In this document: positions 1 to 64,000 of the stretch, in pieces
How the letters are laid out: every line of letters starts with the position of its first letter
How positions within the stretch are numbered: the first letter of the stretch is position 1
Program-made: the position numbers and the translations under genes
Notes under the pieces: generated by a model
Told to the model about the DNA's origin: nothing
Database searches by the model: none
What the model saw: only the letters and a program-made list of their open reading frames with translations
NCBI GenBank assembly: GCA_016201275.1
Contig: JACQDB010000082.1
Span: 1 to 64,000, forward strand
Origin: Acidobacteriota bacterium
GTDB taxonomy: Bacteria; Acidobacteriota; Blastocatellia; UBA7656
Direction of reading: 5' to 3'
DNA: 64,000 nucleotides

Positions 1-220
1 CGATTGCCATCGGGGGGATTCGTTTCTCGTTGGCAGTGTTGCGTAGGGTTGGACTTTAAGCATCCCCCGATTGCCATCGGGGGGATTCGTTTCTCGTTGG
101 CAGCGTTTCGTAGGTTGGACTTTAACTATCCCCCAACTGCCGTTGGGGGGATTGGTTGAGGTTGCACGGCGTTTCGTAGGTTGGATTTTAAGCATCCCCC
201 GACTGCCATCGGGGGGATTA
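1..220. repeat. Tandem ~64-bp repeats with GC hairpin
   Basis: Three to four imperfect copies of a unit of about 64 bp run from the window edge. Each carries a short palindrome (atcccccgat-tgcc-atcggggggat type, near 62-87, 127-152 and 192-219) followed by a conserved tail containing cgtttcgtaggttgga. The arms change together (for example caactg/cgttgg in the third copy), which keeps the hairpin paired. The array is cut by the window edge. The whole unit, not only a short repeat, is conserved, so it is not a CRISPR array. It could be a structured intergenic repeat or tandem terminators. Confidence 0.75.
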
Positions 221-289
221 GCAAGGCTGCTTCGCCTCTGAAAAATGTACAAAGTCGAGCTAAGTATGGAAAATGTCAATGAAGGCAGT

Positions 290-508
290 ATGAGTATGAA
301 GCAAGTTTTCACCGTCATCCTCAAACAAGATGGCGATTGGTGAATTGGTTGGGTAGCAGAAGTGCCCGGCGTAAATTGTCCGGAAGCGAGCCGCGAAGAA
401 TTAGTAGAGGGCTTGAAAGTCACCTTGCCGGAAGCTCTGGGTTTGGGGGTTCCGCGAGGTGAGAAAAGAAAGGGCTTCGTCGTCCAGCCTGCAGGCGGAA
501 GCTTATAA
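290..508 (+). pseudogene. HicB-like antitoxin gene broken by an in-frame stop
   Basis: From the ATG at 290 the frame reads MSMKQVFTVILKQDGDW, then TGA at 341-343, then continues IGWVAEVPGVNCPEASREEL and on to a stop at 506-508. The joined reading of about 72 residues looks like a HicB-type antitoxin (small partial RNase H fold, with the family's W-x-A-x-x-P-E/G pattern). The TGA falls at a position where a second aromatic residue is usual, so a TGG-to-TGA or similar change is likely. The last ~20 residues run into an inverted repeat and do not look like the family, suggesting the 3' end is also altered. No HicA toxin gene is visible upstream. Family assignment rests on pattern recognition. 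Confidence 0.55.
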
Positions 509-534
509 AAGCAAACCGTTCCACCTGCAGGCTG
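485..534. repeat. Inverted repeat (16-bp arms)
   Basis: The arm at 485-500 (cagcctgcaggcggaa) pairs with 519-534 (ttccacctgcaggctg) with one mismatch around an 18-bp loop. It overlaps the 3' end of the broken HicB-like frame and may act as a terminator or be a mobile palindromic repeat. Confidence 0.7.
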
Positions 535-579
535 CACTACAAAACCTCTCTCCTTTTTGACTCACTACCGATTCCTCAA

Positions 580-2022
580 CTACAACTGTAGAGATTTGAT
601 TTCGAGAAATTCTTCAAAGCCGTACTTGCCCATCTCGCGCCCGTGTCCCGATTGTTTGAAGCCGCCAAACGGAGCCAGCGGATTGAACCTGCCGCCGTTG
701 ATGTCCACCTGTCCGGTGCGTAGGCGACGCGCTACACGCTTGGCGCGTTCCGTATCGCCAGACCACACGCCACCCGCCAAGCCGTAAATCGTATCGTTGG
801 CGATTCGCACCGCTTCGTCGTCGTCTTCGTAGGCGATGATCGCAAGCACCGGGCCGAAAATCTCTTCCCGCGCAATCGTCATATCGTTTCGCACATCGGC
901 AAACACCGTGGGCTTGACGAAGTAGCCTTTTTCAAAACCTTCGGGTTGCTCTGCGCCGCCGGTGACCAGTCGTGCGCCTTCCTCTATGCCTTTTTGAATG
1001 TAGCCGCGCACGCGCTCTTGTTGAGTTTTGGAAACCAGCGGTCCCAATTTCGCTGTGCCGGTGCGCGGGTCGCCGACGTTGAATTTTTCGGCGGTCGCTT
1101 TGGCAATCGCTACGGCTTCTTCGTATTGCGATTTCGGCACTAGCAAGCGCGTATGCGCCGAACAGGTTTGCCCGGAATTGAAATAGCAATTGCCGACGCT
1201 GCTGGAAACCGCCTTCTGTAAATCGGCATCGTCGAGAACGACGCTGGCAGATTTGCCGCCCAGTTCCAAAGCCACGCGCTTGACCGTTTGCGCCGCGACT
1301 TCGCTGACGCGCTTGCCTGCGCGAGTCGAACCGGTAAAAGAAATCATGTCAACGTCGGGGTGCGCGGCAAGCGCTTCGCCGACCACTGTGCCTAGGCCCG
1401 TGACCAGATTGAAGACGCCTGCCGGTAAGCCCGCTTCGTGCATCACCTCGGCGAGAACGAAAGCGGTGAGCGGCGCGACCTCCGAAGGTTTCAACACCAC
1501 TGTGCAACCGGCGGCCAAGGCCGGTGCGACTTTGCAGACCACTTGATGCAGCGGATAATTCCACGGCGTGATTGCGCCGACCACGCCCACAGGTTCTTTG
1601 ACGATGAGCGAATTGCCAACCTGTTCTTCAAACTGATACTCGGCGGCAAGCTTGGCATAAGACCCCATGACCATAGCTGGCATACCAGCTTGCACCGCAG
1701 TGGCGAGCGGCAGCGGCATACCGACTTCGCAGGCGATGAGATTGGCCAGTTCGCTCTGCCGATTTTTCAAACCTTCGCTGATGCGCCCGATGATGGCGGC
1801 GCGTTCGCTTGCCGGTGTGATTGACCACGCCTCGAAAGCGGCGCGGGCGGCGCAAACGGCGGCGTTGACATCCTCGACATTGCATTCGGGAATGCGCCCC
1901 ATCACCTCTTCGGTGGTGGAATTGATTACCTCAATCGAGCCTTTGCCGGAAGGTTCGACCCACGCGCCATTGATATAAATTTTATCGCGGGTAATTACGT
2001 CCTGCGGTTTGGAAGCAGTCAT
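580..2022 (-). CDS. NAD(P)-dependent aldehyde dehydrogenase
   Basis: A 480-residue protein of the ALDH superfamily, which oxidises aldehydes to carboxylates with NAD(P)+. The sequence shows TPWNYP (cofactor entry) near residue 155, the FTGSTRAG nucleotide-binding stretch, the [16 protein letters not shown] glutamate motif and the catalytic cysteine in [12 protein letters not shown]. Length and motif order are normal for a soluble ALDH. The reading frame stays open upstream, but the ATG at 2022 follows a clear AGGAG ribosome site and gives the usual N terminus. It is transcribed away from the DUF1990-type gene. Substrate cannot be told from sequence. Confidence 0.93.
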
Positions 2023-2215
2023 GATTTTTCTCCTTTGCGGCGTAAGCGAAGCGCGCCGCGTGAAAAGATTATAGTGATAAGAACTCCTTGTGAGTATTTC
2101 TTTCCCGACATATCTTGTCAATGGCCAGCAATCAGAACAGAGAAGACAAATAAAGATGCGAGACCTCATGATTGCCAAGACATTCATTCGTTATAATTCG
2201 CTTGGAGACCGTCAA

Positions 2216-2821
2216 ATGTTTTTCCTGCGAGAACCGAACGACGATCAATTGCGCGCATTTTATGAAGCGCAAAAAAATCAGCCGTTTTCGTATGCCGAAA
2301 CCGGCGCGTCACAACACGCTGCGCCTCCGCGCTACAACCTTGACCATAACCGCATTAAACTCGGCACGGGGGCGCAAGTGTTCGCGCAGGCCGTAGGCGC
2401 TCTGCAACACTGGCAGATGTTTAATCTCGGCTGGGTGCGCGTCTGGCAAGGTGATTTGCCCCTTGAAATCGGCGCTTGCGCGATCATCATCGCACGCCAT
2501 TTCGGGTTCTATTCGGTCAATGCCTGTCGCCTTGTTTATGTGATTGACGAAGACGCGCCGATAAAAAAATACGGCTTCGCTTACGGCACGCTCGCCGCAC
2601 ATATGGAACGCGGCGAAGAGCGCTTTACCATTGAATGGAATCGTGAAGATGATTTTGTGTGGTATGACTTGTTGGCCTTTTCGCAGCCCCGCCACTGGCT
2701 GGCAAAACTCGGCTATCCGATGAGCCGCCATCTGCAACAACGCTTCGTCCGCGATTCCAAACAAGCGATGTTTGCGGCGGTCAATGCACCGCACGATTCC
2801 GCTTTTCAAAGTTCATCATGA
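2216..2821 (+). CDS. DUF1990-family protein
   Basis: A protein of about 201 residues whose C-terminal half (KYGFAYGTLAAHMERGEERF, then a DFVWYDLLAFSQPRHWLAKL-like stretch) matches my recollection of the DUF1990 family, cytosolic proteins of unknown function. No signal peptide or membrane segment is seen. The frame is open from 2090, but the ATG at 2216 has a GGAG ribosome site and starts the family-like N terminus MFFLREPNDDQLRAFYE. It is divergent from the aldehyde dehydrogenase, with 193 bp between the starts. Function unknown. Confidence 0.75.
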   Translation: MFFLREPNDDQLRAFYEAQKNQPFSYAETGASQHAAPPRYNLDHNRIKLGTGAQVFAQAVGALQHWQMFNLGWVRVWQGDLPLEIGACAIIIARHFGFYSVNACRLVYVIDEDAPIKKYGFAYGTLAAHMERGEERFTIEWNREDDFVWYDLLAFSQPRHWLAKLGYPMSRHLQQRFVRDSKQAMFAAVNAPHDSAFQSSS

Positions 2822-2865
2822 TCTTCATCGAGTGATCGGCTGCGAGTTGCCGATAACGACGGGAA

Positions 2866-2967
2866 TCTCTGCGTATCCTCTGCGTGTCCTCTGCGTGTCC
2901 TCTGCGGGTAGTTTGTTAAATCAGCAACTTTACCGCAGAGGTCGCAGAGGTCGCAGCAGAGGTCGCG
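2866..2967. repeat. Palindromic array of ctctgcg/cgcagag units
   Basis: This lies in the 363-bp gap between the DUF1990-type gene and pilC. Four copies of a tcctctgcg-type unit on the left (2866-2908) face several cgcagaggt units on the right (2933-2967), so the array can fold on itself around gtttgttaaatcagcaac. I see nothing else in this gap apart from the presumed pilC promoter region. Confidence 0.7.
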
Positions 2968-3184
2968 CTTGCGATTAGCGGCGCGGCATAACCAACGCGG
3001 TTTTTGGGCTAATGAAAATCATTTGAGCATTTGAAACTTTGCTGCAAGCGCGGCGTTTAAGCCTCACGTTTGCAGCACGGCAGCAAAACTCCACGCCATT
3101 TTCTTGCGGTGGTTGAGACCCTTTCGGTATGGTATGATTTTGCTTGCTCCGCAGCAAATAAACCTCTTATGTCAGGTCAATCAG

Positions 3185-4414
3185 ATGGCTGAATATCTTT
3201 GTCGTTTAGGTACGCCGACCGGCGAAATCATCACCCGCACCGTAGAAGCAACGGCGGAACGCGACCTGCGCTCGAAGTTTGAGCGCGAAGGCTTTCGCGT
3301 TTTTTCTATCGCCTCCACCAAAGGTGGTGGCAGCCTCGGTCGCGCTCTGGGTTCGGAAAGCGGCACGAAAAAAATTAAGATGGCGGATTTTCTGCTCTTC
3401 AATCAGCAACTCTCCGCTTTGCTGCGCGCCGGTCTGCCGATTTTGCAAGCCATAGGCATTTTACGCAAACGCATTCAAAACGAACACCTGCGTCTGGTGA
3501 TGGAAGATGTCGAAGAAAAAGTGCGCGCCGGACAAGCCCTGTCGCAAGCCTTTGCCGCACAGGGCGATGCCTTCCCGCGCATCTACATCGCTTCGATACT
3601 GGCAGGCGAACGCTCCGGGTCGCTTGATGAAGTGTTGATGCGCTACGTCAAATATCAAAAGACGCTCGCCGATGCGCGCCGCAAAATCAAAAAGTCGCTG
3701 TCTTATCCGATGGTGTTAATCAGCGCCTCTCTCATACTGGTGATGGTGTTGGCGACCTTCGTCATTCCCAAATTCATGAAGCTGTATGAAGGCCAGAACG
3801 AATTGCCGTTTGTGACCATAGCGGTCGTCAACACAGCGTCTTTCATCAGCGCGAATCTGCTGTGGTTGTTGCCGACCCTTATCGGCGCGCTCATCTTTAT
3901 CTACTTCTGGCGGCGCACCCCTGTAGGCCGACTCACGGTTGACCGCTGGGTATTGCGAACGCCGGTGGCCGGTGAAACGGTTCGTCAATTGACCATCGCG
4001 CAATTCACCCGCAGTCTGGCGACGCTGTTGGCGGGCGGCATCACGCTGCCGGAGTCGGTGGAAATCGCCAGCGAATCTATCACCAATCGCGCCCTCAGAA
4101 AAGCCAGCGAAGGCGTCTTGTCGGGCATACGCGAAGGCAAGCCGTTTACCGACAGCCTGGAAAGAGCGGGCTGGGTTTCGGAACTGGCCATAGACATGAT
4201 CGGCGTCGGGGAACGCTCCGGCGCGTTGCGCGAAATGCTCGACGAAGTGGCGAATTTTTATGACTCGGAAATTGATGTGCGACTCAACGCCATCACCACT
4301 TTTATCGAACCGATCATCCTGATTTTTATGGGCAGCCTGGTGATGACAATCTTGTTGGCCATGTACCTGCCGCTCTTCCAGATGATCGGCAATATGGGCG
4401 GTGGGCATAGATAA
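3185..4414 (+). CDS. pilC: Type IV pilus/type II secretion inner-membrane platform protein PilC/GspF
   Basis: A 409-residue GspF/PilC-family platform protein of the inner membrane, which couples the assembly ATPase to pilus subunit insertion. Two T2SSF repeats are visible, each starting with a FNQQLSALLRAGLPILQA or FTRSLATLLAGGITLPES type motif (near residues 75 and 275). Membrane spans fall near residues 172-197, 223-243 and 375-400. The frame is open from 3104; ATG 3185 gives the family-like start MAEYLCRLGTPTGE. Only a weak AGGT-type ribosome site precedes it. It heads a co-directional cluster ending at 11352, with pilB starting 68 bp downstream. Confidence 0.93.
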   Translation: MAEYLCRLGTPTGEIITRTVEATAERDLRSKFEREGFRVFSIASTKGGGSLGRALGSESGTKKIKMADFLLFNQQLSALLRAGLPILQAIGILRKRIQNEHLRLVMEDVEEKVRAGQALSQAFAAQGDAFPRIYIASILAGERSGSLDEVLMRYVKYQKTLADARRKIKKSLSYPMVLISASLILVMVLATFVIPKFMKLYEGQNELPFVTIAVVNTASFISANLLWLLPTLIGALIFIYFWRRTPVGRLTVDRWVLRTPVAGETVRQLTIAQFTRSLATLLAGGITLPESVEIASESITNRALRKASEGVLSGIREGKPFTDSLERAGWVSELAIDMIGVGERSGALREMLDEVANFYDSEIDVRLNAITTFIEPIILIFMGSLVMTILLAMYLPLFQMIGNMGGGHR

Positions 4415-4482
4415 ATTGCTTGCCGATTGCCGTCCGCGATTGGTCAATAGAAATTTCGATGCAAACTTTTTGAGGTAAGTTC

Positions 4483-6180
4483 ATGTCAGAAACCTTGGAA
4501 CACAATACGGAGCCGGATGCTTCATCAAACGTCATACCGATTGCCGAAAACGGCAACGGGCGCGTCGCTGTCGAGATGACTCAGGAAGAGATACAAGCGC
4601 GGGAAAAGGCGCGTCGTTACCGCTTGAAATATGTTGATCTGCGCGACACCGAAGCCGCCGGAATTGATTATCACCTGATTCATGAACTGCCGGTTGATTT
4701 GATGATTCGTCACAGCTTTGTGCCGCTCAGACGCGACGGCAACGTGCTGTATGTGGCAATGGCCGACCCGACCAATTTCGATGTCATAGACGAACTCGAA
4801 GGTCAGTTGCGGGTGCGTTTGAAACCGGCGGTGGCAACGCAGACGGCTATCGAAGACGCGCTCAAACGCGGCGACACCTCGGCGCGCATCTTGCAGGACG
4901 CCACCGCAGGATTTCGCGCCGACAGCATGACGATTCTGCGCGAGACCGAGCAGGGCGAAGAAGTCTTGGACATGGAACGCTTGAGCGGCGACGACGAAAT
5001 GTCGCCGATTATCAAGCTCGTCTATACGATTGTCTTAAACGCGCTGGAGCGTCGTGCTTCCGATATTCACATCGAAACCCGCGACAATGATGTGGCGGTG
5101 AAATATCGCATTGACGGGGCGCTCTATCGCGCCGCCGACCCCATAGATATTGCTCATCATCAGACCATCATTCAGCGCATCAAGGTCATGTCGGAACTCG
5201 ACATAGCCGAGCGCCGAGTGCCGCAGGACGGGCGTTTCCGCGTCATGATTCGCGGACGCAAGATTGATTTCCGAGTTTCGATTATGCCAGCCATTCACGG
5301 CGAAAATTGCGTCATACGTATTTTGGACAAAGAGCAGATCAACGAATCGTTCCGCGAATTGAATCTTGATGTCGTCGGTTTCGACCCGCACGATTTGAAA
5401 AAGTTTCGCAAGTTCATCGCCGAGCCTTACGGCATGGTGCTGGTGACCGGGCCTACGGGTTCGGGTAAAACCACGACCTTGTACGGCGCGCTCAACGAAA
5501 TCAAAAACGAAGAAGATAAAATCATCACCATCGAAGACCCGGTGGAATATCAACTGCAAGGCATCACGCAGATTCCCGTCAACGAGAAGAAAGGTTTGAC
5601 CTTTGCGCGTGGCTTGCGTTCGATCCTGCGTCACGACCCGGACAAAATCATGGTCGGTGAAATCCGCGATTCGGAAACCGCGCAGATCGCCATTCAATCG
5701 GCGCTCACCGGTCACTTGGTCTTCACCACGGTTCACGCCAACAACGTCATTGATGTTATCGGGCGGTTTTTGAACATGGGCGTAGAGCCGTATAACTTCG
5801 TGTCGTGTTTGAACTGCGTGCTGGCGCAACGCTTGGTGCGCCTGCTTTGCACGCATTGCAAACGCCTGCATCAACCGACGGATCTTGAATTGAACGAGTC
5901 GGGATTGAATCCTGATAAGTATCGGCACGAAATTTTTTATCAATCGCAGGGCTGCGAAGTCTGCAACTTCACCGGCTATCGCGGACGCTCGGCGATACAC
6001 GAATTGCTGGACGTGACCGACAGCATACGCGAAATCATTTTGGAGCGTCGCCCCGGTTCCGAAGTGCGGCGCACGGCCAGAGCCGAAGGCTTGACCTCGC
6101 TGCGCGAATCGGCCATCGCCAAAGTGTTTGCCGGGCTGACGACTTTGCACGAAATCAATCGCGTGACCTTTGTTGAGTGA
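4483..6180 (+). CDS. pilB: Type IV pilus assembly ATPase PilB/GspE
   Basis: A 565-residue assembly ATPase, hexameric and cytoplasmic, powering pilin or pseudopilin polymerisation. An N-terminal MshEN/GspE-N domain (about residues 50-130) precedes the ATPase core. Walker A GPTGSGKTT is near 322, the Asp box EDPVEYQLQGI follows, Walker B LRHDPDKIMVGEIRD comes next, and the His box LTGHLVFTTVHAN is near 406. A zinc-binding pair CTHC (about 455) and CEVC (about 490) is typical of PilB/GspE. An AGGT ribosome site precedes the ATG. No retraction ATPase PilT is present in the window, so a pilus versus secretion role cannot be decided here. Confidence 0.94.
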   Translation: MSETLEHNTEPDASSNVIPIAENGNGRVAVEMTQEEIQAREKARRYRLKYVDLRDTEAAGIDYHLIHELPVDLMIRHSFVPLRRDGNVLYVAMADPTNFDVIDELEGQLRVRLKPAVATQTAIEDALKRGDTSARILQDATAGFRADSMTILRETEQGEEVLDMERLSGDDEMSPIIKLVYTIVLNALERRASDIHIETRDNDVAVKYRIDGALYRAADPIDIAHHQTIIQRIKVMSELDIAERRVPQDGRFRVMIRGRKIDFRVSIMPAIHGENCVIRILDKEQINESFRELNLDVVGFDPHDLKKFRKFIAEPYGMVLVTGPTGSGKTTTLYGALNEIKNEEDKIITIEDPVEYQLQGITQIPVNEKKGLTFARGLRSILRHDPDKIMVGEIRDSETAQIAIQSALTGHLVFTTVHANNVIDVIGRFLNMGVEPYNFVSCLNCVLAQRLVRLLCTHCKRLHQPTDLELNESGLNPDKYRHEIFYQSQGCEVCNFTGYRGRSAIHELLDVTDSIREIILERRPGSEVRRTARAEGLTSLRESAIAKVFAGLTTLHEINRVTFVE

Positions 6181-6544
6181 GGTGGAATTTATTTTGCAAC
6201 TGCTTTGCGGTTTGGCAGTTTAACCAAATGGAGATTTCACCGCTCCCGCTCAATCTCAAATTCTGAATGTTGTGTTACGCCGCATTATCGCATAACATTA
6301 GCAGCACCGATTTTCGATTGCCTTAAAGGAAAATTCTCACACGATTTTCCGTAGCAATCTGTGCAGCACCGTACCTCTTTCAGCCGTCCGTAAACTTGGT
6401 GACGAGTTGCCGAAAACCGTATGCGAGGATGGCGGCGCGGCGGCGGTAACGAACGAGTTTGAAAGAGCGCGCTTCCCGATTGCCAAGAGGTTTTTCGCGA
6501 AGGCTTTTTCTGGCGCAAAAAAATAATGCCCGAGGTTTTTCGTA
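6181..6544. other. Gap of 364 bp between pilB and the secretin gene
   Basis: I see no supported gene here. Short open frames are basic, low-complexity shadows. The stretch presumably holds the leader of the secretin gene, whose GAGG ribosome site lies at 6532-6535. Confidence 0.5.
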
Positions 6545-9154
6545 ATGGTAAATATGATGAGACAAATGCAACGAGCGATAGTGCTGACACTGGTGGTTCT
6601 GCTGGCGGTTCCGGTCGTCTCTTTTGCCGATCACAAGAAGCAGTTTAAGGAAGGGTTGAAATACGAAGAGAACCGACAATGGGACAAAGCCGCCGAAGCC
6701 TTTGCGCTGGCGAGTTCGGAAAAACCGGCCAATGTCGAATACGAACTTCATCTGTCGCGAGCGCTGGTCAACGCCTGTTTGATGTTGATCGAACGCGGCG
6801 ACCGGCTGGCCGACCAGAAAGATTTTCAGGCCGCGTATCAAATGTATCGTCAGGCCTTCGCCTATGACCGCACCAACGAACTGTCCTTGATTAAAGCGCG
6901 GCGGATGCTTGAAGCGATGGGGATGCCGACCGATTCGCTGCCCAGCACGGGCGATCCGGCGGGGCCGAAACTGAAACCCAAAGAAGACCCCAATCAAAAG
7001 GTGCGCTACAACACTTCGTTTAACAACATCGTCTTGCCATCGGGCAGAGTCAACCCGATTCCCGCCGAGTTGCTAACGCCGCCATCGCGCAAATTCCAAC
7101 AGACGCAGGTCATCTATCGCGACAACAGCTTGGTGACGATCATCGAACAGTTGGCGCAGACTATGGGCTTGAATGTGTTGTTTGATCAACAGATGATGGC
7201 GCAATACCGGCAGCAGAAAACGTCTGTCGAATTACGCAACATCACTTATCCGAAAGCGCTCGAATTAATTCTCAAGACCAACAACCTGATGTATGTGCAG
7301 ATGGACACGCGCACCATCGTGGTGGCGACCGATGGCCCACAAACCCGCTCGCGTTACGAATCCATGGCGCTGCGTACTTTCTACATCAAGAACGCCGATG
7401 TCGAGCAGTTGAAGGGCGCGATTCAAGCAGCCACCGGAGCCAAATCGCTGACCTCGATCAAACAACTCAACGCCATCGTCGTCAAAGATACGCCGACCAA
7501 TCTACAGTTGATCGAATCGCTGATCAACTCGCTGGACAAAGCCAAAGCCGAAGTGCTGATTGATGTGCAAATTTTTGAAGTCGGCAAAAACGATCTCTTG
7601 GAATTAGGTAATCAGTTCACGGCGAGCAGTAGCCCCGGGGTGTCAGCCAGTTTGCAAACCTTGGGCGGTTTCGGGCAGCAGAACAGCCTGCTGGGCAGCG
7701 CCGTGCGAACCCTGAAGGGGCCTTTCGCTCTGGGGCTGGGCTTGCCGTCAAGCAGTATCAGTTTCTTTCAGAATAAAGGTAAGGCCAAGCTGCTGGCCTC
7801 GACTCAGGTTCACATACTCGACAGCGAAAAACAGAACATCCGCATCGGTCGCCGCGTGCCGATACAAACCGCCTCTCTGCCTTCTTACACATCACCAACG
7901 CGACAGCAACAGCGCGCCGCTGCCAATCAAACGGGAAATGAGCAAGGCGATCTGACTTTGGGATTGGGCGGCTCTTTCGGTATCGGCATTCCGCAGATTC
8001 AATATGAAAATGTCGGTTTGAATATTGATATGCAGCCGAAAGTGTTTGAAGACGAAGTACACATGGATATGAAGATCGAATCGTCGTCGCTGGATTTAAG
8101 CACCGGCAAACTGACGCCATCGTTCAATCAACGCACTCTGCAATCGGTGGCGCGCGTCAAAGATGGGCAGATGACCTTGATTGCCGGAGTCAGCCAGACC
8201 GAAGAATCGAAGACCGTCAAAGGTATGCCGCTGCTGGGCTTGATTCCGATTCTCGGAAGATTTTTTGCGACCCCCGAAACTACCAATACCCAAAGCGACG
8301 TGGTGATTACCGTCACCCCGCACATTCTGCGTCGCGCCGATATACAGGACAGTGATCATTATGCCCGGCTCGCTGGTACGCAACTTGATCCCAGCACGCA
8401 GTTGACCATCGAAGAAATTCTCAACGTCGCCGATTTAGTTGACGCGCAGAAAGACCAAGTGGCCAGCGCCGGTGCTGGCGGCGGCACGCCAGCAAATGCG
8501 CCGCAGGCCGTGCCGTCTTCGGCAACCACACCGCCGGGATTTGCTTCGCCGAACAGCGCCACCTTGCCGGGCGTCGTCGTCGCTCCGGTTGTGAATCAAA
8601 CCGCGCCGCAACAGACACCGACGCCGAATCAGGCCAAACCGAATGTGACGCGCACGCCGGTCAGTCAACCCGGTGCGCCCTCCAAACAGGTGATTGACGA
8701 TGATGACGATGATGACGACGAGGCCACAGCACAGGCCGCGCCAGTCACCATGATGGTCAGAGGTGCGGCTTCGGTGGTAAGCAAAGGGCAGGATTTTTAT
8801 GTCGGCATCTTTTTGAATGGTGCGGGAACCATTGCTTCAACCAATCTGTCGTTGAGCTATGACGCCTCGATTCTGGAAGTCAAAGGGGTGCGCGATGGCG
8901 GCTTGCTGCGTTCAGGCGGCGTCAATCCCGATTTGCAGTTCACTGCCGAAGGCGGCTTGTTAAACGTGCAGATGTCGCGTCCGGCAGGCTCGGCAGGCGT
9001 GCGCCCCAGCGGACAATTGCTGATCGTTGTCTTTACGCCGAAAGCGCAAGGCACCTCGCCTTTGACGCTCAACGAGCAGCAAACCTTTGCGCGCTCAACA
9101 ACCGGCGCGTTGGTGCCGCTGCGCTTCCAGTCTTCGCAGGTCGAAGTACGCTAA
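6545..9154 (+). CDS. Secretin (PilQ/GspD family) with N-terminal TPR and C-terminal cohesin-like domain
   Basis: An 869-residue outer-membrane secretin. A signal peptide ends near SFA (27-28). TPR-like helices cover about 30-130, an STN-like domain about 195-230 (VIYRDNSLVTIIEQLAQTMG) and an N1-type domain about 280-355. The secretin core carries the family signature GMPLLGLIPILGRFF near 560. After it come a Pro/Thr/Ala-rich linker and an acidic run of eight Asp residues (near 718), then about 130 residues that read as a cohesin-like domain (VSKGQDFYVGIFLNGAG, TNLSLSYDASILEVKGV). That tail is not part of the classical PilQ or GspD plan. A GAGG site 9 bp upstream supports the start. Confidence 0.92.
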   Translation: MVNMMRQMQRAIVLTLVVLLAVPVVSFADHKKQFKEGLKYEENRQWDKAAEAFALASSEKPANVEYELHLSRALVNACLMLIERGDRLADQKDFQAAYQMYRQAFAYDRTNELSLIKARRMLEAMGMPTDSLPSTGDPAGPKLKPKEDPNQKVRYNTSFNNIVLPSGRVNPIPAELLTPPSRKFQQTQVIYRDNSLVTIIEQLAQTMGLNVLFDQQMMAQYRQQKTSVELRNITYPKALELILKTNNLMYVQMDTRTIVVATDGPQTRSRYESMALRTFYIKNADVEQLKGAIQAATGAKSLTSIKQLNAIVVKDTPTNLQLIESLINSLDKAKAEVLIDVQIFEVGKNDLLELGNQFTASSSPGVSASLQTLGGFGQQNSLLGSAVRTLKGPFALGLGLPSSSISFFQNKGKAKLLASTQVHILDSEKQNIRIGRRVPIQTASLPSYTSPTRQQQRAAANQTGNEQGDLTLGLGGSFGIGIPQIQYENVGLNIDMQPKVFEDEVHMDMKIESSSLDLSTGKLTPSFNQRTLQSVARVKDGQMTLIAGVSQTEESKTVKGMPLLGLIPILGRFFATPETTNTQSDVVITVTPHILRRADIQDSDHYARLAGTQLDPSTQLTIEEILNVADLVDAQKDQVASAGAGGGTPANAPQAVPSSATTPPGFASPNSATLPGVVVAPVVNQTAPQQTPTPNQAKPNVTRTPVSQPGAPSKQVIDDDDDDDDEATAQAAPVTMMVRGAASVVSKGQDFYVGIFLNGAGTIASTNLSLSYDASILEVKGVRDGGLLRSGGVNPDLQFTAEGGLLNVQMSRPAGSAGVRPSGQLLIVVFTPKAQGTSPLTLNEQQTFARSTTGALVPLRFQSSQVEVR

Positions 9155-9247
9155 CCCAATTGTAGAATGCGGACGCTGCGCTTGCGGCTTGCAGAAGGCA
9201 GAATGCGGATTGATTCAGGCGCAACCAATTTTTAAGGATGTTGATTT

Positions 9248-9802
9248 ATGCAGTTATTTTGTAAGCTCAGAAAACTTGATGACCGATTGCGGCTGCGGCA
9301 AAGGCGACCTGATGCTTTGCCCCGCAAGTCGCAATCAAAAGGCTTTACGTTGTTGGAGATCATCATCGTCATCACCATTTTGTCGGTGTTGACGGCGGCG
9401 GCCATTCCTCTGGTTCGCAACAGCGTCAAACGCGAGCGCGAAACCGAATTGCGTTTGGCGTTGAGGGAAGTGCGGCGGGCGATTGATGCCTATAAACGCT
9501 ATGCTGAACAGACCAACAATGCGGCTATTCCCATTGAATGGAAAACTCAGAGCTTTTATCCCAAGAGCCTAGACTTATTGGTTGAGGGCTTCACCCCGGC
9601 CAACACCGTCGGCACCAGCGGCAATAAAATTAAATTTCTGCGCCGTTTGCCTATAGACCCTATGACTGGCACGACGGAATGGGGAATGCGCTCGTACAAA
9701 GATGATGCGGACTCCAATTCCTGGGGCGGTGAAGATGTGTTCGATGTCTATTCAACCAGCGATGGCAAGGCGCTCAATGGCACCAAGTACCGCGATTGGT
9801 AA
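9248..9802 (+). CDS. Type II secretion/type IV pilus pseudopilin (GspG-like) 1
   Basis: A 184-residue prepilin-like protein with an unusually long basic leader of about 32 residues before the prepilin peptidase site SKG/FTLLEIIIV (Glu at +5), followed by a single hydrophobic helix and a polar helix (RERETELRLALREVRRAID). The C-terminal part, with LRRLPIDPMTGTTEWG, resembles GspG-type pseudopilins, whose globular domain carries a calcium site. A TAAGGA ribosome site precedes the ATG. It lies 93 bp after the secretin gene and before a second pseudopilin gene. The export role is established for the family; the substrate is unknown. Confidence 0.9.
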   Translation: MQLFCKLRKLDDRLRLRQRRPDALPRKSQSKGFTLLEIIIVITILSVLTAAAIPLVRNSVKRERETELRLALREVRRAIDAYKRYAEQTNNAAIPIEWKTQSFYPKSLDLLVEGFTPANTVGTSGNKIKFLRRLPIDPMTGTTEWGMRSYKDDADSNSWGGEDVFDVYSTSDGKALNGTKYRDW

Positions 9803-9877
9803 GCGCCTTGAGCATATGCGTGTGACGTTGAGCCGCCGTGCAACGGCGTAGTAAACTGGAAAACAGGTGTAGTTGTT

Positions 9878-10318
9878 ATGAGATTATTACAGGGTTTTCG
9901 CAAGCCTTTTTCAACGACCAACAGACGACCGGCAGCAAACGCCAACGCTGGTTTTACTCTGCTTGAGATGGTCATCACCATGACCATTATGGTGATCTTG
10001 GCAGCCATCGGCGTGGTCAATTATCAAATGATTCAGGCGCACGCCAGAGAGACCGTCCTCAAACAAGACCTTCACGAAATGCGTAAAGCCATAGACCAGT
10101 ACGCCGCCGATAAAGAAGAATTGCCGCAATCGCTCGATGATCTGGTATCGGCGGGCTACATCCGCGAAGTGCCTCTCGACCCAATTACCTCTGGCAAAGA
10201 CTGGAAGCTAGACATGGACGAAGACACGATTTCGCGCAAAGGCGGACAAGGCCTTGTGGATGTGCATAGCTCGGCGCGTGGCCAAGGCACCGATGGCCTG
10301 TCGTACAGCGATTACTGA
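9878..10318 (+). CDS. Type II secretion/type IV pilus pseudopilin (GspG-like) 2
   Basis: A 146-residue prepilin-like protein with a leader of about 25 residues, the cleavage motif AG/FTLLEMVITMTIMVILAA, an amphipathic helix (ETVLKQDLHEMRKAIDQYAA) and the GspG-type ending VPLDPITSGKDW. Together with the preceding gene it forms a pseudopilin pair in the pilC-pilB-secretin cluster. The spacing of 75 bp suggests one operon. Which of the two is the major pseudopilin cannot be said. Confidence 0.91.
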   Translation: MRLLQGFRKPFSTTNRRPAANANAGFTLLEMVITMTIMVILAAIGVVNYQMIQAHARETVLKQDLHEMRKAIDQYAADKEELPQSLDDLVSAGYIREVPLDPITSGKDWKLDMDEDTISRKGGQGLVDVHSSARGQGTDGLSYSDY

Positions 10319-10410
10319 AGGACGAAGGGCGGACGGTTGCGGCGTAAAACCTGAACCGTAAACTTCAATCATTAATCTGCGAAGACCACCAAGCGAAACG
10401 ACCAATCACT

Positions 10411-11352
10411 ATGGCATCAGCGATTCAAAAATTTTTATCAGCGCCCAGAATTCCGCACCTCGCTGCGGGGTTCGTGGATGACAATTTCGCGGTGGTGGAT
10501 TTGCGCCGCTCCCGCAACGGTTTTGCCTTGGCCTCCAGTGCCGTGACGCAATTGCCCGCGCAACTCATCACGCCGAATTTCGACTCGACCAATATTCAAG
10601 ACGCGCCGGAACTGGTCGCCATCCTGCGGCAAACGGCGGAAGCCGCCGGACTCGCCAATCGGAAGCAATGGTCTATTGCATTGCCAGAAGGCGCGGCGCG
10701 TTCCATCGTTGTCACTTTAGAGAGCAAGCCAGCCAATCGCAAAGAACTGAATGAAGTCATCGCCTGGAAGGTGGAACGAGTCATCGCCATGCCCTCGGCT
10801 GAACTGCTCATCAGTCGGCAGAAATTGAAACCGCTCGGCAAACAGGAACGCTACCTCACCACGGTAGCGCGTCACGCGGTGCTGGATGAATACGAATCCT
10901 TGTTCCAGTCCGTGGGATGGCAGACGGGATTGATGTTGCCCAGACACATAGGCGAAGCGCAATGGTTGATGCACGACAAAACAGCCGGCGACAAGATGTT
11001 GGTGTCGTCAAACCGCGAAGGCTTTACGGCCTTGGTGGTACGAGATAACGAGCCTGTGCTGGTGCGAAATTATACCTGTGACGTTGACTCGAAAGCCGAT
11101 GACCTGCATCGCTTTGCCTTGTATTACCGCGAGCGTCTGGCGCAGTCGCTTGATGCAGCGCCGCAGCTTGCCGGTTTGCTGGTCTTGGGCGACATTGACG
11201 AAAGCGCCGCGCAAGAGGCCGTCGGCGATGCGCTTGACGAAAAGCCACACATCTATCATCCGCATGAATTCGGCCTTTATCTCGATGATGAACAAGCCTG
11301 GTTCACACACCTTTCCGGCGCGGCAGGCTTGGCAAGCCTTGCCTGGCGATAG
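10411..11352 (+). CDS. PilM-like (actin-fold) pilus assembly protein
   Basis: A 313-residue soluble protein matching the PilM/GspL-cytoplasmic type in size and layout: an N-terminal actin-like lobe (AAGFVDDNFAVVDLRRSRNG), WSIALPEGAARSIVVTLE, then a stretch beginning KELNEVIAWKVERVIAMP that matches the PilM pattern. PilM normally binds the N-terminal tail of PilN at the cytoplasmic face of the pilus platform. Here no PilN or PilO gene follows; the cluster stops and foreign-looking genes begin. The family call is by pattern and context, without a strong single motif. Confidence 0.72.
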   Translation: MASAIQKFLSAPRIPHLAAGFVDDNFAVVDLRRSRNGFALASSAVTQLPAQLITPNFDSTNIQDAPELVAILRQTAEAAGLANRKQWSIALPEGAARSIVVTLESKPANRKELNEVIAWKVERVIAMPSAELLISRQKLKPLGKQERYLTTVARHAVLDEYESLFQSVGWQTGLMLPRHIGEAQWLMHDKTAGDKMLVSSNREGFTALVVRDNEPVLVRNYTCDVDSKADDLHRFALYYRERLAQSLDAAPQLAGLLVLGDIDESAAQEAVGDALDEKPHIYHPHEFGLYLDDEQAWFTHLSGAAGLASLAWR

Positions 11353-11391
11353 AACGATTTGAGCTTGTCTTTACGCCAGGGATGTTGAGGA

Positions 11392-11427
11392 GCGGTCTCT
11401 GACCGCGAATCCCGAAGTCAGAGCCGC
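11392..11427. terminator. Hairpin after the pilus cluster
   Basis: gcggtctctgac (11392-11403) can pair with gtcagagccgc (11417-11427) just after the PilM-like gene. There is no strong T run, so it may be an intergenic repeat rather than a true terminator. Confidence 0.4.
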
Positions 11428-11532
11428 CGTTCACTTCATCAATACGTTTTGCCATTCATTTCAGAGTTGAAATTTGAAGAGCTGCCTTTAAGCGGTCGCC
11501 AACATTGGTGGTGACCAATCCATAGAATTGAA

Positions 11533-11539
11533 GTTAGGC
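11533..11539 (+). other. Possible R' core (GTTAGGC) of a truncated attC
   Basis: The heptamer GTTAGGC fits the integron consensus GTTRRRY and sits 20 bp before a foreign-looking gene, where a cassette boundary would be expected. The matching 5' half of an attC site is not convincing, so this may be a remnant or chance. Confidence 0.3.
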
Positions 11540-11559
11540 GCGGAGAGGAAGTATACACG

Positions 11560-11910
11560 ATGCTGTTCATCTACCCGATGTGGGATAACGAGAGCCAGCG
11601 TATAGGCAAGCAAAAGTGTACGCTGACTGGATATATGCTTCATTGTATCGCTGAATTCCTGGGCTTCGTTGGCCTGTTACTGCTGCTTGGCACAGGTATG
11701 GGGCTTGTGTACAAAGGAATTTTTCACGCCTTCGATATGGCACTTCTGTGGCTCCTAGCTGCACCCCTTGGTTTAGGTTTTATTAGTCAAGCTCTGTATC
11801 AGTATTCATGGCGGTTGGCTTTAAAGAAGGGGTTTCATTATGACTATGAAAAAGGTGAAGCCAGTTGGCTGGAAGAAGGTCGGCGGCGTACATACAAATG
11901 TGCGAATTAA
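11560..11910 (+). CDS. Hypothetical membrane protein, probable cassette gene
   Basis: A 116-residue protein with two hydrophobic segments (about residues 27-52, AEFLGFVGLLLLLGTGMGLVY, and 58-80) and a cytosol-like tail KGFHYDYEKGEASWLEEGRRRTYK. It resembles uncharacterised small membrane proteins I associate with integron cassettes, but I cannot name a family. It lies between a GTTAGGC core and the attC-like site at 12540, upstream of a second open frame in the same direction. Base composition is lower in GC than the pilus genes. Function unknown. Confidence 0.7.
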   Translation: MLFIYPMWDNESQRIGKQKCTLTGYMLHCIAEFLGFVGLLLLLGTGMGLVYKGIFHAFDMALLWLLAAPLGLGFISQALYQYSWRLALKKGFHYDYEKGEASWLEEGRRRTYKCAN

Positions 11911-11946
11911 CCAATACAAAGGATGGTACGAGTCGAGGTAAGAACA

Positions 11947-12525
11947 ATGAGAAAAAGATTTGGTATCGCAGGTCTAACTTTAGCTCTACTTCTGAATACC
12001 AGCTTTGCCTCCAAGCAAAAGTATAGGAATCGTGAAGGAGTTGACGGCACAATCTTAATGGGGCAACACTACGCCTTTATTTTGAAGGAGCCTAATGGCT
12101 GGAACTTAGATACTTCGAGCAGGAAATCCAATGGGCTTGATGCAGTTCTTTACACCGAAGGCTCGTCTTGGAAAGATGCGATTGCCGTAATGTATGTAAG
12201 AGTAGTTTATAAGGATCAGAAACGAAAAACTGTAGAGCAGATAATCAATGATGATATTAAAGAGTTCAAAAGCGCGAGCAAGAACTCAACAGTTTCGCCA
12301 ATGCCATTTACAACTACAAGGGATAAGAAGAAAGCTATCACAAGATACTGTTACGACGATGAGTATAAGAATTATGAATCTGTAGCCTACATAGATGAGC
12401 CAAGTGGAGTTGTAATAATCGTACTGACTTCAAGGAATAAAGAAGAATACTCAAAATCATTACCCGCTTTTAAAGACTTAGTTGCTTCTTACTTTTTTGT
12501 TAATGAGCTAGTAAATGTGAAATAG
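11947..12525 (+). CDS. Exported hypothetical protein, probable cassette gene
   Basis: A 192-residue protein with a signal peptide (MRKRFGIAGLTLALLLNTSFA, cleavage near residue 21) and no later membrane span. ATG 11947 is preferred over the upstream ATG at 11923 because it has a GAGG ribosome site and begins the signal peptide. The mature part is rich in Lys and Asp with no recognised domain. The gene is clearly AT-richer than its neighbours, suggesting transfer. It ends 14 bp before an attC-like site, the usual arrangement in a gene cassette. Function unknown. Confidence 0.75.
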   Translation: MRKRFGIAGLTLALLLNTSFASKQKYRNREGVDGTILMGQHYAFILKEPNGWNLDTSSRKSNGLDAVLYTEGSSWKDAIAVMYVRVVYKDQKRKTVEQIINDDIKEFKSASKNSTVSPMPFTTTRDKKKAITRYCYDDEYKNYESVAYIDEPSGVVIIVLTSRNKEEYSKSLPAFKDLVASYFFVNELVNVK

Positions 12526-12539
12526 ACATAAGAAAGGAA

Positions 12540-12630
12540 GCCCAACAACCGACTGTAGGCGAGTGTACGAAGCGCAATTCACATGGTTTCACCAACGCTA
12601 TTCGCACGCCGCTGAATCGGAGCGTTAGAC
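12540..12630 (+). other. attC-like integron recombination site
   Basis: A 91-bp site starting with GCCCAAC (12540-12546, fits RYYYAAC) and ending with GTTAGAC (12624-12630, fits GTTRRRY). The two halves are imperfectly complementary over about 30 bp: ccgact near the left core matches the complement of gaatcgg near the right core, and the gcgagtgtacg region matches the complement of cgcacgccgc. This imperfect palindrome between inverse cores is the defining layout of attC. It sits just 3' of one foreign-looking gene and 22 bp 5' of the next. No integrase gene is in the window. Confidence 0.78.
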
Positions 12631-12652
12631 CGACAGGGCGAGGTCCCCTACA

Positions 12653-13192
12653 ATGGAAACCATGAATTTATTAAAGCCTGAAATCCTGAATCAACTCAGC
12701 ACACTACTTGGATTAAAGCTATCTATTGCGCGCCGCGCCGCTGATTTGCGTAACTTTCAGTTTGGCGAGATTAGGAAGGTAGATAAAGGAACCGTAGGTG
12801 AATATGCACTACATATTCAGTGCCCCTGGCGAATAGAAGGCCCAACCGGAATGGTCACGGGAAGATCCGATTTATGGGAGCCTGCGGAGATGGGGGAGAA
12901 CTTTGACTGGGATGAGTGGGATTACGAGAAGACTGAAAATTTACAGGATAGGAAGATAGGCGAATTACTACAGGGATTTGATGCAGAGACACACTCGTAT
13001 ATCAACAACACCGATATACTGATTGTTGAGGATGTAAAATCAGATGCGGTCGGAGGGGCAGAGATATATCTGTCTGGAGGCTATCGAATTGTAATCTTTC
13101 CTGATGGAGTGCAAGGCGAACATTGGCGCATCTTCCGCCCGAAATCAGAGGAAGAACATTTCGTTGTTGAGGGCATCCATGAGTCGGTCTAA
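12653..13192 (+). CDS. Hypothetical protein, probable cassette gene
   Basis: A 179-residue soluble protein without a recognised domain; it contains GTVGEYALHIQCPWRIEGP and ends GGYRIVIFPDGVQGEHWRIF. It begins 22 bp after the attC-like site ends. The start could be 12653 or the ATG at 12662. A GAGG lies about 12 bp upstream of 12653. Composition is close to the other cassette-like genes and lower in GC than the phosphofructokinase genes that follow. No complete attC is seen after it, only a possible truncated one. Function unknown. Confidence 0.72.
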   Translation: METMNLLKPEILNQLSTLLGLKLSIARRAADLRNFQFGEIRKVDKGTVGEYALHIQCPWRIEGPTGMVTGRSDLWEPAEMGENFDWDEWDYEKTENLQDRKIGELLQGFDAETHSYINNTDILIVEDVKSDAVGGAEIYLSGGYRIVIFPDGVQGEHWRIFRPKSEEEHFVVEGIHESV

Positions 13193-13439
13193 TCCACCAG
13201 TTTGGCGCACGCCCGGTCAACCGTAGCGAGTCGTATAGCAAAAATAATGATGGGCATCGAAAAGCGCCTGTTTTTATTGGATATTTTCTTACCGCACCCT
13301 CATTTTGACACAGCACCAATTATGAAATTACGCCGGTTTATCAAGGGTTTTCCTTTGCTTCCTGCTTATCAAAACGCGCTGCATCAGGTACAATTCTTCT
13401 CTTTTGACAAAGAACAAAAACCCATGAGGTAGTGAAAGG

Positions 13440-14705
13440 ATGTCGGCAAAAAAGGTACTGGCAATTCTCGTCGGTGGTGGCCCCGCGCCCGGCATTAATG
13501 CGGTGATTTCGGCGGCAGCGATTGAAGCCATCAACGAAGGCTTTGAAGTTCTCGGCATACAGGACGGCTTTAAGTGGTTGATGCGCGAAGACCTCTCCAA
13601 AGCGCGGCCTCTACGCATCGAAGACGTGTCGCGCATTCATCTCGATGGCGGCTCGATGCTAGGCACAGCGCGTGATAATCCCACCAAGTCGGAAACCTCT
13701 CTGCGCGCCGTGGTGTCAACCTTGCAGGCCTTGGGCGTGACGCATCTGGTCACCATAGGCGGCGATGATACGGCACTCTCTTCCAGTTCGGTCGCCAGCA
13801 CTTCTAATTATCAAATTCACACCGTACACGTTCCCAAAACCATTGATAACGATTTGCCTTTGCCCAATCACATACCGACCTTTGGCTATCAAACGGCACG
13901 CCATTACGGGGTCGAGATGGTGGGCAATTTGATGGAAGATGCGCGCTCGACCAAGCGCTGGTTCATCGTTGTGGCTATGGGCAGAAAGGCAGGCTACCTG
14001 GCGCTCGGCATTGGCAAAGCCGCTGGCGCAACGCTCACCGTTATCGGGGAAGAATTCGGCAATGAAATTATTTCTTTCTCGCGCATCTGCGATATTGTCG
14101 AAGGCGCGATTATCAAACGGCGGGCGCTGCGTCGTCCTTACGGCGTGGCGGTCTTGGCCGAAGGCTTGATCGAAAAACTTGACCCTCAGGAGATGGCCGA
14201 TTTACAGGACGTGGAGCGCGATGAACACGGTCATATACGTTTTGCCGAAGTGGATTTGGCGCGCAAGGTCAAAGCTGAAGTGCAGGGACGCCTCAGCCAG
14301 CGCGGCATACGCATCACCATCACCAATAAAAATATCGGCTACGAGTTGCGCTGCGCTGCGCCGATTCCCTTCGATATGGCCTATTGCCGCGATCTCGGCT
14401 ACAGCGCCATACGCTATCTTTTGAATGGCGGCAGCGGTGCCATGATCAGCGTGCAAGGTGGGCGCATGGTGGCGCTGCCCTTCGACGACATACGCGATCC
14501 GCAAACCGGCAAGACGCGCATTCGCCTGGTGAATGTTGAAAGCGAGGGCTTCCGCGTGGCGCGTGAATACATGATTCGCCTGGAAGGCGAAGACTTTGAA
14601 GACCCCGCGTGGATTGAAAAACTGGCGACCGCAGGCAAGCTTTCGGTGACGGAATTCACCGAGCGGTTCCAGTACCTGAGCGCGGCTGCGCCGATGAAAA
14701 AATAG
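13440..14705 (+). CDS. 6-phosphofructokinase, pyrophosphate-type motifs (copy 1)
   Basis: A 421-residue phosphofructokinase that phosphorylates fructose 6-phosphate in glycolysis. The glycine-rich start VGGGPAPGIN (11-20), GGDD (107-110) and PKTIDND (132-138) are visible. In the family, the second Asp of GGDD and the Lys of PKTIDND mark pyrophosphate-dependent enzymes, where ATP enzymes have GGDG and PGTIDND; use of pyrophosphate is therefore inferred. MGRKAGYLALGIGKAAGA follows the usual substrate-binding pattern. A GAGGT site lies upstream of the ATG. A homologous gene follows in tandem. Confidence 0.92.
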   Translation: MSAKKVLAILVGGGPAPGINAVISAAAIEAINEGFEVLGIQDGFKWLMREDLSKARPLRIEDVSRIHLDGGSMLGTARDNPTKSETSLRAVVSTLQALGVTHLVTIGGDDTALSSSSVASTSNYQIHTVHVPKTIDNDLPLPNHIPTFGYQTARHYGVEMVGNLMEDARSTKRWFIVVAMGRKAGYLALGIGKAAGATLTVIGEEFGNEIISFSRICDIVEGAIIKRRALRRPYGVAVLAEGLIEKLDPQEMADLQDVERDEHGHIRFAEVDLARKVKAEVQGRLSQRGIRITITNKNIGYELRCAAPIPFDMAYCRDLGYSAIRYLLNGGSGAMISVQGGRMVALPFDDIRDPQTGKTRIRLVNVESEGFRVAREYMIRLEGEDFEDPAWIEKLATAGKLSVTEFTERFQYLSAAAPMKK

Positions 14706-14927
14706 TCTGCTGTCTGGTGTCAGTCGTCCGAGGGCTAAGTAGGCAGGCAAAAGTTTTTGAAAAACAATCACAAAAAACCCTTATTTTTCAGGCTTTTTAA
14801 TGAGTTTTTCAAAAGATATAGGCAAGCCTGCTTAGGGTTCGCTGATTGGATAATCGAAAAGCGAACCATCAATTTTTGCCCCCGACCTCGGACGCCGAAC
14901 TACAGACCTCGGACTGAGAATCAAATT
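14706..14927. repeat. Inverted intergenic repeat between the two phosphofructokinase genes
   Basis: Outer arms ctaagtaggcaggc (about 14736-14749) and gcaagcctgcttag (about 14822-14835) face each other. Between them are T/A-rich self-complementary stretches (gtttttgaaaaac; cttatttttcaggctttttaatgag). Heptamer-like ctcggac/gtccgag words flank the element on both sides. A related core recurs near 45190. An open frame from 14757 runs through this repeat into copy 2 but lacks a ribosome site and family-like sequence, so it is not part of the gene. Confidence 0.55.
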
Positions 14928-16178
14928 ATGAATATCAAAAGAATTGGCATACTGGTGGGCGGCGGCCCCGCGCCTGGAACCAATGGCGTGATTGCTGCCG
15001 TGGCCATTGAAGCAATTAAAATGGGCTTGCAACCCGTAGGCTTTCACGATGGTTTCGAGTGGCTGGCCGAGCGTTACACCGATGAACAGCACGAGATGAC
15101 TATAGAAGAATGCTCGCGCATACACCTCGATGGCGGCGTGATTCTTGGCACCTCGCGCACAGACATCACTAGCGATTCCGGCAGCCTGGAAAATGCCATC
15201 GCCGCGCTCAATAAATTACGCATAGATGCGCTGGTCACCATAGGCGGCGACGATTTGTTACGCAGCACCAGCGCCATCGAGCGCGAAAGCAAAGGCGCAA
15301 TCACAGCGGTGCAGATTCCCAAGAGCATAGATAACGATGTGTGGTTGCCGTTTTCGGTTCCGACGCTCGGTTACGAAACCGCTCGTCACGTTGGCGTTGA
15401 TCTGGTCAAACGCTTGATGGAAGATGCGCGCACCACCGGGCGTTGGTATCTGGGGGTGACGATGGGACGACCAACCGGACACTTGACGCTTGGCATCGGC
15501 AAAGCCGCCAGCGTTACCTGCACAGTTATTCCCGAAGAGTTTTCTACGGCGACGATTTCGCTTGCCGACATCGCCGATATTATTGAAGGCGCGATCATCA
15601 AACGCCGTGCGATGGGACGCAATTTCGGCGTAGCGTTGTTGGCCGAAGCCTTGGTCGAGCGTTTCGATCCGCAGGAAGTCGCCGAGCTGCAAGATGTGGA
15701 CCGTGACGCGCAAGGCAATATCCGCGTCAGCGAAATTGATTTGGGGCGCAAAGTCAAAAGCGAAGTGCAACGGCGCTTGGAACGTCGCGGCATCAAAGTC
15801 ACTTTGGTGGATAAGACCATAGGTTATGAGTTGCGCTGTGCGCCGCCGATTCCGGTTGATGCCGAATACGCACGCGACCTCGGCTATGCAGCGGTGCGCT
15901 ATCTGGTCAACGGCGGCAGCGGCGCGATGATAACGATTCAGGGCGGCGAGTTTCAGGCGGTGCCTTTTCAGGAAGTGATTGATCGGCAAAGCGGACGTGG
16001 ACGTTTGCGCGCCGTGGATATTGAAACGGAGAGCTATCAGGTAGCGCGTGATTATATGGTGCGAATCGGCAGCAAAGATTTTGCCGATGAAGCGTGGCTG
16101 GCAAAACTTGCAGAAGCCGCCCATCTTTCAACGCCGGAATTTGTGGCGCACTTCGGCAAACTGGCGCAGGCTAGTTAG
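14928..16178 (+). CDS. 6-phosphofructokinase, pyrophosphate-type motifs (copy 2)
   Basis: A 416-residue paralogue of the preceding gene, with VGGGPAPGTN (10-19), GGDD (106-109) and PKSIDND (131-137), so again pyrophosphate-type by motif. Residues around the substrate site differ from copy 1 (MGRPTGHLTLGIGKAASV against MGRKAGYLALGIGKAAGA; LEPs such as WLPFSVPTLGYETARH), which may mean different kinetics or regulation. ATG 14928 is chosen because homology starts there. The stop codon TAG (16176-16178) is formed at the junction with a MITE: the TA target plus the first base of the element. Confidence 0.9.
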   Translation: MNIKRIGILVGGGPAPGTNGVIAAVAIEAIKMGLQPVGFHDGFEWLAERYTDEQHEMTIEECSRIHLDGGVILGTSRTDITSDSGSLENAIAALNKLRIDALVTIGGDDLLRSTSAIERESKGAITAVQIPKSIDNDVWLPFSVPTLGYETARHVGVDLVKRLMEDARTTGRWYLGVTMGRPTGHLTLGIGKAASVTCTVIPEEFSTATISLADIADIIEGAIIKRRAMGRNFGVALLAEALVERFDPQEVAELQDVDRDAQGNIRVSEIDLGRKVKSEVQRRLERRGIKVTLVDKTIGYELRCAPPIPVDAEYARDLGYAAVRYLVNGGSGAMITIQGGEFQAVPFQEVIDRQSGRGRLRAVDIETESYQVARDYMVRIGSKDFADEAWLAKLAEAAHLSTPEFVAHFGKLAQAS

Positions 16179-16275
16179 AGGGTGTCGCAGAAATGAATGT
16201 TCTGTCCATATATTGTGTGTGTTGACTCAACTATCCACAATATATGGGAGGTTGCTGGAATCCTGCGACATCCTC
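16178..16275 (-). mobile_element. MITE family A, copy 1
   Basis: A 98-bp non-coding element with terminal inverted repeats gagggtgtcgcag / ctgcgacatcctc, flanked by TA on both sides (16176-16177 and 16276-16277). Its interior (attgtgtgtgttgactcaactatccacaat region) is also palindromic. It is the reverse complement of copies 2 to 4. TA flanks are typical of elements moved by IS630/Tc1-mariner-type transposases. It overlaps the stop codon of the second phosphofructokinase gene. Confidence 0.88.
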
Positions 16276-16324
16276 TAGTTAAGGCCGCTTGCTTGCCCCA
16301 GCGCAGCCGTGGTACAACGGAGAT

Positions 16325-16888
16325 ATGGAATTTAACGAGGAGCAAGTCGCGCAATTCCTCAGCGCGGTAAAATTTTCCGCCCACAAACATCGCAATCAAC
16401 GCCGCAAGGGCGCAGAAGGTTCGCCTTATATCAATCACCCGATTCAGGTCGCCGATTTGTTATGGCACGTCGGACAGGTCAGAGATATGGAGACGCTGGT
16501 GGCAGCGATTTTGCACGACACCATAGAAGACACCGAGACCACGCCGCAGGAAATTGAAGAGCGTTTCGGCCAGCGCGTGCTGGCGCTGGTGCAGGAATGC
16601 AGCGATGACAAAAGTCTGGAGAAGGCCGAAAGAAAACGTCTGCAAATCGTCAACGCGCCGCATAAATCCGTTGCCGCTAAACACATCAAACTCGCCGACA
16701 AAATCAATAACGTGCAGGACATCGTGTCGCATCCACCGGCGCATTGGAATCTGCAAAGGCGGCTCGACTATCTGGACTGGGCGACCCAAGTGGTCAACGG
16801 ACTGCGCGATGCCAATGAACCGCTGGCGCACTGCTTTGATGAAAGCGTCCGTGAGGCAAGGCAAAAATTAGCGCCGGAGACCGCTTGA
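16325..16888 (+). CDS. HD-domain hydrolase of the RelA/SpoT (MESH1-like) type
   Basis: A 187-residue stand-alone HD protein. NQRRKGAEGSPYINHPI (24-40), the metal-binding HD at 64-65 with the following ED in HDTIEDTE, and KLADKINNVQDI later in the chain match the hydrolase part of RelA/SpoT proteins and small alarmone hydrolases such as MESH1. There is no synthetase, TGS or ACT domain, so a hydrolase acting on (p)ppGpp or a related nucleotide is the likely role; substrate is inference. ATG 16325 follows ggagat; an upstream TTG at 16289 is less likely. Confidence 0.85.
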   Translation: MEFNEEQVAQFLSAVKFSAHKHRNQRRKGAEGSPYINHPIQVADLLWHVGQVRDMETLVAAILHDTIEDTETTPQEIEERFGQRVLALVQECSDDKSLEKAERKRLQIVNAPHKSVAAKHIKLADKINNVQDIVSHPPAHWNLQRRLDYLDWATQVVNGLRDANEPLAHCFDESVREARQKLAPETA

Positions 16889-17086
16889 AAATCCGTCCGC
16901 ACCGCCTCACAAAACCTGAAGCACCGAACCATCTGCCTACGAAAAAAGCCTGATATTATTGAGGGAAATAGTTTTTCGTTTTGTTGGAAATCGCTTTTCG
17001 TCAGTATCCGCGTGTGATATAGTCGCCTGCTTTACAAGCCAACTAATGTCACTGATGTACAACCGAGATCTGGCAGGGGTAGGGCA

Positions 17087-17956
17087 ATGCTCAATGATGT
17101 CTCCACTCATGCAGCACCACAACCAGAGGTTACCTGTCTGCGCTTTTTCGGCGAATTTGTCTCCACAGAGTTAGAAAAACAATACCGCCAATATGTTTTG
17201 GCAGCCGATAAACGGCAATCTCGCATCGCACTCTTCTGCGTCTTCGTGTCGGTAATATTTTTTGCCTATTCGGATTATCTGTTGTTTGGCGGCACGCCGA
17301 AATTCACGCTGCTCGTCAGCCTGCGCGGCGTCGCGATTTTATTGTCGGTGCTGATGACTTGGCTGTTGAGCAAAGAGATTACTTCGCGCCAGTTCGAGAT
17401 TGCCTTTCTGAGCTATCTGTCGCTGTTGGGAGTTTTCTTTGTGTATGTGCATTCCACCCGTCCGCCGGGCTATAGCTCGTTTGCGGTGTTGACGGTGTTG
17501 ACGCTGGGAGTGATGTATCTGGCGCTGCCTCTGCCCATTCACTTGCAAATCATTCCGGCGGCGCTCATCAGCGCAGGTAGCTTGGTTTTATTAGTCATCG
17601 CCAATCCGCTCACCGATCAGCTTACCCGCATCTCTATTATCTTTGGCATCGTCTGCGTCAATCTGGTTGGCGTGCTGGCTTCCCGACAGGCGCACTGTTG
17701 GAAGCGGCAACAGTTCGCGATCTTGTTGCAGGAGACACAATTGCGCCAGAAACTCGCTCAGGCGCTGGACGAGATACGAACGCTGCGCGGCATCATTTCC
17801 ATCTGTTCGTATTGCAAAAATATCAAGACCGAGCCGGACGATTGGGAACAGATCGAAGCTTATGTGACGACCCACACCCACGCCAGATTTTCGCACGGCA
17901 TCTGCCCGAAATGTTATGACAAGCATTTCGCCCACATCATGAAAATGAACGGTTGA
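17087..17956 (+). CDS. Multi-spanning membrane protein with C-terminal double-CxxC domain
   Basis: A 289-residue protein. About six hydrophobic segments span residues 45-205 (for example ALFCVFVSVIFFAYSDYLLF and ISIIFGIVCVNLVGVLA). A short helical linker (LLQETQLRQKLAQALDEIRTLRG) leads to a C-terminal module with CSYC and CPKC, ending SHGICPKCYDKHF. That module is one I recognise from the ends of PAS, response regulator and histidine kinase proteins, where it looks metal-binding. Here it sits directly on a membrane domain with no kinase or cyclase part. A sensory role is inferred. The ATG follows a purine-rich aggggtaggg stretch. Confidence 0.8.
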   Translation: MLNDVSTHAAPQPEVTCLRFFGEFVSTELEKQYRQYVLAADKRQSRIALFCVFVSVIFFAYSDYLLFGGTPKFTLLVSLRGVAILLSVLMTWLLSKEITSRQFEIAFLSYLSLLGVFFVYVHSTRPPGYSSFAVLTVLTLGVMYLALPLPIHLQIIPAALISAGSLVLLVIANPLTDQLTRISIIFGIVCVNLVGVLASRQAHCWKRQQFAILLQETQLRQKLAQALDEIRTLRGIISICSYCKNIKTEPDDWEQIEAYVTTHTHARFSHGICPKCYDKHFAHIMKMNG

Positions 17957-18052
17957 ACGCGCTTGCTGATAATTTGCAGCGTAGCGACAAGGTGAACCGC
18001 GCTGGTTTTTGCACAAGCCAACGCGCCAATGACAAGCCGTCTTCAGCGCTTT

Positions 18053-18607
18053 TCAAATCGCCCACTTTTCTTCGAGTCTGGAAGCGAGGTCTTCATACAG
18101 GCGAATCGTATCCAATCCAACTTCATGCTCCGCGTGTTTGAATTCGTCGTAAATTTTATGTTGCTCGGCAGAGGGAATCATCTCTTCTGCGAGACGAAAC
18201 AAGGTGGCGTCTTCGTGGCGCATATGTCCCAGCATATGCGAAATATAAGTGCTGGCGACTGCCGTGAAGCGTGCGATGGCCGCTGCTTCATGCTCTTCTA
18301 ATCCTTTGGTCGCGGTAAGCAGTCGCGGCACTAGATCGCGTTCAATTTTGTGTTCCTGTTCGATGGCTTCCAACACCCCGCCTTCCCAAATGATGCCTTG
18401 CCGTTGCAGCGCCGGAAACAGATATTTCTCTTCTTTGAAATGATGATAGCCGTTGGCAAAACCGCTGATGAAATCAAGCAGGAAGAGGATGTCTGTGAGC
18501 GGCACCTCTTGACCGGCGCGCAGATGAAAACAGATACCTTCGAGGGCACGCAAGGCGCGTTCAATGACGCGATGCTCATGCTTTAACACATAAAAAGGCG
18601 CAGACAT
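18053..18607 (-). CDS. Hemerythrin HHE domain protein
   Basis: A 184-residue four-helix protein with the spaced histidines and acids of the HHE cation-binding family: LKHEHRVIER near residue 10, GYHHFKEEKYLFP near 54, AIEQEHKIERDL near 84, and YISHMLGHMRHEDATLF near 120. These usually bind a di-iron centre that binds oxygen or nitric oxide or handles iron. An AAGGAG ribosome site precedes the ATG. Its stop faces the end of the membrane protein gene (convergent). The adjoining 308-bp gap (18608-18915) before mnmG shows no gene to me. Confidence 0.9.
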   Translation of the reverse strand: MSAPFYVLKHEHRVIERALRALEGICFHLRAGQEVPLTDILFLLDFISGFANGYHHFKEEKYLFPALQRQGIIWEGGVLEAIEQEHKIERDLVPRLLTATKGLEEHEAAAIARFTAVASTYISHMLGHMRHEDATLFRLAEEMIPSAEQHKIYDEFKHAEHEVGLDTIRLYEDLASRLEEKWAI

Positions 18608-18915
18608 GATGGGACTCCTTGGAACGGCAATTTTTCACTTAAAAAATTCCCTGCCGGAATCGCCAGTGCAAGCCTTGTGCCTACATACGGCAAAGACAAA
18701 TCGCGTCGCCGCAAGCTGACCTTGAAGCCGTAAGCATTGAGTTGCGCCATTTCACCCTGCCCGTTCAGCAATATTCCTCACCCTTGGGCGCAAAAATTCA
18801 GCATTTATCTTGCCGCCGTTTTCCGCTACAGTAATAGCTTTCAGAAACACTATAGTCCGCAGGGGTTCTACGGCGCTTCGTTGCGGCCAGGGCAAGTCTG
18901 AATTGAGTAGCAGCT

Positions 18916-20787
18916 ATGAGCCATCAACTTTCATTTGAGGTCATCGTTATAGGCGCGGGACACGCTGGTTGCGAGGCCGCTTACATCGCGGCGCGCATGG
19001 GCGCAACGACCGCGCTCTGCACTCTTGATGTCAACTCCATAGGCATGATGAGTTGCAACCCGGCCATCGGCGGCATCGCCAAAGGCCATATGGTGCGTGA
19101 AGTGGATGCCCTAGGCGGCATTATGGGCGAAGTCATAGACGCCACCGGCATACAATTTCGCTTGCTCAATCGCAGCCGTGGCCCCGCCGTGCAATCGCCG
19201 CGCGCTCAGGCCGACCGCAATCTTTATCGCACCGAGATGCGCCGCCGTTTGGCGTTCACAGAAAATTTGACCATCATCGGCGGCGAAGTCGCTGAGATCA
19301 AAATCGGCAATGGCAAAGTTACAGGCGTTGAACTCGCTGACGGCACTTGCATCGCTGGGCGCGCCGTGGTCTTGACTACCGGTACGTTCTTGAATGGCTT
19401 GGTTCACGTTGGCAAAAAGACTTTTCAAGCCGGACGCAGCGGCGAACCGGCGTCTATCAAACTGGCAAACTGCATTCGCCGCATAGGCTTTAAGACCGGC
19501 AGATTGAAGACCGGAACGCCGCCGCGCCTCGACGGGCGAACCATTGATTACAGCCAATTCGAGCGTCAACCGGGCGACGAAAATCCGGTGCCGTTTTCGT
19601 TCAAGACCGCACGCATCAAGCGCCGCCAGATTGAATGTCACATCGGTTACACCACCGAAAAAGTTCACGACATTATTCGCAGGAACTTGGACAAATCCCC
19701 GCTCTACAGCGGCGACATTGAAGGCATAGGGCCGCGTTATTGTCCGTCCATCGAAGACAAAGTGGTGAAGTTCGCCGACAAAAATCGCCATCAGATTTTT
19801 CTCGAACCGGAAGGCTACGACACTTATGAAGTTTATCCGAACGGCATCTCTACGAGCATGGCCGAAGAGGTGCAGATGGATTTCGTGCGAGCGATTGCGG
19901 GACTGGAAAAGGTCAAGATGCTCAGACCCGGTTATGCCATCGAATACGATTTCGTGGACCCGCGAGAATTGTATGCGACATTGGAAACCAAAGCAGTCGG
20001 CAGCCTCTTTCATGCAGGGCAAATCAACGGCACCAGTGGTTACGAAGAAGCCGCAGGGCAAGGCCTCGTCGCCGGCATCAATGCGGCGTTGCAGGTGTCG
20101 GGGCGCGAAGGCGTAGTGTTGGATCGCGCCACCAGTTACATCGGCGTGATGATAGATGATCTGGTCACCAAAGGCGCAGACGAACCGTATCGAATGTTCA
20201 CTTCACGCGCCGAGATGCGCCTGTCTTTGCGTTACGACAATGCGGACCAACGCCTGTCGCCGCTCGGTTATGAAATCGGCGCGCTGCACGATAGCGATTA
20301 TCAGGCGTTTTTGCAGCGCCAGGAAGATGTGCAACGCGCCACAGACGTATTGATGAACGGGCGCGTCAACGACCTCCACGAAGCGTTTATCGAAGGCTTG
20401 GCATTGGAAGGTTCGCGGGAAACTTTGAATGGCAAAAAGCTCGAATACCTGGCGCGTCGTCCCGATTGCGACATCGAAAAATTGCTAGGCGTCATTCGCG
20501 CAGCGACCAACGGCGAGATTGCCGACAAAGAGATTGTCGTCGCCTTGAATGACACGCGCTATTCGGGGTACTTGAAGGATCAGGAATCCTTGGCAAAAAA
20601 ACGCGCCCGTTATGACCAGCTCGAAATTCCTCGCGCTATGGATTTCACAGAGATTGCCGGACTGTCTAGTGAAGTGGTACAGAAACTTTCGCGCATACGC
20701 CCGACGACTATCGGACAAGCGGCGCGCATCCCCGGCATGACGCCTGCGGCGGTTTCGATTCTGCTGGTCGCCATGTTGCGAAATTAA
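18916..20787 (+). CDS. mnmG: tRNA uridine-5-carboxymethylaminomethyl modification enzyme MnmG (GidA)
   Basis: A 623-residue FAD enzyme that, with MnmE, builds the cmnm5 group on wobble uridine of certain tRNAs. The FAD-binding start VIGAGHAGCEAAYIAARMG, the family block SCNPAIGGIAKGHMVREVDALGG and the GTFLNGLVHVG, TGTPPRLDGRTIDYS and PGYAIEYDFVDPRELYATLE blocks are all present. The C-terminal helical domain used for MnmE binding is full length. The two genes often found beside it (mnmE, rsmG) are absent; a Clp N-domain gene and an attC-like site follow instead. Confidence 0.97.
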   Translation: MSHQLSFEVIVIGAGHAGCEAAYIAARMGATTALCTLDVNSIGMMSCNPAIGGIAKGHMVREVDALGGIMGEVIDATGIQFRLLNRSRGPAVQSPRAQADRNLYRTEMRRRLAFTENLTIIGGEVAEIKIGNGKVTGVELADGTCIAGRAVVLTTGTFLNGLVHVGKKTFQAGRSGEPASIKLANCIRRIGFKTGRLKTGTPPRLDGRTIDYSQFERQPGDENPVPFSFKTARIKRRQIECHIGYTTEKVHDIIRRNLDKSPLYSGDIEGIGPRYCPSIEDKVVKFADKNRHQIFLEPEGYDTYEVYPNGISTSMAEEVQMDFVRAIAGLEKVKMLRPGYAIEYDFVDPRELYATLETKAVGSLFHAGQINGTSGYEEAAGQGLVAGINAALQVSGREGVVLDRATSYIGVMIDDLVTKGADEPYRMFTSRAEMRLSLRYDNADQRLSPLGYEIGALHDSDYQAFLQRQEDVQRATDVLMNGRVNDLHEAFIEGLALEGSRETLNGKKLEYLARRPDCDIEKLLGVIRAATNGEIADKEIVVALNDTRYSGYLKDQESLAKKRARYDQLEIPRAMDFTEIAGLSSEVVQKLSRIRPTTIGQAARIPGMTPAAVSILLVAMLRN

Positions 20788-20858
20788 TCGAAGCAGGTTT
20801 CCGCCTGACGCGACCTAATGCCCATTAGTCCGACGCCGACCAGTGTTGAAGGTAAGTC

Positions 20859-21278
20859 ATGGTTGATCTAGAAATCTTCTCTAACAAGCTTGATAAAGAT
20901 GCCACCCGCATAATGCACCTGTCATATAACAAGGCTCGCAGCCGAAACCATAATCAACTCAATCTCCATCACGTTACTCTGGCTTTCGCTGAACTCGAAC
21001 CAGATTTGTTCAACTATTTGCTACGGAGCCTCCATCTTGATCCTGTAGCAATTATCAAGGAAGCAGAGGCTAGACTTGTTCGGCAGAAGGGCAAAGGCGA
21101 AGAAATGGAGCTATCGAATAATCTAAGAACTCTATTAAAGAATGCATTAAAGAGAACACACGGAAGAGGTCGAAGATTGATTGAAGCAAGAGACCTATTA
21201 TTGGCACAATACAACCGCAAAGAAAGTAAGGTAAAAAAACTGCTCAATCGAATCGGTGTATTAAGGAAGGGCGCTTGA
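20859..21278 (+). CDS. Stand-alone Clp N-terminal (repeat) domain protein
   Basis: A 139-residue protein with two tandem Clp-N type repeats: about 5-60 (LDKDATRIMHLSYNKARSRN, then HHVTLAFAEL) and 80-120 (ELSNNLRTLLKNALKRTHGR, then EARDLLLAQY). In ClpA, ClpB and ClpC this domain receives substrates or adaptors; here there is no AAA+ ATPase part. It could act as an adaptor or decoy for a Clp unfoldase, by inference. Composition is AT-richer than mnmG just upstream. It ends 17 bp before an attC-like site, as in an integron gene cassette. Confidence 0.75.
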   Translation: MVDLEIFSNKLDKDATRIMHLSYNKARSRNHNQLNLHHVTLAFAELEPDLFNYLLRSLHLDPVAIIKEAEARLVRQKGKGEEMELSNNLRTLLKNALKRTHGRGRRLIEARDLLLAQYNRKESKVKKLLNRIGVLRKGA

Positions 21279-21295
21279 CCTTAACCGTTAGCGCG

Positions 21296-21387
21296 GCCTA
21301 ACAATCTCGTCAACCGGAGCGCACGAAGCGAGTTTCTTAACATTCCACCAGTGCCGCTCGCACGCCCAGTTACGCGGGGCGTTAGGC
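21296..21387 (+). other. attC-like integron recombination site
   Basis: A 92-bp site bounded by GCCTAAC (21296-21302) and GTTAGGC (21381-21387), exact inverse cores. The halves are imperfectly complementary (ctcgtcaaccggagcgcacgaag against the complement of ctcgcacgcccagttacgcgggg), as expected for the folded bottom strand of attC. The central part agtttcttaacattccacc is the loop. This is the clearer of the two sites in the window. It lies between the Clp N-domain gene and an acetyltransferase gene. Confidence 0.85.
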
Positions 21388-21413
21388 CATAATCGAAAAT
21401 ACTTTCTCGAGTC

Positions 21414-21869
21414 ATGAAAATTAAAGTTGATAATCTACAGCATCCGGCGATTCACGCACTGTTAAATGAGCATCTGCAAAATATGTATGAGCTTTCCCCG
21501 CCGGAAAGTGTTCATGCGCTCGACCTGGAAAAACTGCGCGCTCCGGGCATCACCTTCTGGACCGCTTGGGAGGACGAGATACTCTTGGGTTGCGGAGCGC
21601 TCAAGGAACTTGACCAAAAACACGGCGAGATAAAATCCATGCGTACTCCCAACGCGCAGCGGCGCAAGGGGGCGGGGCGCGCTATCCTTGCCCACATCAT
21701 CGAAGTGGCGAAGGCGCGAGGCTATGAACGCCTGAGCTTGGAGACTGGCGCGATGGAGGCCTTTCAACCCGCCCGAAAATTATATGAAAGCTTTGGCTTC
21801 ACCTACTGTGAGCGCTTTGGCGATTATCCAGATGATCCGAACAGCGTCTTTATGACCCTGCGGCTCTGA
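21414..21869 (+). CDS. GNAT-family N-acetyltransferase
   Basis: A 151-residue GNAT fold protein. The acetyl-CoA binding motif reads QRRKGAGRAILAHIIEVAKARG (about 81-102, the RxxGxG/A pattern), followed by LSLETGAMEAFQPARKLYESFGF, typical of the subgroup that includes YsnE-like proteins. The substrate is unknown. It starts 27 bp after the attC-like site, so it may be a second cassette, but no second attC follows it, and its composition resembles the chromosome. Its ribosome site is weak. Confidence 0.85.
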   Translation: MKIKVDNLQHPAIHALLNEHLQNMYELSPPESVHALDLEKLRAPGITFWTAWEDEILLGCGALKELDQKHGEIKSMRTPNAQRRKGAGRAILAHIIEVAKARGYERLSLETGAMEAFQPARKLYESFGFTYCERFGDYPDDPNSVFMTLRL

Positions 21870-22168
21870 ACCATCACGCGGCCTGTCAACAGGCTATACC
21901 AGAAGCTGCAAAGCAAACTTCTTATCGGTTATCTATTATCGGTTGCGGCTCATTTGAGCGTGCGCGTGAGCCGCTTTTGGCTATGATGCCATTTGCTCTA
22001 ATCAACCGCAGTTCTCTGGACGCTATCATTGCTTCCTCGATGAAGAGTCATTCCGACTCAGGATCAGCAATGAAATCCACGAAGATCATGACGCCAAAGA
22101 AGCGCTCAAGCACCTTTGTGGTTTTGGTGTGCTTCGTGATTGGTAAGCTGAATTAATTTTCAATCCTA

Positions 22169-22291
22169 GAGCGGTTTTCCTATGGGTGTACGGAACGCGC
22201 TATCGTTGAGCAGCGGTCTTCGACGGCGCGAAGGTCTTCGACCGCCGCTCAACGGCTTTGAGGTTTCCGTAATCTCAAACCAAAACCGCTC
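22169..22291. mobile_element. MITE-like palindromic element B
   Basis: A 123-bp element with terminal inverted repeats gagcggtttt / aaaaccgctc, flanked by TA on both sides (22167-22168, 22292-22293). The interior contains a nested hairpin (gttgagcagcggtc ... gaccgccgctcaac). No coding potential. It differs in sequence from MITE A but has the same TA-flanked, fully palindromic layout. Confidence 0.7.
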
Positions 22292-22407
22292 TAAGCGGCG
22301 CAGCCGCGAAAAAACAACACCAGCCTAACGGAGAGTCCTAGACTCTCCGCACATCAAAGCGGCACAGCCGCATCGCGCTCAACTCTCACAACCAAGCTGG
22401 GTAGTTA

Positions 22408-22506
22408 GAGAGAGTCGCAGAATTCCAGCAACCGCCCATATGTTGTAGATGCTTAAACTATCACACACAATATCTGGACAGAATATCGCATTTCTGCGAC
22501 ACGCTC
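22408..22506 (+). mobile_element. MITE family A, copy 2
   Basis: A 99-bp element, flanked by TA (22406-22407, 22507-22508), with ends gagagagtcgcagaa / ttctgcgacacgctc and the conserved interior cgcccatatgttgtagatg ... cacacaatatctggacag. Same orientation as copies 3 and 4. Confidence 0.88.
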
Positions 22507-23031
22507 TAATTACAAAGCCGCCAAGTAACGCCAAGGTCGGACTCAACTGCAATTTGCTATAAGGATTGAAAACAAGCTAGTGGTTCAACGGCGTGAGAAA
22601 GGAAAAGGTTTCGTAGTTCCACTACCGAAAATAAAATCAGTTTATCAACCCTGACGAACACAAAAAATACGAAGGTGCTTGCTCTATACCTTGGCTTCGT
22701 GATCTTCGTGGTGCAGTGATGTCGTTGCTATCCTAAAACGGTTGATAGTTTTCGCGCCGCGCTGTCACCTTGATGAATCAAAGTGTTAAGGAAAGACAAA
22801 CTGCATCGCCCTGCCTGCGGAAACGGCTCTCTGTCGCGGACAAATCATTGATAGACTTATCAAGAGTCGTATGCTATGGTGATGGTGTTCGCGTCAACAG
22901 ACTGTGTGCTGTTGTTGATTACTGTTTCAGGAGTTTCCCGCTACTGTTTCGGAGAGTGCTTGATAAATTTTCTTCTCATTCCCTTTCCGCAAAGTCTTGG
23001 AAGTTTCTTTTAATCATCTCAGGAGAATTCA

Positions 23032-23382
23032 ATGAGTAAAAAAATCTATGTAGGAAATCTGTCGTATCAAACGACAGAAAATGATTTGACCAATCTGTTT
23101 GAACAGGTCGGTCAGGTTGAATCGGTCAGCATCATCACCGACCGCGACACCGGTCGTTCCAAAGGCTTTGCGTTTGTGGAAATGGATGCCGAAGGTGCTG
23201 AAAAAGCTATCGCCCAGTTCAATGGCACGGAAGTCAACGGACGCACGTTGACGGTCAACGAAGCGCGCCCGCGTGAAGAGCGTTCGGGTGGCGGCGGCGG
23301 CGGACGTGGCGGTTACGGCGGCGGACGCGGCGGCAGTGGCGGCGGCGGTGGACGCGGCGGCTACGGTGGCAGCCGCTACTAA
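23032..23382 (+). CDS. RNA-binding protein, single RRM with glycine-rich tail
   Basis: A 116-residue protein. The RRM covers residues 3-78: RNP2 KIYVGNLSY, RNP1 SKGFAFVEM. The tail of about 30 residues is an RGG/GGG repeat (GGGGRGGYGGGRGGSGGGGG). This is the layout of bacterial Rbp proteins, small single-stranded RNA binders often raised at low temperature. The ribosome site AGGAG is strong. A long untranslated-looking leader precedes it, as in many cold-regulated genes, but no specific element was identified. A hairpin terminator follows. Confidence 0.93.
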   Translation: MSKKIYVGNLSYQTTENDLTNLFEQVGQVESVSIITDRDTGRSKGFAFVEMDAEGAEKAIAQFNGTEVNGRTLTVNEARPREERSGGGGGGRGGYGGGRGGSGGGGGRGGYGGSRY

Positions 23383-23407
23383 GCACTTACCAAAAGCGAA
23401 TCCAAAT

Positions 23408-23451
23408 GCCCAAGAGGAGAAACTGGAATTATCCGGTTTCTCCTCTTGGGC
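23408..23451. terminator. Strong hairpin between convergent genes
   Basis: gcccaagaggagaaac (23408-23423) pairs perfectly with gtttctcctcttgggc (23436-23451) around a 12-base loop. It lies between the RRM gene and the convergent sialidase-like gene and probably ends transcription from both sides. Confidence 0.85.
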
Positions 23452-23473
23452 GTTTCAGTTAGGCCGCGATGCG

Positions 23474-24730
23474 TTATTTGACCTCGGTCAATTTCATCAC
23501 ACCGACTTGCACACGCGGCTGCGTAGCGGCTTGCGTCCAGGCGAAGACGATTTCGTTTTTCGTGAGGGCGACGTGTGGAAAGCCGCTGGCGCGTGCGGCG
23601 TTGGATTCGGCGACGGTAAAACTCTGGCCTTTGCTGCCATCGGCGTGCAGGCGGCGAGCGCGAATTGCAGCGCCCTTTTCGGTGCGCTCCAACCATACGA
23701 CCAGCGCCGAATGATCGGGCAACATCACGGCTTCGATTCTGCCCAGAGGTTTTCCGTCATCCACTTGCACAGCCTGCGTAAAGGTCGCGCCGGAATCTTT
23801 TGAAAAGGCGATTTTGACTTGCGGCACATCTTTGGCGGCGGTAAACCAGGCGACCACCACATGATTTTCTCTGGCCGCCAGCGAAGGGCCATTCACCGGA
23901 CAACCTTCAATCTGCCAGTCATCACCGGGCAAGGTGTGCGGCGCTGTCCATTTGCCGTTGACCAGTCGAATGATTGAGATGTCGCGCACCTCTTTTTCGG
24001 AACGATCACGATAGGCGACGACCACTCCTTCGGGGGTTACCACGGCGGAGGTTTGGCAACAATCGCACACTCTGCCATCCACCTGCGCTTCATCCGAAAG
24101 CTTGCCGTGCTCATTAATCGCCGCATAACGCAAGGTCATTTCATCCGTCGGCGCGCCGTGACCGCTGTGGCCGTGGTCGCCTTCCTGAACGGTGAATTTG
24201 CGTCCGTCCAACCACACCGCCGCCGCTTGGCCTTGACCTACAGGCAACAGCGAAACAAAACCATGTTCAGTGATAGTGCCATCGGTGTGCGGCACCAAGG
24301 GCTTGCTCCAGGTTTTGCCGCCATCCTTGGAGCGCGCTATCTGAATATTGTAGGCGAAGGTTTTCGTAGAGCTTTTGACCAGCCAATGCGCCATGAGCGC
24401 GCCGTCTTTGAGTTCGATAAGCGAAGGGAAATCGGCCCAGTTGACCACCCAATCTTTGCCTTGGGCAATGATTTTAGGAGCCGACCACTTGCTATCTTTG
24501 AAGATGGCGAACTTCAGCGCGTGATGATTGTCGCCAAGTTTTTCCAGCCAACTCATCAAGATGCGTCCATCGCCAGTCGCAAAAAGATTGGCTTCGCCGC
24601 TACCAACTGCCGCAGGTGATTCCACCTCGCGCACTAGGCTTGAATGATTGGCCTGTTGACCAAAGGCCGCGCCAACCATCAACACCAAAATCATCAGCAG
24701 GAGATTACTCCATCGCCACAATTGTTTCAT
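23474..24730 (-). CDS. Exported sialidase-like (BNR/Asp-box) beta-propeller protein
   Basis: A 418-residue protein with a signal peptide (MKQLWRWSNLLLMILVLMVG, cleavage near AFGQ). Asp-box-like repeats SKDGGKTWS and SKDSGATF and repeating hydrophobic strands point to a sialidase-type beta-propeller. A cysteine cluster VCDCCQT lies near the centre. The classical catalytic Arg triad and Tyr/Glu pair cannot be confirmed by eye, so enzymatic activity is open. The stretch GDHGHSGHGAPTDE is His-rich and might bind metal. An AAGGA ribosome site is present with a long spacer. Confidence 0.8.
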   Translation of the reverse strand: MKQLWRWSNLLLMILVLMVGAAFGQQANHSSLVREVESPAAVGSGEANLFATGDGRILMSWLEKLGDNHHALKFAIFKDSKWSAPKIIAQGKDWVVNWADFPSLIELKDGALMAHWLVKSSTKTFAYNIQIARSKDGGKTWSKPLVPHTDGTITEHGFVSLLPVGQGQAAAVWLDGRKFTVQEGDHGHSGHGAPTDEMTLRYAAINEHGKLSDEAQVDGRVCDCCQTSAVVTPEGVVVAYRDRSEKEVRDISIIRLVNGKWTAPHTLPGDDWQIEGCPVNGPSLAARENHVVVAWFTAAKDVPQVKIAFSKDSGATFTQAVQVDDGKPLGRIEAVMLPDHSALVVWLERTEKGAAIRARRLHADGSKGQSFTVAESNAARASGFPHVALTKNEIVFAWTQAATQPRVQVGVMKLTEVK

Positions 24731-24901
24731 ACCATCTTCAATCCTTTCTGGAAGGCTCGACCGACGCTTTCAACCTCAAGCGGCAAGGCGCATTTTATCA
24801 CACCGCAATGGCAATGACGGCGCGTTGGCGTTGCGGGCTGGATAAGGTTGGGCAAGCAAGAGAACTTCATTGCTTGTAGAATGCTTGTTGACGCCTGAGA
24901 T

Positions 24902-25225
24902 TTACGAAGCTTTGCGCTCCAGATTGTCTATGCGGACTTCCAGTTCGCGTTGCTTCAATCGTAGTTCAACAATTTCGCTACGCGATTCATAATGCGACAG
25001 GTGCAATTTATCTATGCTCAGATCAATGCGTCGGATGTCGCGGCGCAATTCCCCAACTTCAATCTCAAGAGTGTCAAGTCGCTTGTTGACGCCGACAAAT
25101 CCATCAGTCACTCGCGCCAATATCGCTTCCAGCATAGGATTTGTCGTCTGCGCTTTGGCGCTTGCCACCGCTTCATCGGGCGCATCTTTTTCGCTATCCA
25201 AAATCTTTGTCTGATCTTCACTCAT
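24902..25225 (-). CDS. Small coiled-coil protein
   Basis: A 107-residue acidic protein. An N-terminal polar region is followed by a heptad-patterned helix from about residue 35 to the end (ARVTDGFVGVNKRLDTLEIE ... ELRLKQRELEVRIDNLERK). ATG 25225 is preferred; the frame also offers a GTG at 25252 that sits inside a GGGGAGG stretch. No domain name can be given. It is co-directional with the sialidase-like gene but 171 bp away. Function unknown. Confidence 0.65.
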   Translation of the reverse strand: MSEDQTKILDSEKDAPDEAVASAKAQTTNPMLEAILARVTDGFVGVNKRLDTLEIEVGELRRDIRRIDLSIDKLHLSHYESRSEIVELRLKQRELEVRIDNLERKAS

Positions 25226-25344
25226 AGATGTTTCCAGCCAGCGCCTCCCCACTTTAGTTGATGACTTGCGGGGAAATCAAGAGCTTGCTGATGGCTCTTG
25301 AAGGGCGAAAAAAAATCTTTGCCGTTCCCGCTTCCCTCAATCAA

Positions 25345-25719
25345 TCACACCGCAATGGCGATGACGGCGCGTTGGCGTTGGCGCAGGCGGCTGAACAGAT
25401 TGCCAAGCTTTTTTTGCCAGCCATATTTTTTATCGAGCAGTTGGTGGCCTAGTTGTTCTTCGCTGCCGGTGACGAGGCGCGCCTGGGCTTCGACCCATTC
25501 GCCTTTTCGTGTGCCGCGCATATTGCAGGGCGCTATGCGGACGTGCGGGTTATTGCGTATGCGTTTCACCTTCCAAGCATTGGCCAGCGTATAGACATAA
25601 ATCGTCCCGTCTTGTTCGGCAAACCACAAGGGCGTCCGCACTCCCGTGCCGTCTTTTTTGAAAGATTCCAGGCTCAGATATTTCTGCTGTGCAAACGGTG
25701 CTAATTTTTCATGCTTCAT
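25345..25719 (-). CDS. PPOX-class (F420/FMN-dependent) oxidoreductase family protein
   Basis: A 124-residue split-barrel flavin/deazaflavin-binding protein. KYLSLESFKKDGTGVRTPLWFAEQDGTIYVYT and KVKRIRNNPHVRIAPCNMRG follow the PPOX-class family closely. Reactions vary (reduction of quinones, biliverdin or other substrates), so the substrate is open, and whether F420 or FMN is used cannot be read from sequence. ATG 25719 has GAGG 7 bp upstream. The 95-bp gap to the coiled-coil gene has no feature I can name. Confidence 0.85.
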   Translation of the reverse strand: MKHEKLAPFAQQKYLSLESFKKDGTGVRTPLWFAEQDGTIYVYTLANAWKVKRIRNNPHVRIAPCNMRGTRKGEWVEAQARLVTGSEEQLGHQLLDKKYGWQKKLGNLFSRLRQRQRAVIAIAV

Positions 25720-25914
25720 GATCATCGCCTCGCAAAGAGCAATTTGAAAATGCGATCAGACTATAACATAAATTCATAAGCGGCGGCCTTGCTTGTTCGT
25801 CTGCCAAGCGGAGTGCTATAAGTTGAATGGTGCTTTTGCGAGATCGGGTTTTGCGGTAGAGATTCGCCAAGCGCACACCAGAGACTTGAGATTGAAACCC
25901 CTGTTGAACTGATA

Positions 25915-27246
25915 ATGCCAAACCTTACTTTTTTGCAAGCCATCGTGAAACCAATCACCAAAACTATTGCTTTCGCTCAAGGAACGGCGGCGGCGCTGTG
26001 GACGTTTCCGGCAGTTTTGGGGTCGGCAATTTTAATCGCTTGGGCTGCCGAAGCGGCGCAGTTTTTAATCTCGCAAGGATTAGCGCTCGCCATTCTGGCG
26101 TGGTTGCAGACCTTGCCTGAATTTGCCGTCGAAGCGGTGATCGCCTGGGAAGCCGGAAAAATCGTCGCCCTTGATGCCAACTCCCCGGCGGCGTTTCATG
26201 CGACCTCTTTGATGACGGCCAATTTCACCGGCAGTCTGCGCCTGCTGGTCGGTCTGGGCTGGCCGATGATCTATGCGACTGCGGCTTTCTTTTATCGCAA
26301 AAATAATCAAGGCAAAAAACTCGACAGCATCGAACTCGAAGACGAACACGCGGTCGAAGTCATCTTCCTTTTGGTGTGCATTGCCTATTTCTGCATCGTC
26401 TGGTGGAAAGGCACTCTAAGCTGGGTGGACAGCATTTTTCTGACGCTGATTTATGCGATTTATCTGGTCTTTTTGAATAAAATTCCACCGCAGGACGAAG
26501 AGAAGATGGAAGACCTCGACCGCATTCCGCGCTTCATATTGCGCCAACGCCGCATCATGCGAAACGCTATTATCGGCTCGCTGTTTGTTGGCGGCGGCAT
26601 GATTTTGTACTTTTCGGCGCATCCGTTTTTAGAAAGCCTCAAAGGCATAGCCCTGTCTTTGGGCATCTCGACCTTCGTCTTCGTGCAATGGGTTGCGCCG
26701 TTTCTTTCGGAATTTCCCGAAAAAGTTTCGGCCTTCAACTGGGCGCGGCGCGTCACCACGGCACCGCTGGCGGTAATGAATATGGTCAGTTCCAACATCA
26801 ATCAATGGACGATGCTGGTGGCCATGTTGCCGCTTGCTTACGCCTTCGCGCTGGGCGGTTTTGGCACCATTGTCTTTGATAGCCATCAAAAAGTGGAAAT
26901 CCTGATGACCATAGGGCAATCATTACTGGGCGCGCTGTTGCTCTCGAACATGAAGTTTTCGTGGTGGGAAGCGGCGTTGTTATTTGCCTTGTGGTTGATT
27001 CAATTTGTGCTGTCGGGCTTTGAAAAGCCGCTTGATCCGGGCGTCGAATTCAACGCGATGGCCGCCAATGTCGGGCATCTGCTTTCCGTCAGCACACAAC
27101 AGGTCGAAGCCTTCGCGCATCGCGGCAAAGAGGTGATTACGGCACTCTATTTCATCTGGACGGCGATTATTTTGGTCGTCGGATTTTTCGGCAGAGGCTT
27201 CAAAGCCATGCAAATTTTCCCGCGCCTGGTGCGCGAACATTGGTAA
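25915..27246 (+). CDS. Sodium/calcium exchanger (CaCA)-like membrane protein
   Basis: A 443-residue protein with about 10-11 membrane segments. Two alpha-repeat-like motifs occur: TLPEFAVEAVIAW followed by LMTANFTGSLRLLVG (about 63-108), and APFLSEFPEKVSAF followed by MNMVSSNINQW (about 262-301). The P-E and N-T/N-Q pairs match the ion-binding layout of Ca2+/cation antiporters. A long acidic cytoplasmic loop (QDEEKMEDLDRIPRF) separates the halves. The transported ion is inference. The 195-bp gap upstream contains its presumed promoter. Confidence 0.8.
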   Translation: MPNLTFLQAIVKPITKTIAFAQGTAAALWTFPAVLGSAILIAWAAEAAQFLISQGLALAILAWLQTLPEFAVEAVIAWEAGKIVALDANSPAAFHATSLMTANFTGSLRLLVGLGWPMIYATAAFFYRKNNQGKKLDSIELEDEHAVEVIFLLVCIAYFCIVWWKGTLSWVDSIFLTLIYAIYLVFLNKIPPQDEEKMEDLDRIPRFILRQRRIMRNAIIGSLFVGGGMILYFSAHPFLESLKGIALSLGISTFVFVQWVAPFLSEFPEKVSAFNWARRVTTAPLAVMNMVSSNINQWTMLVAMLPLAYAFALGGFGTIVFDSHQKVEILMTIGQSLLGALLLSNMKFSWWEAALLFALWLIQFVLSGFEKPLDPGVEFNAMAANVGHLLSVSTQQVEAFAHRGKEVITALYFIWTAIILVVGFFGRGFKAMQIFPRLVREHW

Positions 27247-27402
27247 ACCTATAAGGGGAACGGAAAGAAATATCATGCGCTTGAGCAGCGATTGCGAAAC
27301 GCGAGTCCGGCGCTTTGTGACGGCTTCTCAACGATAGCTATGGCCTTTTATTTTTTCCTCTTCCGCCAATCGTGCCTTGAAAACAAGGAAGGAGAGATTT
27401 CC

Positions 27403-28413
27403 ATGACTGCAAAAGTGAATCGTCAATGGCGACTGGTCGCCCGTCCGTTGGCAAACTTCAAAGACTCCGATTTTGCCTGGCGCGAAGACTCTGTGCCAAC
27501 CGTAGGCGCAGGCCAGGTGCTGGTTCGCAATCTCTATTTATCGTTAGACCCGACAAATCGCATATGGGCGACGGAAGCCGACAGCTATTTGCCGCCGGTG
27601 GCGCTTGGCGAAGTGATGCGCGGCGGCGGTGTGGGCGTCGTTGAAGAATCGCAGCATCCGAATTTTCCCGTCGGCACCAATGTCAGCGGCATGATTGGCT
27701 GGCAGGACTATCTGCTCTCGGATGGCGCGGGACTAAGCCCTTTGCCCCATCTGCCCGGCGTGCCTTTGACCGCTTTTTTGGGGCTTTTCAGCCACATCGG
27801 AATGACCGCCTATTTCGGCTTGCTCGATGTTGGAAAGCCGCAAGCCGGAGAGACGCTGGTGGTATCGGGCGCGGCTGGAGCGACAGGTTCACTGGTCGGA
27901 CAGATAGGCAAAATCAAAGGCTGTCGCGTCGTCGGCATTGCGGGCAGCGATGACAAATGCCGATGGCTGGTTGACGAACTTGGCTTTGACGCGGCGATCA
28001 ATTACAAGACCGAACCGCTGCGCGAGAGTTTGCAAAAGCATTGTCCCAAGGGCATAGATGTGTACTTTGAAAATGTCGGCGGTGAAATTCTTGATGCCGT
28101 GTTGACCTTGATCAATGTCAAAGCGCGCATTGCTTTGTGCGGTTTGATTTCTCAATACAACGCCACTGCGCCGGTGCCTGGGCCGTATAACTTCGCCAAT
28201 CTCATCGCCAGACGGGCGCGCATCGAAGGCTTTCTGGTTTTGGATTATATGCCACGCGCCCAAGAGTGCTTTGCCGCTCTGGGCAAATGGCTGATGGCGG
28301 GCAAACTCAAGTATCGTGTGGATGAAGTGGCGGGTTTAGAGAACGCGCCCACGGCGATCAACAAACTCTTCACCGGCGCAAACAGCGGTAAGCTGGTGGT
28401 GAAGATTGCTTGA
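27403..28413 (+). CDS. NADP-dependent medium-chain reductase (CurA/leukotriene B4 dehydrogenase type)
   Basis: A 336-residue zinc-free MDR enzyme that reduces activated C=C bonds with NADPH. The nucleotide-binding motif is SGAAGATGSLVGQIGK (near 153), followed by GSDDKCRWLVDELGFDAAINYK and DVYFENVGGEILDAVL, characteristic of the YncB/CurA group. Zinc-ligand cysteines are absent. The frame is open from 27292, but ATG 27403 has a GGAGAG ribosome site and starts the family-like NRQWRLVARPLA. Confidence 0.92.
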   Translation: MTAKVNRQWRLVARPLANFKDSDFAWREDSVPTVGAGQVLVRNLYLSLDPTNRIWATEADSYLPPVALGEVMRGGGVGVVEESQHPNFPVGTNVSGMIGWQDYLLSDGAGLSPLPHLPGVPLTAFLGLFSHIGMTAYFGLLDVGKPQAGETLVVSGAAGATGSLVGQIGKIKGCRVVGIAGSDDKCRWLVDELGFDAAINYKTEPLRESLQKHCPKGIDVYFENVGGEILDAVLTLINVKARIALCGLISQYNATAPVPGPYNFANLIARRARIEGFLVLDYMPRAQECFAALGKWLMAGKLKYRVDEVAGLENAPTAINKLFTGANSGKLVVKIA

Positions 28414-28475
28414 GGCATCTATTGTGCGGTTCCGAAAAAAAGTTTGGAGATGCGTTTTTTAGAGGCTCAGAAAAA

Positions 28476-28553
28476 AAAGGTTTGGAGTTCCGTCTTCAAG
28501 CGGCAGGCTTGAGATGCGAAACCTGTCGCTTGAAGACGGAACTCCAAACCTTT
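28476..28553. repeat. Near-perfect inverted repeat (33-bp arms)
   Basis: The arm at 28476-28508 (aaaggtttggagttccgtcttcaagc...) pairs with 28521-28553 with only one or two mismatches around a 12-base loop. A degraded half-copy (aaaaaaagtttggagatgcg) lies just upstream at about 28434-28454. It stands 14 bp before the ATG of the first SurA-like gene, so its transcript would place a very stable hairpin over the leader. Confidence 0.85.
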
Positions 28554-28567
28554 CTACTTCGCTTGGT

Positions 28568-29491
28568 ATGAAGCACGCTTTTCTGCTGTTGTTGCTGTTG
28601 TCATTTGCCGTCACCGCCTGTCGCCACAAAAGCGATGGTTCGCCGGTCTTGGCGTCAGTGAACGGGCGCACGATTACTCGCGTCGAATTCGACCGCTTTG
28701 TGACGCTGAAACTCGGCGACACGGTGACCGGCGAAATGAACGACGCGCTGCGTAGTCAGATACTGGATGAATACCTGTTACGTCAACTGGTCATTGATGA
28801 AGCGACGCGCACAGGCTTATCGGTCAGCGATACGGAAGTGGAAAAAGTGACGCAGGAGAATCCGCAATTGCGCTCGACAGCTTCCGATGCAGCAGGGCGT
28901 AAAGAGTTGGAAAATGATCTGCTGGTGGAGAAATATTATCAGCAGAAGGTGCTACGCAACCTCAGCGTTTCTCCCGAAGAAATCGAAGCCTACATCGAAG
29001 CCAACAAAGATCGTTTGACCAGCAAGCCGGGATTTTATGTGCGCGAGATTCGCGTGCCGACCCGCGCAGAGGCCGAAGCCGCACGGCGCGACATCGTCGA
29101 AGGCAAACAGGCTTTCGTCAAAGTGGCACGCGCTTATTCTCATTCGCAGAAGACCGAACAGGGCGAATTGACGCATTATGACGAAGGCCAGTTGCCCGAT
29201 GTTTTAGAAGAGGCCATCAAACCGCTCAGTGTGGGCAGCGTTAGCCCGGTCGTGCAATCCAATTATGGCTTTCATCTGTTTTTGCTGGAACGCCGCACGC
29301 AACCGTATGCTCCCGGAGAGCGCCGTTCGCAACTCGATGACCGTCGCTTGCATCTGCGCGACGAATTGATCTCGCGGCGCAATCAAGAGGCCGTAGATAC
29401 GGCGGTCAATCGTCTGGCGGCGACTGCAAAGATAAAGATTGATGACGCGGCTTTGGGCTTCACTTATCAAGGAAAATTCAGGCATAATTGA
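28568..29491 (+). CDS. Peptidyl-prolyl isomerase/SurA-like lipoprotein
   Basis: A 307-residue lipoprotein. The signal peptide ends in the lipobox VTAC (Cys near residue 18). A SurA-N-like chaperone region follows (SVNGRTITRVEFDRFVTLKL), then a parvulin (rotamase) domain at about 150-250 with REIRVPTRAEAEAARRDI, FVKVARAYSHS and VVQSNYGFHLFLLERR. It probably acts at the periplasmic face as a folding chaperone for outer-membrane or secreted proteins. No good ribosome site is visible because the leader is occupied by the large inverted repeat; ATG 28568 is chosen for the signal peptide. Confidence 0.88.
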   Translation: MKHAFLLLLLLSFAVTACRHKSDGSPVLASVNGRTITRVEFDRFVTLKLGDTVTGEMNDALRSQILDEYLLRQLVIDEATRTGLSVSDTEVEKVTQENPQLRSTASDAAGRKELENDLLVEKYYQQKVLRNLSVSPEEIEAYIEANKDRLTSKPGFYVREIRVPTRAEAEAARRDIVEGKQAFVKVARAYSHSQKTEQGELTHYDEGQLPDVLEEAIKPLSVGSVSPVVQSNYGFHLFLLERRTQPYAPGERRSQLDDRRLHLRDELISRRNQEAVDTAVNRLAATAKIKIDDAALGFTYQGKFRHN

Positions 29492-29664
29492 CCCTTGCGT
29501 ACCAGCCCACAGGATTGCTGATGGCAGCTTGCGGAAGGCGGATTGATGAGTCAAGGCGCGTTGCGTTGCTGCACATCACGTTGCGAAAATCCTATATAAA
29601 AACTTGAATTGCAGAATTTGCAATCCGCATTCTGCAATCCACAATTATCAAGAGGATGTGTTTT

Positions 29665-30711
29665 ATGAAGTATTGGATTACCAGTCTATTATTCGTTGTG
29701 GCACTGGCCTGGCCATCGGCAGCGCGGGCGCAGGAGTCGGAATTGGTCAGCGAGATTGTCGCTCGCGTCAACAACGACATCGTGACCAGCGCCGATTATA
29801 AGGCGGCGTTGCGCGATTTCAAAGAAGAGTTGAAGCGCCAGATGGCGGGCAAAAGCGAAGCGGAAATCGAAGCCGAATTTAACAAGCTCAAACCTACGGT
29901 GCTTGACCTCATCATTGAAAATTTGTTGCTGGAGCAGAAGGCCAAAGAGTTGGGCGCTGATGTGGAACCGGATGTCAATCAACAGATGCTTCAGATGGCG
30001 CAGGAAAACGGCTTCAAAACTTTGAGCGAATTTGAAGCGGCGCTCAAACAACAGGGCTTTGACCCGGAAAATATGCGAACCTCTTTGCGGCAACGCCTGC
30101 AACAGCAATACGTGATGAATCGCGAAGTGTTGTCCAACATCTTTAGTAATCTTACCGATAAAGATAGACAGGCGTTTTACGAAAAGAACAAAAAGTATTT
30201 CACTACCGAGGGCGAGGCGACGATTTCGGAAATCTTCCTGCCGCTCGATAATCAGACCGCCGATGAAGTGACGCAACGCGCCAAACGCATCGTCGCCGAA
30301 ATTCGCGCCGGAAAAAATTTCGTCGAAGCCGTACAGCAATACTCCGCGCCGACGCGCGCTTCGCGGGCGCTAAATGGCAAACTCGGAACCTTCAAACTCA
30401 AGGAAGGCGAATTGAAACCAGACCTCTTGGCCGCCATCAAAGATTTGAAGACCGGCGATGTGACCGAGCCGATTCGTCAGCAGGACGGCTTTCAGATTAT
30501 TCACGTGGACGAAAAGAAAGACCCTGCGGTGTTGCCGTTTTCCAACCCCGATGTGCAGCGCGCCGTTAATCAAGGCGCTACTATGGAACGCGCCGACGAA
30601 GCACGCAAAAAATATGTCAAGAAACTGCGCGACGAAGCCTTCGTTGACATCAACAAAGCTTACGCGACTCCGGAAGCGAAACCTGCCGAGACCAAAGGCG
30701 GAACCCAATAA
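29665..30711 (+). CDS. SurA-type periplasmic chaperone/peptidyl-prolyl isomerase
   Basis: A 348-residue exported protein with a signal peptide (cleavage near ARAQ). The SurA-N region covers about 25-165 (IVARVNNDIVTSADYKAALR) and one parvulin domain about 185-290 (ATISEIFLPLDN, VEAVQQYSAPTRASR, IRQQDGFQIIHVDEKK). Typical SurA has two parvulin domains; this has one. Together with the preceding lipoprotein it forms a tandem pair of related periplasmic folding factors. ATG 29665 has GAGG about 10 bp upstream; the ATG at 29656 lies too close to it. A terminator hairpin follows. Confidence 0.9.
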   Translation: MKYWITSLLFVVALAWPSAARAQESELVSEIVARVNNDIVTSADYKAALRDFKEELKRQMAGKSEAEIEAEFNKLKPTVLDLIIENLLLEQKAKELGADVEPDVNQQMLQMAQENGFKTLSEFEAALKQQGFDPENMRTSLRQRLQQQYVMNREVLSNIFSNLTDKDRQAFYEKNKKYFTTEGEATISEIFLPLDNQTADEVTQRAKRIVAEIRAGKNFVEAVQQYSAPTRASRALNGKLGTFKLKEGELKPDLLAAIKDLKTGDVTEPIRQQDGFQIIHVDEKKDPAVLPFSNPDVQRAVNQGATMERADEARKKYVKKLRDEAFVDINKAYATPEAKPAETKGGTQ

Positions 30712-30735
30712 GCGATTTTTTTTCACCAGCAATCC

Positions 30736-30769
30736 AAGGCGACGAGTTATGCAATTTCGTCGCCTTTTT
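30736..30769 (+). terminator. Rho-independent terminator
   Basis: aaggcgacga pairs with tcgtcgcctt around an 11-base loop, followed by tttta, 25 bp after the stop of the SurA-type gene. Confidence 0.85.
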
Positions 30770-30918
30770 ATTTTCCCGTCTCGGCGCTTGTTATGCTTTT
30801 CAATCTGAGCTTGCAAAAACCGTGTGAACCGCATAAAACCCTGACGGCGAAATCGCGCAAACCAATTTCAGCGCAATGCTGACGCGTTGAGGAAATCACC
30901 AAAAGGGGCAACTGATTC

Positions 30919-31737
30919 ATGGACAATTTCAAAGATAAAATCGCTATCGTCACGGGCGGCGCTTCCGGCATCGGCCAAGCCCTGTGCGAAGCCTTGGGCG
31001 CAAGCGGTGCTTGCCTGATTGTTGCCGATGTCAATGGCGAAGGCGCGCAACAGGTCGCCGCACAAATCCGCGCTCAGGGCGGCAGCGCCGAAGCCTTTGC
31101 GCTGGACGTGACGAGCGCCGAAGACGTGCAGCGTCTGCTACGAGAAACCGTCGCCCAACACGGGCGGCTCGATTTGATTTTCAACAACGCCGGGGTAGCG
31201 GTGGGCGGCGAAGTGCGCGATTTGAGTCTTGCCGATTGGCGGCGCATCGTTGACGTAAATTTGATGGGCGTGATTTATGGCACCACGGCGGCTTATGAAG
31301 TGATGGTCAAACAAGGCTTCGGTCACATCGTCAACACCGCCTCACTGGCGGGTTTGCTGCCCGCGCCGTTTATGGTTCCCTACAGCGCCACGAAACACGC
31401 TGTCGTCGGGCTTTCGAAATCCTTGCGCGCCGAGGCCGCCGATTTGGGCGTCAAGGTCACGGCCATCTGTCCTGGCTATATTCAAACCAACATCTTCGAC
31501 GCCAGCCCCTGGCACAAGCTTGCCAAAGACGACATACTGGCAAAGATTCCTTTCAAACTGCTGGACGCCAAAGACGCGGCGCGCCTCATCCTGCGCGGCG
31601 TGGCGCGCAACAAAGCCTTGGTAATCTTTCCGGGCTATGCCAGAATTTTCTGGTTCCTCAGCCGTTTGAGCGCCCGCTTGATTGCCCCGTTGGAACGCAA
31701 AACGATAAAAGATTTTCGCGCCTCGCGGCATGAATAA
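30919..31737 (+). CDS. Short-chain dehydrogenase/reductase
   Basis: A 272-residue classical SDR. TGGASGIGQA (12-21) binds NAD(P), NNAG near 90, the catalytic Ser sits in NTASLAGLLP and Tyr-x-x-x-Lys in PYSATKHAVVGLSKSLR. Asp in VADVNGEG at the end of the second strand suggests NAD preference. The C-terminal hydrophobic stretch (FPGYARIFWFLSRLSARLI) is common in SDRs of lipid metabolism. The gene stands alone. The ribosome site aggggc is moderate. The substrate is unknown. Confidence 0.92.
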   Translation: MDNFKDKIAIVTGGASGIGQALCEALGASGACLIVADVNGEGAQQVAAQIRAQGGSAEAFALDVTSAEDVQRLLRETVAQHGRLDLIFNNAGVAVGGEVRDLSLADWRRIVDVNLMGVIYGTTAAYEVMVKQGFGHIVNTASLAGLLPAPFMVPYSATKHAVVGLSKSLRAEAADLGVKVTAICPGYIQTNIFDASPWHKLAKDDILAKIPFKLLDAKDAARLILRGVARNKALVIFPGYARIFWFLSRLSARLIAPLERKTIKDFRASRHE

Positions 31738-32056
31738 AAGCCAACGCCAACCTCTGGTCACAGGGCAAAATTTGCCGCTCATAAAAAGAGCCGCTCGCTA
31801 CTGCATACTGGATGGCACACGAATCAGGCGGATTGCACGCCTCAACCACGAATCGTTGCCGTGCCTATTCGCTGCGGTCGTACCCTCCGTGCCCTTTGCA
31901 GACTGGTCCGCTGCGCTTGAGCGGCGCAAACGCATCACAGTTGCACGCCAACTAAACCGCTCCCTGTAGATTACTTTTTCGCGCTCGCCGATTTTTTTGG
32001 TACACTCAATGGCGCTTGAGACCCAGCATACAAAAGTCCAACTTCGGAGGCAGCAG
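31738..32056. other. Gap of 319 bp before the ABC transporter genes
   Basis: I see no supported gene or repeat of note. The AGGAGG-like ribosome site of the binding-protein gene lies at its end (cggagg near 32046-32050). Confidence 0.5.
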
Positions 32057-33883
32057 ATGAAACTCTTCGTCTTCACCTTTCTGATCGCCGCATTGACGTT
32101 CGTTTCTTCATGCTCCGGCGGGAAGAACAAAACAACCGGAACCCCTGATCCGCCTTTTCAAGGTGAAGCGCCACAGGAGGCGTACATTTCGCAAAGCGAG
32201 CCGGGGATATACGGCGGGCAACTGGTCATCGCCCAGCCCAACGATATGCAGAAGTTCAACGTCATCACCGCCGATGACGTAGCCTCAACCGACATCCTCT
32301 GGTATCACGTTTTTCGCTGTCTGGTGGACTATCGCAACGGCGATAAAAATCCCGATTATGATTCCGGACTATGCACCCGTTGGGAAGCCTCGCCCGACGC
32401 CAAAGAGTGGACTTTCTACATACGCAAAGGAGTGCGCTGGTCGGATGGCGAACCCTTCAACGCCGATGATGTATTGTTCAGTTATGATGTGGTAAAAGAC
32501 GAATCGCATGATGAAAAGAGCCGCGTGCGAACGCCTATCGCGGACATTTTCAACGAAGGCAAAGACACCAATGGCAAAACGCTTTATCCAGAGTTGCAAA
32601 AGCTCGATGATTACACCGTCAAGTTCAAATTGCATCAACCCAACGGCGCGTTTCTGGATAATATTTTCAACCTCTGGCTGATTCCCAAGCACAAATGGGA
32701 GCAGGCGTTCCGCAACGGCAAGTTCAACGAAGCGATGAGTATCAACGAAGACCCCGCCAATGTCGTAGGGCTTGGGCCGTTCCGCATCAAAGAACGCACC
32801 GCCGGTCAGCGCGTCGTCCTCGAACGCAACCCCTACTTTTGGAAAGTGGATAAAAAAGGCCAGCGTTTGCCTTATCTGAATCGCATCATTTTCATCATCG
32901 CCAAGGATTTCAACACCATCACCTTGAAATTTCAGGCCGGTGAACTTGACGTGATGGATCGGGTGCGCGCCGAAGAATTCGCCACCGTCAAACAGATGGA
33001 AAGCCCTGACATCAAAGTTGAAGACGTAGGCGTGTCGCTCGATTCCTACTGGCTGGTCTTGAATCAAAACCCCGGCGTCAATCCTCAAACCGGCAAGCCT
33101 CTTGTTGAACCCTGGAAATTAAAACTCTATCGCAATCAAAAATTTCGCCAAGCCATCTCCTATGCTATTGACCGCGATGGCTTGGTCAACACCGTGTTCG
33201 TTGGGCGCGCTGTGCCTATCTATTCCGTCATCACGCCCGGCGACCCGTGGTATTCGGATGACGTGATGAAGTACCCGCACAACATAGACCTCGCCAAACA
33301 GATGCTCGCCGAACTGGGTTTGAAAGACACGAACGGGGATGGTTTTTTGGAAGACGCCGAAGGCCACACCGTAGAAATTACCATATCGCCCAATGCCGGG
33401 AATTCGCAGCGCGTCAGCACCGCCGCTTTCATCGCTGGTAATCTGCAAGAGGTCGGCATCAAGGCAACCTCGAATCCTTTGGACTTCGCTTTGATCAGCC
33501 AGTTGCTCTCTTCAAAGTTCAATTATGACGCCATCGTTTTAGGCTGGCGCTCCGGCGTGCCGCCCGGCCCACCCAATATCAAAAACACGATTCTCTCGTC
33601 GGGGCAAAACCATTCGTTCTTCCCGCAGCAAAAGACGCCTTCGACCGAATGGGAAGCCCGTTTGGACGAGTTGATGAAGAAGATAGACGAAACCGCTGAC
33701 CAAGCCGAGCGCCGAAAAATGTTCGCCGAAGTGCAGCGCATCTGGTCGGAGCAGATGGCGGAAATCAATCTCGTCGCCGAGCGTTTAGCGGTCGCCTACA
33801 AGAACAAATTCGGCAACGCCGCGCCCACTCCTCTGCCGCCGCGCTTCACTTGGAACAGCGAGGAAATTTACCTTAAAAAATAG
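32057..33883 (+). CDS. ABC transporter substrate-binding lipoprotein (family 5, peptide type)
   Basis: A 608-residue lipoprotein with lipobox VSSC (Cys 19) and the SBP_bac_5 architecture: YRNGDKNPDYDSGLCTRWEA, WTFYIRKGVRWSDGEPFNADDV, the KFRQAISYAIDRDGLV block and a C-terminal RRKMFAEVQRIWSEQMAEI helix. Such proteins capture oligopeptides, dipeptides or other small solutes at the outer face of the inner membrane. Two matching permease genes follow; the first is 121 bp away. ATG 32057 is chosen over the open frame upstream because it has a strong GGAGG and begins the signal peptide. Confidence 0.93.
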   Translation: MKLFVFTFLIAALTFVSSCSGGKNKTTGTPDPPFQGEAPQEAYISQSEPGIYGGQLVIAQPNDMQKFNVITADDVASTDILWYHVFRCLVDYRNGDKNPDYDSGLCTRWEASPDAKEWTFYIRKGVRWSDGEPFNADDVLFSYDVVKDESHDEKSRVRTPIADIFNEGKDTNGKTLYPELQKLDDYTVKFKLHQPNGAFLDNIFNLWLIPKHKWEQAFRNGKFNEAMSINEDPANVVGLGPFRIKERTAGQRVVLERNPYFWKVDKKGQRLPYLNRIIFIIAKDFNTITLKFQAGELDVMDRVRAEEFATVKQMESPDIKVEDVGVSLDSYWLVLNQNPGVNPQTGKPLVEPWKLKLYRNQKFRQAISYAIDRDGLVNTVFVGRAVPIYSVITPGDPWYSDDVMKYPHNIDLAKQMLAELGLKDTNGDGFLEDAEGHTVEITISPNAGNSQRVSTAAFIAGNLQEVGIKATSNPLDFALISQLLSSKFNYDAIVLGWRSGVPPGPPNIKNTILSSGQNHSFFPQQKTPSTEWEARLDELMKKIDETADQAERRKMFAEVQRIWSEQMAEINLVAERLAVAYKNKFGNAAPTPLPPRFTWNSEEIYLKK

Positions 33884-33888
33884 CCCGT

Positions 33889-34001
33889 AGTCCGTCGTCC
33901 TTAGCTGATTTCAAATACCCTGAAACTGGCTCCTGTAGCCAGTTTCGAGTGTTTCTAAAGAGTCAGCCTGAGACTACGGACTACGGACTACGGACTACGG
34001 A
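33889..34001. repeat. Heptamer-type palindromic repeat in the transporter operon
   Basis: Four direct copies of ggactac (about 33970-34000) face tagtccgtcgtcc at 33892-33904, so the ends are inverted. Between them is a small hairpin (actggct-cctgt-agccagt). It lies between the binding-protein and first permease genes and reaches up to the permease start codon. Confidence 0.7.
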
Positions 34002-34004
34002 CTG

Positions 34005-34976
34005 ATGAAGATTTTTCTCCTCAGACGCTTGCTTGCGGCGGTGCCATTGCTTATTGTGGTGACGTTTCTTGCGAGCGCCATGTTGACCTTGTCGCCGGGC
34101 AGTTTTCTGGACGAGGCGCGTATGCAACCCAACATCTCGCCCGAATTCATTGCGCGTATGGAGCGCGTCTATCACCTGAACAGCAACAATATTTTTGAGC
34201 GCTACTGGTATTGGTTGTGGCCGGCCTTGCACGGCGATTTGGGCAACTCGTATGCTTCGCAAGCGCCGGTGTCGAGCTTAATTGGCGAACGAGTGGTCAA
34301 CACTTTGTTGTTGACCGGTTCGGCCTTGATATTTTCGTGGCTGCTGGCGATTCCCTTTGGCGTCTTTGCGGCGGTCTATCGCAATCGCTGGGCGGATAAA
34401 CTGTCGGGCTTTATTTCCTATTTTGGCTTGTCCATTCCGAGCGTCTTTTTTTCGTTGCTGGCGATTCTGTTTGCCGCAAAGACCGGCCTCTTTCCGGTGG
34501 GCGGCATTCACGATCAAGCGAACTGGGACGATATGAATAGCGGCCAACGCTTTGCTGATACCTTGTGGCATCTGGTGTTGCCGACCGTCGTGCTGGGCAC
34601 CATAGGCATGGCGCAATATATGCGGCAGATGCGTAGCGAGATGATCGAAACCTTGTCGCAGGATTTCATCCGCACAGCACGCGCCAAAGGCTTGAGTTGG
34701 CGGCGCGTCGTTTTTCGTCACGCGCTCGGCAATGCCATCAATCCGCTGGTGACGTTGTTCGGGTTTTCGCTGGCGACTTTGCTTTCCGGCGCGTTGTTGA
34801 CCGAATTCGTTTTTGCGTGGCCGGGACTCGGCACTTTGATTTACGATTCGTTGATTAAGAAAGACGAACCGATGGTGATGGCGGCAGTGGCGATGCTCAC
34901 CTTGATGCTGGTCGTCGGCAACTTGCTGGCGGATATTTTGCTTGCCATCATAGACCCGCGCATACGGCTTGAATAA
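34005..34976 (+). CDS. ABC transporter permease (OppB/DppB type)
   Basis: A 323-residue inner-membrane permease with about six spans. The N terminus RRLLAAVPLLIVVTFLASAML matches the OppB-type first helix. The EAA loop that docks on the ATPase reads IRTARAKGLSWRRVVFRHAL (near 222-241). It follows the binding-protein gene and precedes the second permease by 32 bp, one operon. Its start is preceded by the heptamer repeat and has no clear ribosome site. Confidence 0.93.
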   Translation: MKIFLLRRLLAAVPLLIVVTFLASAMLTLSPGSFLDEARMQPNISPEFIARMERVYHLNSNNIFERYWYWLWPALHGDLGNSYASQAPVSSLIGERVVNTLLLTGSALIFSWLLAIPFGVFAAVYRNRWADKLSGFISYFGLSIPSVFFSLLAILFAAKTGLFPVGGIHDQANWDDMNSGQRFADTLWHLVLPTVVLGTIGMAQYMRQMRSEMIETLSQDFIRTARAKGLSWRRVVFRHALGNAINPLVTLFGFSLATLLSGALLTEFVFAWPGLGTLIYDSLIKKDEPMVMAAVAMLTLMLVVGNLLADILLAIIDPRIRLE

Positions 34977-35008
34977 ATCATCACCGATGAGGGTGTGCTA
35001 ATCAGCTT

Positions 35009-36172
35009 ATGAGTAACCGCAATGTGAGGGAGGAAAAACCGGAAGCCGCGGAATCGGCGGCGCAAGCCGTTGACCAGATGCTTGATTCCCGCAGCGTACC
35101 GAGTCGTTCGCCGTGGCAAATCATGTTGCGAAAATTGCGGCGCAACCGCGTCGCCATGCTGGGGCTGTACGTGCTGGCAGGGTTGTACCTGGCGGCGATT
35201 TTCGCAGGCTTTCTTGCGCCTTACCAATACGACAATGCCGATCACGACGCCCCCTTTCATCCGCCTATGCTGACGCGCCTGCACGTTTTTGACGAGCAGG
35301 GCAATTTTCATAGACCCTTCGTGTATGGCATCAAACCCGAAGATTTGCAGTTGAAAACCTTCAGCGAAGATAAGACCAAAAGCTACCCGCTGCGATTTTT
35401 CGTGCGCGGCGATGACTACCATATTTTGTGGCTCGTGCATTCCGACATACACCTTTTTGGGGTTGATGCGCCGGGGCGAATCTTTCTTTTCGGCGCGGAC
35501 AAAGTGGGTCAAGACCTCTGTTCGCGCCTTCTTTACGGCGCGCAAGTCTCGCTTTCGATAGGCATTGTCGGGATCTTTATTTCTACGCTCATCGGTATGC
35601 TCATCGGCGGCATTGCCGGATATTTCGGCGGCGCGGTGGATTTCGTCTTGATGCGTGTGGTCGAAGTGTTACTGGCATTGCCGAGCCTCTACTTCATACT
35701 GATTATGCGCCAGACGCTTGGCACCGCCTTCAGTTCTACGCAGGTCTATTTGATTATGGTGTTGATTCTGGCCTTCATCGGTTGGGCGAGCGAAGCGCGG
35801 GTGATTCGCGGCATGGTCTTGTCCATCAAAGAGCATGAATACATCGTGGCGGCGCGAGCGCTAGGCTACGGCAATATGCGAATCATCATCCGCCACATCT
35901 TACCGAATACGTTGTCGTTTGTGATTGTCACGGCGACGTTGTCGGTGCCGTTTTATATTTTGAGCGAAGTGGCACTATCGTTTTTAGGTGTCGGCATACA
36001 GGAGCCGGAAGCGAGTTGGGGCAATATGTTGCGCGATGCCAACAATGTGCGTTTTTTAACTGATTTCCCTTGGGTGTTGATGCCGGGCTTCTTTATCTTG
36101 TGTGCGGTGATGGCGTGGAATTTTTTAGGCGACGGACTGCGCGACGCCGCAGACCCGCGAACGCTGAATTGA
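35009..36172 (+). CDS. ABC transporter permease (OppC/DppC type)
   Basis: A 387-residue permease, longer than usual OppC proteins. An N-terminal cytoplasmic tail of about 45 residues leads into the first span (VAMLGLYVLAGLYLAAIFAGF), then a large periplasmic insertion (about 70-170). The EAA loop reads YIVAARALGYGNMRIIIRHIL and the C-terminal VALSFLGVGIQEPEASWGNML is diagnostic. It includes the DKVGQDLCSRLLYGAQ block (usually GTDxxGRDxxSRLL). The ATPase genes of the system are not in the window. Confidence 0.93.
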   Translation: MSNRNVREEKPEAAESAAQAVDQMLDSRSVPSRSPWQIMLRKLRRNRVAMLGLYVLAGLYLAAIFAGFLAPYQYDNADHDAPFHPPMLTRLHVFDEQGNFHRPFVYGIKPEDLQLKTFSEDKTKSYPLRFFVRGDDYHILWLVHSDIHLFGVDAPGRIFLFGADKVGQDLCSRLLYGAQVSLSIGIVGIFISTLIGMLIGGIAGYFGGAVDFVLMRVVEVLLALPSLYFILIMRQTLGTAFSSTQVYLIMVLILAFIGWASEARVIRGMVLSIKEHEYIVAARALGYGNMRIIIRHILPNTLSFVIVTATLSVPFYILSEVALSFLGVGIQEPEASWGNMLRDANNVRFLTDFPWVLMPGFFILCAVMAWNFLGDGLRDAADPRTLN

Positions 36173-36175
36173 ATG

Positions 36176-36290
36176 TCCGGCGTCGTTTGTCCGGCATCCG
36201 GCGTCAGATGCGAAAATGGTTTTGTTGTGCAATGATTTCTTTCACGAATAAGACGTTTGAAAGCGGACACCGGACACCGGACAACAGACG
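36176..36290. repeat. Heptamer-type palindromic repeat before ptsH
   Basis: gtccggcgtc/gtccggcatccggcgtc words at about 36177-36206 face repeated cggacac words at about 36263-36283, giving inverted arms around an AT-rich centre. Same style as the repeat at 33889-34001 but a different heptamer. Confidence 0.6.
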
Positions 36291-36306
36291 ATAGACTGAA
36301 ATCCTG

Positions 36307-36597
36307 ATGCAAGAACGTCGCGTAACCATTGCCAATCGCTTAGGGCTGCACGCCAGAGCCGCCGCACGGCTGGTGCAATGCGCTGGCCAGTTCAATTGTC
36401 AGGTCGTTATTGAACGCGCTGACAATCAGCAAAGCGCTGACGGCAAATCTATTCTCAGCGTTTTGCTGCTCGCCGCTGCACGCGGTTCGACCTTGATTAT
36501 CAAAACCGCTGGCGCGGACGAAGAGCGCGCCGCCGAGGCGATTGTCGAGTTGATTGACAATCGATTCGGCGAGGAGGTGTCGGATGGTCTTTACTAA
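36307..36597 (+). CDS. ptsH: HPr-family phosphocarrier protein
   Basis: A 96-residue HPr. The phosphorylated histidine lies in NRLGLHARAAARL (His near 15) and the regulatory serine region in ADGKSILSVLLLAAARG (Ser near 47, the HPr kinase site). It accepts phosphate from enzyme I, whose gene overlaps its 3' end by 14 bp. No sugar-specific EII gene is seen here, so the pair may serve regulation or a distant EII. No sugar can be assigned. Confidence 0.95.
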   Translation: MQERRVTIANRLGLHARAAARLVQCAGQFNCQVVIERADNQQSADGKSILSVLLLAAARGSTLIIKTAGADEERAAEAIVELIDNRFGEEVSDGLY

Positions 36598-38392
36598 TCA
36601 GGAGTCCTCTTCCACAAAATCGGCGTCGCGTGACCTGCGATTGCCAGGCATAGGCGCATCGCCAGGGGTTGCCGTAGGGCGAGCGCTGCGGTTGGATGAA
36701 AGCGGCAGGCATCAGTTTTATTATGTCGCTATTTCCGGCGGTCAAGTGCGCCGCGAAGTGCGTCGTCTGCGCGAAGCCTTTGCCGAGGCTCGCGCTCAGT
36801 TGCAGGAGATCAAAGACAAACTGGCGCATCAACTCGGCTCCGAACATTCTTATATTCTCGACGCTCACTTGATGATTCTGGAAGACGACCGCTTTCAAAC
36901 CGAAATCAAACAAGCGGTGCGGCGGCGCAAAATCAATGCTGAATGGGCGGTGCGCTCGGTGACCGACCGTATCATAGCGGCCTACAAACAAGTACAGGAT
37001 GCGTATTTGCGCGAACGCTCGACCGACATCGAAGACATCGCTTCGCGTTTGCTGACGATTCTTTCCGGCCACACCGAATTCAATCTTTCCGAGTTGACCG
37101 AAAACGTCATCATCATCGCCGAAGACATCTGGCCTTCGACGGTTGCCGAATTGAATTTCAATCGTGTCTTGGGCTTTGCCACCAACTCCGGCGGTCAGAC
37201 TTCGCATTCGGCCATCATCGCCAGAGCCTTGAATATCCCTGCTGTCGTTGGCATTCACAACATCACGCAAAATGTTCGCACCGGCGACGCCGTCATCATT
37301 GACGGCACGCTTGGCGAAGTGATTGTCAAACCGACCAAACCGGTCATCCGCGATTATCTGATTAAACGCGAAACCTTTGTCGAAGAGCGTCGCCCGAATA
37401 AACAGGCGACTTTGCCGGCGGAAACCCTCGATGGTGTTCGTATCACCTTGCGCGCCAATGTGGAATTGCCCAATGAAATCGAATCGCTGTCGTTGTTCGG
37501 CGCGCAAGGCATAGGGTTGTATCGTTCGGAGTTCATGTTTTTGAATCGCCTGCCCGATTTGCCCGATGAAGAAGAGCAGGTGGAGTTATACACCAGATTG
37601 TCGGACGCCACGGGCGAGCAAGGCGCAAGCATACGGGTGTTTGATTTGGGCGGCGATAAACTGTCGCTGCAAGGCTTCGAGGCGGAGCAGAATCCGGCGC
37701 TGGGCTTGCGCGGCATACGGCTTTCGATGCGCGCCACAGCGGTGTTTCAAACGCAACTCAAAGCCATATTGCGTGCCAATCGGCGCGGCAATCTGCGTGT
37801 GGTTTTGCCGCTCATCAGCACGATTACCGAATTGCGTTTGGCCAAACAATTCATCGCCAATGTGAAGCGCGAGTTGGCCGATAGTCACATCGAACACAAT
37901 CCGAATTTGCCTATAGGAGTGATGATCGAAGTTCCGGCGGCGGCAATGATGGCGGATATTTTCGCCCGCGAAGCGAACTTCTTATGCATCGGCACGAATG
38001 ACTTGATTCAATATTTACTGGCCGTTGATCGCGCCAATGAAAACGTCGCCTATCTGTATCAACCGCTGCATCCGGCCTTGCTTCGCACCATAGCGCATCT
38101 GGTTCGCGTAGCAGAAACCGTACAAGTGCCGCTGGAATTATGCGGCGAAATGGCTGCCGACCCGGTGCAGGCCATCGCTTTGATTGGCTTGGGGATTCGC
38201 GCCTTGAGTTTGGTTCCGGCGTCTATTCCGCTGATTAAAAACGCCATTCGTTCGATTGAAGAGGAACAGGTGCGCGAGTTGATGAGCAAGGCTATGCAGT
38301 TGGTTTCAGCAAGCGAAGTCGAAGAGTTGTTGGCGCGGGAACTGCCGCTACAAGCTCCGCGTTTCTTCGCCGCGTTATCGGCGAAAGGGTGA
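36584..38392 (+). CDS. ptsI: Phosphoenolpyruvate-protein phosphotransferase (enzyme I)
   Basis: A 602-residue enzyme I, which passes phosphate from phosphoenolpyruvate to HPr. The HPr-binding N domain starts LPGIGASPGVAVGRAL. The active histidine lies in GGQTSHSAIIARALNIPAVVG (near 200). The C-terminal PEP-binding barrel shows GIGLYRSEFMFLNR, LRGIRLSMR and LCIGTNDLIQYLLAVDR, and the catalytic Cys is in LELCGEMAADP. ATG 36584 has a strong GAGGAGGT site inside the ptsH coding region, implying coupled translation. Confidence 0.96.
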   Translation: MVFTNQESSSTKSASRDLRLPGIGASPGVAVGRALRLDESGRHQFYYVAISGGQVRREVRRLREAFAEARAQLQEIKDKLAHQLGSEHSYILDAHLMILEDDRFQTEIKQAVRRRKINAEWAVRSVTDRIIAAYKQVQDAYLRERSTDIEDIASRLLTILSGHTEFNLSELTENVIIIAEDIWPSTVAELNFNRVLGFATNSGGQTSHSAIIARALNIPAVVGIHNITQNVRTGDAVIIDGTLGEVIVKPTKPVIRDYLIKRETFVEERRPNKQATLPAETLDGVRITLRANVELPNEIESLSLFGAQGIGLYRSEFMFLNRLPDLPDEEEQVELYTRLSDATGEQGASIRVFDLGGDKLSLQGFEAEQNPALGLRGIRLSMRATAVFQTQLKAILRANRRGNLRVVLPLISTITELRLAKQFIANVKRELADSHIEHNPNLPIGVMIEVPAAAMMADIFAREANFLCIGTNDLIQYLLAVDRANENVAYLYQPLHPALLRTIAHLVRVAETVQVPLELCGEMAADPVQAIALIGLGIRALSLVPASIPLIKNAIRSIEEEQVRELMSKAMQLVSASEVEELLARELPLQAPRFFAALSAKG

Positions 38393-38434
38393 ATTCGCCA
38401 AATGGCTTTCAATGATAAGCGTGAGCAGAAAGAA

Positions 38435-39565
38435 TCAATCCCTTGTGAAGCGTGGATTCGCCGACAGGTCTGCGATGATTTTTTTATTGGCTGTCGGAAA
38501 AGCGTAGTCTGCGAGTTCCGAAAGTTTCACCCAGCGAATCTTCTGACTCCATTTCGAGGTCGCTCTGCCGCGCTCGTAGCGACAATGAAAAGCGTGCAAC
38601 GTGATGCGAAAATGCGAGAACGAATGGCGCACTACAGAGAAACATTTGCCGACTTCAACTTCCAGATTGGTCTCTTCCAAAACCTCGCGGCGGCAGCAAT
38701 CGGCAAGCGATTCTTCGGCTTTGAGCTTGCCGCCGGGAAATTCCCAGAGGTTTCCCAACAACCCTTCCTTGGGGCGCAGGGCAATCAACACCCTACCATT
38801 TTTATGCACTACGCCGATGGCTATGTGATGATGCGGAATTTCCCGCTGCGGTGATCTAAGCGGCAGTTCATGCACGCGCCCTTCTTGATAAGCCCGACAG
38901 TACCGAATGAGTGGACAAGCTTCACAAGTCGGCTTCTTAGGCTTGCACACGGTCGCGCCCAAATCCATCAACGCTTCATTGAATTGCCCGGCGCTGCCTG
39001 TTGGCACAAGGGCGTCGGCTATGCGTTGGAATTCGCGTTTGGCGGCAGGCTTGCGAGTGTCGGATTCAATAGCGAAAACTCTGGACAACACGCGCATCAC
39101 GTTGCCATCAACGGCGGCGCAATCTTGGTTGAACGCCAAGCTGGCAACACTCGCAGAGGTGTATGCGCCAAAGCCTTTCAACTGCAACAGAGCTTCGCGT
39201 GAAGTGGGCAACTTGCCGTTGTATTGCGCGACGATGGTTTGCGCCGCATCGCGCAGATATTGCGCTCTGGCGTAATAGCCCAAGCCTTCCCAGGCTTTCA
39301 TCAACACGCCGTCTTCAGCGTTTGCCAGTGATTCGACGGTCGGGAAAATTTCAAGGAAGCGTTGATAATACGGGATGACCGTAGCGACGCGGGTTTGTTG
39401 CAACATCACTTCGGCAATCCAGATTTGATACGGGTCGCGGGTTGCGCGCCACGGCAGTTGGCGTTTCTCTTTGGCAAACCATTTCAATAGCGCTGCGACC
39501 AATTTTTTATTTGCCGGTTTTCGGCTGGCGTTGTGTGGCGTGGGCATTGGGCTTTGGCTTTTCAT
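38435..39565 (-). CDS. mutY: A/G-specific adenine glycosylase MutY
   Basis: A 376-residue glycosylase that removes adenine mispaired with 8-oxoguanine. The HhH-GPD domain has the catalytic Glu region WIAEVMLQQTRVATVIPYYQ and the hairpin with Asp: LKGFGAYTSASVASLAF...AVDGNVMRVLSR. The 4Fe-4S ligands read C-x6-C-x2-C-x5-C in CKPKKPTCEACPLIRYC. The C-terminal NUDIX-like domain, used to recognise 8-oxoguanine, includes FPGGKLKAEESLADCCRREVLEETN. The frame is open further upstream, but ATG 39565 avoids overlap with the divergent mutM leader; the true start is uncertain by a few codons. Confidence 0.95.
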   Translation of the reverse strand: MKSQSPMPTPHNASRKPANKKLVAALLKWFAKEKRQLPWRATRDPYQIWIAEVMLQQTRVATVIPYYQRFLEIFPTVESLANAEDGVLMKAWEGLGYYARAQYLRDAAQTIVAQYNGKLPTSREALLQLKGFGAYTSASVASLAFNQDCAAVDGNVMRVLSRVFAIESDTRKPAAKREFQRIADALVPTGSAGQFNEALMDLGATVCKPKKPTCEACPLIRYCRAYQEGRVHELPLRSPQREIPHHHIAIGVVHKNGRVLIALRPKEGLLGNLWEFPGGKLKAEESLADCCRREVLEETNLEVEVGKCFSVVRHSFSHFRITLHAFHCRYERGRATSKWSQKIRWVKLSELADYAFPTANKKIIADLSANPRFTRD

Positions 39566-39650
39566 TCCTTCGACGGTTGTGAAAGAATGGAGTTTATCGA
39601 AAGGTCGCACGCGGCACAAACACGCCGCCTGCACAGAGAAAAATTACCTT

Positions 39651-40475
39651 ATGCCTGAATTGCCTGAAGTAGAAACCGTGCGCCGCAGCCTTGAACAGGT
39701 GTTGCCGAAAAAAAGCATTGTTGAAATTTTGGTGCGCGAGCCGCGCTTGCGCTCTATGGTTGATGAAGCGCGTTTGAATGATTTGTTGCTACGTCGCAAG
39801 ATCATACGATTGACGCGGCGGGCGAAATATATCATCGTGCATTTTGCCGGTGGCAGTTGTTTGATTCTGCATCTAGGCATGACCGGGCAATTGCTCATTC
39901 TGTCGCCCAACGAGCCGCTTGATAAACACGACCACGTTATCTTTGCGCTCAGTAACGGGCAGGAATTGCGTTTCCGCGACCCGCGCCGCTTCGGTGTCGT
40001 CTGCGCCGTCGAAGAAGAAAATTTATCTGCACACGAAGCGTTGCGTCACTTGGGAGTCGAGCCGCTCACCGACGACTTCACGCCGGACTATCTCTTTCAA
40101 CATTCGCGCCAATCAAAAAGACCAGTGAAGAATTTTGTCATGGATCAACAAGTAGTCGTAGGCGTCGGCAACATCTACGCCAGCGAGTCGCTGTTTTTGG
40201 CGGGCATTCATCCGTGGCGCGCCGCCGGTCGCATCAGCCTGGCGCGTTGGCAGCGCTTGCACGCGGCAATTCAACAGGTCTTGCAGGAAGCCATTGCTTT
40301 GGGCGGCACAACCATTGATGACTTTCGCAACAGCGACGGCACGAGCGGCTACTTTCAACAGAAGCTGCGAGCCTACGCACGCACGGGCGAACCCTGTGTG
40401 AATTGTCAAACGCCGATTCGCTCGCAAGTCCTGGCCGGTCGCTCGACCTTTTATTGCTCGAAGTGTCAGCGATAA
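39651..40475 (+). CDS. mutM: Formamidopyrimidine-DNA glycosylase MutM/Fpg
   Basis: A 274-residue bifunctional glycosylase/AP lyase that excises 8-oxoguanine and ring-opened purines. The N-terminal catalytic Pro-Glu is in (M)PELPEVETVRRSLE. The helix-two-turn-helix block reads VVGVGNIYASESLFLAGIHP, and the zinc finger is C-x2-C (CVNC) with C-x2-C (CSKC) at the end. It is divergent from mutY with 85 bp between the starts, so two branches of oxidised-guanine repair share one control region. Confidence 0.97.
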   Translation: MPELPEVETVRRSLEQVLPKKSIVEILVREPRLRSMVDEARLNDLLLRRKIIRLTRRAKYIIVHFAGGSCLILHLGMTGQLLILSPNEPLDKHDHVIFALSNGQELRFRDPRRFGVVCAVEEENLSAHEALRHLGVEPLTDDFTPDYLFQHSRQSKRPVKNFVMDQQVVVGVGNIYASESLFLAGIHPWRAAGRISLARWQRLHAAIQQVLQEAIALGGTTIDDFRNSDGTSGYFQQKLRAYARTGEPCVNCQTPIRSQVLAGRSTFYCSKCQR

Positions 40476-40916
40476 TCGTGTGCTTGATTCGTAGCGCCTT
40501 GCTGGGTGCGATGAAAAGTAAGATCGTATTGAACCAACGACTTGACCACGACGCAGCAGTTTTACGGTCGCGTAGCGGGGCTTGAGTGTAGGCAAGTTTT
40601 TCAAAGCCTGCATGAAAAGTTTGCCCAAGGCGGGGCGTCGCGACGGGTGAATCGGGCGCAAAACTTCATTCAATCGTCGCTACGCGACGTGAGCGAAATC
40701 GGCTGACCCTAATACAGTCCCTCAAGGAACTGTCTGAATTCAAATGCCGCTACGCGGCAGAACGTCTCCAGCCTCACCTTTAGTTGCCCCCATCTTGCTG
40801 CTCCGACCAATGCTTGATTGCTCCGCAGTCGGCTTTGTGGTATCTCTTTAACTGCGACATCACCGAGAAATGAAAACCTTGCCGAGCCTTGTCGAATAAC
40901 CGAATCGGGAGAAGTA
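40476..40916. other. Gap of 441 bp before the radical SAM gene
   Basis: No supported gene. It holds several short palindromes (gccgctacgcggc near 40743; cagtccctcaaggaactg near 40713) and repeated cgtcgctacgcgacg words. The last bases carry the GGGAGAAGTA ribosome site of the next gene. Confidence 0.5.
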
Positions 40917-42272
40917 ATGTCTCAGGAATTAATATCGTTAGGGAATTCCGCTGCCACAGTTGTCGCCGATGATGCGAAGCAGAAAACCGAGGTCGGCAAT
41001 TATTTTGTCTCCAACTATCCGCCGTTCTCTTTGTGGCAGCCCGAATCTATTTCGAGCGCCACGGAAGCTTTGAATCAAGCGCCGCGCCCCGACGACCCGC
41101 TCGGCCTTTACATACACATACCGTTTTGCCGCAAGCGCTGCAAGTTCTGTTACTTCAAAGTCTATACCGACAAGAACGCTTCGCAGATTGAAATCTATCT
41201 CAACGCGCTGATCAAAGAGAATGAACTCTACAGCCGCACACGCGCCTTTCAAGGCCGTCAATTACGCTTCGCCTATTTCGGCGGCGGCACGCCTTCTTAT
41301 ATCAGCGAACGCCAATTGCAATATCTGGTCGAAGGTCTCAATCGCCACGTCAGTTGGCAGAATGCCGAAGAGGTTACTTTTGAATGCGAGCCGGGAACCT
41401 TGAGCAAATCGAAACTCGAAATGCTCAAGCACATAGGCGTCACGCGCTTGAGCCTTGGCGTCGAGCATTTCAATGACGACATACTGGAAGCCAACGGGCG
41501 CGCTCATCTGTCGCCGGAAATTTATCGCGCTTATGAATGGGCGCGGCAAGTGGACTTTCCGCAAATCAACATAGACTTGATTGCCGGAATGATGGGCGAA
41601 TCGGAAGCGCTGTGGCAGGACACTGTGCAAAAGGCTATCGCTTTGCAGCCCGATTCGATCACCATCTATCAAATGGAACTGCCGTACAACACCGTCATTT
41701 CACGAGAGATGATTGCGAAAGGGCTGGATTCGCCGATTGCCGATTGGCCTACGAAACGGCGCTGGGTGAATTATGCCTACGAACAATTCGGCGCGCTGGG
41801 CTATCGTCTGGCGAGCGCTTACACGCTGGCGACGACGAAAAAACCTTGCAGATTTATTTACACCGATGCGCTCTGGCATGGCGGCGATATGATTGGCCTG
41901 GGCGTCGCATCGTTCTCGCATTTCGGCGGTGTACATTTTCAAAATCATCACAACTTTGAAGAGTACATCAACGCGCTCAATGACGAACAACTGCCGTTGC
42001 TGCGCGCTCTGCCGGTAACGCCGAAGCAGAAATTAATACGCGAGATGATTTTGCTATTGAAGACCGGCGCGCTTGATACCAATTATTTTCAACAAAAATT
42101 CGGCGTGGATATTTGGCAGGCGTTCCAGCCGATTTATCAGCAACTGCAAGAGGAAGGAATGCTTGATTACGCGGACGGTAAAATTATTTTGACTCGCCGA
42201 GGCCTTTTGCAAGTGGATCATTTCCTCGCAGAATTTTTTGAACCCGAATTGAAACCCGCTCGTTATGCATGA
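40917..42272 (+). CDS. HemN-like radical SAM protein
   Basis: A 451-residue radical SAM enzyme of the coproporphyrinogen III oxidase-like group. The 4Fe-4S motif is CRKRCKFCYF (C-x3-C-x2-C) in LYIHIPFCRKRCKFCYFKVY. FAYFGGGTPSYISERQLQYL, CEPGTLSKSKLEMLKHIGVTRLSLGVE and the C-terminal HemN-C-like domain (LIREMILLLKTGALD) follow the family. In true HemN the motif is followed by a Cys (C-x3-C-x2-C-x-C); here F-K follow, so a non-heme role such as cyclopropanation, methylation or another radical reaction is possible. The next gene overlaps its end. Confidence 0.88.
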   Translation: MSQELISLGNSAATVVADDAKQKTEVGNYFVSNYPPFSLWQPESISSATEALNQAPRPDDPLGLYIHIPFCRKRCKFCYFKVYTDKNASQIEIYLNALIKENELYSRTRAFQGRQLRFAYFGGGTPSYISERQLQYLVEGLNRHVSWQNAEEVTFECEPGTLSKSKLEMLKHIGVTRLSLGVEHFNDDILEANGRAHLSPEIYRAYEWARQVDFPQINIDLIAGMMGESEALWQDTVQKAIALQPDSITIYQMELPYNTVISREMIAKGLDSPIADWPTKRRWVNYAYEQFGALGYRLASAYTLATTKKPCRFIYTDALWHGGDMIGLGVASFSHFGGVHFQNHHNFEEYINALNDEQLPLLRALPVTPKQKLIREMILLLKTGALDTNYFQQKFGVDIWQAFQPIYQQLQEEGMLDYADGKIILTRRGLLQVDHFLAEFFEPELKPARYA

Positions 42273-43650
42273 CCTACCTATGGAAATCACCACCAGCAAT
42301 TTTGATGTAATCGTTATGGGCGGAGGCCCTGCCGGAAGTTCCGTCGCCAGCATCCTCGCCCGTGAAGGCCGTAAAGTGGTCGTCTTTGAAAAAGAGAAAT
42401 TCCCGCGCCATCACATAGGCGAATCGTTGATGACCGATACTTACTTTACCTTCGAGCGTATGGGCATTCTCGATAAACTCAAACAGAGTCCTTTCGTTCG
42501 CAAGTACAGCGTGCAGTTTGCCAATCCGGCGGGCAAAGAGTCGCGCCCGTTCTATTTCTTTGAAGCCAACCATCACGAAAGCGCCGTCACCTGGCAAGTG
42601 ACCCGCGCCGAATTCGATAAATTATTAATCGAACACGCCGAAGAACAGGGCGCGACGGTTTATCAGCAAACATTGATCAAGCAGGTACTGTTTGCAGGTG
42701 AGCGCGCTATCGGCGTCGAGGCGCAGATGGCCGATGGTTCGCGGCAGACCTTTCACGCTAAAGTGGTCATTGATGCGACGGGACAGACGGCGATGTTGTC
42801 GAATAAATTCCGCTGGCGTTTGCGCGATCCGAAATTGAAAAAGGCGGTGCTGTATTCCTACTTCAAAGGCGCGCATCGCGAGCCGGATTTAAACGGCGGC
42901 GCTACCCTTGTGTTACGCACCGAACTTGGCAGCAACGGCTGGTTCTGGTATATCCCTCTGGAAAACGACATCACCAGCGTTGGCATTGTCGCCGACCCCG
43001 ATTATCTGGTGAAAGGACGCGGCCAAGACCTCGCAAAAATTTTTGCCGAAGAAGTCGCCAAGTGCGAACCTTGTCGGCGGCGCGTCGAAAAGGCCGAGCG
43101 CGTAGATAAAATTTATTCGATTCTTGATTATTCCTATCGCTCGAAGCACAACGCCGGAGACGGCTTCATCTTGATCGGCGATGCCTATGGTTTTCTGGAT
43201 CCGATTTATTCATCGGGCGTCTTGCTGGCTTTGAAAATGGCGGAGCTTGCCGCCGATGCGATTCACGAGGCGTTCGCCAATGACGATTTTTCAGCGATAC
43301 GCTTGGGACAATTTCAAGCCCGGCTCGACCGTGGCATCGAGTCCATGCGAAAGCTGGTCTATGCGTTTTATAACGAGGGCTTCAGCTTTTCGAGATTTCT
43401 GCAACGGTATCCTGAGCAGCGCGTCAATCTCATCAATCTGTTGATCGGCAATGTCTTTCAAGAAGGCGTAGATGAGATTTACGGGCCGATGTCGGAGTTC
43501 GCCGAAATTCCGTCGCCGCTTTACGAGCAGATCGTCGCGCAAGGTTTGAGCAAAGCCAACGGCGAGGCCACGGAAGCGCCGGAGATACTTGCCGCAAAGT
43601 ATCTTTATTACGATGACCGCGCCGTGCCAAGCGAAAGCGTCAATTCCTGA
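42265..43650 (+). CDS. Flavin-dependent halogenase-like FAD oxidoreductase
   Basis: A 461-residue FAD protein. The dinucleotide motif VMGGGPAGSSVASILAREG (16-36) and FPRHHIGESLM follow the CmlS/tryptophan-halogenase superfamily. GWFWYIPL contains the W-x-W-x-I-P signature that distinguishes flavin-dependent halogenases from monooxygenases. GDAYGFLDPIYSSGVLLALKM is the second FAD block. The ATG at 42265 overlaps the stop of the radical SAM gene by 8 bp; an internal ATG at 42280 is equally possible. The same superfamily holds geranylgeranyl-reductase-like enzymes, so halogenation is inferred, not shown. Confidence 0.85.
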   Translation: MHDLPMEITTSNFDVIVMGGGPAGSSVASILAREGRKVVVFEKEKFPRHHIGESLMTDTYFTFERMGILDKLKQSPFVRKYSVQFANPAGKESRPFYFFEANHHESAVTWQVTRAEFDKLLIEHAEEQGATVYQQTLIKQVLFAGERAIGVEAQMADGSRQTFHAKVVIDATGQTAMLSNKFRWRLRDPKLKKAVLYSYFKGAHREPDLNGGATLVLRTELGSNGWFWYIPLENDITSVGIVADPDYLVKGRGQDLAKIFAEEVAKCEPCRRRVEKAERVDKIYSILDYSYRSKHNAGDGFILIGDAYGFLDPIYSSGVLLALKMAELAADAIHEAFANDDFSAIRLGQFQARLDRGIESMRKLVYAFYNEGFSFSRFLQRYPEQRVNLINLLIGNVFQEGVDEIYGPMSEFAEIPSPLYEQIVAQGLSKANGEATEAPEILAAKYLYYDDRAVPSESVNS

Positions 43651-43875
43651 CAACAAATTTGCACCCCGTCCTTTCATCGCATCACAAAGATGCACAAACT
43701 TCTGCCCATCTTCTGGCTCAGAGTCCGCTAGAATCAAGATACTGATGAATTTCTCTTGAGTCTTGAGCAGCCAAGGAAGAATACTGGCATCGGCTTCTCT
43801 TGCCAGTAGCTCTTTAGGCCAATACCGCACTGCCTTCTTCTTAAACTCAGACAATGTACGTGCAGATTTCGCCAT
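43651..43875 (-). pseudogene. Possible gene fragment (hypothetical)
   Basis: In the gap between the halogenase-like gene and carA, the minus strand encodes about 75 residues starting MAKSARTLSEFKKKAVRYWP and continuing LLAREADASILPWLLKTQEKFISILILADSEPEDGQKF. This has normal protein character, unlike the continuation of the frame, which is only the antisense of the halogenase-like gene. It looks like the N-terminal piece of a gene whose rest was lost. I cannot name its family. The other 100 bp before carA show no feature. Confidence 0.4.
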
Positions 43876-43978
43876 AATCTTCGTTTGCAGATTTTCTCAC
43901 CCCAGCGGGATTCGTGCGAGGGCATAATCTAATCCTACTGCTTGCACTCTGTAACCTCTCGCCTGTAACCTGTTTTTT

Positions 43979-45142
43979 ATGGATGCAATTTTGGCGCTTG
44001 AAGACGGCAGAGTGTGGCGCGGACGTGGCTTTGGCGCGGCTACCGAAGTGGTGGGCGAAGTGGTGTTCAATACCTCCATCACGGGTTATCAGGAAATTCT
44101 TACAGACCCTTCTTACTGCGGACAAATCGTCACCATGACCTATCCGCTCATCGGCAATTACGGCGTCAATGGCGAAGACAGCGAGTCGCGCAAAATCTTT
44201 GCCGAGGGCTTGGTAGTTCGTGAATTATCGCGTGCGGTGTCGAACTGGCGCGCCGCTGAATCGCTTGATGATTATTTGAGAAAGCAGAACATTCCCGGCC
44301 TCTCCGACATAGACACGCGCTCGCTGGTGCGCCACATACGCGAACGCGGTTCAATGCGCGGCTGCCTTTCGACCAGCGCCGTAAGCGAAACCGAAGTCGT
44401 CGCAAAAGCACGCAGCGCTCCCACCATGTTGGGCCTCGATCTGGCAACCGTCGTCAGTTGCAAAGCGCCTTATGTGTGGACGGATTCGCAAGCCTCGGCC
44501 TACGGCGCACCGCGTTTGATACCCGCCGCCGCCGCCGCCGAAGCGCTGCTCGAACCGCGCTTTCATGTGGTGGCTTACGATTTCGGTTTGAAGTACAACA
44601 GCCTGCGTTCACTGGCCGCTTTAGGCTGTCGCGTGACAGTGGTTCCGGCCTTGACTTCTGCCGCAGCGGTGCGCGCCTTGAAGCCCGACGGCATATGGTT
44701 ATCGAATGGCCCTGGCGACCCCGAACCGCTGACCGGTGTGATCGGCAACTTGAAAAAATTGATCGGGCATTATCCGATTTTCGGCATCTGTTTAGGTCAT
44801 CAATTGATGGGGTTGGCGGTCGGCGGACGCACCTACAAATTACCTTTCGGACATCACGGCGGCAACCAACCAGTCAAAGATTTGACCACGGGTCGGGTCG
44901 AAATCACGGCGCAAAATCATGGCTTCGCGGTTGATGCCGATTCGCTGCCGCAGGATTGCGAAGTGACGCATATCAACTTGAATGACAACACCGTGGAAGG
45001 GTTGCGGCATAAAAACTATCCGGTCTTTTCGGTGCAGTATCACCCCGAAGCCGCGCCCGGTCCGCACGATGCTTCGTATCTGTTCCGACGATTTCTGAAT
45101 ATGATGGAGAGCGAAAAAAGTTCAGCCGTCGGCAGTTTGTAA
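43979..45142 (+). CDS. carA: Carbamoyl-phosphate synthase small subunit CarA
   Basis: A 387-residue glutamine amidotransferase subunit that feeds ammonia to CarB for arginine and pyrimidine synthesis. The N-terminal CPSase domain begins [20 protein letters not shown]. The class I amidotransferase domain has the Cys in [16 protein letters not shown] and the His/Glu in [13 protein letters not shown]. Length is normal. carB is not adjacent. No strong ribosome site is seen before the ATG. The gene is preceded by a gene fragment and followed by a repeat-like region. Confidence 0.97.
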
Positions 45143-45363
45143 ATCGCTTGGCTTTGCCGGCAGGCGAAAGTAATTTGAATTAGAGTTCAAAAATACCTTG
45201 AAAAATAAGGCTTTTTTGAGCGTTTCAGAAGTTTCTTTCAAGAAGATTTTGCCAACTTGGTTAGTTTGTAAATCGTTGCACGGATGTCAGTCGGCTGTTG
45301 TTTTCGGCTGGTGAAGCGAACCTTCGGCCTAGAGGTTTGGCTGTGCCAACCGCCGACTGCGGA
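45143..45363. repeat. Intergenic repeat-like stretch after carA
   Basis: The core caaaaataccttgaaaaata followed by aggcttttttgagcgtttc (about 45188-45227) resembles, in one or both orientations, the repeat near 14770-14812 and, in its flanks, the one near 33912-33960. No gene is seen. Similarity is by eye only. Confidence 0.35.
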
Positions 45364-46353
45364 ATGTCGAAAGTCTTGGCCACAGCCCCACTCATCACCC
45401 CGAACATTCATATCATCCCGTTGGCGGAGGCTGACCTTGCGGGGTTGGAACAACTTTTTGACGAGCAGTGCGGCGAATGGCTTGAGTTGTTGGGATGGGA
45501 TTATTCCGGCCCCAGTCGTTTGATACGCGACGTGGTGCGCGAAAAAGAGTTGTCGGGATTCGTAGCGGTTGCCGGCGCTGCAACGATTGGCTTTGCGTTT
45601 TATGTTGTTGAGGCGGAGCGTTGTTCGATAGGCGATATTTACATTGCCAAACCGTGGCGCAGCAGCGGCGCAGATCGTCAACTCGCCGTAGCTTTATTGC
45701 AGAAAATAGATTCGATGCCGCGCTTGCGTCGCCTGGAAAGCCAGAGCGTCAACATTGAAAATCATGAAATTTATTCGACCTTCGAAGCCTATGGATTCCG
45801 GCGCTTTGATCGCAATTACATGATGATTCAAGCCGCAGACTGGCAGGCGAAGATAGTTGCGCCGGAAGCCAACCCCGCGCCGCATATTTTTCTGCGCCCC
45901 TGGGAGGATGAAGATTTCGGCCAGGCGGCGCGAGTGATACGCGATTCTTACATAGGCACGCTCGACAGCGACATCAATAATCAATACTGTAGCGAAGAAG
46001 GCTGCGCCGATTTGCTGGCGGTGTTGACTGAACATCTCTGGTGCGGTCATTTTCTGCGCCACCTCAGCCGCGTCGCCATTGATCGGACGACGCGTCGCAT
46101 GATTGGCGTATTAATCGCTTCGCGCATTTCGCCGGGGGTCGGCCATATCAGCCAGATTTCCGTGCGCCCTTCGCATCAAGGGCAAGGCATAGGGCGACAC
46201 TTGATTCAAGTGGCGCTGGCGGATTTTTTCGATTTGGGATTTCGCCTCGTCTCGCTGGCGGTCACTCGTGAAAACGCCAACGCGCTGCATCTGTATGAAA
46301 CCTGCGGCTTTCGCACCGTCCATGCTTTTCCGGTTTTTTATCTGAATAAATAA
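45364..46353 (+). CDS. Tandem GNAT-domain acetyltransferase
   Basis: A 329-residue protein with two GNAT domains. The N-terminal copy (about 15-165) has the acetyl-CoA region degenerate (IYIAKPWRSSGADRQLAVALL). The C-terminal copy (about 175-329) has the intact ISVRPSHQGQGIGRHLIQVAL (R/Q-x-x-G-x-G) and ALHLYETCGFRTVHAFPVFY. A catalytic C domain and a structural or substrate-binding N domain is the likely layout. ATG 45364 is preferred to the upstream open frame from 45298. The substrate is unknown. Confidence 0.85.
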   Translation: MSKVLATAPLITPNIHIIPLAEADLAGLEQLFDEQCGEWLELLGWDYSGPSRLIRDVVREKELSGFVAVAGAATIGFAFYVVEAERCSIGDIYIAKPWRSSGADRQLAVALLQKIDSMPRLRRLESQSVNIENHEIYSTFEAYGFRRFDRNYMMIQAADWQAKIVAPEANPAPHIFLRPWEDEDFGQAARVIRDSYIGTLDSDINNQYCSEEGCADLLAVLTEHLWCGHFLRHLSRVAIDRTTRRMIGVLIASRISPGVGHISQISVRPSHQGQGIGRHLIQVALADFFDLGFRLVSLAVTRENANALHLYETCGFRTVHAFPVFYLNK

Positions 46354-46466
46354 ATGCACAGGCCGTCTGATGTTTTGCCACGAAGACACCCACCACACCA
46401 AGGTTCACAAAGTGGCTTGGTCTCTCTTTGCTGTTGCTCCGGCGGGGTTGGCTAACTTATGCACCG

Positions 46467-48296
46467 CTACTGCGCCAGCACTGTTATGGTCACGGTGTTC
46501 GAGATTTTATTATCCGAGTTGCGAACCTGTATCGTCCAAACCCCCGGTTGCGCGAGCAGTCCGTTCGTCAGTCGCGCTACCAATTCCGTCGTGCTTGCAC
46601 TGATTAAATCGAGCGCCGCGCCATTGACCAGCAGTTGCGCCCCCGCATCAAAGTTTGCTCCTCTAATCACGAGACCGTACTTCTTCCCTTTGGCGGCAAC
46701 CACCACCGGATTCACTACGCGCCCAGGGTTTTTGAAATAAACAAAAGAGGAAGTAATTTGCGGCTGCTTATCCATAGGCGGCGGATCGTTATTCGTCACC
46801 GTTATGGTTTGCGAATTGGAAAGCTTGCCATCGGGATTTTGCACTTGAATGGTGAGCGTGCGTGCGGTTGCCGTCGCGCCTGCCGGTAAATCAGCGCTGA
46901 TGTCGAAAAGGCTCGCTCCTGGTCGCGTGGTCACCGGCACATTGTCCACCAACACGATTGCGCCGGATTTCAAATGACGCCCGACCAGCGTGATGGTCAA
47001 ACCGCCGGAACCGGCTTTCACAAGGGCGGGATTGAGCGCACCAATGAAGGGCAGCGCATCGCTGCCTTGCCGATGAATGCGATAGATAAAATGATGATGT
47101 TCGTTGGGGTCTCGGTGAGGCACCGTGTCTGTACGCGCTACGTAAATATCGCCGCTGATCGGGTCAATGGCTGTGTCAACGGGACCATCACCCGGATCAA
47201 TCAAACCGAATTCGACAATCTCAAATCTACCCACGACGCGAAAGCCGGTGTTTTTGTCGCCTTCAAGAACGAGTCGCTGTAAATTGCCGCCTTCGCCGAA
47301 GAGTCTTTTGAACAATGTCACCAGTAGTTGATTGCTGTATTCGTTGGCCTGTGGGCCAGTGTAAAAGGCCAGCGAAGTCGGCGTCAAATGTCTGGTGAAT
47401 TGCGTAATCGGCGCACGCACGCCGACACATCCGGGTCGCGCATCGGGCGTCCCTTCGCACGCCGGAAAGCCGTAGTTGCCGCCTTGCACAATCCAGTCTA
47501 TTTCTTCGGGCGGCGAGGTATCTTCACCACAATCTCCTAGCTGGCAGACTTCGCCGGAGCCTCCATCGGTTGAAAACAACTCACCGTTCATCGGCTGAAA
47601 TGCCATACCGAACGGATTGCGAAGCCCCGTAGCAAAAACTTCAGGCGTTGGATTTTGTGCATCCACATTGATTCGCAACATCGTGCCGTTGAGTGGGCGT
47701 TCTTCCGGACGCCCCGGTTTTGCTGTGCCGTTGTCGGTTGACGAACCCTGCCCGATATAAAGCAAGCCATCAGGACCAAAGCGCAGGCGGTCAGTTTGAT
47801 GTTCACCATCACTGGGCAAGCCATCGAAAATTATTGTCTGTTCATCGGCAACATCATCGCCGTTGGTATCGCGTAGGCGAATGATTCGCCCCAGCCCTCC
47901 TAAAAATGGCAATTGATTGCTGGTGATAAACAGGTCTCCATTAGAACGAAAGGTCATACCTAACGGCGTAGGAATGCCGCTGGCGAAGGTTTTCACTTCT
48001 TCTGCCCTGCCATCGTCATTGTTATCCAACAGAATTAAAATTTTCCCTGCTAACGTGGCAACGAATAAACGCCCCCGCTTATCGAACGCCAAAGCTGAGG
48101 GACCTATGTAGGTTGCCGGAACGCCGCTGCCTCTGAACTCCGAAACATTGGTCGGGTCGGCAAACAGATTTAATTCAAACCCCGGTGCAACCGCTACCGG
48201 TCGCGTTTGCGCCGCTGTTGAAAGGGGAAAATTAATGGCGGTGATGAAAAACCACAAGCCCAACATAAGGCTCACAATAGATTTTGACTTCAACAA
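46467..48296 (-). CDS. Exported sorbosone/glucose dehydrogenase-like beta-propeller with IPT/TIG domains
   Basis: A 609-residue exported protein with a signal peptide (cleavage near TAAQ). Residues 30-410 form a six-bladed PQQ-dependent sugar dehydrogenase-like propeller (PSALAFDKRGRLFVATLAGKI, TDRLRFGPDGLLYIGQGSST, ATGLRNPFGMAFQPMNGELFSTDGG). Two Ig-like IPT/TIG-type domains follow (NPALVKAGSGGLTITLVGRH; PVVVAAKGKKYGLVIRGANFD). The start is a TTG with GGGAG 8 bp upstream. It probably acts outside the cytoplasm on a carbohydrate or other polyol; the substrate is inference. Confidence 0.88.
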   Translation of the reverse strand: MLKSKSIVSLMLGLWFFITAINFPLSTAAQTRPVAVAPGFELNLFADPTNVSEFRGSGVPATYIGPSALAFDKRGRLFVATLAGKILILLDNNDDGRAEEVKTFASGIPTPLGMTFRSNGDLFITSNQLPFLGGLGRIIRLRDTNGDDVADEQTIIFDGLPSDGEHQTDRLRFGPDGLLYIGQGSSTDNGTAKPGRPEERPLNGTMLRINVDAQNPTPEVFATGLRNPFGMAFQPMNGELFSTDGGSGEVCQLGDCGEDTSPPEEIDWIVQGGNYGFPACEGTPDARPGCVGVRAPITQFTRHLTPTSLAFYTGPQANEYSNQLLVTLFKRLFGEGGNLQRLVLEGDKNTGFRVVGRFEIVEFGLIDPGDGPVDTAIDPISGDIYVARTDTVPHRDPNEHHHFIYRIHRQGSDALPFIGALNPALVKAGSGGLTITLVGRHLKSGAIVLVDNVPVTTRPGASLFDISADLPAGATATARTLTIQVQNPDGKLSNSQTITVTNNDPPPMDKQPQITSSFVYFKNPGRVVNPVVVAAKGKKYGLVIRGANFDAGAQLLVNGAALDLISASTTELVARLTNGLLAQPGVWTIQVRNSDNKISNTVTITVLAQ

Positions 48297-48517
48297 AGAA
48301 TCTCTCCCTTAGTAAACGATTTGACACGGCTGCGCGGTCAACTTGAATTGTAAAGTTCGCCTGGCGGCCTGACAACACGAATTAGTAGTGGCCTAATCGT
48401 ATGGTGCGATTGGAGCGCTCACGAAGTGGGCGCAAGCATAAAACCACGAAGGTTAGCCCGTGGACGAGCGCCCAGCCGTAGGGTTAGTCTGCCAAGCGAG
48501 TGATAGCCAATTATCTA

Positions 48518-48614
48518 GAGGGTGTCGTAGATTCCAGAAATCGTCCATATGTTGTGGATAAGTAAACCAATACCCACAATATATAGACAAAACATCCATT
48601 TCTGCGACCCGCTC
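48518..48614 (+). mobile_element. MITE family A, copy 3
   Basis: A 97-bp element with ends gagggtgtcgtag / ctgcgacccgctc, flanked by TA (48516-48517, 48615-48616), with the conserved interior cgtccatatgttgtggata ... cccacaatatatagacaaa. Same orientation as copies 2 and 4. Confidence 0.87.
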
Positions 48615-48619
48615 TATCT

Positions 48620-48932
48620 ATCACCCGCTTGGCGGGCTAGGAGGCCATCACGACTCGCCTCCCCAGCGCTGACGCACTGGGCTTTAGGCTGTCACCCGCT
48701 GCGCGGGTTCTTACCACTCGCCTCCCCAGCGCTGACGCACTGGGCTTTATGCGCTCACCCGCTGCGCGGGTTCTCACCGACCCCCACAACTGTAGGACAC
48801 TACCGACGAATTCGCTTGATAAAATTTTCACCCCCCGCACGGCAACCACACCTTGTTGCGTCACCGTTTGGTTTGAAGCGATCTTTGTCCTGACGGCCAA
48901 GACCCGGCAACCACACCTTGTTGCGTCACCGT
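48620..48932. repeat. Direct repeats in the helicase/propeller gap
   Basis: Two and a half copies of a ~65-bp unit (about 48620-48690, 48691-48755, 48756-48786), each with the palindrome cacccgctgcgcgggt and then ctccccagcgctgacgcact. A separate 28-bp direct repeat starting cggcaaccacaccttgttgc occurs at 48840-48867 and 48905-48932, also 65 bp apart. The whole 680-bp gap 48297-48975 holds these and MITE A copy 3 and no gene that I can support. Confidence 0.8.
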
Positions 48933-48975
48933 GGATTCTGATTTTACCGCTGCTGTTGCCTCGCATCCGCACGCC

Positions 48976-50355
48976 TCAAGAAGCAGGCGAAATAGTTTCG
49001 CCGCGCTTGCGGCTGATGTGTTCTTCGGTGGTTTCGGCGGTGACCACTTCGTATAAAATCGCCTCTTTTTCGGGCTGTTTTCGCAGGATTCTGCCGAGTC
49101 GCTGAATGTGTTCGCGTGATGAAGCCGACCCCGATAATACCACGGCGACCGAAGCGGCGGGGATGTTCACGCCTTCATTCAAAACTCTGGAAGTCGCCAG
49201 CGCCAACACCTCTCCGGCATTGAACGCTTCCAACCATTGGCGGCGTTCTTTGACCGGCGTTTCGTGGGTGATGGCCGGAATCAAAAATTGCTCCGAGATG
49301 CGATAGACCATTTCGTTTTCGGCAGTGAAGATCAACACGCGGTCGTGGCGATGACGTTGCAGCAGTTCCGCCAAGACCTTCAACTTCGCTTCCGTCCCTT
49401 GCGTGATGCGCTTCGATTCTCGATAAGCCATCATCGCACGGCGGCCTTCCTGACTTCGAGCGCTGGCAATCAAAAAGCGCTGCCAGCCTTGCGGGTTTCG
49501 CATATCAATTTTCTGTTGATGCAAAAAAGCCCGATAAATCAGGCGTTCTTCATCATAACGCCGACGCTCTTCGTCCGACAGTTGCACATAAATCTGTGCC
49601 GTCGTGTAATCGGCAAGGTAGTCGCCCGCCAAATCACGCGCCTCTTTGCGATAAACAATCGGGCCGATTAATTCTTCCAGCAACACGTCTGCGCCATCGC
49701 TGCGTTCCGGGGTCGCTGTCAGTCCCAGACGAAACGGCGCAATCGCCATATCGGCAGCGTAACGAAAAACGCTGCCTGGCAAATGATGGCACTCGTCGAA
49801 AATGATTAAGCCGAATTGATTGCCGAGCCGCTCCATAAACCGAAAGGCCGAGGCATAGGTGGTGACGATGATGGCACCTTTCTCGAAATAACCGCCGCCG
49901 ATTAAACCGATCTCGGCTTGAAAACTGGCCAACAGCAGATCGTACCACTGATTCATTAAATCAATCGTTGGCACTACCACCAGCGTCGAACGCCCGGTCA
50001 GTTCAATCGCCATCTGCGCCAGAAAACTTTTGCCCGCCCCGGTAGGCAAAATGACCACGCCGCGCCGTCCGCTGGCCTTCCAGTTTTCCAAAGCCTCCTG
50101 TTGATAAGGGCGCGGCTCGACCAGAAGGTTCGCCTTGAAATTGAATTCGTGATACAAGCGAGCCGCGTCTTGATGCGAGATTTTATTGCGAACGAATTCG
50201 GCGATGATTTTTCGATAAGCGAGTGCCGGAGCGCGCCAACGCCTGATGCGCTCGTCCCATTGGAAAGCTTGCGGCACTTGCGCCGTGGCCGCTGCGCCAT
50301 CCAGCACCAACGTGCCTGCATCAAATTCCAACTTTAATTCGCCAGCTTCGCTCAC
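48976..50355 (-). CDS. Superfamily 2 DNA helicase, XPB-like
   Basis: A 459-residue SF2 helicase. An N-terminal damage-recognition-like region leads to motif Q/I at PRPYQQEALENWKASGRRGV then ILPTGAGKSF (Walker A near 101). Motif II is DECHH, motif III LTATPER, motif V/VI LATSRVLNEGVNIPAASVAV and HIQRLGRILRK. This is the compact bacterial XPB plan; such proteins unwind DNA in repair. The start is a GTG at 50355 without a clear ribosome site. The frequent partner nuclease (Bax1-like) is not adjacent. The stop side faces the repeat region. Confidence 0.9.
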   Translation of the reverse strand: MSEAGELKLEFDAGTLVLDGAAATAQVPQAFQWDERIRRWRAPALAYRKIIAEFVRNKISHQDAARLYHEFNFKANLLVEPRPYQQEALENWKASGRRGVVILPTGAGKSFLAQMAIELTGRSTLVVVPTIDLMNQWYDLLLASFQAEIGLIGGGYFEKGAIIVTTYASAFRFMERLGNQFGLIIFDECHHLPGSVFRYAADMAIAPFRLGLTATPERSDGADVLLEELIGPIVYRKEARDLAGDYLADYTTAQIYVQLSDEERRRYDEERLIYRAFLHQQKIDMRNPQGWQRFLIASARSQEGRRAMMAYRESKRITQGTEAKLKVLAELLQRHRHDRVLIFTAENEMVYRISEQFLIPAITHETPVKERRQWLEAFNAGEVLALATSRVLNEGVNIPAASVAVVLSGSASSREHIQRLGRILRKQPEKEAILYEVVTAETTEEHISRKRGETISPAS

Positions 50356-50750
50356 GGACGTGGATTATAGCAAGCGGATGAAGAATGCTGCGAAGCGATC
50401 TCTTCGTCAGTGCGGTCAATCGAAGCGCGGTCAGAGCCGCTACAAAGCCTGCCTCGTGGATTGACGAAGGTTCGAGGTTCGCTTCCACAAAGAACATTCC
50501 CAACGGATTCGACGTATGCTGCGGATGAAGACGGATCAGCCGTCCTCATCGGCACAATTCGTTCAATCTGCTGGGCATTCTAACGGCGAATTCGTCGCGA
50601 TGATTTTCGGTCGCCTGATGTGGCAATTGCCGGAAAGCGCGATGTCGCGCAGGGCTATCCTGGCGTTGCAAAATATATGCTCAGCACATAGATTGAAGCC
50701 GCGCTTCGCCCGTGCAAAAATTTATCGGCAACCCAGTAAGAAGGTTTATC
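50356..50750. other. Gap of 395 bp between divergent genes
   Basis: No supported gene or clear repeat. It separates the XPB-like gene (minus) from the exported LolA-like gene (plus) and should hold both promoters. Confidence 0.5.
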
Positions 50751-52298
50751 ATGAAAAAATTTTTGCTCTCAGTTCTGGCGTTCAGCCTTGCGCTTTTTGT
50801 CGGCCTTACGGCGGCGGCGCAATCAGCAGGCAAAATTATAGACCGCTACAAAAAAGCTTCGGGCGGCGATGCCGTCAAGAAAATCAAAACCACGTTCATC
50901 ACCGGCTCGGTAAAAAGCGGCGACGCCTTGACCGGCACGTTTACCCAACAGACCACTTTGCCGAATCGTTTCCGCACCGACCTGCAAGTGGGCGAACAGA
51001 AACTTAGCCAATGTTACAACGGCAAGTCGGTCTGGCGCATGGACAGCAAAGGCTTGCGAACCTTGAGGGGCACGGAGGCCAAGCGTTTGCGCTTGGAGGC
51101 ACTGCTGGCCAACTCGCATTTGCGCGACCTCGCCAAAGCGCGCATCTTTGTGCAGCCGCCCGTGAAAACCTCGGTCAACGGCGCGGAGGCTTTCGCTATC
51201 GAATTCAATCACGAAGAGGCGCAGACCACATTGATTTTCGATGCTCAAAGCGGCTTGATTCGCAAACAGGAGCGCGACACGGCGGAAGGCGCGGAAGAGA
51301 TTTTTTACAGCGATTATCGCAAAGTTGACGGCGTGATGGAGCCGTTCGCCATCACGATAAAAACCGCCGCGAACGAATGGTTCATCACGATTGAACAAGT
51401 CGAACACAATCGCCCGACGGATGAAATAGCGTTCCGCTATCCGCAGTTGCCCAATGAAAAGCCGCTGCCCGAAGTGGAAACTTTGATGAAGGCCGTTGTC
51501 GCCAATCAGGAAAAGATTGAAGCCCTGCGCGAAAAATATACCTTCAAACAGATAGAAACCGAAAACAAGTTGGACGGCAACGGGCGCGTCAAAGAGCAGG
51601 TGGTGCGGATTTCGGAAGTCACGCCGGTCGGCGGCAGATATGTCGAACGTCTGGTGAGCGTCAACGGCAAAGCGCTGGCCGCAAAAGACCAGCAGGACGA
51701 AGACCGCCGCGTGCAGAAAGAGATTGAAAAAATCCTCGAAGAAAAAGCCAAGCGTGAACGCCAAAGACTCGGTGCAGAAGGCGATAAAAATAAGGACGAA
51801 CACGCTGATGAAGAACGCGCCAAGTTTACCATACTCGGCATCCTGCGATTGAGCGATGTCACTTCGGTGCGCCGTGAAATATTTCGTGGTCACGAAGTCA
51901 TCGCTTTCGATTTCGAGCCGAAGAAAGGCGTCAAGCCCAAAACTCGCATGGAAGCCATCGTCAATAAACTGGCTGGCACGATGTGGATTGATGAAGAAGC
52001 GCGGCAAATTGTCCGCCTCGAAGCGCGCTTTGTCGAAGCTTACAATTTCGGTGGCGGAATGCTTGCCAAAATTTCGCCTTCGACGGCGTTGGCGCTCGAA
52101 CAACAGAAAGTCGGCAATGAGGTGTGGATGCCTTCTTATACTGAAGTCAATATTTCTTTGCGGGTTTTTCTGTTGGCGAAATTCAATCGCAACGTCGTCT
52201 CGCAATACAGCGACTACAAGAAATATTCGATTGATAGCCAGTACGAAATGGAAAAACCGAAAGACGGCAAGCCCAGCGAAAAGCCGGTCAAAAATTAG
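50751..52298 (+). CDS. Exported LolA/outer-membrane-lipoprotein-sorting-like protein
   Basis: A 515-residue exported protein with a clean signal peptide (MKKFLLSVLAFSLALFVGLT, cleavage near AAAQ). The first ~230 residues read as a LolA/LolB-like half-barrel (IIDRYKKASGGDAVKKIKTT, then FSDYRKVDGVMEP-type strand pattern). A charged helical segment (about 315-355, VQKEIEKILEEKAKRERQRLG) separates it from a second similar beta-rich half (IVNKLAGTMWIDEEARQIVRLEARF). It may carry lipids or lipoproteins across the periplasm; this is inference. ATG 50751 has AGAAGG upstream. Confidence 0.72.
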   Translation: MKKFLLSVLAFSLALFVGLTAAAQSAGKIIDRYKKASGGDAVKKIKTTFITGSVKSGDALTGTFTQQTTLPNRFRTDLQVGEQKLSQCYNGKSVWRMDSKGLRTLRGTEAKRLRLEALLANSHLRDLAKARIFVQPPVKTSVNGAEAFAIEFNHEEAQTTLIFDAQSGLIRKQERDTAEGAEEIFYSDYRKVDGVMEPFAITIKTAANEWFITIEQVEHNRPTDEIAFRYPQLPNEKPLPEVETLMKAVVANQEKIEALREKYTFKQIETENKLDGNGRVKEQVVRISEVTPVGGRYVERLVSVNGKALAAKDQQDEDRRVQKEIEKILEEKAKRERQRLGAEGDKNKDEHADEERAKFTILGILRLSDVTSVRREIFRGHEVIAFDFEPKKGVKPKTRMEAIVNKLAGTMWIDEEARQIVRLEARFVEAYNFGGGMLAKISPSTALALEQQKVGNEVWMPSYTEVNISLRVFLLAKFNRNVVSQYSDYKKYSIDSQYEMEKPKDGKPSEKPVKN

Positions 52299-52529
52299 CC
52301 CAAGCGATAGGCCTTTTGAAATCTTGGCGCAGCGTTTTTGTTTGCTAACCAGCGAACCGCAGATGACCCGAAGATAATCAGAACCGACCATCCGGCCATC
52401 CCCATTTGCGAGGGCGGAATAAACGAACCTGCACCGTGTTGGCTTGGCAGCCAAGTCACCTCAAGTAATATGGGTGAAAGCATATCGTCCTCCATTCAAG
52501 GCTTTCTTGCCCGTCCAGCACATTAGTTA

Positions 52530-52627
52530 GAGGGTGCCGCAGAATTCCAGCGACCGCCTATATGTTGTAGATGGTTAAACCATCACCCACAATATCTGGA
52601 CAAAGCAGCCATTTCTGTAACACGCTC
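52530..52627 (+). mobile_element. MITE family A, copy 4
   Basis: A 98-bp element with ends gagggtgccgcagaa / ttctgtaacacgctc, flanked by TA (52528-52529, 52628-52629), interior cgcctatatgttgtagatgg ... cacccacaatatctggacaa. It sits in the 332-bp gap after the LolA-like gene and stops 3 bp before the stop codon of the following minus-strand GNAT gene. The rest of that gap shows nothing else. Confidence 0.87.
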
Positions 52628-52630
52628 TAA

Positions 52631-53251
52631 TTAGCGTTGCGGATATTGCGCCGCCAGTTTTTCCTGTAGGCGAACCTTCACCAACGGCCATTCGGAATTG
52701 GTGATGCTGAAATAGACGGTGTGGCGCAGGCGACCGCTGGCGGTAATCATGTGATTGCGGAAAGTGCCTTCTTCTTTCGCGCCGATTCGCAAAATCGCAT
52801 TGCGCGAGCGCTCGTTCAGCGCATCGGTCTTCAACTCCACGCGTATGCACTTCCAGTTTTCAAAGGCGTGACTCAGCATTAAATATTTCACTTCGGTGTT
52901 GACGAAACTGCGCTGCCAGGTTTTGCCTATCCACGTCCAGCCGATTTCTACGCGATAATGTTCGCGGCTGATGTTGGCGAAGCGCGTGCTGCCGACGACG
53001 CGGCCTGACTCTTTTTCAATAGTCGCAAAAGGCAAAGCCAGTTCGTGCTGCTCATCGCGCAAAGCCGCAGCGATGTAGTGCCGCATATCTTCCGAAGTGC
53101 GAACCGGTGTTGGATTCAGTAGCCATATGTCTTCATCAAGTCCGACTTCGCACATCTCGGTGTGATGCTTGAACGACAACGGTTCAAGTAAGACGCGCTT
53201 ACCTTCCAGCGTTACCGGCTCAACTTTCATAGGCTCGTGGAGTCTATTCAT
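52631..53251 (-). CDS. RimJ/RimL-type GNAT acetyltransferase
   Basis: A 206-residue GNAT protein of the RimL-like group (Acetyltransf_3): LEGKRVLLEPLSFKHHTEMC, then STRFANISREHYRVEIGWTW, KTWQRSFVNTEVKYLMLSHA and CIRVELKTDALNERSRNAIL, RIGAKEEGTFRNH. The acetyl-CoA loop is less canonical than usual. ATG 53251 or the in-frame ATG at 53230 could be the start. The stop codon lies next to a MITE. It is followed upstream on the same strand by the lytic transglycosylase gene (25 bp gap), so the two may be co-transcribed. Confidence 0.87.
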   Translation of the reverse strand: MNRLHEPMKVEPVTLEGKRVLLEPLSFKHHTEMCEVGLDEDIWLLNPTPVRTSEDMRHYIAAALRDEQHELALPFATIEKESGRVVGSTRFANISREHYRVEIGWTWIGKTWQRSFVNTEVKYLMLSHAFENWKCIRVELKTDALNERSRNAILRIGAKEEGTFRNHMITASGRLRHTVYFSITNSEWPLVKVRLQEKLAAQYPQR

Positions 53252-53276
53252 AAATTCTTTTCATCCCTTCAACGCT

Positions 53277-55727
53277 TCATCGTTTCGGTTTCAGATCGGG
53301 CGTGAAGAGCAATTGATAAGCGCGATAATTGCTCATCACTTTGGCGACGTAATCTTTGGTTTCCGGCAGCGCGACTTCGGCAACCAAGCAGTCAACGTCC
53401 GACGAATGAGCGCGGAAAATCCAGCGCTCGACGCCCTGTTCGCCGGAATTATAAGCGGCGGCGATGGCTTGCGGATTGTTCGGAAACAACTTCAATAAAT
53501 CGGCGACGTAGCGCACCGCCAGCCGCACCGCGACCTCCGGTTCATAAACGTCATCGAGCGCAAAATTTTTCAACTGCTCTTCTTTGGCCAGCTTTTCGGC
53601 GGTTTCGGCGATGAATTGCAAAAGCCCACGCGCCGCCGCGCCGCTCTTGACCGCAGGGTTGAAACGGCTTTCCTGCCGCGCCAGTGACAACACCAGGCGC
53701 GGGTCAACACCGAGCTTTGCCGAGTATTCATTCAAAGCATCGCGGTACGGCGCAGGATAGAGCATCTCGATCAAATCACGCGGCAATAGTTCCAGCCGGT
53801 AATCCTGCGGCACGCTTCTGAACAGCGGTTCAGCAAAATCTATGGCGTGATTCGCCTGGTCGCCGCGATTGCTATAAACCGCCAACGAATACGCGACACT
53901 GCCGCCACTTTGCGGCGCTGTAAAAGTCGTCAACGCCTTTGCCGTATGGAGGGGCGCGTTGGCATCGCTTGAATTGCTGGCTACGCCTGCGCCGCCGAAG
54001 CCACCCAGGCGCAATTCCGTAGCGCCTTCGTCATACAACCCCAGAAAAATTAATTCGGCGGCAAGCGTGCGGTTGGAAGCGTCCACGCGCACGCTCGAAG
54101 TTGCAACACTACGCGCCGCCGGAATCAAACCGTATTTCCAGACCGCCGCATAAGCCGGAAGTTTGCTGTAACTGGCGCGCAGGATGGTGAACAAATTGCG
54201 TTGCGCGTTTTCGTCTGTGGTCAAACGTAGCGCTTGATTGGCGGCGTCTTTCGCTTCCCCGTAACGCCCTCCGGCCAGCGCCGTTTTGGCCTGTTCGCGA
54301 TAACTTTGAAAGAGCGCTTCGATTATGCGCCGACCGTCTTTGGTGTCGCCCAACAGTTTCAATCTGGCCGTAGCGCGTTGCCCGAAATAGTTGTCGCGTT
54401 CATCCGCTATGGCCAGATACAGACGTGCCGCTTCGCCTAGTCTGCCCAACTGTTCAATGGCCAGCACACGCAAAAAATTGGCCTCGCCGTGAATATAGCC
54501 TCCGGCAAGTTTCGGCGTCGCGGGTTGCGCTTGCAAGCGCGTCAACAAAGTCAAAGCCGCTTCCCAACGATGGCGCGCCATCTCTATGCGCGCTTCGTTG
54601 AACAGCGCTACGCCTGCCAAACCTTTGCCCGCGTAAGTCTGTCCCAAACGGCGCGACCATTCGATAGCCTCTTCGTCTTTGCCGGCGTAACGAAAACTGT
54701 CGGGGATGTTGCGATAGGCTCCTTCGACGCGGTCGCTGGCTGGATAGCGCGACAGAAATTCGATATAGCGCCGCGCCGCGTCGTCGTAACGCTGCGCTTT
54801 TTGCAGCGCCGTAGCGACGAAATAAAATCCTTCCGAGCCTTCTTTCTTATCGGGAAATTCCTGCGCCACGCGCTCGAACCATTTGATGGCGTCGTCATAA
54901 TGGTCTTCGCGATAAAAAGTGAAGCCGATTTGATACAGCGCCTCGGCGCGATTTTGACTATTAGGAAAATTATTGACGAGGTTCAAGAGGTGTTGACGCG
55001 CTTCCGCCCAGTGGCGATTGGTCAGATAAATTCGGGCGCGGCGCAGGGCATCGAATTCATTGGGAGTGCTTCTGGCCGTGCGGTCAATTTCATCAAGGCT
55101 CATTGCCGCCGCCAGCGCGTAATCATCCCGTGAGCCGCCTACGAGTTGTTCAAAGTATGCGCGTGCCGTAGCGCTGTCACCGCTGCGCGCATAAGCCTCA
55201 CCGAGTTGCGCCAGGGCTTTACGTCCGCGCACGCCGTTGGGTGAAGCCAGCGGTTTCAACAGCGCGATTGTAGCGCGATAATCTTTGCTGTCGCGCAGGC
55301 TATCAATCAAACGGTCTTGGGCTTTGTGTGCCGGCACGCTTGCCGGATACGTTGCCGCTACTCGCGCCAGATACTGTCTTTCCAAAGCCAGATCGCCGGA
55401 GGCGCGAGCCACCGTTGCCAGATGCCACAAGGCATAGGGCGCAAGGATGGATTGCCGATTCAAGACGGCATTGTAGAGGGCTATGGCTTCGGCCTTCGCG
55501 CCTTTGCGTTCGGCCAGACGACCCAGCAAATAATCGTAATTGTTCGCCGTGAAGGCTGGCGAATTCGCAGCGCGCACCTCACGGACGAATAGTTCGGCGC
55601 GATCAAAGTCCCGCGCTTCCATAGCGGCGCGAATTTCGTTGGCTCTGATTTGCAAACCCTGCGCGTCGCTTGTCGGCACCACCGCGCACAGGAAAAAAAA
55701 CATAAAGAAGACTGCAAGACGAAGCAT
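53277..55727 (-). CDS. TPR-containing soluble lytic transglycosylase (Slt family)
   Basis: An 816-residue exported murein lyase that cleaves between MurNAc and GlcNAc. A signal peptide (MLRLAVFFMFFFLCAVVPTS) is followed by about 600 residues of TPR-like helical repeats (for example AEALYQIGFTFYREDHYDDA). The C-terminal SLT domain contains the catalytic Glu in LSLARQESRFNPAVKSGAAARG (near 686), GLLQF and IAAAYNSGEQGVERW. ATG 55727 with AGAGGT upstream is chosen; the frame is open to 55787. A role in cell-wall turnover or as an opening for secretion machinery is possible. Confidence 0.93.
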   Translation of the reverse strand: MLRLAVFFMFFFLCAVVPTSDAQGLQIRANEIRAAMEARDFDRAELFVREVRAANSPAFTANNYDYLLGRLAERKGAKAEAIALYNAVLNRQSILAPYALWHLATVARASGDLALERQYLARVAATYPASVPAHKAQDRLIDSLRDSKDYRATIALLKPLASPNGVRGRKALAQLGEAYARSGDSATARAYFEQLVGGSRDDYALAAAMSLDEIDRTARSTPNEFDALRRARIYLTNRHWAEARQHLLNLVNNFPNSQNRAEALYQIGFTFYREDHYDDAIKWFERVAQEFPDKKEGSEGFYFVATALQKAQRYDDAARRYIEFLSRYPASDRVEGAYRNIPDSFRYAGKDEEAIEWSRRLGQTYAGKGLAGVALFNEARIEMARHRWEAALTLLTRLQAQPATPKLAGGYIHGEANFLRVLAIEQLGRLGEAARLYLAIADERDNYFGQRATARLKLLGDTKDGRRIIEALFQSYREQAKTALAGGRYGEAKDAANQALRLTTDENAQRNLFTILRASYSKLPAYAAVWKYGLIPAARSVATSSVRVDASNRTLAAELIFLGLYDEGATELRLGGFGGAGVASNSSDANAPLHTAKALTTFTAPQSGGSVAYSLAVYSNRGDQANHAIDFAEPLFRSVPQDYRLELLPRDLIEMLYPAPYRDALNEYSAKLGVDPRLVLSLARQESRFNPAVKSGAAARGLLQFIAETAEKLAKEEQLKNFALDDVYEPEVAVRLAVRYVADLLKLFPNNPQAIAAAYNSGEQGVERWIFRAHSSDVDCLVAEVALPETKDYVAKVMSNYRAYQLLFTPDLKPKR

Positions 55728-55860
55728 GAACACCTCTACTGAGAAAACATTTTTTCGATTATCCCATTGCCTGATGAAATGCGGCAAGGAAGGGTTGCGA
55801 GGCGCGACCAGGAGTTTTTCAGGGGCGGAGGTGAAGAAGAGATCAGCGATAAAAAAATAT

Positions 55861-55923
55861 CAACACCGAGGGAAAACCGAAGTCGCATCTCGCGGATACT
55901 TTTATCGGTGTTCCTCGGTGTTG
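55861..55923. repeat. Inverted repeat in the 255-bp gap
   Basis: caacaccgagg (55861-55871) pairs with cctcggtgttg (55913-55923). It lies between the lytic transglycosylase gene and the methyltransferase gene; nothing else is seen in the gap. Confidence 0.65.
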
Positions 55924-55982
55924 ATTGAGACAGTTCATTTGCCATTCCCCTATGGAAAACGCTAATGGCAAAGTCTTCCGGT

Positions 55983-57020
55983 TTATTCCGGCACCGCTTC
56001 GATGACGCTGTAAGGCGAAGGCGTCGGCACGATGCGTGTGAGTTTGAAACCGGCGGCGGCAAACAAGTCGCGGTACTCGCCAGCGGTGCGTTCAATGCCG
56101 CCCGGCGAGACCAGCATTTCCAAGTCTAACAGTTTGCTGTAGTGCGACTCGTTGCCTTCCGGCACCACGGTTTCCACCAATAAAACTTTGCCGTCTGGGT
56201 GAATGCCTTTGCGAATATTTCGCAAAATCGCGGCGGCTTGTTCATCATCCCAATCGTGGATAATGTGTTTCATGATGTAGGCATCGGCGTTGGCCGGAAC
56301 GCTTGCAAAGAAATTTCCAGCAACGGTTTCAACGCGCCCGGTGACGCCTTCCTGCTCAAGCAATGCAGCGGCTCCGGCAATCACCGACGGCACATCGAAT
56401 AACACACCTTTGAGTTGCGGATTGGCTTTCAGAATTTGCGCCAGCAAATAACCGTGACCACCTGCTATATCCACCAGGGTGGTGAATGCGGAAAAGTCAT
56501 AAGCGGCGATGACCGCCGGAGCGGTGCTGACCGACATATCGGTCATGGCACGATTGAAAATTTCGGCTTCGGTTGGGCGCGTCGAAAAATAATCAAAGAC
56601 TTCAGCGCCGTGTACGTGACCCCAAGCGGGTGTGCCGGTTTCGACGCTGTGTAGCAACTGCCCCCAGACTTGCCAGTGCCAGCTTTCGCCCATAAAGATC
56701 ATGCCACTATGCATGGAATTCGGCGCATCGGTGCGAAGCGGCTCGGCATAAGGCGTCAGCGCGAAGACTTTCGGCGCGGTTTCTTGAAAGACACCGATGC
56801 TGGCCAGCGAGCGCAGCACGCGATAGAGCGCACGTTCCTGCGTGTGGGTGGCGCTGGCGAGTTGCTCAATGGTTTGCGGCTGTTCGGCCAACAAATCCGC
56901 GATGCCCAATTTCGCGGCAACGTAAAGCGCCTGGGTAATCAAAGCACCGAAGGCTTGTTGAATGAGAAAAGCTTCCGCCGGAATCTCCGGTGGGGTTGCT
57001 GTTGCATTTGCTGTAGTCAT
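55983..57020 (-). CDS. SAM-dependent O-methyltransferase (AcoMT/COMT type)
   Basis: A 345-residue class I methyltransferase of the family-2 type (acetylserotonin/hydroxyneurosporene/caffeate O-methyltransferase-like). An N-terminal winged-helix dimerisation domain (about 15-100: QALYVAAKLGIADLLAEQPQ, RALYRVLRSLASIGVF) precedes the SAM site VDIAGGHGYLLAQILK (about 180) and the KHIIHDWDDEQA block with the usual catalytic His. Small phenolic or polyketide-like acceptors are typical; the actual one is unknown. AGGAGG before ATG 57020 is strong. No obvious pathway neighbours. Confidence 0.93.
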   Translation of the reverse strand: MTTANATATPPEIPAEAFLIQQAFGALITQALYVAAKLGIADLLAEQPQTIEQLASATHTQERALYRVLRSLASIGVFQETAPKVFALTPYAEPLRTDAPNSMHSGMIFMGESWHWQVWGQLLHSVETGTPAWGHVHGAEVFDYFSTRPTEAEIFNRAMTDMSVSTAPAVIAAYDFSAFTTLVDIAGGHGYLLAQILKANPQLKGVLFDVPSVIAGAAALLEQEGVTGRVETVAGNFFASVPANADAYIMKHIIHDWDDEQAAAILRNIRKGIHPDGKVLLVETVVPEGNESHYSKLLDLEMLVSPGGIERTAGEYRDLFAAAGFKLTRIVPTPSPYSVIEAVPE

Positions 57021-57121
57021 GATTCCTCCTGATGTTGAAAGTGATGTGAACCAACAGAGTTCGTAGGCGAACTCAAAATTTATCATCCGATTCTTAACGC
57101 GCAAAATCCAGATGAATTGAA

Positions 57122-57244
57122 TCAGCAACCATACGCGCTCGAATTTTTTTTGGTTTGGTCGCCGCCGGGATCATGCACAACCGAAGGCAGGGCGGCGCAA
57201 GACGGATTCTTCGCTACGCGGTTGCCGCCGAAGGTTTCGTAACC
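57122..57244 (-). pseudogene. Remnant of M20 peptidase C-terminal region
   Basis: The minus strand reads GYETFGGNRVAKNPSCAALP then SVVHDPGGD. This aligns with KYETFGGNTVAKNLFFAGIT then SVVHYPGDD of the intact M20 peptidase gene at 59005-60171 (about 19 of 28 positions equal). Nucleotides also match (ttgccgccgaaggtttcgta against ttgccgccaaaggtttcgta). The match stops soon after on both sides. It marks a partial duplicate on the far side of the decayed methyltransferase locus. Confidence 0.7.
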
Positions 57245-57266
57245 TAGTTGAACAAGGAAAGAAAAA

Positions 57267-57458
57267 TTACAGCTTGCACAGCCACTGAGACAGAGCCGCA
57301 AGTTGCTCATCGCTTGTGAGATTGGCGGCATTTTCAATGGTGCCATTTTCTAATTCTTTCCATAACTCGTCTGCCATTTTCTTTTCGATTGCTGCTCCAA
57401 CAAAGAAGGTGTGAGGATTAAAATCTGCCTTTGAGAAAGCCTCTCTTATACGAGTGAG
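57267..57458 (-). pseudogene. Probable remnant of the gene following the methyltransferase (candidate endonuclease)
   Basis: Overlapping the 3' end of the methyltransferase gene in another frame is a coding-like run of about 63 residues: [20 protein letters not shown] and on to [18 protein letters not shown], then a stop. A perfect GGAGG lies 7 bp before codon CTC at 57458, where a start codon would be expected, so the start may have been lost. It ends abruptly before the M20 remnant. By position it could be the N-terminal piece of a companion restriction endonuclease; no motif confirms that. Confidence 0.45.
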
Positions 57459-58889
57459 CGCCGTTCCTCCAAATGTAAACGCACTTTCGCAATGCTTCGC
57501 GCTCGTGTTCGCCCATTTGCTGACTGCTGTTGCCTTTGCCGTTTGGCAGGACAAGAATATTCTCGACCGCAAAGCCCAAGCTTTCTGCAATGCCTGAAAG
57601 AATCATGTCCACCGAAATGCTGGCACCAGAATAGCGAACATTATCATTGACCATAAATAAAACGGCGTTCGGTTTCAGCACTCGTGAACATTCAAAGATT
57701 ACGCAAGCCATTTCATAAAAGTATCCGCGCACCATTCGCGGGATGCCGTTATTGTTTAACTCGCCACGCTCTTTCTGGTCTGCTAAATATTTCAAGATGG
57801 CTTGCAACAATTCCTGATGATCCGCAGCCTCTATAGCGACTGCCCATCTAGGATTGATATGCAATAAATCTTTCGCACGATTCTCGACAGTGCAACTCAG
57901 CATTTGCTGTCGGAGATTGACTAACTCGCGTTCTCCAATGCCAAGCAAAGCCAGTTCTAAAGCGTAGGTGCGGGTGTAGTCATAGCGGTTGCAATAAGGG
58001 GGCGAAGTCATAACTGCATCATATTGGTCAGCCGCAAATTGAGGCAGCAAATCAAGGCATGAACCGCTATGCAAACGCATAGCGCCTTTCGCGCCTTCGG
58101 ACTGGAAGAGACCTACCTGTTCAACCCCATTGTACAAATCAAAGATAATTTCATTGATTTTATTGGTAATGGCTTTGTCGAAATCAAGGATCACTCCTTT
58201 ATCGAAAATGATTTTGCCTGATGTGCGACCAGAGCGATGATCCCAACGCAGATATTGACCGTCTTTGCGTGTATAGCTTACCGATTCCAGAATGCACAAG
58301 AGAGCAAAAATTAAGACGGCTTTGACTCTTTCATTCTCTGCTTCCACAGTCGCCCTATATTTTTCTATGGCTATTTTAGTTTGTTCCGAGTACGCGCCTC
58401 GCGTGATACGCAACTCCGGCAGAGTGTATTGTATGGTTGAATGCTTCCAAGGTTGAGTCTCGCACCAACGCTTTAAGGTGATGAAATCATTTTCGATGAA
58501 CTCCGATTCTAAGAGTCTTCTAGTGGCAATGATTTGTTGCCCTATGGGAAGAAGTTCAATTCCTTCGGCGTTGAGATTTGCTTCGGTGGCGGCAAATAAA
58601 GCCGTTCCACTTCCGGCAAATGGATCCAAAATAGTCCCTGAGACAATGCCGTAGTGATTCAACAAGCTCTCTACTAAAGCGGCTGAAAAGGCTTCCTTAT
58701 ATTTGTACCAACGATAAACCGCTCTGCTTTTATTAGCTTGAAAACTAACCAGTGATCTGGTTAAAGAAGGCTGAATGATAAACTTGCTCTCGAAGTGTTG
58801 AAATAATTTTTGGTCGAGTTGCTCAATATGTCCTAATGTCCTAACTCATCTTTCTGTATATAAGACGAAGCGTTTGCTACATTCAGCAT
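57418..58889 (-). pseudogene. DNA methyltransferase gene, frameshifted by an 8-bp tandem duplication
   Basis: From ATG 58889 (GGTGAG upstream) the frame reads [18 protein letters not shown] and hits a stop; the frame beginning [10 protein letters not shown] continues to 57418. At the break tgtcctaa occurs twice in tandem (58829-58836, 58837-58844). Removing one copy joins both parts into exactly 488 codons. The joined protein has [12 protein letters not shown] near 55, motif I DPFAGSGT (about 86) and motif IV TSPPY (about 292), an amino-methyltransferase of N4-cytosine/N6-adenine type. A shortened product from the TTG at 58665 would lack about 72 N-terminal residues. The family is clear; specificity is not. 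Confidence 0.85.
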
Positions 58890-59004
58890 ACTATCAGCTC
58901 ACCGTTTCATAAAAAATAATGACGGAAAAGCATATCGCACATCAGAGGAGATGCCTACTTGATTGCCTACTCATCGCTGCGACGGATGATTGCCAGCCGC
59001 ACGA

Positions 59005-60171
59005 CTAGCCGAAGAAATATGCCTCAAGAGTTTCGGCGTACAGTACAGAGCCTAAAACCAACTCGTCAATATTGACGAACTCATTTGGAACGTGCGCCAA
59101 TTTGTCATCCCCCGGATAATGCACCACCGAAGTGATGCCTGCGAAAAAGAGATTCTTCGCCACCGTGTTGCCGCCAAAGGTTTCGTACTTCATAGGCAAA
59201 TTCAAACACTTCGCGGCGGTATCGAAACTGCGGATGATGATGGAGTTTTTATCCGACAAGTGCGGCGCGGTTTCATGCAAAACTTTGACGTGAAGTTCTG
59301 CGTCAGGCGAATGGGTTTTCACGTTTGCAGCTTTGGCTTCGAGGGCTTCTAAGACTTGCGCTTTCGAGATGCCTGCGGGCAGACGAAAATCTATAGTGGC
59401 ACGAGCCACTGACGGTACTGTGTTGGTCGAAGAGCCGCCTTGAATCGTGCCTATGTTCATCGTCCAACCGTCGAATGTTCTATCGAAATTTGCGCCTAAA
59501 TCAAGCGTCTTGATTTCCGTGAGCCATTCGGCAAGCGGGACAATGGCGTTGCGACCGAGTTCAGGCGTAGAGCCGTGCGCTTGTATGCCGCGACTTTCGA
59601 GTTCGACCCAAAGTATGCCCTTCTCGCCGTAAATGGATAAATCCATGCGTCCGCCATCTGGGATAATCGCTACGTCGAATTTCAAGCCGCATTCTTCGAC
59701 CAGATAAATGATGCCAAGCTCCGACCCCATCTCTTCATCGGCGGCGGCGATTAAATAAATGGTGCCATCGAAATCCGCGTGTTCGGCAAGAAAAGCTTTG
59801 CAAGCAAAATAGGCGCAAGCGAAAGAGCCTTTGTCGTCGAGAGTGCCGCGACCGAAAATTTTTCCGTCAATAAGGGTTGGCTCAAAAGGCGGCGTCTTCC
59901 ATTGGTCTAACTCGCCGGGCGGCACTACGTCCATGTGTGAAACAAAGCCTATAGATTTTGTGCCTGTGCCGATGCGTCCGACGACGTTGGTGCGCCCAGG
60001 CGCTTTTTCGTAAGTAGAAATTTCCATGCCTAACGATTGCATACAAGCACTGACGCGCTCTGTGCAGAGGTATTCATTACCGGGTGGGTTGGTGGTATCA
60101 ACGCGAACGAGGTCGCAAACGATCTCTACGATTTCTTCTTGATTGACGTGCTGGGCGAATTTGGATTCCAT
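59005..60171 (-). CDS. M20-family metallopeptidase (ArgE/DapE type)
   Basis: A 388-residue M20 peptidase/deacylase. The metal-site blocks are visible: FVSHMDVVPPG (metal His and Asp), FGRGTLDDKGSFACAYFA (bridging Asp), AADEEMGSELGI (catalytic Glu pair) and the C-terminal metal His in SVVHYPGDDKLAHVPNEF. The dimerisation domain carries GSTNTVPSVARATIDFRLP. Substrates in the family range from N-acyl amino acids to dipeptides; none can be assigned. A GGAG site precedes the ATG. A decayed copy of its 3' part lies at 57122-57244. Confidence 0.93.
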   Translation of the reverse strand: MESKFAQHVNQEEIVEIVCDLVRVDTTNPPGNEYLCTERVSACMQSLGMEISTYEKAPGRTNVVGRIGTGTKSIGFVSHMDVVPPGELDQWKTPPFEPTLIDGKIFGRGTLDDKGSFACAYFACKAFLAEHADFDGTIYLIAAADEEMGSELGIIYLVEECGLKFDVAIIPDGGRMDLSIYGEKGILWVELESRGIQAHGSTPELGRNAIVPLAEWLTEIKTLDLGANFDRTFDGWTMNIGTIQGGSSTNTVPSVARATIDFRLPAGISKAQVLEALEAKAANVKTHSPDAELHVKVLHETAPHLSDKNSIIIRSFDTAAKCLNLPMKYETFGGNTVAKNLFFAGITSVVHYPGDDKLAHVPNEFVNIDELVLGSVLYAETLEAYFFG

Positions 60172-60748
60172 GTAAAGCTCCGGTGAAGATAATCAAGCAA
60201 ATTGTAAACTGGCGTTTGCGGAGCCAACGGCGCAAGTTGTCCGGTGGCGCTACGCACTGACCAATTGATGATACGGGTCGCACCCTGCGAGAAGCAAGAA
60301 ACGCCCGCTCTTTGTCATGACCCTCGTCGCTCGCCCGGTGAATGATTGGTTGAGCTAATCAAGGGCGGTTTATTTTTAGACAAGGCGCGTGCCTGATGAG
60401 GGCGCGAGGGGGGCGAGCCGTAAGGGTGCTGATGAGGTGGTGCGTGCGCGCCAAGCCGCACCGTCGCCAAGGTTCGCAACGCTCGATAGCGATTTGATAA
60501 ATCACAATGATGAAGGCCAGGCCATCGCCCGTGCGGGGTAGAAAAACTGTTGTCACCCCTTGCCCCCTGTGTTATAAGAAAACTACCCCTTGATGCCCCT
60601 CCCGGTTCACACGACAAAGGGTGCTGGAATTCGCAATCCATCAGGGAAAGTGCTGGCAGACGAAAATACGGTTGCGAACGGATGCAGCAGAATCTTGGAC
60701 TCTGGCACAATTTCCATTGCATTTGCGAGATTATTTTGAGGAGCAGCG
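60172..60748. other. Gap of 577 bp before mglB
   Basis: No supported gene. Open frames on the minus strand have no protein character. It probably contains the mglB promoter; the GAGGAG ribosome site lies just before 60749. Confidence 0.5.
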
Positions 60749-61240
60749 ATGACGACTCCTGTAGTAATGTACGAAGACGAGTACGCCCAATTAAAAAGCG
60801 TAATCACCCGTTTATGCACAGACGCCAACGCGAAATTTGTTTTTCTGGTGGATAAGAACGGACAACAGATCGCCGAGTTCGGCGAGATGAAAAATCTCGA
60901 CATCACCAGCCTGGCAAGTTTAACGGCGGGCAATGTCGCGGCCACCGACGGTCTGGCGCACTTAATCGGCGAGCAAGGGTTTCCGGTTCTGTCGCACGAA
61001 GGCGAACGCGACAACATCCATATTTCGATAGTGGCGGCGCGGGTGATCCTCGTCGTGATCTTCGATCAACGCTCCAGCTTGGGGTTGGTGCGTCTGCGCG
61101 TCAAACGGGCGACCAGCGAGATGAACCAGATTTTTGAATCCATTGACGCCAAAGTCAAACGCGAACGCGAAATGGGTTTGACCTTCGATTCGCCTTTCGC
61201 CGAGATTACCGAAGACGATATAGACGCGCTCTTCAATTGA
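60749..61240 (+). CDS. mglB: Roadblock/LC7 domain protein MglB
   Basis: A 163-residue Roadblock/LC7 protein. In Myxococcus-type systems MglB dimers act as the GTPase-activating protein for MglA and set cell polarity for motility. The fold is seen in KFVFLVDKNGQQIAEFGEM, LASLTAGNVAATDGLAHLIG and IHISIVAARVILVVIFDQRS. The C-terminal tail of about 40 charged residues ends ITEDDIDALF. A GAGGAG site precedes the ATG. mglA follows 111 bp downstream. Polarity control of type IV pili would fit the pilus cluster elsewhere in the window, by inference. Confidence 0.93.
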   Translation: MTTPVVMYEDEYAQLKSVITRLCTDANAKFVFLVDKNGQQIAEFGEMKNLDITSLASLTAGNVAATDGLAHLIGEQGFPVLSHEGERDNIHISIVAARVILVVIFDQRSSLGLVRLRVKRATSEMNQIFESIDAKVKREREMGLTFDSPFAEITEDDIDALFN

Positions 61241-61351
61241 AGGCGCGGCTGTGGGAATACTGCCTTTGCGCCGATCCGTATGCCTTGCCCCTGAACAAAA
61301 CCCTAACCGGCAGCTTAATAGTTCGCCGCCTGAGTAATAAGGAAAACGGCC

Positions 61352-61945
61352 TTGACGTTCATCAATTACGCTTCACGAGAAATCAATTGCAAGATTGTTT
61401 ATTACGGCCCAGGTCTGGGCGGCAAGACCACCAATCTGCAATATATCTACGATTCGACGGCGCAACAGGCGAAGGGCAAACTCATCAGTCTGGCCACCGA
61501 AACCGACCGCACGTTGTTTTTCGATTTCCTGCCGCTTGATTTAGGCACGGTGCGCGGCTTCAAAACGCGCTTTCATTTATACACCGTGCCGGGACAGGTC
61601 TTTTATGATGCCAGCCGCAAGCTGATTTTGAAAGGCGTGGACGGCGTGGTCTTTGTCGCCGATTCGCAACGCGACCGCATGGATGCCAACGTCGAATCGC
61701 TCTATAACCTCGAAGACAATTTGAAACAGCACGGCTACGACTTGCAGAAGGTGCCGTATGTACTGCAATTCAACAAACGCGATTTGCCGACGGCAGTCTC
61801 GTATGACGAATTGAAGAAAGAGTTATTGAAGAAAGACGAACCCATATTTGAAGCCGTAGCCAGTCGCGGCGTGGGCGTTTTCGATACCCTCAAAGCGGTC
61901 GCTAAACAGGTGTTGATGGAACTCCGCAAAGGCAGCGGCGGTTAG
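61352..61945 (+). CDS. mglA: Ras-like GTPase MglA
   Basis: A 197-residue small GTPase. The P-loop is GPGLGGKTT (19-27). PGQ in [14 protein letters not shown] matches the switch II region (MglA has PGQ where Ras has AGQ), and QFNKRDLP is the N-K-x-D specificity motif. The initiation codon is TTG at 61352 with TAAGGA about 8 bp upstream; an ATG alternative with equal homology is not available. It follows mglB, and a strong terminator follows it. Together they form the polarity switch GTPase and its activator. Confidence 0.94.
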
Positions 61946-61995
61946 TCGGCACCAGGATGCGGCGAGCGCAAGAAGGCGCTGTAGAAAAAGTTTAA

Positions 61996-62036
61996 CCATA
62001 AAAGAAGGGCGCAACTCTTGCGCCCTTCTTTTATGG
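61996..62036. terminator. Strong bidirectional terminator
   Basis: A perfect 19-bp stem (ccataaaagaagggcgcaa with ttgcgcccttcttttatgg) around a 3-base loop, with a T run in the stem flank on both strands. It lies between mglA and the convergent small membrane-protein gene. Confidence 0.9.
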
Positions 62037-62081
62037 CTTGCGGCTGATTGCAGAACTTGAAGACGATGGCTCAAAGTTGCC

Positions 62082-62115
62082 CATTGGAAGCGCCAAGTTT
62101 CTGGCGCTCCCAATG
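62082..62115. repeat. Second hairpin next to the terminator
   Basis: cattggaagcgcca (62082-62095) pairs with tggcgctcccaatg (62102-62115) with one bulge. It lies just after the stop of the minus-strand gene that ends at 62148, so it may be that gene's own terminator. Confidence 0.6.
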
Positions 62116-62147
62116 AGTCGGCGTTTCCCCTCGCCGTTGATCATATT

Positions 62148-62516
62148 TCACTGCGTCGGTGCAAGCAGAATTTCCTGCGCCCAGTTGCGATTGCCTTGGC
62201 GCACATATTTAACCTTGACCGTGACTCCTGAAGACAGATTGGCGGCCTGCACAAAATGGTCGGATACCGAAACCGCTGTGCGCTCGTCAAAAGAGAATGG
62301 CACCAGTTGATTGCCCTGCGTCAAAATCAACATTTTGCTGGCCATATCCATCAAACTGATTTGCCCTTCGGTGGTTTTAATTTCCGGCGGCGCGATCTGT
62401 TCAAAATGTCCGCGCCGTGCCGCCAGCGTTCGCCCGATCTGTACTTTGTAAAGGCTCAGGCTGACCAAGACGAAAACGATCATGATGAGGCCGATGATTT
62501 TGATTAGCTCTTTCAT
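62148..62516 (-). CDS. Small membrane-anchored hypothetical protein
   Basis: A 122-residue protein with one N-terminal membrane segment (LIKIIGLIMIVFVLVSLSLY) and a beta-rich extracytoplasmic part (SLMDMASKMLILTQGNQLVP, VTVKVKYVRQGNRNWAQEI). No domain name can be given. ATG 62516 follows AAGGAAG. It lies 31 bp after the PP2C-like gene on the same strand, so the two are probably co-transcribed. Function unknown. Confidence 0.75.
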   Translation of the reverse strand: MKELIKIIGLIMIVFVLVSLSLYKVQIGRTLAARRGHFEQIAPPEIKTTEGQISLMDMASKMLILTQGNQLVPFSFDERTAVSVSDHFVQAANLSSGVTVKVKYVRQGNRNWAQEILLAPTQ

Positions 62517-62547
62517 AGCAAGGTCTTCCTTTCGCGCTGGCACACCT

Positions 62548-63483
62548 TCAAGCGACAGCTTGCGGCTCTGCCTTCAAAGCCTGGGTATGGGTTTGCGACT
62601 CCGGCGCGGCGTGGTGACGAGAACGCACCAACTTTAAGTCGTCAGCCTGAGCTAAACTTTCCGCAAAGCTTTGGGCTGGCGCGTCCAGACGCACGAGTAA
62701 CACCGTAAGATTGTCGCCGCCGCCGCGTTCCTGCGCCAATTCCATAAGTTGTTGACAGGCGCTCGACACCTCGTCGGCCTGCTCGACAATCTGCTGCATC
62801 TCTTCGTCTCTGACCTTATCGGCCAGCGCATCGCTGCACAGCAACAACTGGTCATCTTCGCCCAGTTCTACATTGATCAAAGTCGGCGTGACTTTGGGTT
62901 GCACGCCAAGAGCCTGCACCAAAATATCGGCAGGGATGGCCGCGTCGTCTTCGACTTCGACGGCTCCGGCATCGCGCAGCAACTGTGCCAGCGATTGCTC
63001 ACGAGTCAATTGCGTTAAGCGATTCCGGCGGATCAAATACGCACGCGAATCTCCGACCTGAGCCAGACAAGCGCTCTGCTCGTGAATCAACAAAGCCGTC
63101 AAGGTCGTTCCCATGCCGGTCAACAGGATGCTGTGTTGGGCGCACCTCCAAATTTTTTCGTTGGCTTTTTCTACCGCCATCCGCAAGCGCTCCGAAGGCT
63201 CCAGAAAGAGCGGCAGGTTCATCAGGGTAGCGCTCAAAAAAGTCATCGCCAGTTCGCTGGCCACTTCGCCGCTGGCCTCGCCGCCTAAGCCCTCGGCGAT
63301 GGCAAACAAAGCGCCGTGTCTGGTGGTCAAAAGATTTTGGGACTCGTCGCTTTGCGCGAGATCGCCGCTATCCAAATCGGCGATTACAAACGCGGCGTCG
63401 TGATGGCGGCGCTCTTTGCCGGATTGGCTGAGCGCAAACGCTGTTACATGATTGAGATCAAGATTGAGATTTCGCACTGCCAT
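62548..63483 (-). CDS. PP2C-family phosphatase-like protein with altered metal-site motifs
   Basis: A 311-residue protein of the PP2C fold: FAIAEGLGGEASGEVASELA (about 60), GMGTTLTALLI, AQVGDSRAYLIRRNRLTQLT, LLLCSDALADKV and GGGDNLTVLLVRL. Standard enzymes read DGMGG, SDG-L and an N-terminal NEDA-like motif; here these are EGLGG, SDAL and HHDAA. The last GGxDN Asp is kept. One metal-site Asp is thus Glu, so activity may be reduced or changed, or the protein may act as a binding partner. The C-terminal 50 residues are a low-complexity tail. GAGGTG precedes the ATG. Confidence 0.85.
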   Translation of the reverse strand: MAVRNLNLDLNHVTAFALSQSGKERRHHDAAFVIADLDSGDLAQSDESQNLLTTRHGALFAIAEGLGGEASGEVASELAMTFLSATLMNLPLFLEPSERLRMAVEKANEKIWRCAQHSILLTGMGTTLTALLIHEQSACLAQVGDSRAYLIRRNRLTQLTREQSLAQLLRDAGAVEVEDDAAIPADILVQALGVQPKVTPTLINVELGEDDQLLLCSDALADKVRDEEMQQIVEQADEVSSACQQLMELAQERGGGDNLTVLLVRLDAPAQSFAESLAQADDLKLVRSRHHAAPESQTHTQALKAEPQAVA

Positions 63484-63848
63484 ATTATTTCACCTCACCA
63501 CAGGCTGCTATTTCTCTCCGGCCTTCACAAAGAGCAAAGCCTGTTCCATAGCCTTGCGAACTTCAAGGCTTCGGTTAACTTCCCTGAGTAAACTGATTAG
63601 TCTTTGACTGGAGCGCAATCGGCAAAGGTAAGAGCGACGAAACAAACTGCCGCATTGTGGCGCTATGGAGTGGCTTGACCATACTGCCACGACCAACCTC
63701 TGAAAAAAATTAATGCCCACGCCCATCAAGGTGCAACGGCATCAGCCACCTTGAACGTACTGCTGTAGCCGCCGCGAGCATCGTTGACACGCCTATAAAG
63801 ACAAGCGCCGGAATCATGCCGCAGCGAAGCGTTTGCCGGAAAGTCGAG
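63484..63848. other. Gap of 365 bp
   Basis: No convincing gene. A short minus-strand open frame (63508-63729) has no recognisable protein character. It should contain the promoter of the PP2C-like gene. Confidence 0.5.
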
Positions 63849-64000
63849 CTACGTTGCGGTGTTTCCGATTTGAGTTTTGATCTCCTCCAAGCTGCATTGG
63901 AGGTCGTCCAGACGTTTCAATAATTCGGCATGATGGCGCTCGCTGAGGGCCGGAGTTTTGCCTTCCATAAAGACCGTGCCGCCGGGGTCTAGCACACAAG
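63849..64000 (-). CDS. C-terminal end of a gene running off the window
   Basis: On the minus strand a frame open from the window edge encodes at least 50 residues ending VLDPGGTVFMEGKTPALSER, HHAELLKRLDDLQCSLEEIK, TQIGNTAT and a TAG stop at 63849-63851. The helical, charged C terminus looks like real protein. The start lies beyond the window. The product cannot be named from this piece. Confidence 0.6.
   Translation of the reverse strand, partial: CVLDPGGTVFMEGKTPALSERHHAELLKRLDDLQCSLEEIKTQIGNTAT

Follow-up and report, generated by a model that had tools for sequence, protein, structure and literature searches.

A Clp N-domain encoded on its own, with no ATPase domain attached, forms the only cargo of an integron gene cassette that lies between mnmG and a GNAT acetyltransferase gene in the window (the whole stretch of 64,000 nucleotides of Acidobacteriota DNA that was analysed). 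The single-gene cassette is close to certain, and chance is ruled out for both halves of the observation, the Clp-N reading frame and the attC site. The reading that best accounts for the locus as a whole is that an integron integrase (IntI) inserted the cassette, that the cargo came from a second Clp unfoldase, here called the C93-type Clp, and that its product sequesters ligands of that unfoldase, as a competitor or sponge. Taken together, this account is given a probability of roughly 50%. The features of the locus are collected in Table 1.

Table 1. Features of the cassette locus, in coordinates of the window.
Feature	Position	Strand	Description and basis
mnmG, chromosomal left neighbour	18916..20787	+	orthologues of 73-82% identity in six genomes of the same family
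attI-like core GACCTAATGCCCATTAGTCC	20812..20831	+	motif match; putative crossover of the left edge between A20824 and T20825
Inferred gene cassette, 557 bp	20825..21381	+	left core to G of R'
Shine-Dalgarno-like GAAGG	20848..20852	+	sequence; 6 nt upstream of ATG
Stand-alone Clp N-domain protein	20859..21278	+	ATG start, 139 aa, without ATPase domain, pI 10.3
attC	21295..21388	- (structured strand = bottom)	R'' 21296-21302, R' 21381-21387; stem pairing and covariance model
GNAT acetyltransferase, chromosomal right neighbour	21414..21869	+	orthologues 85% (G002) and 80% (G003)

When the 139-aa protein was compared with Pfam, neither PF02861 (Clp-N) nor any other family gave a match, so that routine annotation could call it hypothetical. 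Among NCBIfam models, the N-terminal part of ClpB was recovered at E 5e-6, with ClpA, ClpV and ClpG weaker, and phmmer with the protein alone reached ClpC and ClpA N-domains at E 0.005-0.015. By searching the PDB with a family profile, ClpC, ClpA and other Clp N-domains were obtained with a best E of 6e-18; the relatives fetched by this profile came from metagenome-assembled genomes of Blastocatellia and other Acidobacteriota. An AF2 model, for which the alignment of the window protein and its relatives served as input, folds into eight helices with a mean pLDDT of 83.8 and a pTM of 0.78, and the PDB matches listed for it by Foldseek are Clp/Hsp100 proteins, mostly N-domains, with E-values no better than 2e-6 and TM scores of roughly 0.65-0.75. 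No AAA+ domain is present in the 139-aa frame or adjoins it, the neighbours being mnmG and GNAT. The original prediction of a lone Clp-N fold without an ATPase is thus borne out, structure prediction of the 139-aa protein having returned precisely that fold.

Furthermore, the GC content of the ORF is 42% (GC3 40%), as against 53% in the window and a GC3 of 60-64% in the neighbouring genes, a difference consistent with acquisition. A promoter search around the cassette gave nothing above chance, which makes read-through from mnmG, located 71 bp upstream on the same strand, the likely route by which the cassette gene would be expressed. The 139-aa protein had no match in an anti-phage library, and its AF2 model had no convincing match in a viral fold library.

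The ORF has the usual orientation of a cassette gene, and its stop codon lies 17 bp before R''. The two R boxes (R'' GCCTAAC and R' GTTAGGC, fitting RYYYAAC/GTTRRRY) are complementary at 7/7 positions, with one more outer pair, and their combination is unique within the window. In the 6.84-Mb genome, the strict R-box pattern at this spacing is confined to the present site, compared with 15 occurrences of the reversed control; since R boxes alone are thus weak evidence, the inner stem was tested separately. This stem comprises 3 bp, a bulge, 6 bp, a bulge and 5 bp, paired at 14/14 positions, a geometry shared with the arrays of relatives, and shuffled versions of the inner sequence paired as well in 2 of 200,000 cases. 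On the bottom strand, the extrahelical bases are G (21311) and T (21318), and the central spacer is unpaired.

In addition, a covariance model was built from seven attC sites of relatives, with the window site left out. The reference sites were taken from arrays adjoining integron integrases of related genomes and were entered as arm-anchored sites with the loop removed and the 5' spacer equalised (for model building only), replacing an unusable MAFFT full-site alignment. Within the window, the attC is the sole match of this model (35.3 bits, E 1.7e-7, bottom strand), and in the whole genome it ranks fourth of seven matches at E 1.8e-5. Rfam gave no match over the locus. A chance hairpin, or a terminator beside an ordinary chromosomal gene, would suit a locus that has just one attC and a minimum-energy z-score that is modest when taken alone (-1.55), but such an origin is exceedingly remote in view of both covariance-model E-values, the shuffling result and the presence of IntI and sister attC sites in the same genome. 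Stem pairing and the covariance model argue that this is a genuine attC, and the claim that the ORF ends just short of an attC-like site beside mnmG is upheld by the same evidence together with the coordinates.

An integron integrase is encoded in the same genome on a contig (C64) that differs from that of the window, where TIGR02249 scores 486.7 bits against a cut-off of 265; on the window contig, no integrase above the cut-off appears among the matches listed. The sequence upstream of the C64 IntI includes an attI-like core, GGCCGAATTTATGTTAGGC, and, some 300 bp beyond it, a GCCTAAC at the contig end; the edge of the array carries GTTAGGC and GCCTAAC cores. When the C64 contig was scanned for paired cores, no convincing attC was located next to IntI, the array being cut off where the contig stops. 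Further attC sites were located by the covariance model on C138, C46, C36 and C15 (two), with a weaker one on C121. A second lone cassette, bounded on either side by GTTAGGC, is found on contig C138, away from the integrase; together with the window cassette and the scattered attC sites, it marks isolated cassettes as a feature of this genome.

Several other observations were made on these sites. The cargo of the C138 cassette (L077 977-1495, C138:5488-6006) is a 172-aa coiled-coil-like protein with a weak, sub-threshold Pfam match to HVO_A0114 (8e-4). Apparently non-coding cassettes share sequence around CAGGAGCCAGTTTCACGGCGGCACTCGAAA between GTTAGGC and GCCTAAC (L048 1-320 on C64, L078 on C46, L081 on C15 and the end of L079 on C36). 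In L078, L079 and L083 (C46, C36 and C121), the R'' box of the attC is CATAGAAC and an IS110/IS1111-looking transposase gene is joined to GCCTAACAG; attC sites of this genome appear to serve as targets for insertion elements. A dispersed repeat of the form AGAGCGGTTT...TGTACGGAAC...GAGCAGCGGTCTTCGAC..., found at 22160-22440 of the window and also in L077 and L083, resembles a miniature mobile or REP-type element.

At the window locus, homology to relatives stops at the mnmG stop codon and resumes at the GNAT start codon, with none in between, and the chromosomal genes on both sides of the cassette have orthologues in other contexts. The GNAT gene was considered as the cargo of a second cassette and rejected, since orthologues of 85% and 80% identity in other contexts mark it as chromosomal. 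On the left side, the motif RCCKAATN5TTAG at 20813 has the content and spacing of the local attI-like cores. In the 483 kb searched, it occurs there and at four integron sites only (the genome's own IntI, the C138 lone cassette, the C15 array and the IntI of G002), and a stricter form is found six times in 6.84 Mb, with integron sites accounting for three. Since the motif was drawn up with the 20813 site already in view, and since the right half of the core reads ATTAGTC where local attI sites have GTTAGGC (two departures), the placement of the left cassette edge at this core is likely, though short of proven. Insertion of the cassette between mnmG and GNAT would be the work of an IntI of this genome, or of an ancestor, acting on an attI-like or secondary core site.

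As a stand-alone gene, the cargo is a singleton among the relatives searched. A profile search of 39 related genomes returned 75 Clp-N regions, among which the only short frame (about 140 aa) is that of the window, all others being at least 661 aa long and belonging to full-length ATPases. Across 396 genomes of the phylum, the sole other short frame has 163 aa and a weak match (G402:C14:574834-575202; 28% identity, E 5.5e-6). It belongs to a more distant member of the class and is a possible second stand-alone case. No relative of the 139-aa protein was found in plasmid and phage collections, nor in genome and viral contigs scanned by short peptide patterns, a scan that reaches close relatives only. 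The original prediction had named homologues that are always chromosomal and devoid of attC as evidence against it; no such stand-alone homologue was encountered among the relatives.

The best homologue of the 139-aa protein is the N-domain (first 136 aa) of the C93 Clp ATPase of the same genome, with an alignment that starts at residue 1, 40% identity and E 2.4e-29. Orthologues of this ATPase in the same family and order are 38-42% identical to the protein, with 40-42% for the ATPases of its own genome and family, and those in the class about 25-35%, identity to Clp N-domains dropping with phylogenetic distance. In a tree, the stand-alone domain falls among same-order sequences (support 82/88) on a branch of 2.6 changes per column, a length that leaves its exact place unsure. 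These comparisons indicate that the domain very probably derives from the C93-type Clp family. The family (G000:C93:21339-23609; orthologues L064-L075) is Blastocatellia-wide, measures 753-756 aa, and has two Walker A motifs. With the ClpA, ClpB and ClpV models it falls short of the curated cut-offs, and it is assigned to none of these types. An invariant LGF of the C93-type Clp aligns with the IGF loop of ClpA, which is the ClpP-docking loop in known ClpA and ClpX proteins, and the C93-type Clp probably binds ClpP. The cassette protein would thus have its source in the N-domain of a second, probably ClpP-binding unfoldase. This unfoldase coexists with a true ClpA, and it is also present in G001 and G004, in which ClpS was not found; in the genome of the window, the bona fide ClpA is located at C144 and adjoins ClpS. 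A ClpA/ClpS-type N-domain was rejected as the origin because the C144 ClpA did not match the 139-aa protein at E 1e-3, which refines the earlier proposal as to the donor.

Eleven parental N-domains share 39 invariant positions, of which the 139-aa protein retains 25. The other 14 are altered and include losses or reversals of charge such as E25K, D30N, E37H, R81E and D120R. The net charge is +12, whereas the parents range from -2 to +3, and the C-terminal half alone carries +14. Given these altered invariants and this charge, parental ligands may no longer bind, and a plain copy-cat decoy is not assured. The frame is intact, beginning where the parent begins and stopping near the domain end, and together with the retained residues this favours some selection over a passenger fragment. 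A fragment of this kind, picked up from a clp gene and left to drift in a silent cassette without selected function, would be in keeping with the long branch, the singleton status among relatives and the lack of a promoter above chance. It is nevertheless considered improbable, as 139 codons have remained open behind their own start and Shine-Dalgarno sequence, 25 of 39 invariant positions are kept against an identity of 40% overall, and the predicted fold is well formed (AF2).

The high pI and the basic C-terminal half, set against parents that are about neutral, could also point to conversion of the domain into a regulator that binds DNA or RNA, and ClpC2 offers a precedent in that it represses its own promoter (PMC10030653). 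This conversion is regarded as quite unlikely: no known DNA-binding motif is present in the protein, the extra N-terminal dimerisation part of ClpC2 is absent here, and low-GC coding may favour lysine. Another possible role is that of an adaptor or accessory subunit, which would bind either to ClpP or to the ring of the C93-type Clp and deliver substrates or modulate the core in the manner of plant ClpT, whose members are Clp-N-like; the altered charge would be compatible with an adaptor that has acquired a new partner. The predicted Clp-N fold (AF2, Foldseek), the occurrence of a matching host unfoldase with a ClpP-type loop, and the association of ClpT proteins with the ClpP ring (PMC7966870) are in line with such a role. 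The 139 residues, however, contain no second binding domain and no defined peptide tail except a short, low-confidence basic end (AF2), and the adaptor role is accordingly held to be unlikely.

The function tentatively preferred, by analogy with ClpC2, is that of a competitor or sponge for ligands of the C93-type unfoldase. A soluble N-domain without a motor would occupy ligands whose normal docking site is the N-domain of the hexamer, candidates being adaptors, tagged substrates and small-molecule or peptide inhibitors. A wider and rather doubtful proposal is that integrons mobilise the bare Clp-N as a decoy. By sequestering adaptors or natural products directed against Clp, for instance, such a decoy would shield or reprogram the host Clp protease, and adaptive cargo that acts on proteolysis would then form a new class among cassettes.

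Beyond antibiotic resistance, the function of cassette cargo is mostly unknown. In the present case, the fold, the donor family and a candidate partner in the same genome are all clear, which yields a specific and testable hypothesis, namely that the protein competes with the N-domain of a ClpP-type unfoldase. If such competition holds, the ClpC2-type sponge idea would reach mobile DNA, and Clp proteases would be worth protecting or retuning in environmental bacteria. The locus also implies that the receptor domain of an unfoldase can be captured and mobilised alone.

Cassette insertion at attG or secondary sites was reportedly described by Loot et al. in 2024. The present locus is like such insertions in being a lone chromosomal cassette outside an array, and differs from them in its left junction, where the sequence is similar to the L box, N5 and TTAG of the local attI core and not to a random short site. 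Sites of the attC type have been modelled before in Acidobacteria (PMC8352920), and single-attC elements are recognised by IntegronFinder 2.0 as possible true positives (PMC9024848). Single-attC CALIN elements share with the window cassette one ORF, an attC with R and L boxes and two bottom-strand extrahelical bases, and a location away from intI (PMC9024848), whereas the cargo, here a Clp N-domain, sets it apart from CALIN and integron cassettes in general.

With respect to the protein, the C93-type Clp is homologous over its first 136 aa but is a full two-AAA ATPase with the LGF loop. Plant ClpT1 and ClpT2 are likewise auxiliary Clp proteins without an ATPase, yet they associate with the plastid ClpPR core and are confined to algae and plants (PMC7966870). 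Mycobacterial ClpC2, a sponge that protects against cyclomarin and regulates its own promoter, is also a partial Clp homologue with the Clp-N fold and without an ATPase, and it sponges a ligand of a Clp unfoldase (PMC10030653). In ClpC2, a dimerisation part is present at the N-terminus and the protein binds its own promoter, and a location on a cassette is not described for its gene. The 139-aa protein, which aligns with its parents from residue 1, is without this extra N-terminal part and is a bare N-domain of another Clp family. In a limited search, at the level of titles and abstracts, of the literature on integron cassettes and Clp proteases and on Acidobacteria integrons, no Clp-N cassette cargo was encountered. 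The novelty originally claimed therefore stands for the kind of cassette cargo and lapses for the kind of protein, an ATPase-less Clp-N sponge and regulator being already known in ClpC2 (PMC10030653). Altogether, attC cassettes, single-attC elements and ATPase-less Clp-N proteins are known already, and what appears to be new, within that limited literature search, is a bare Clp N-domain as cassette cargo.
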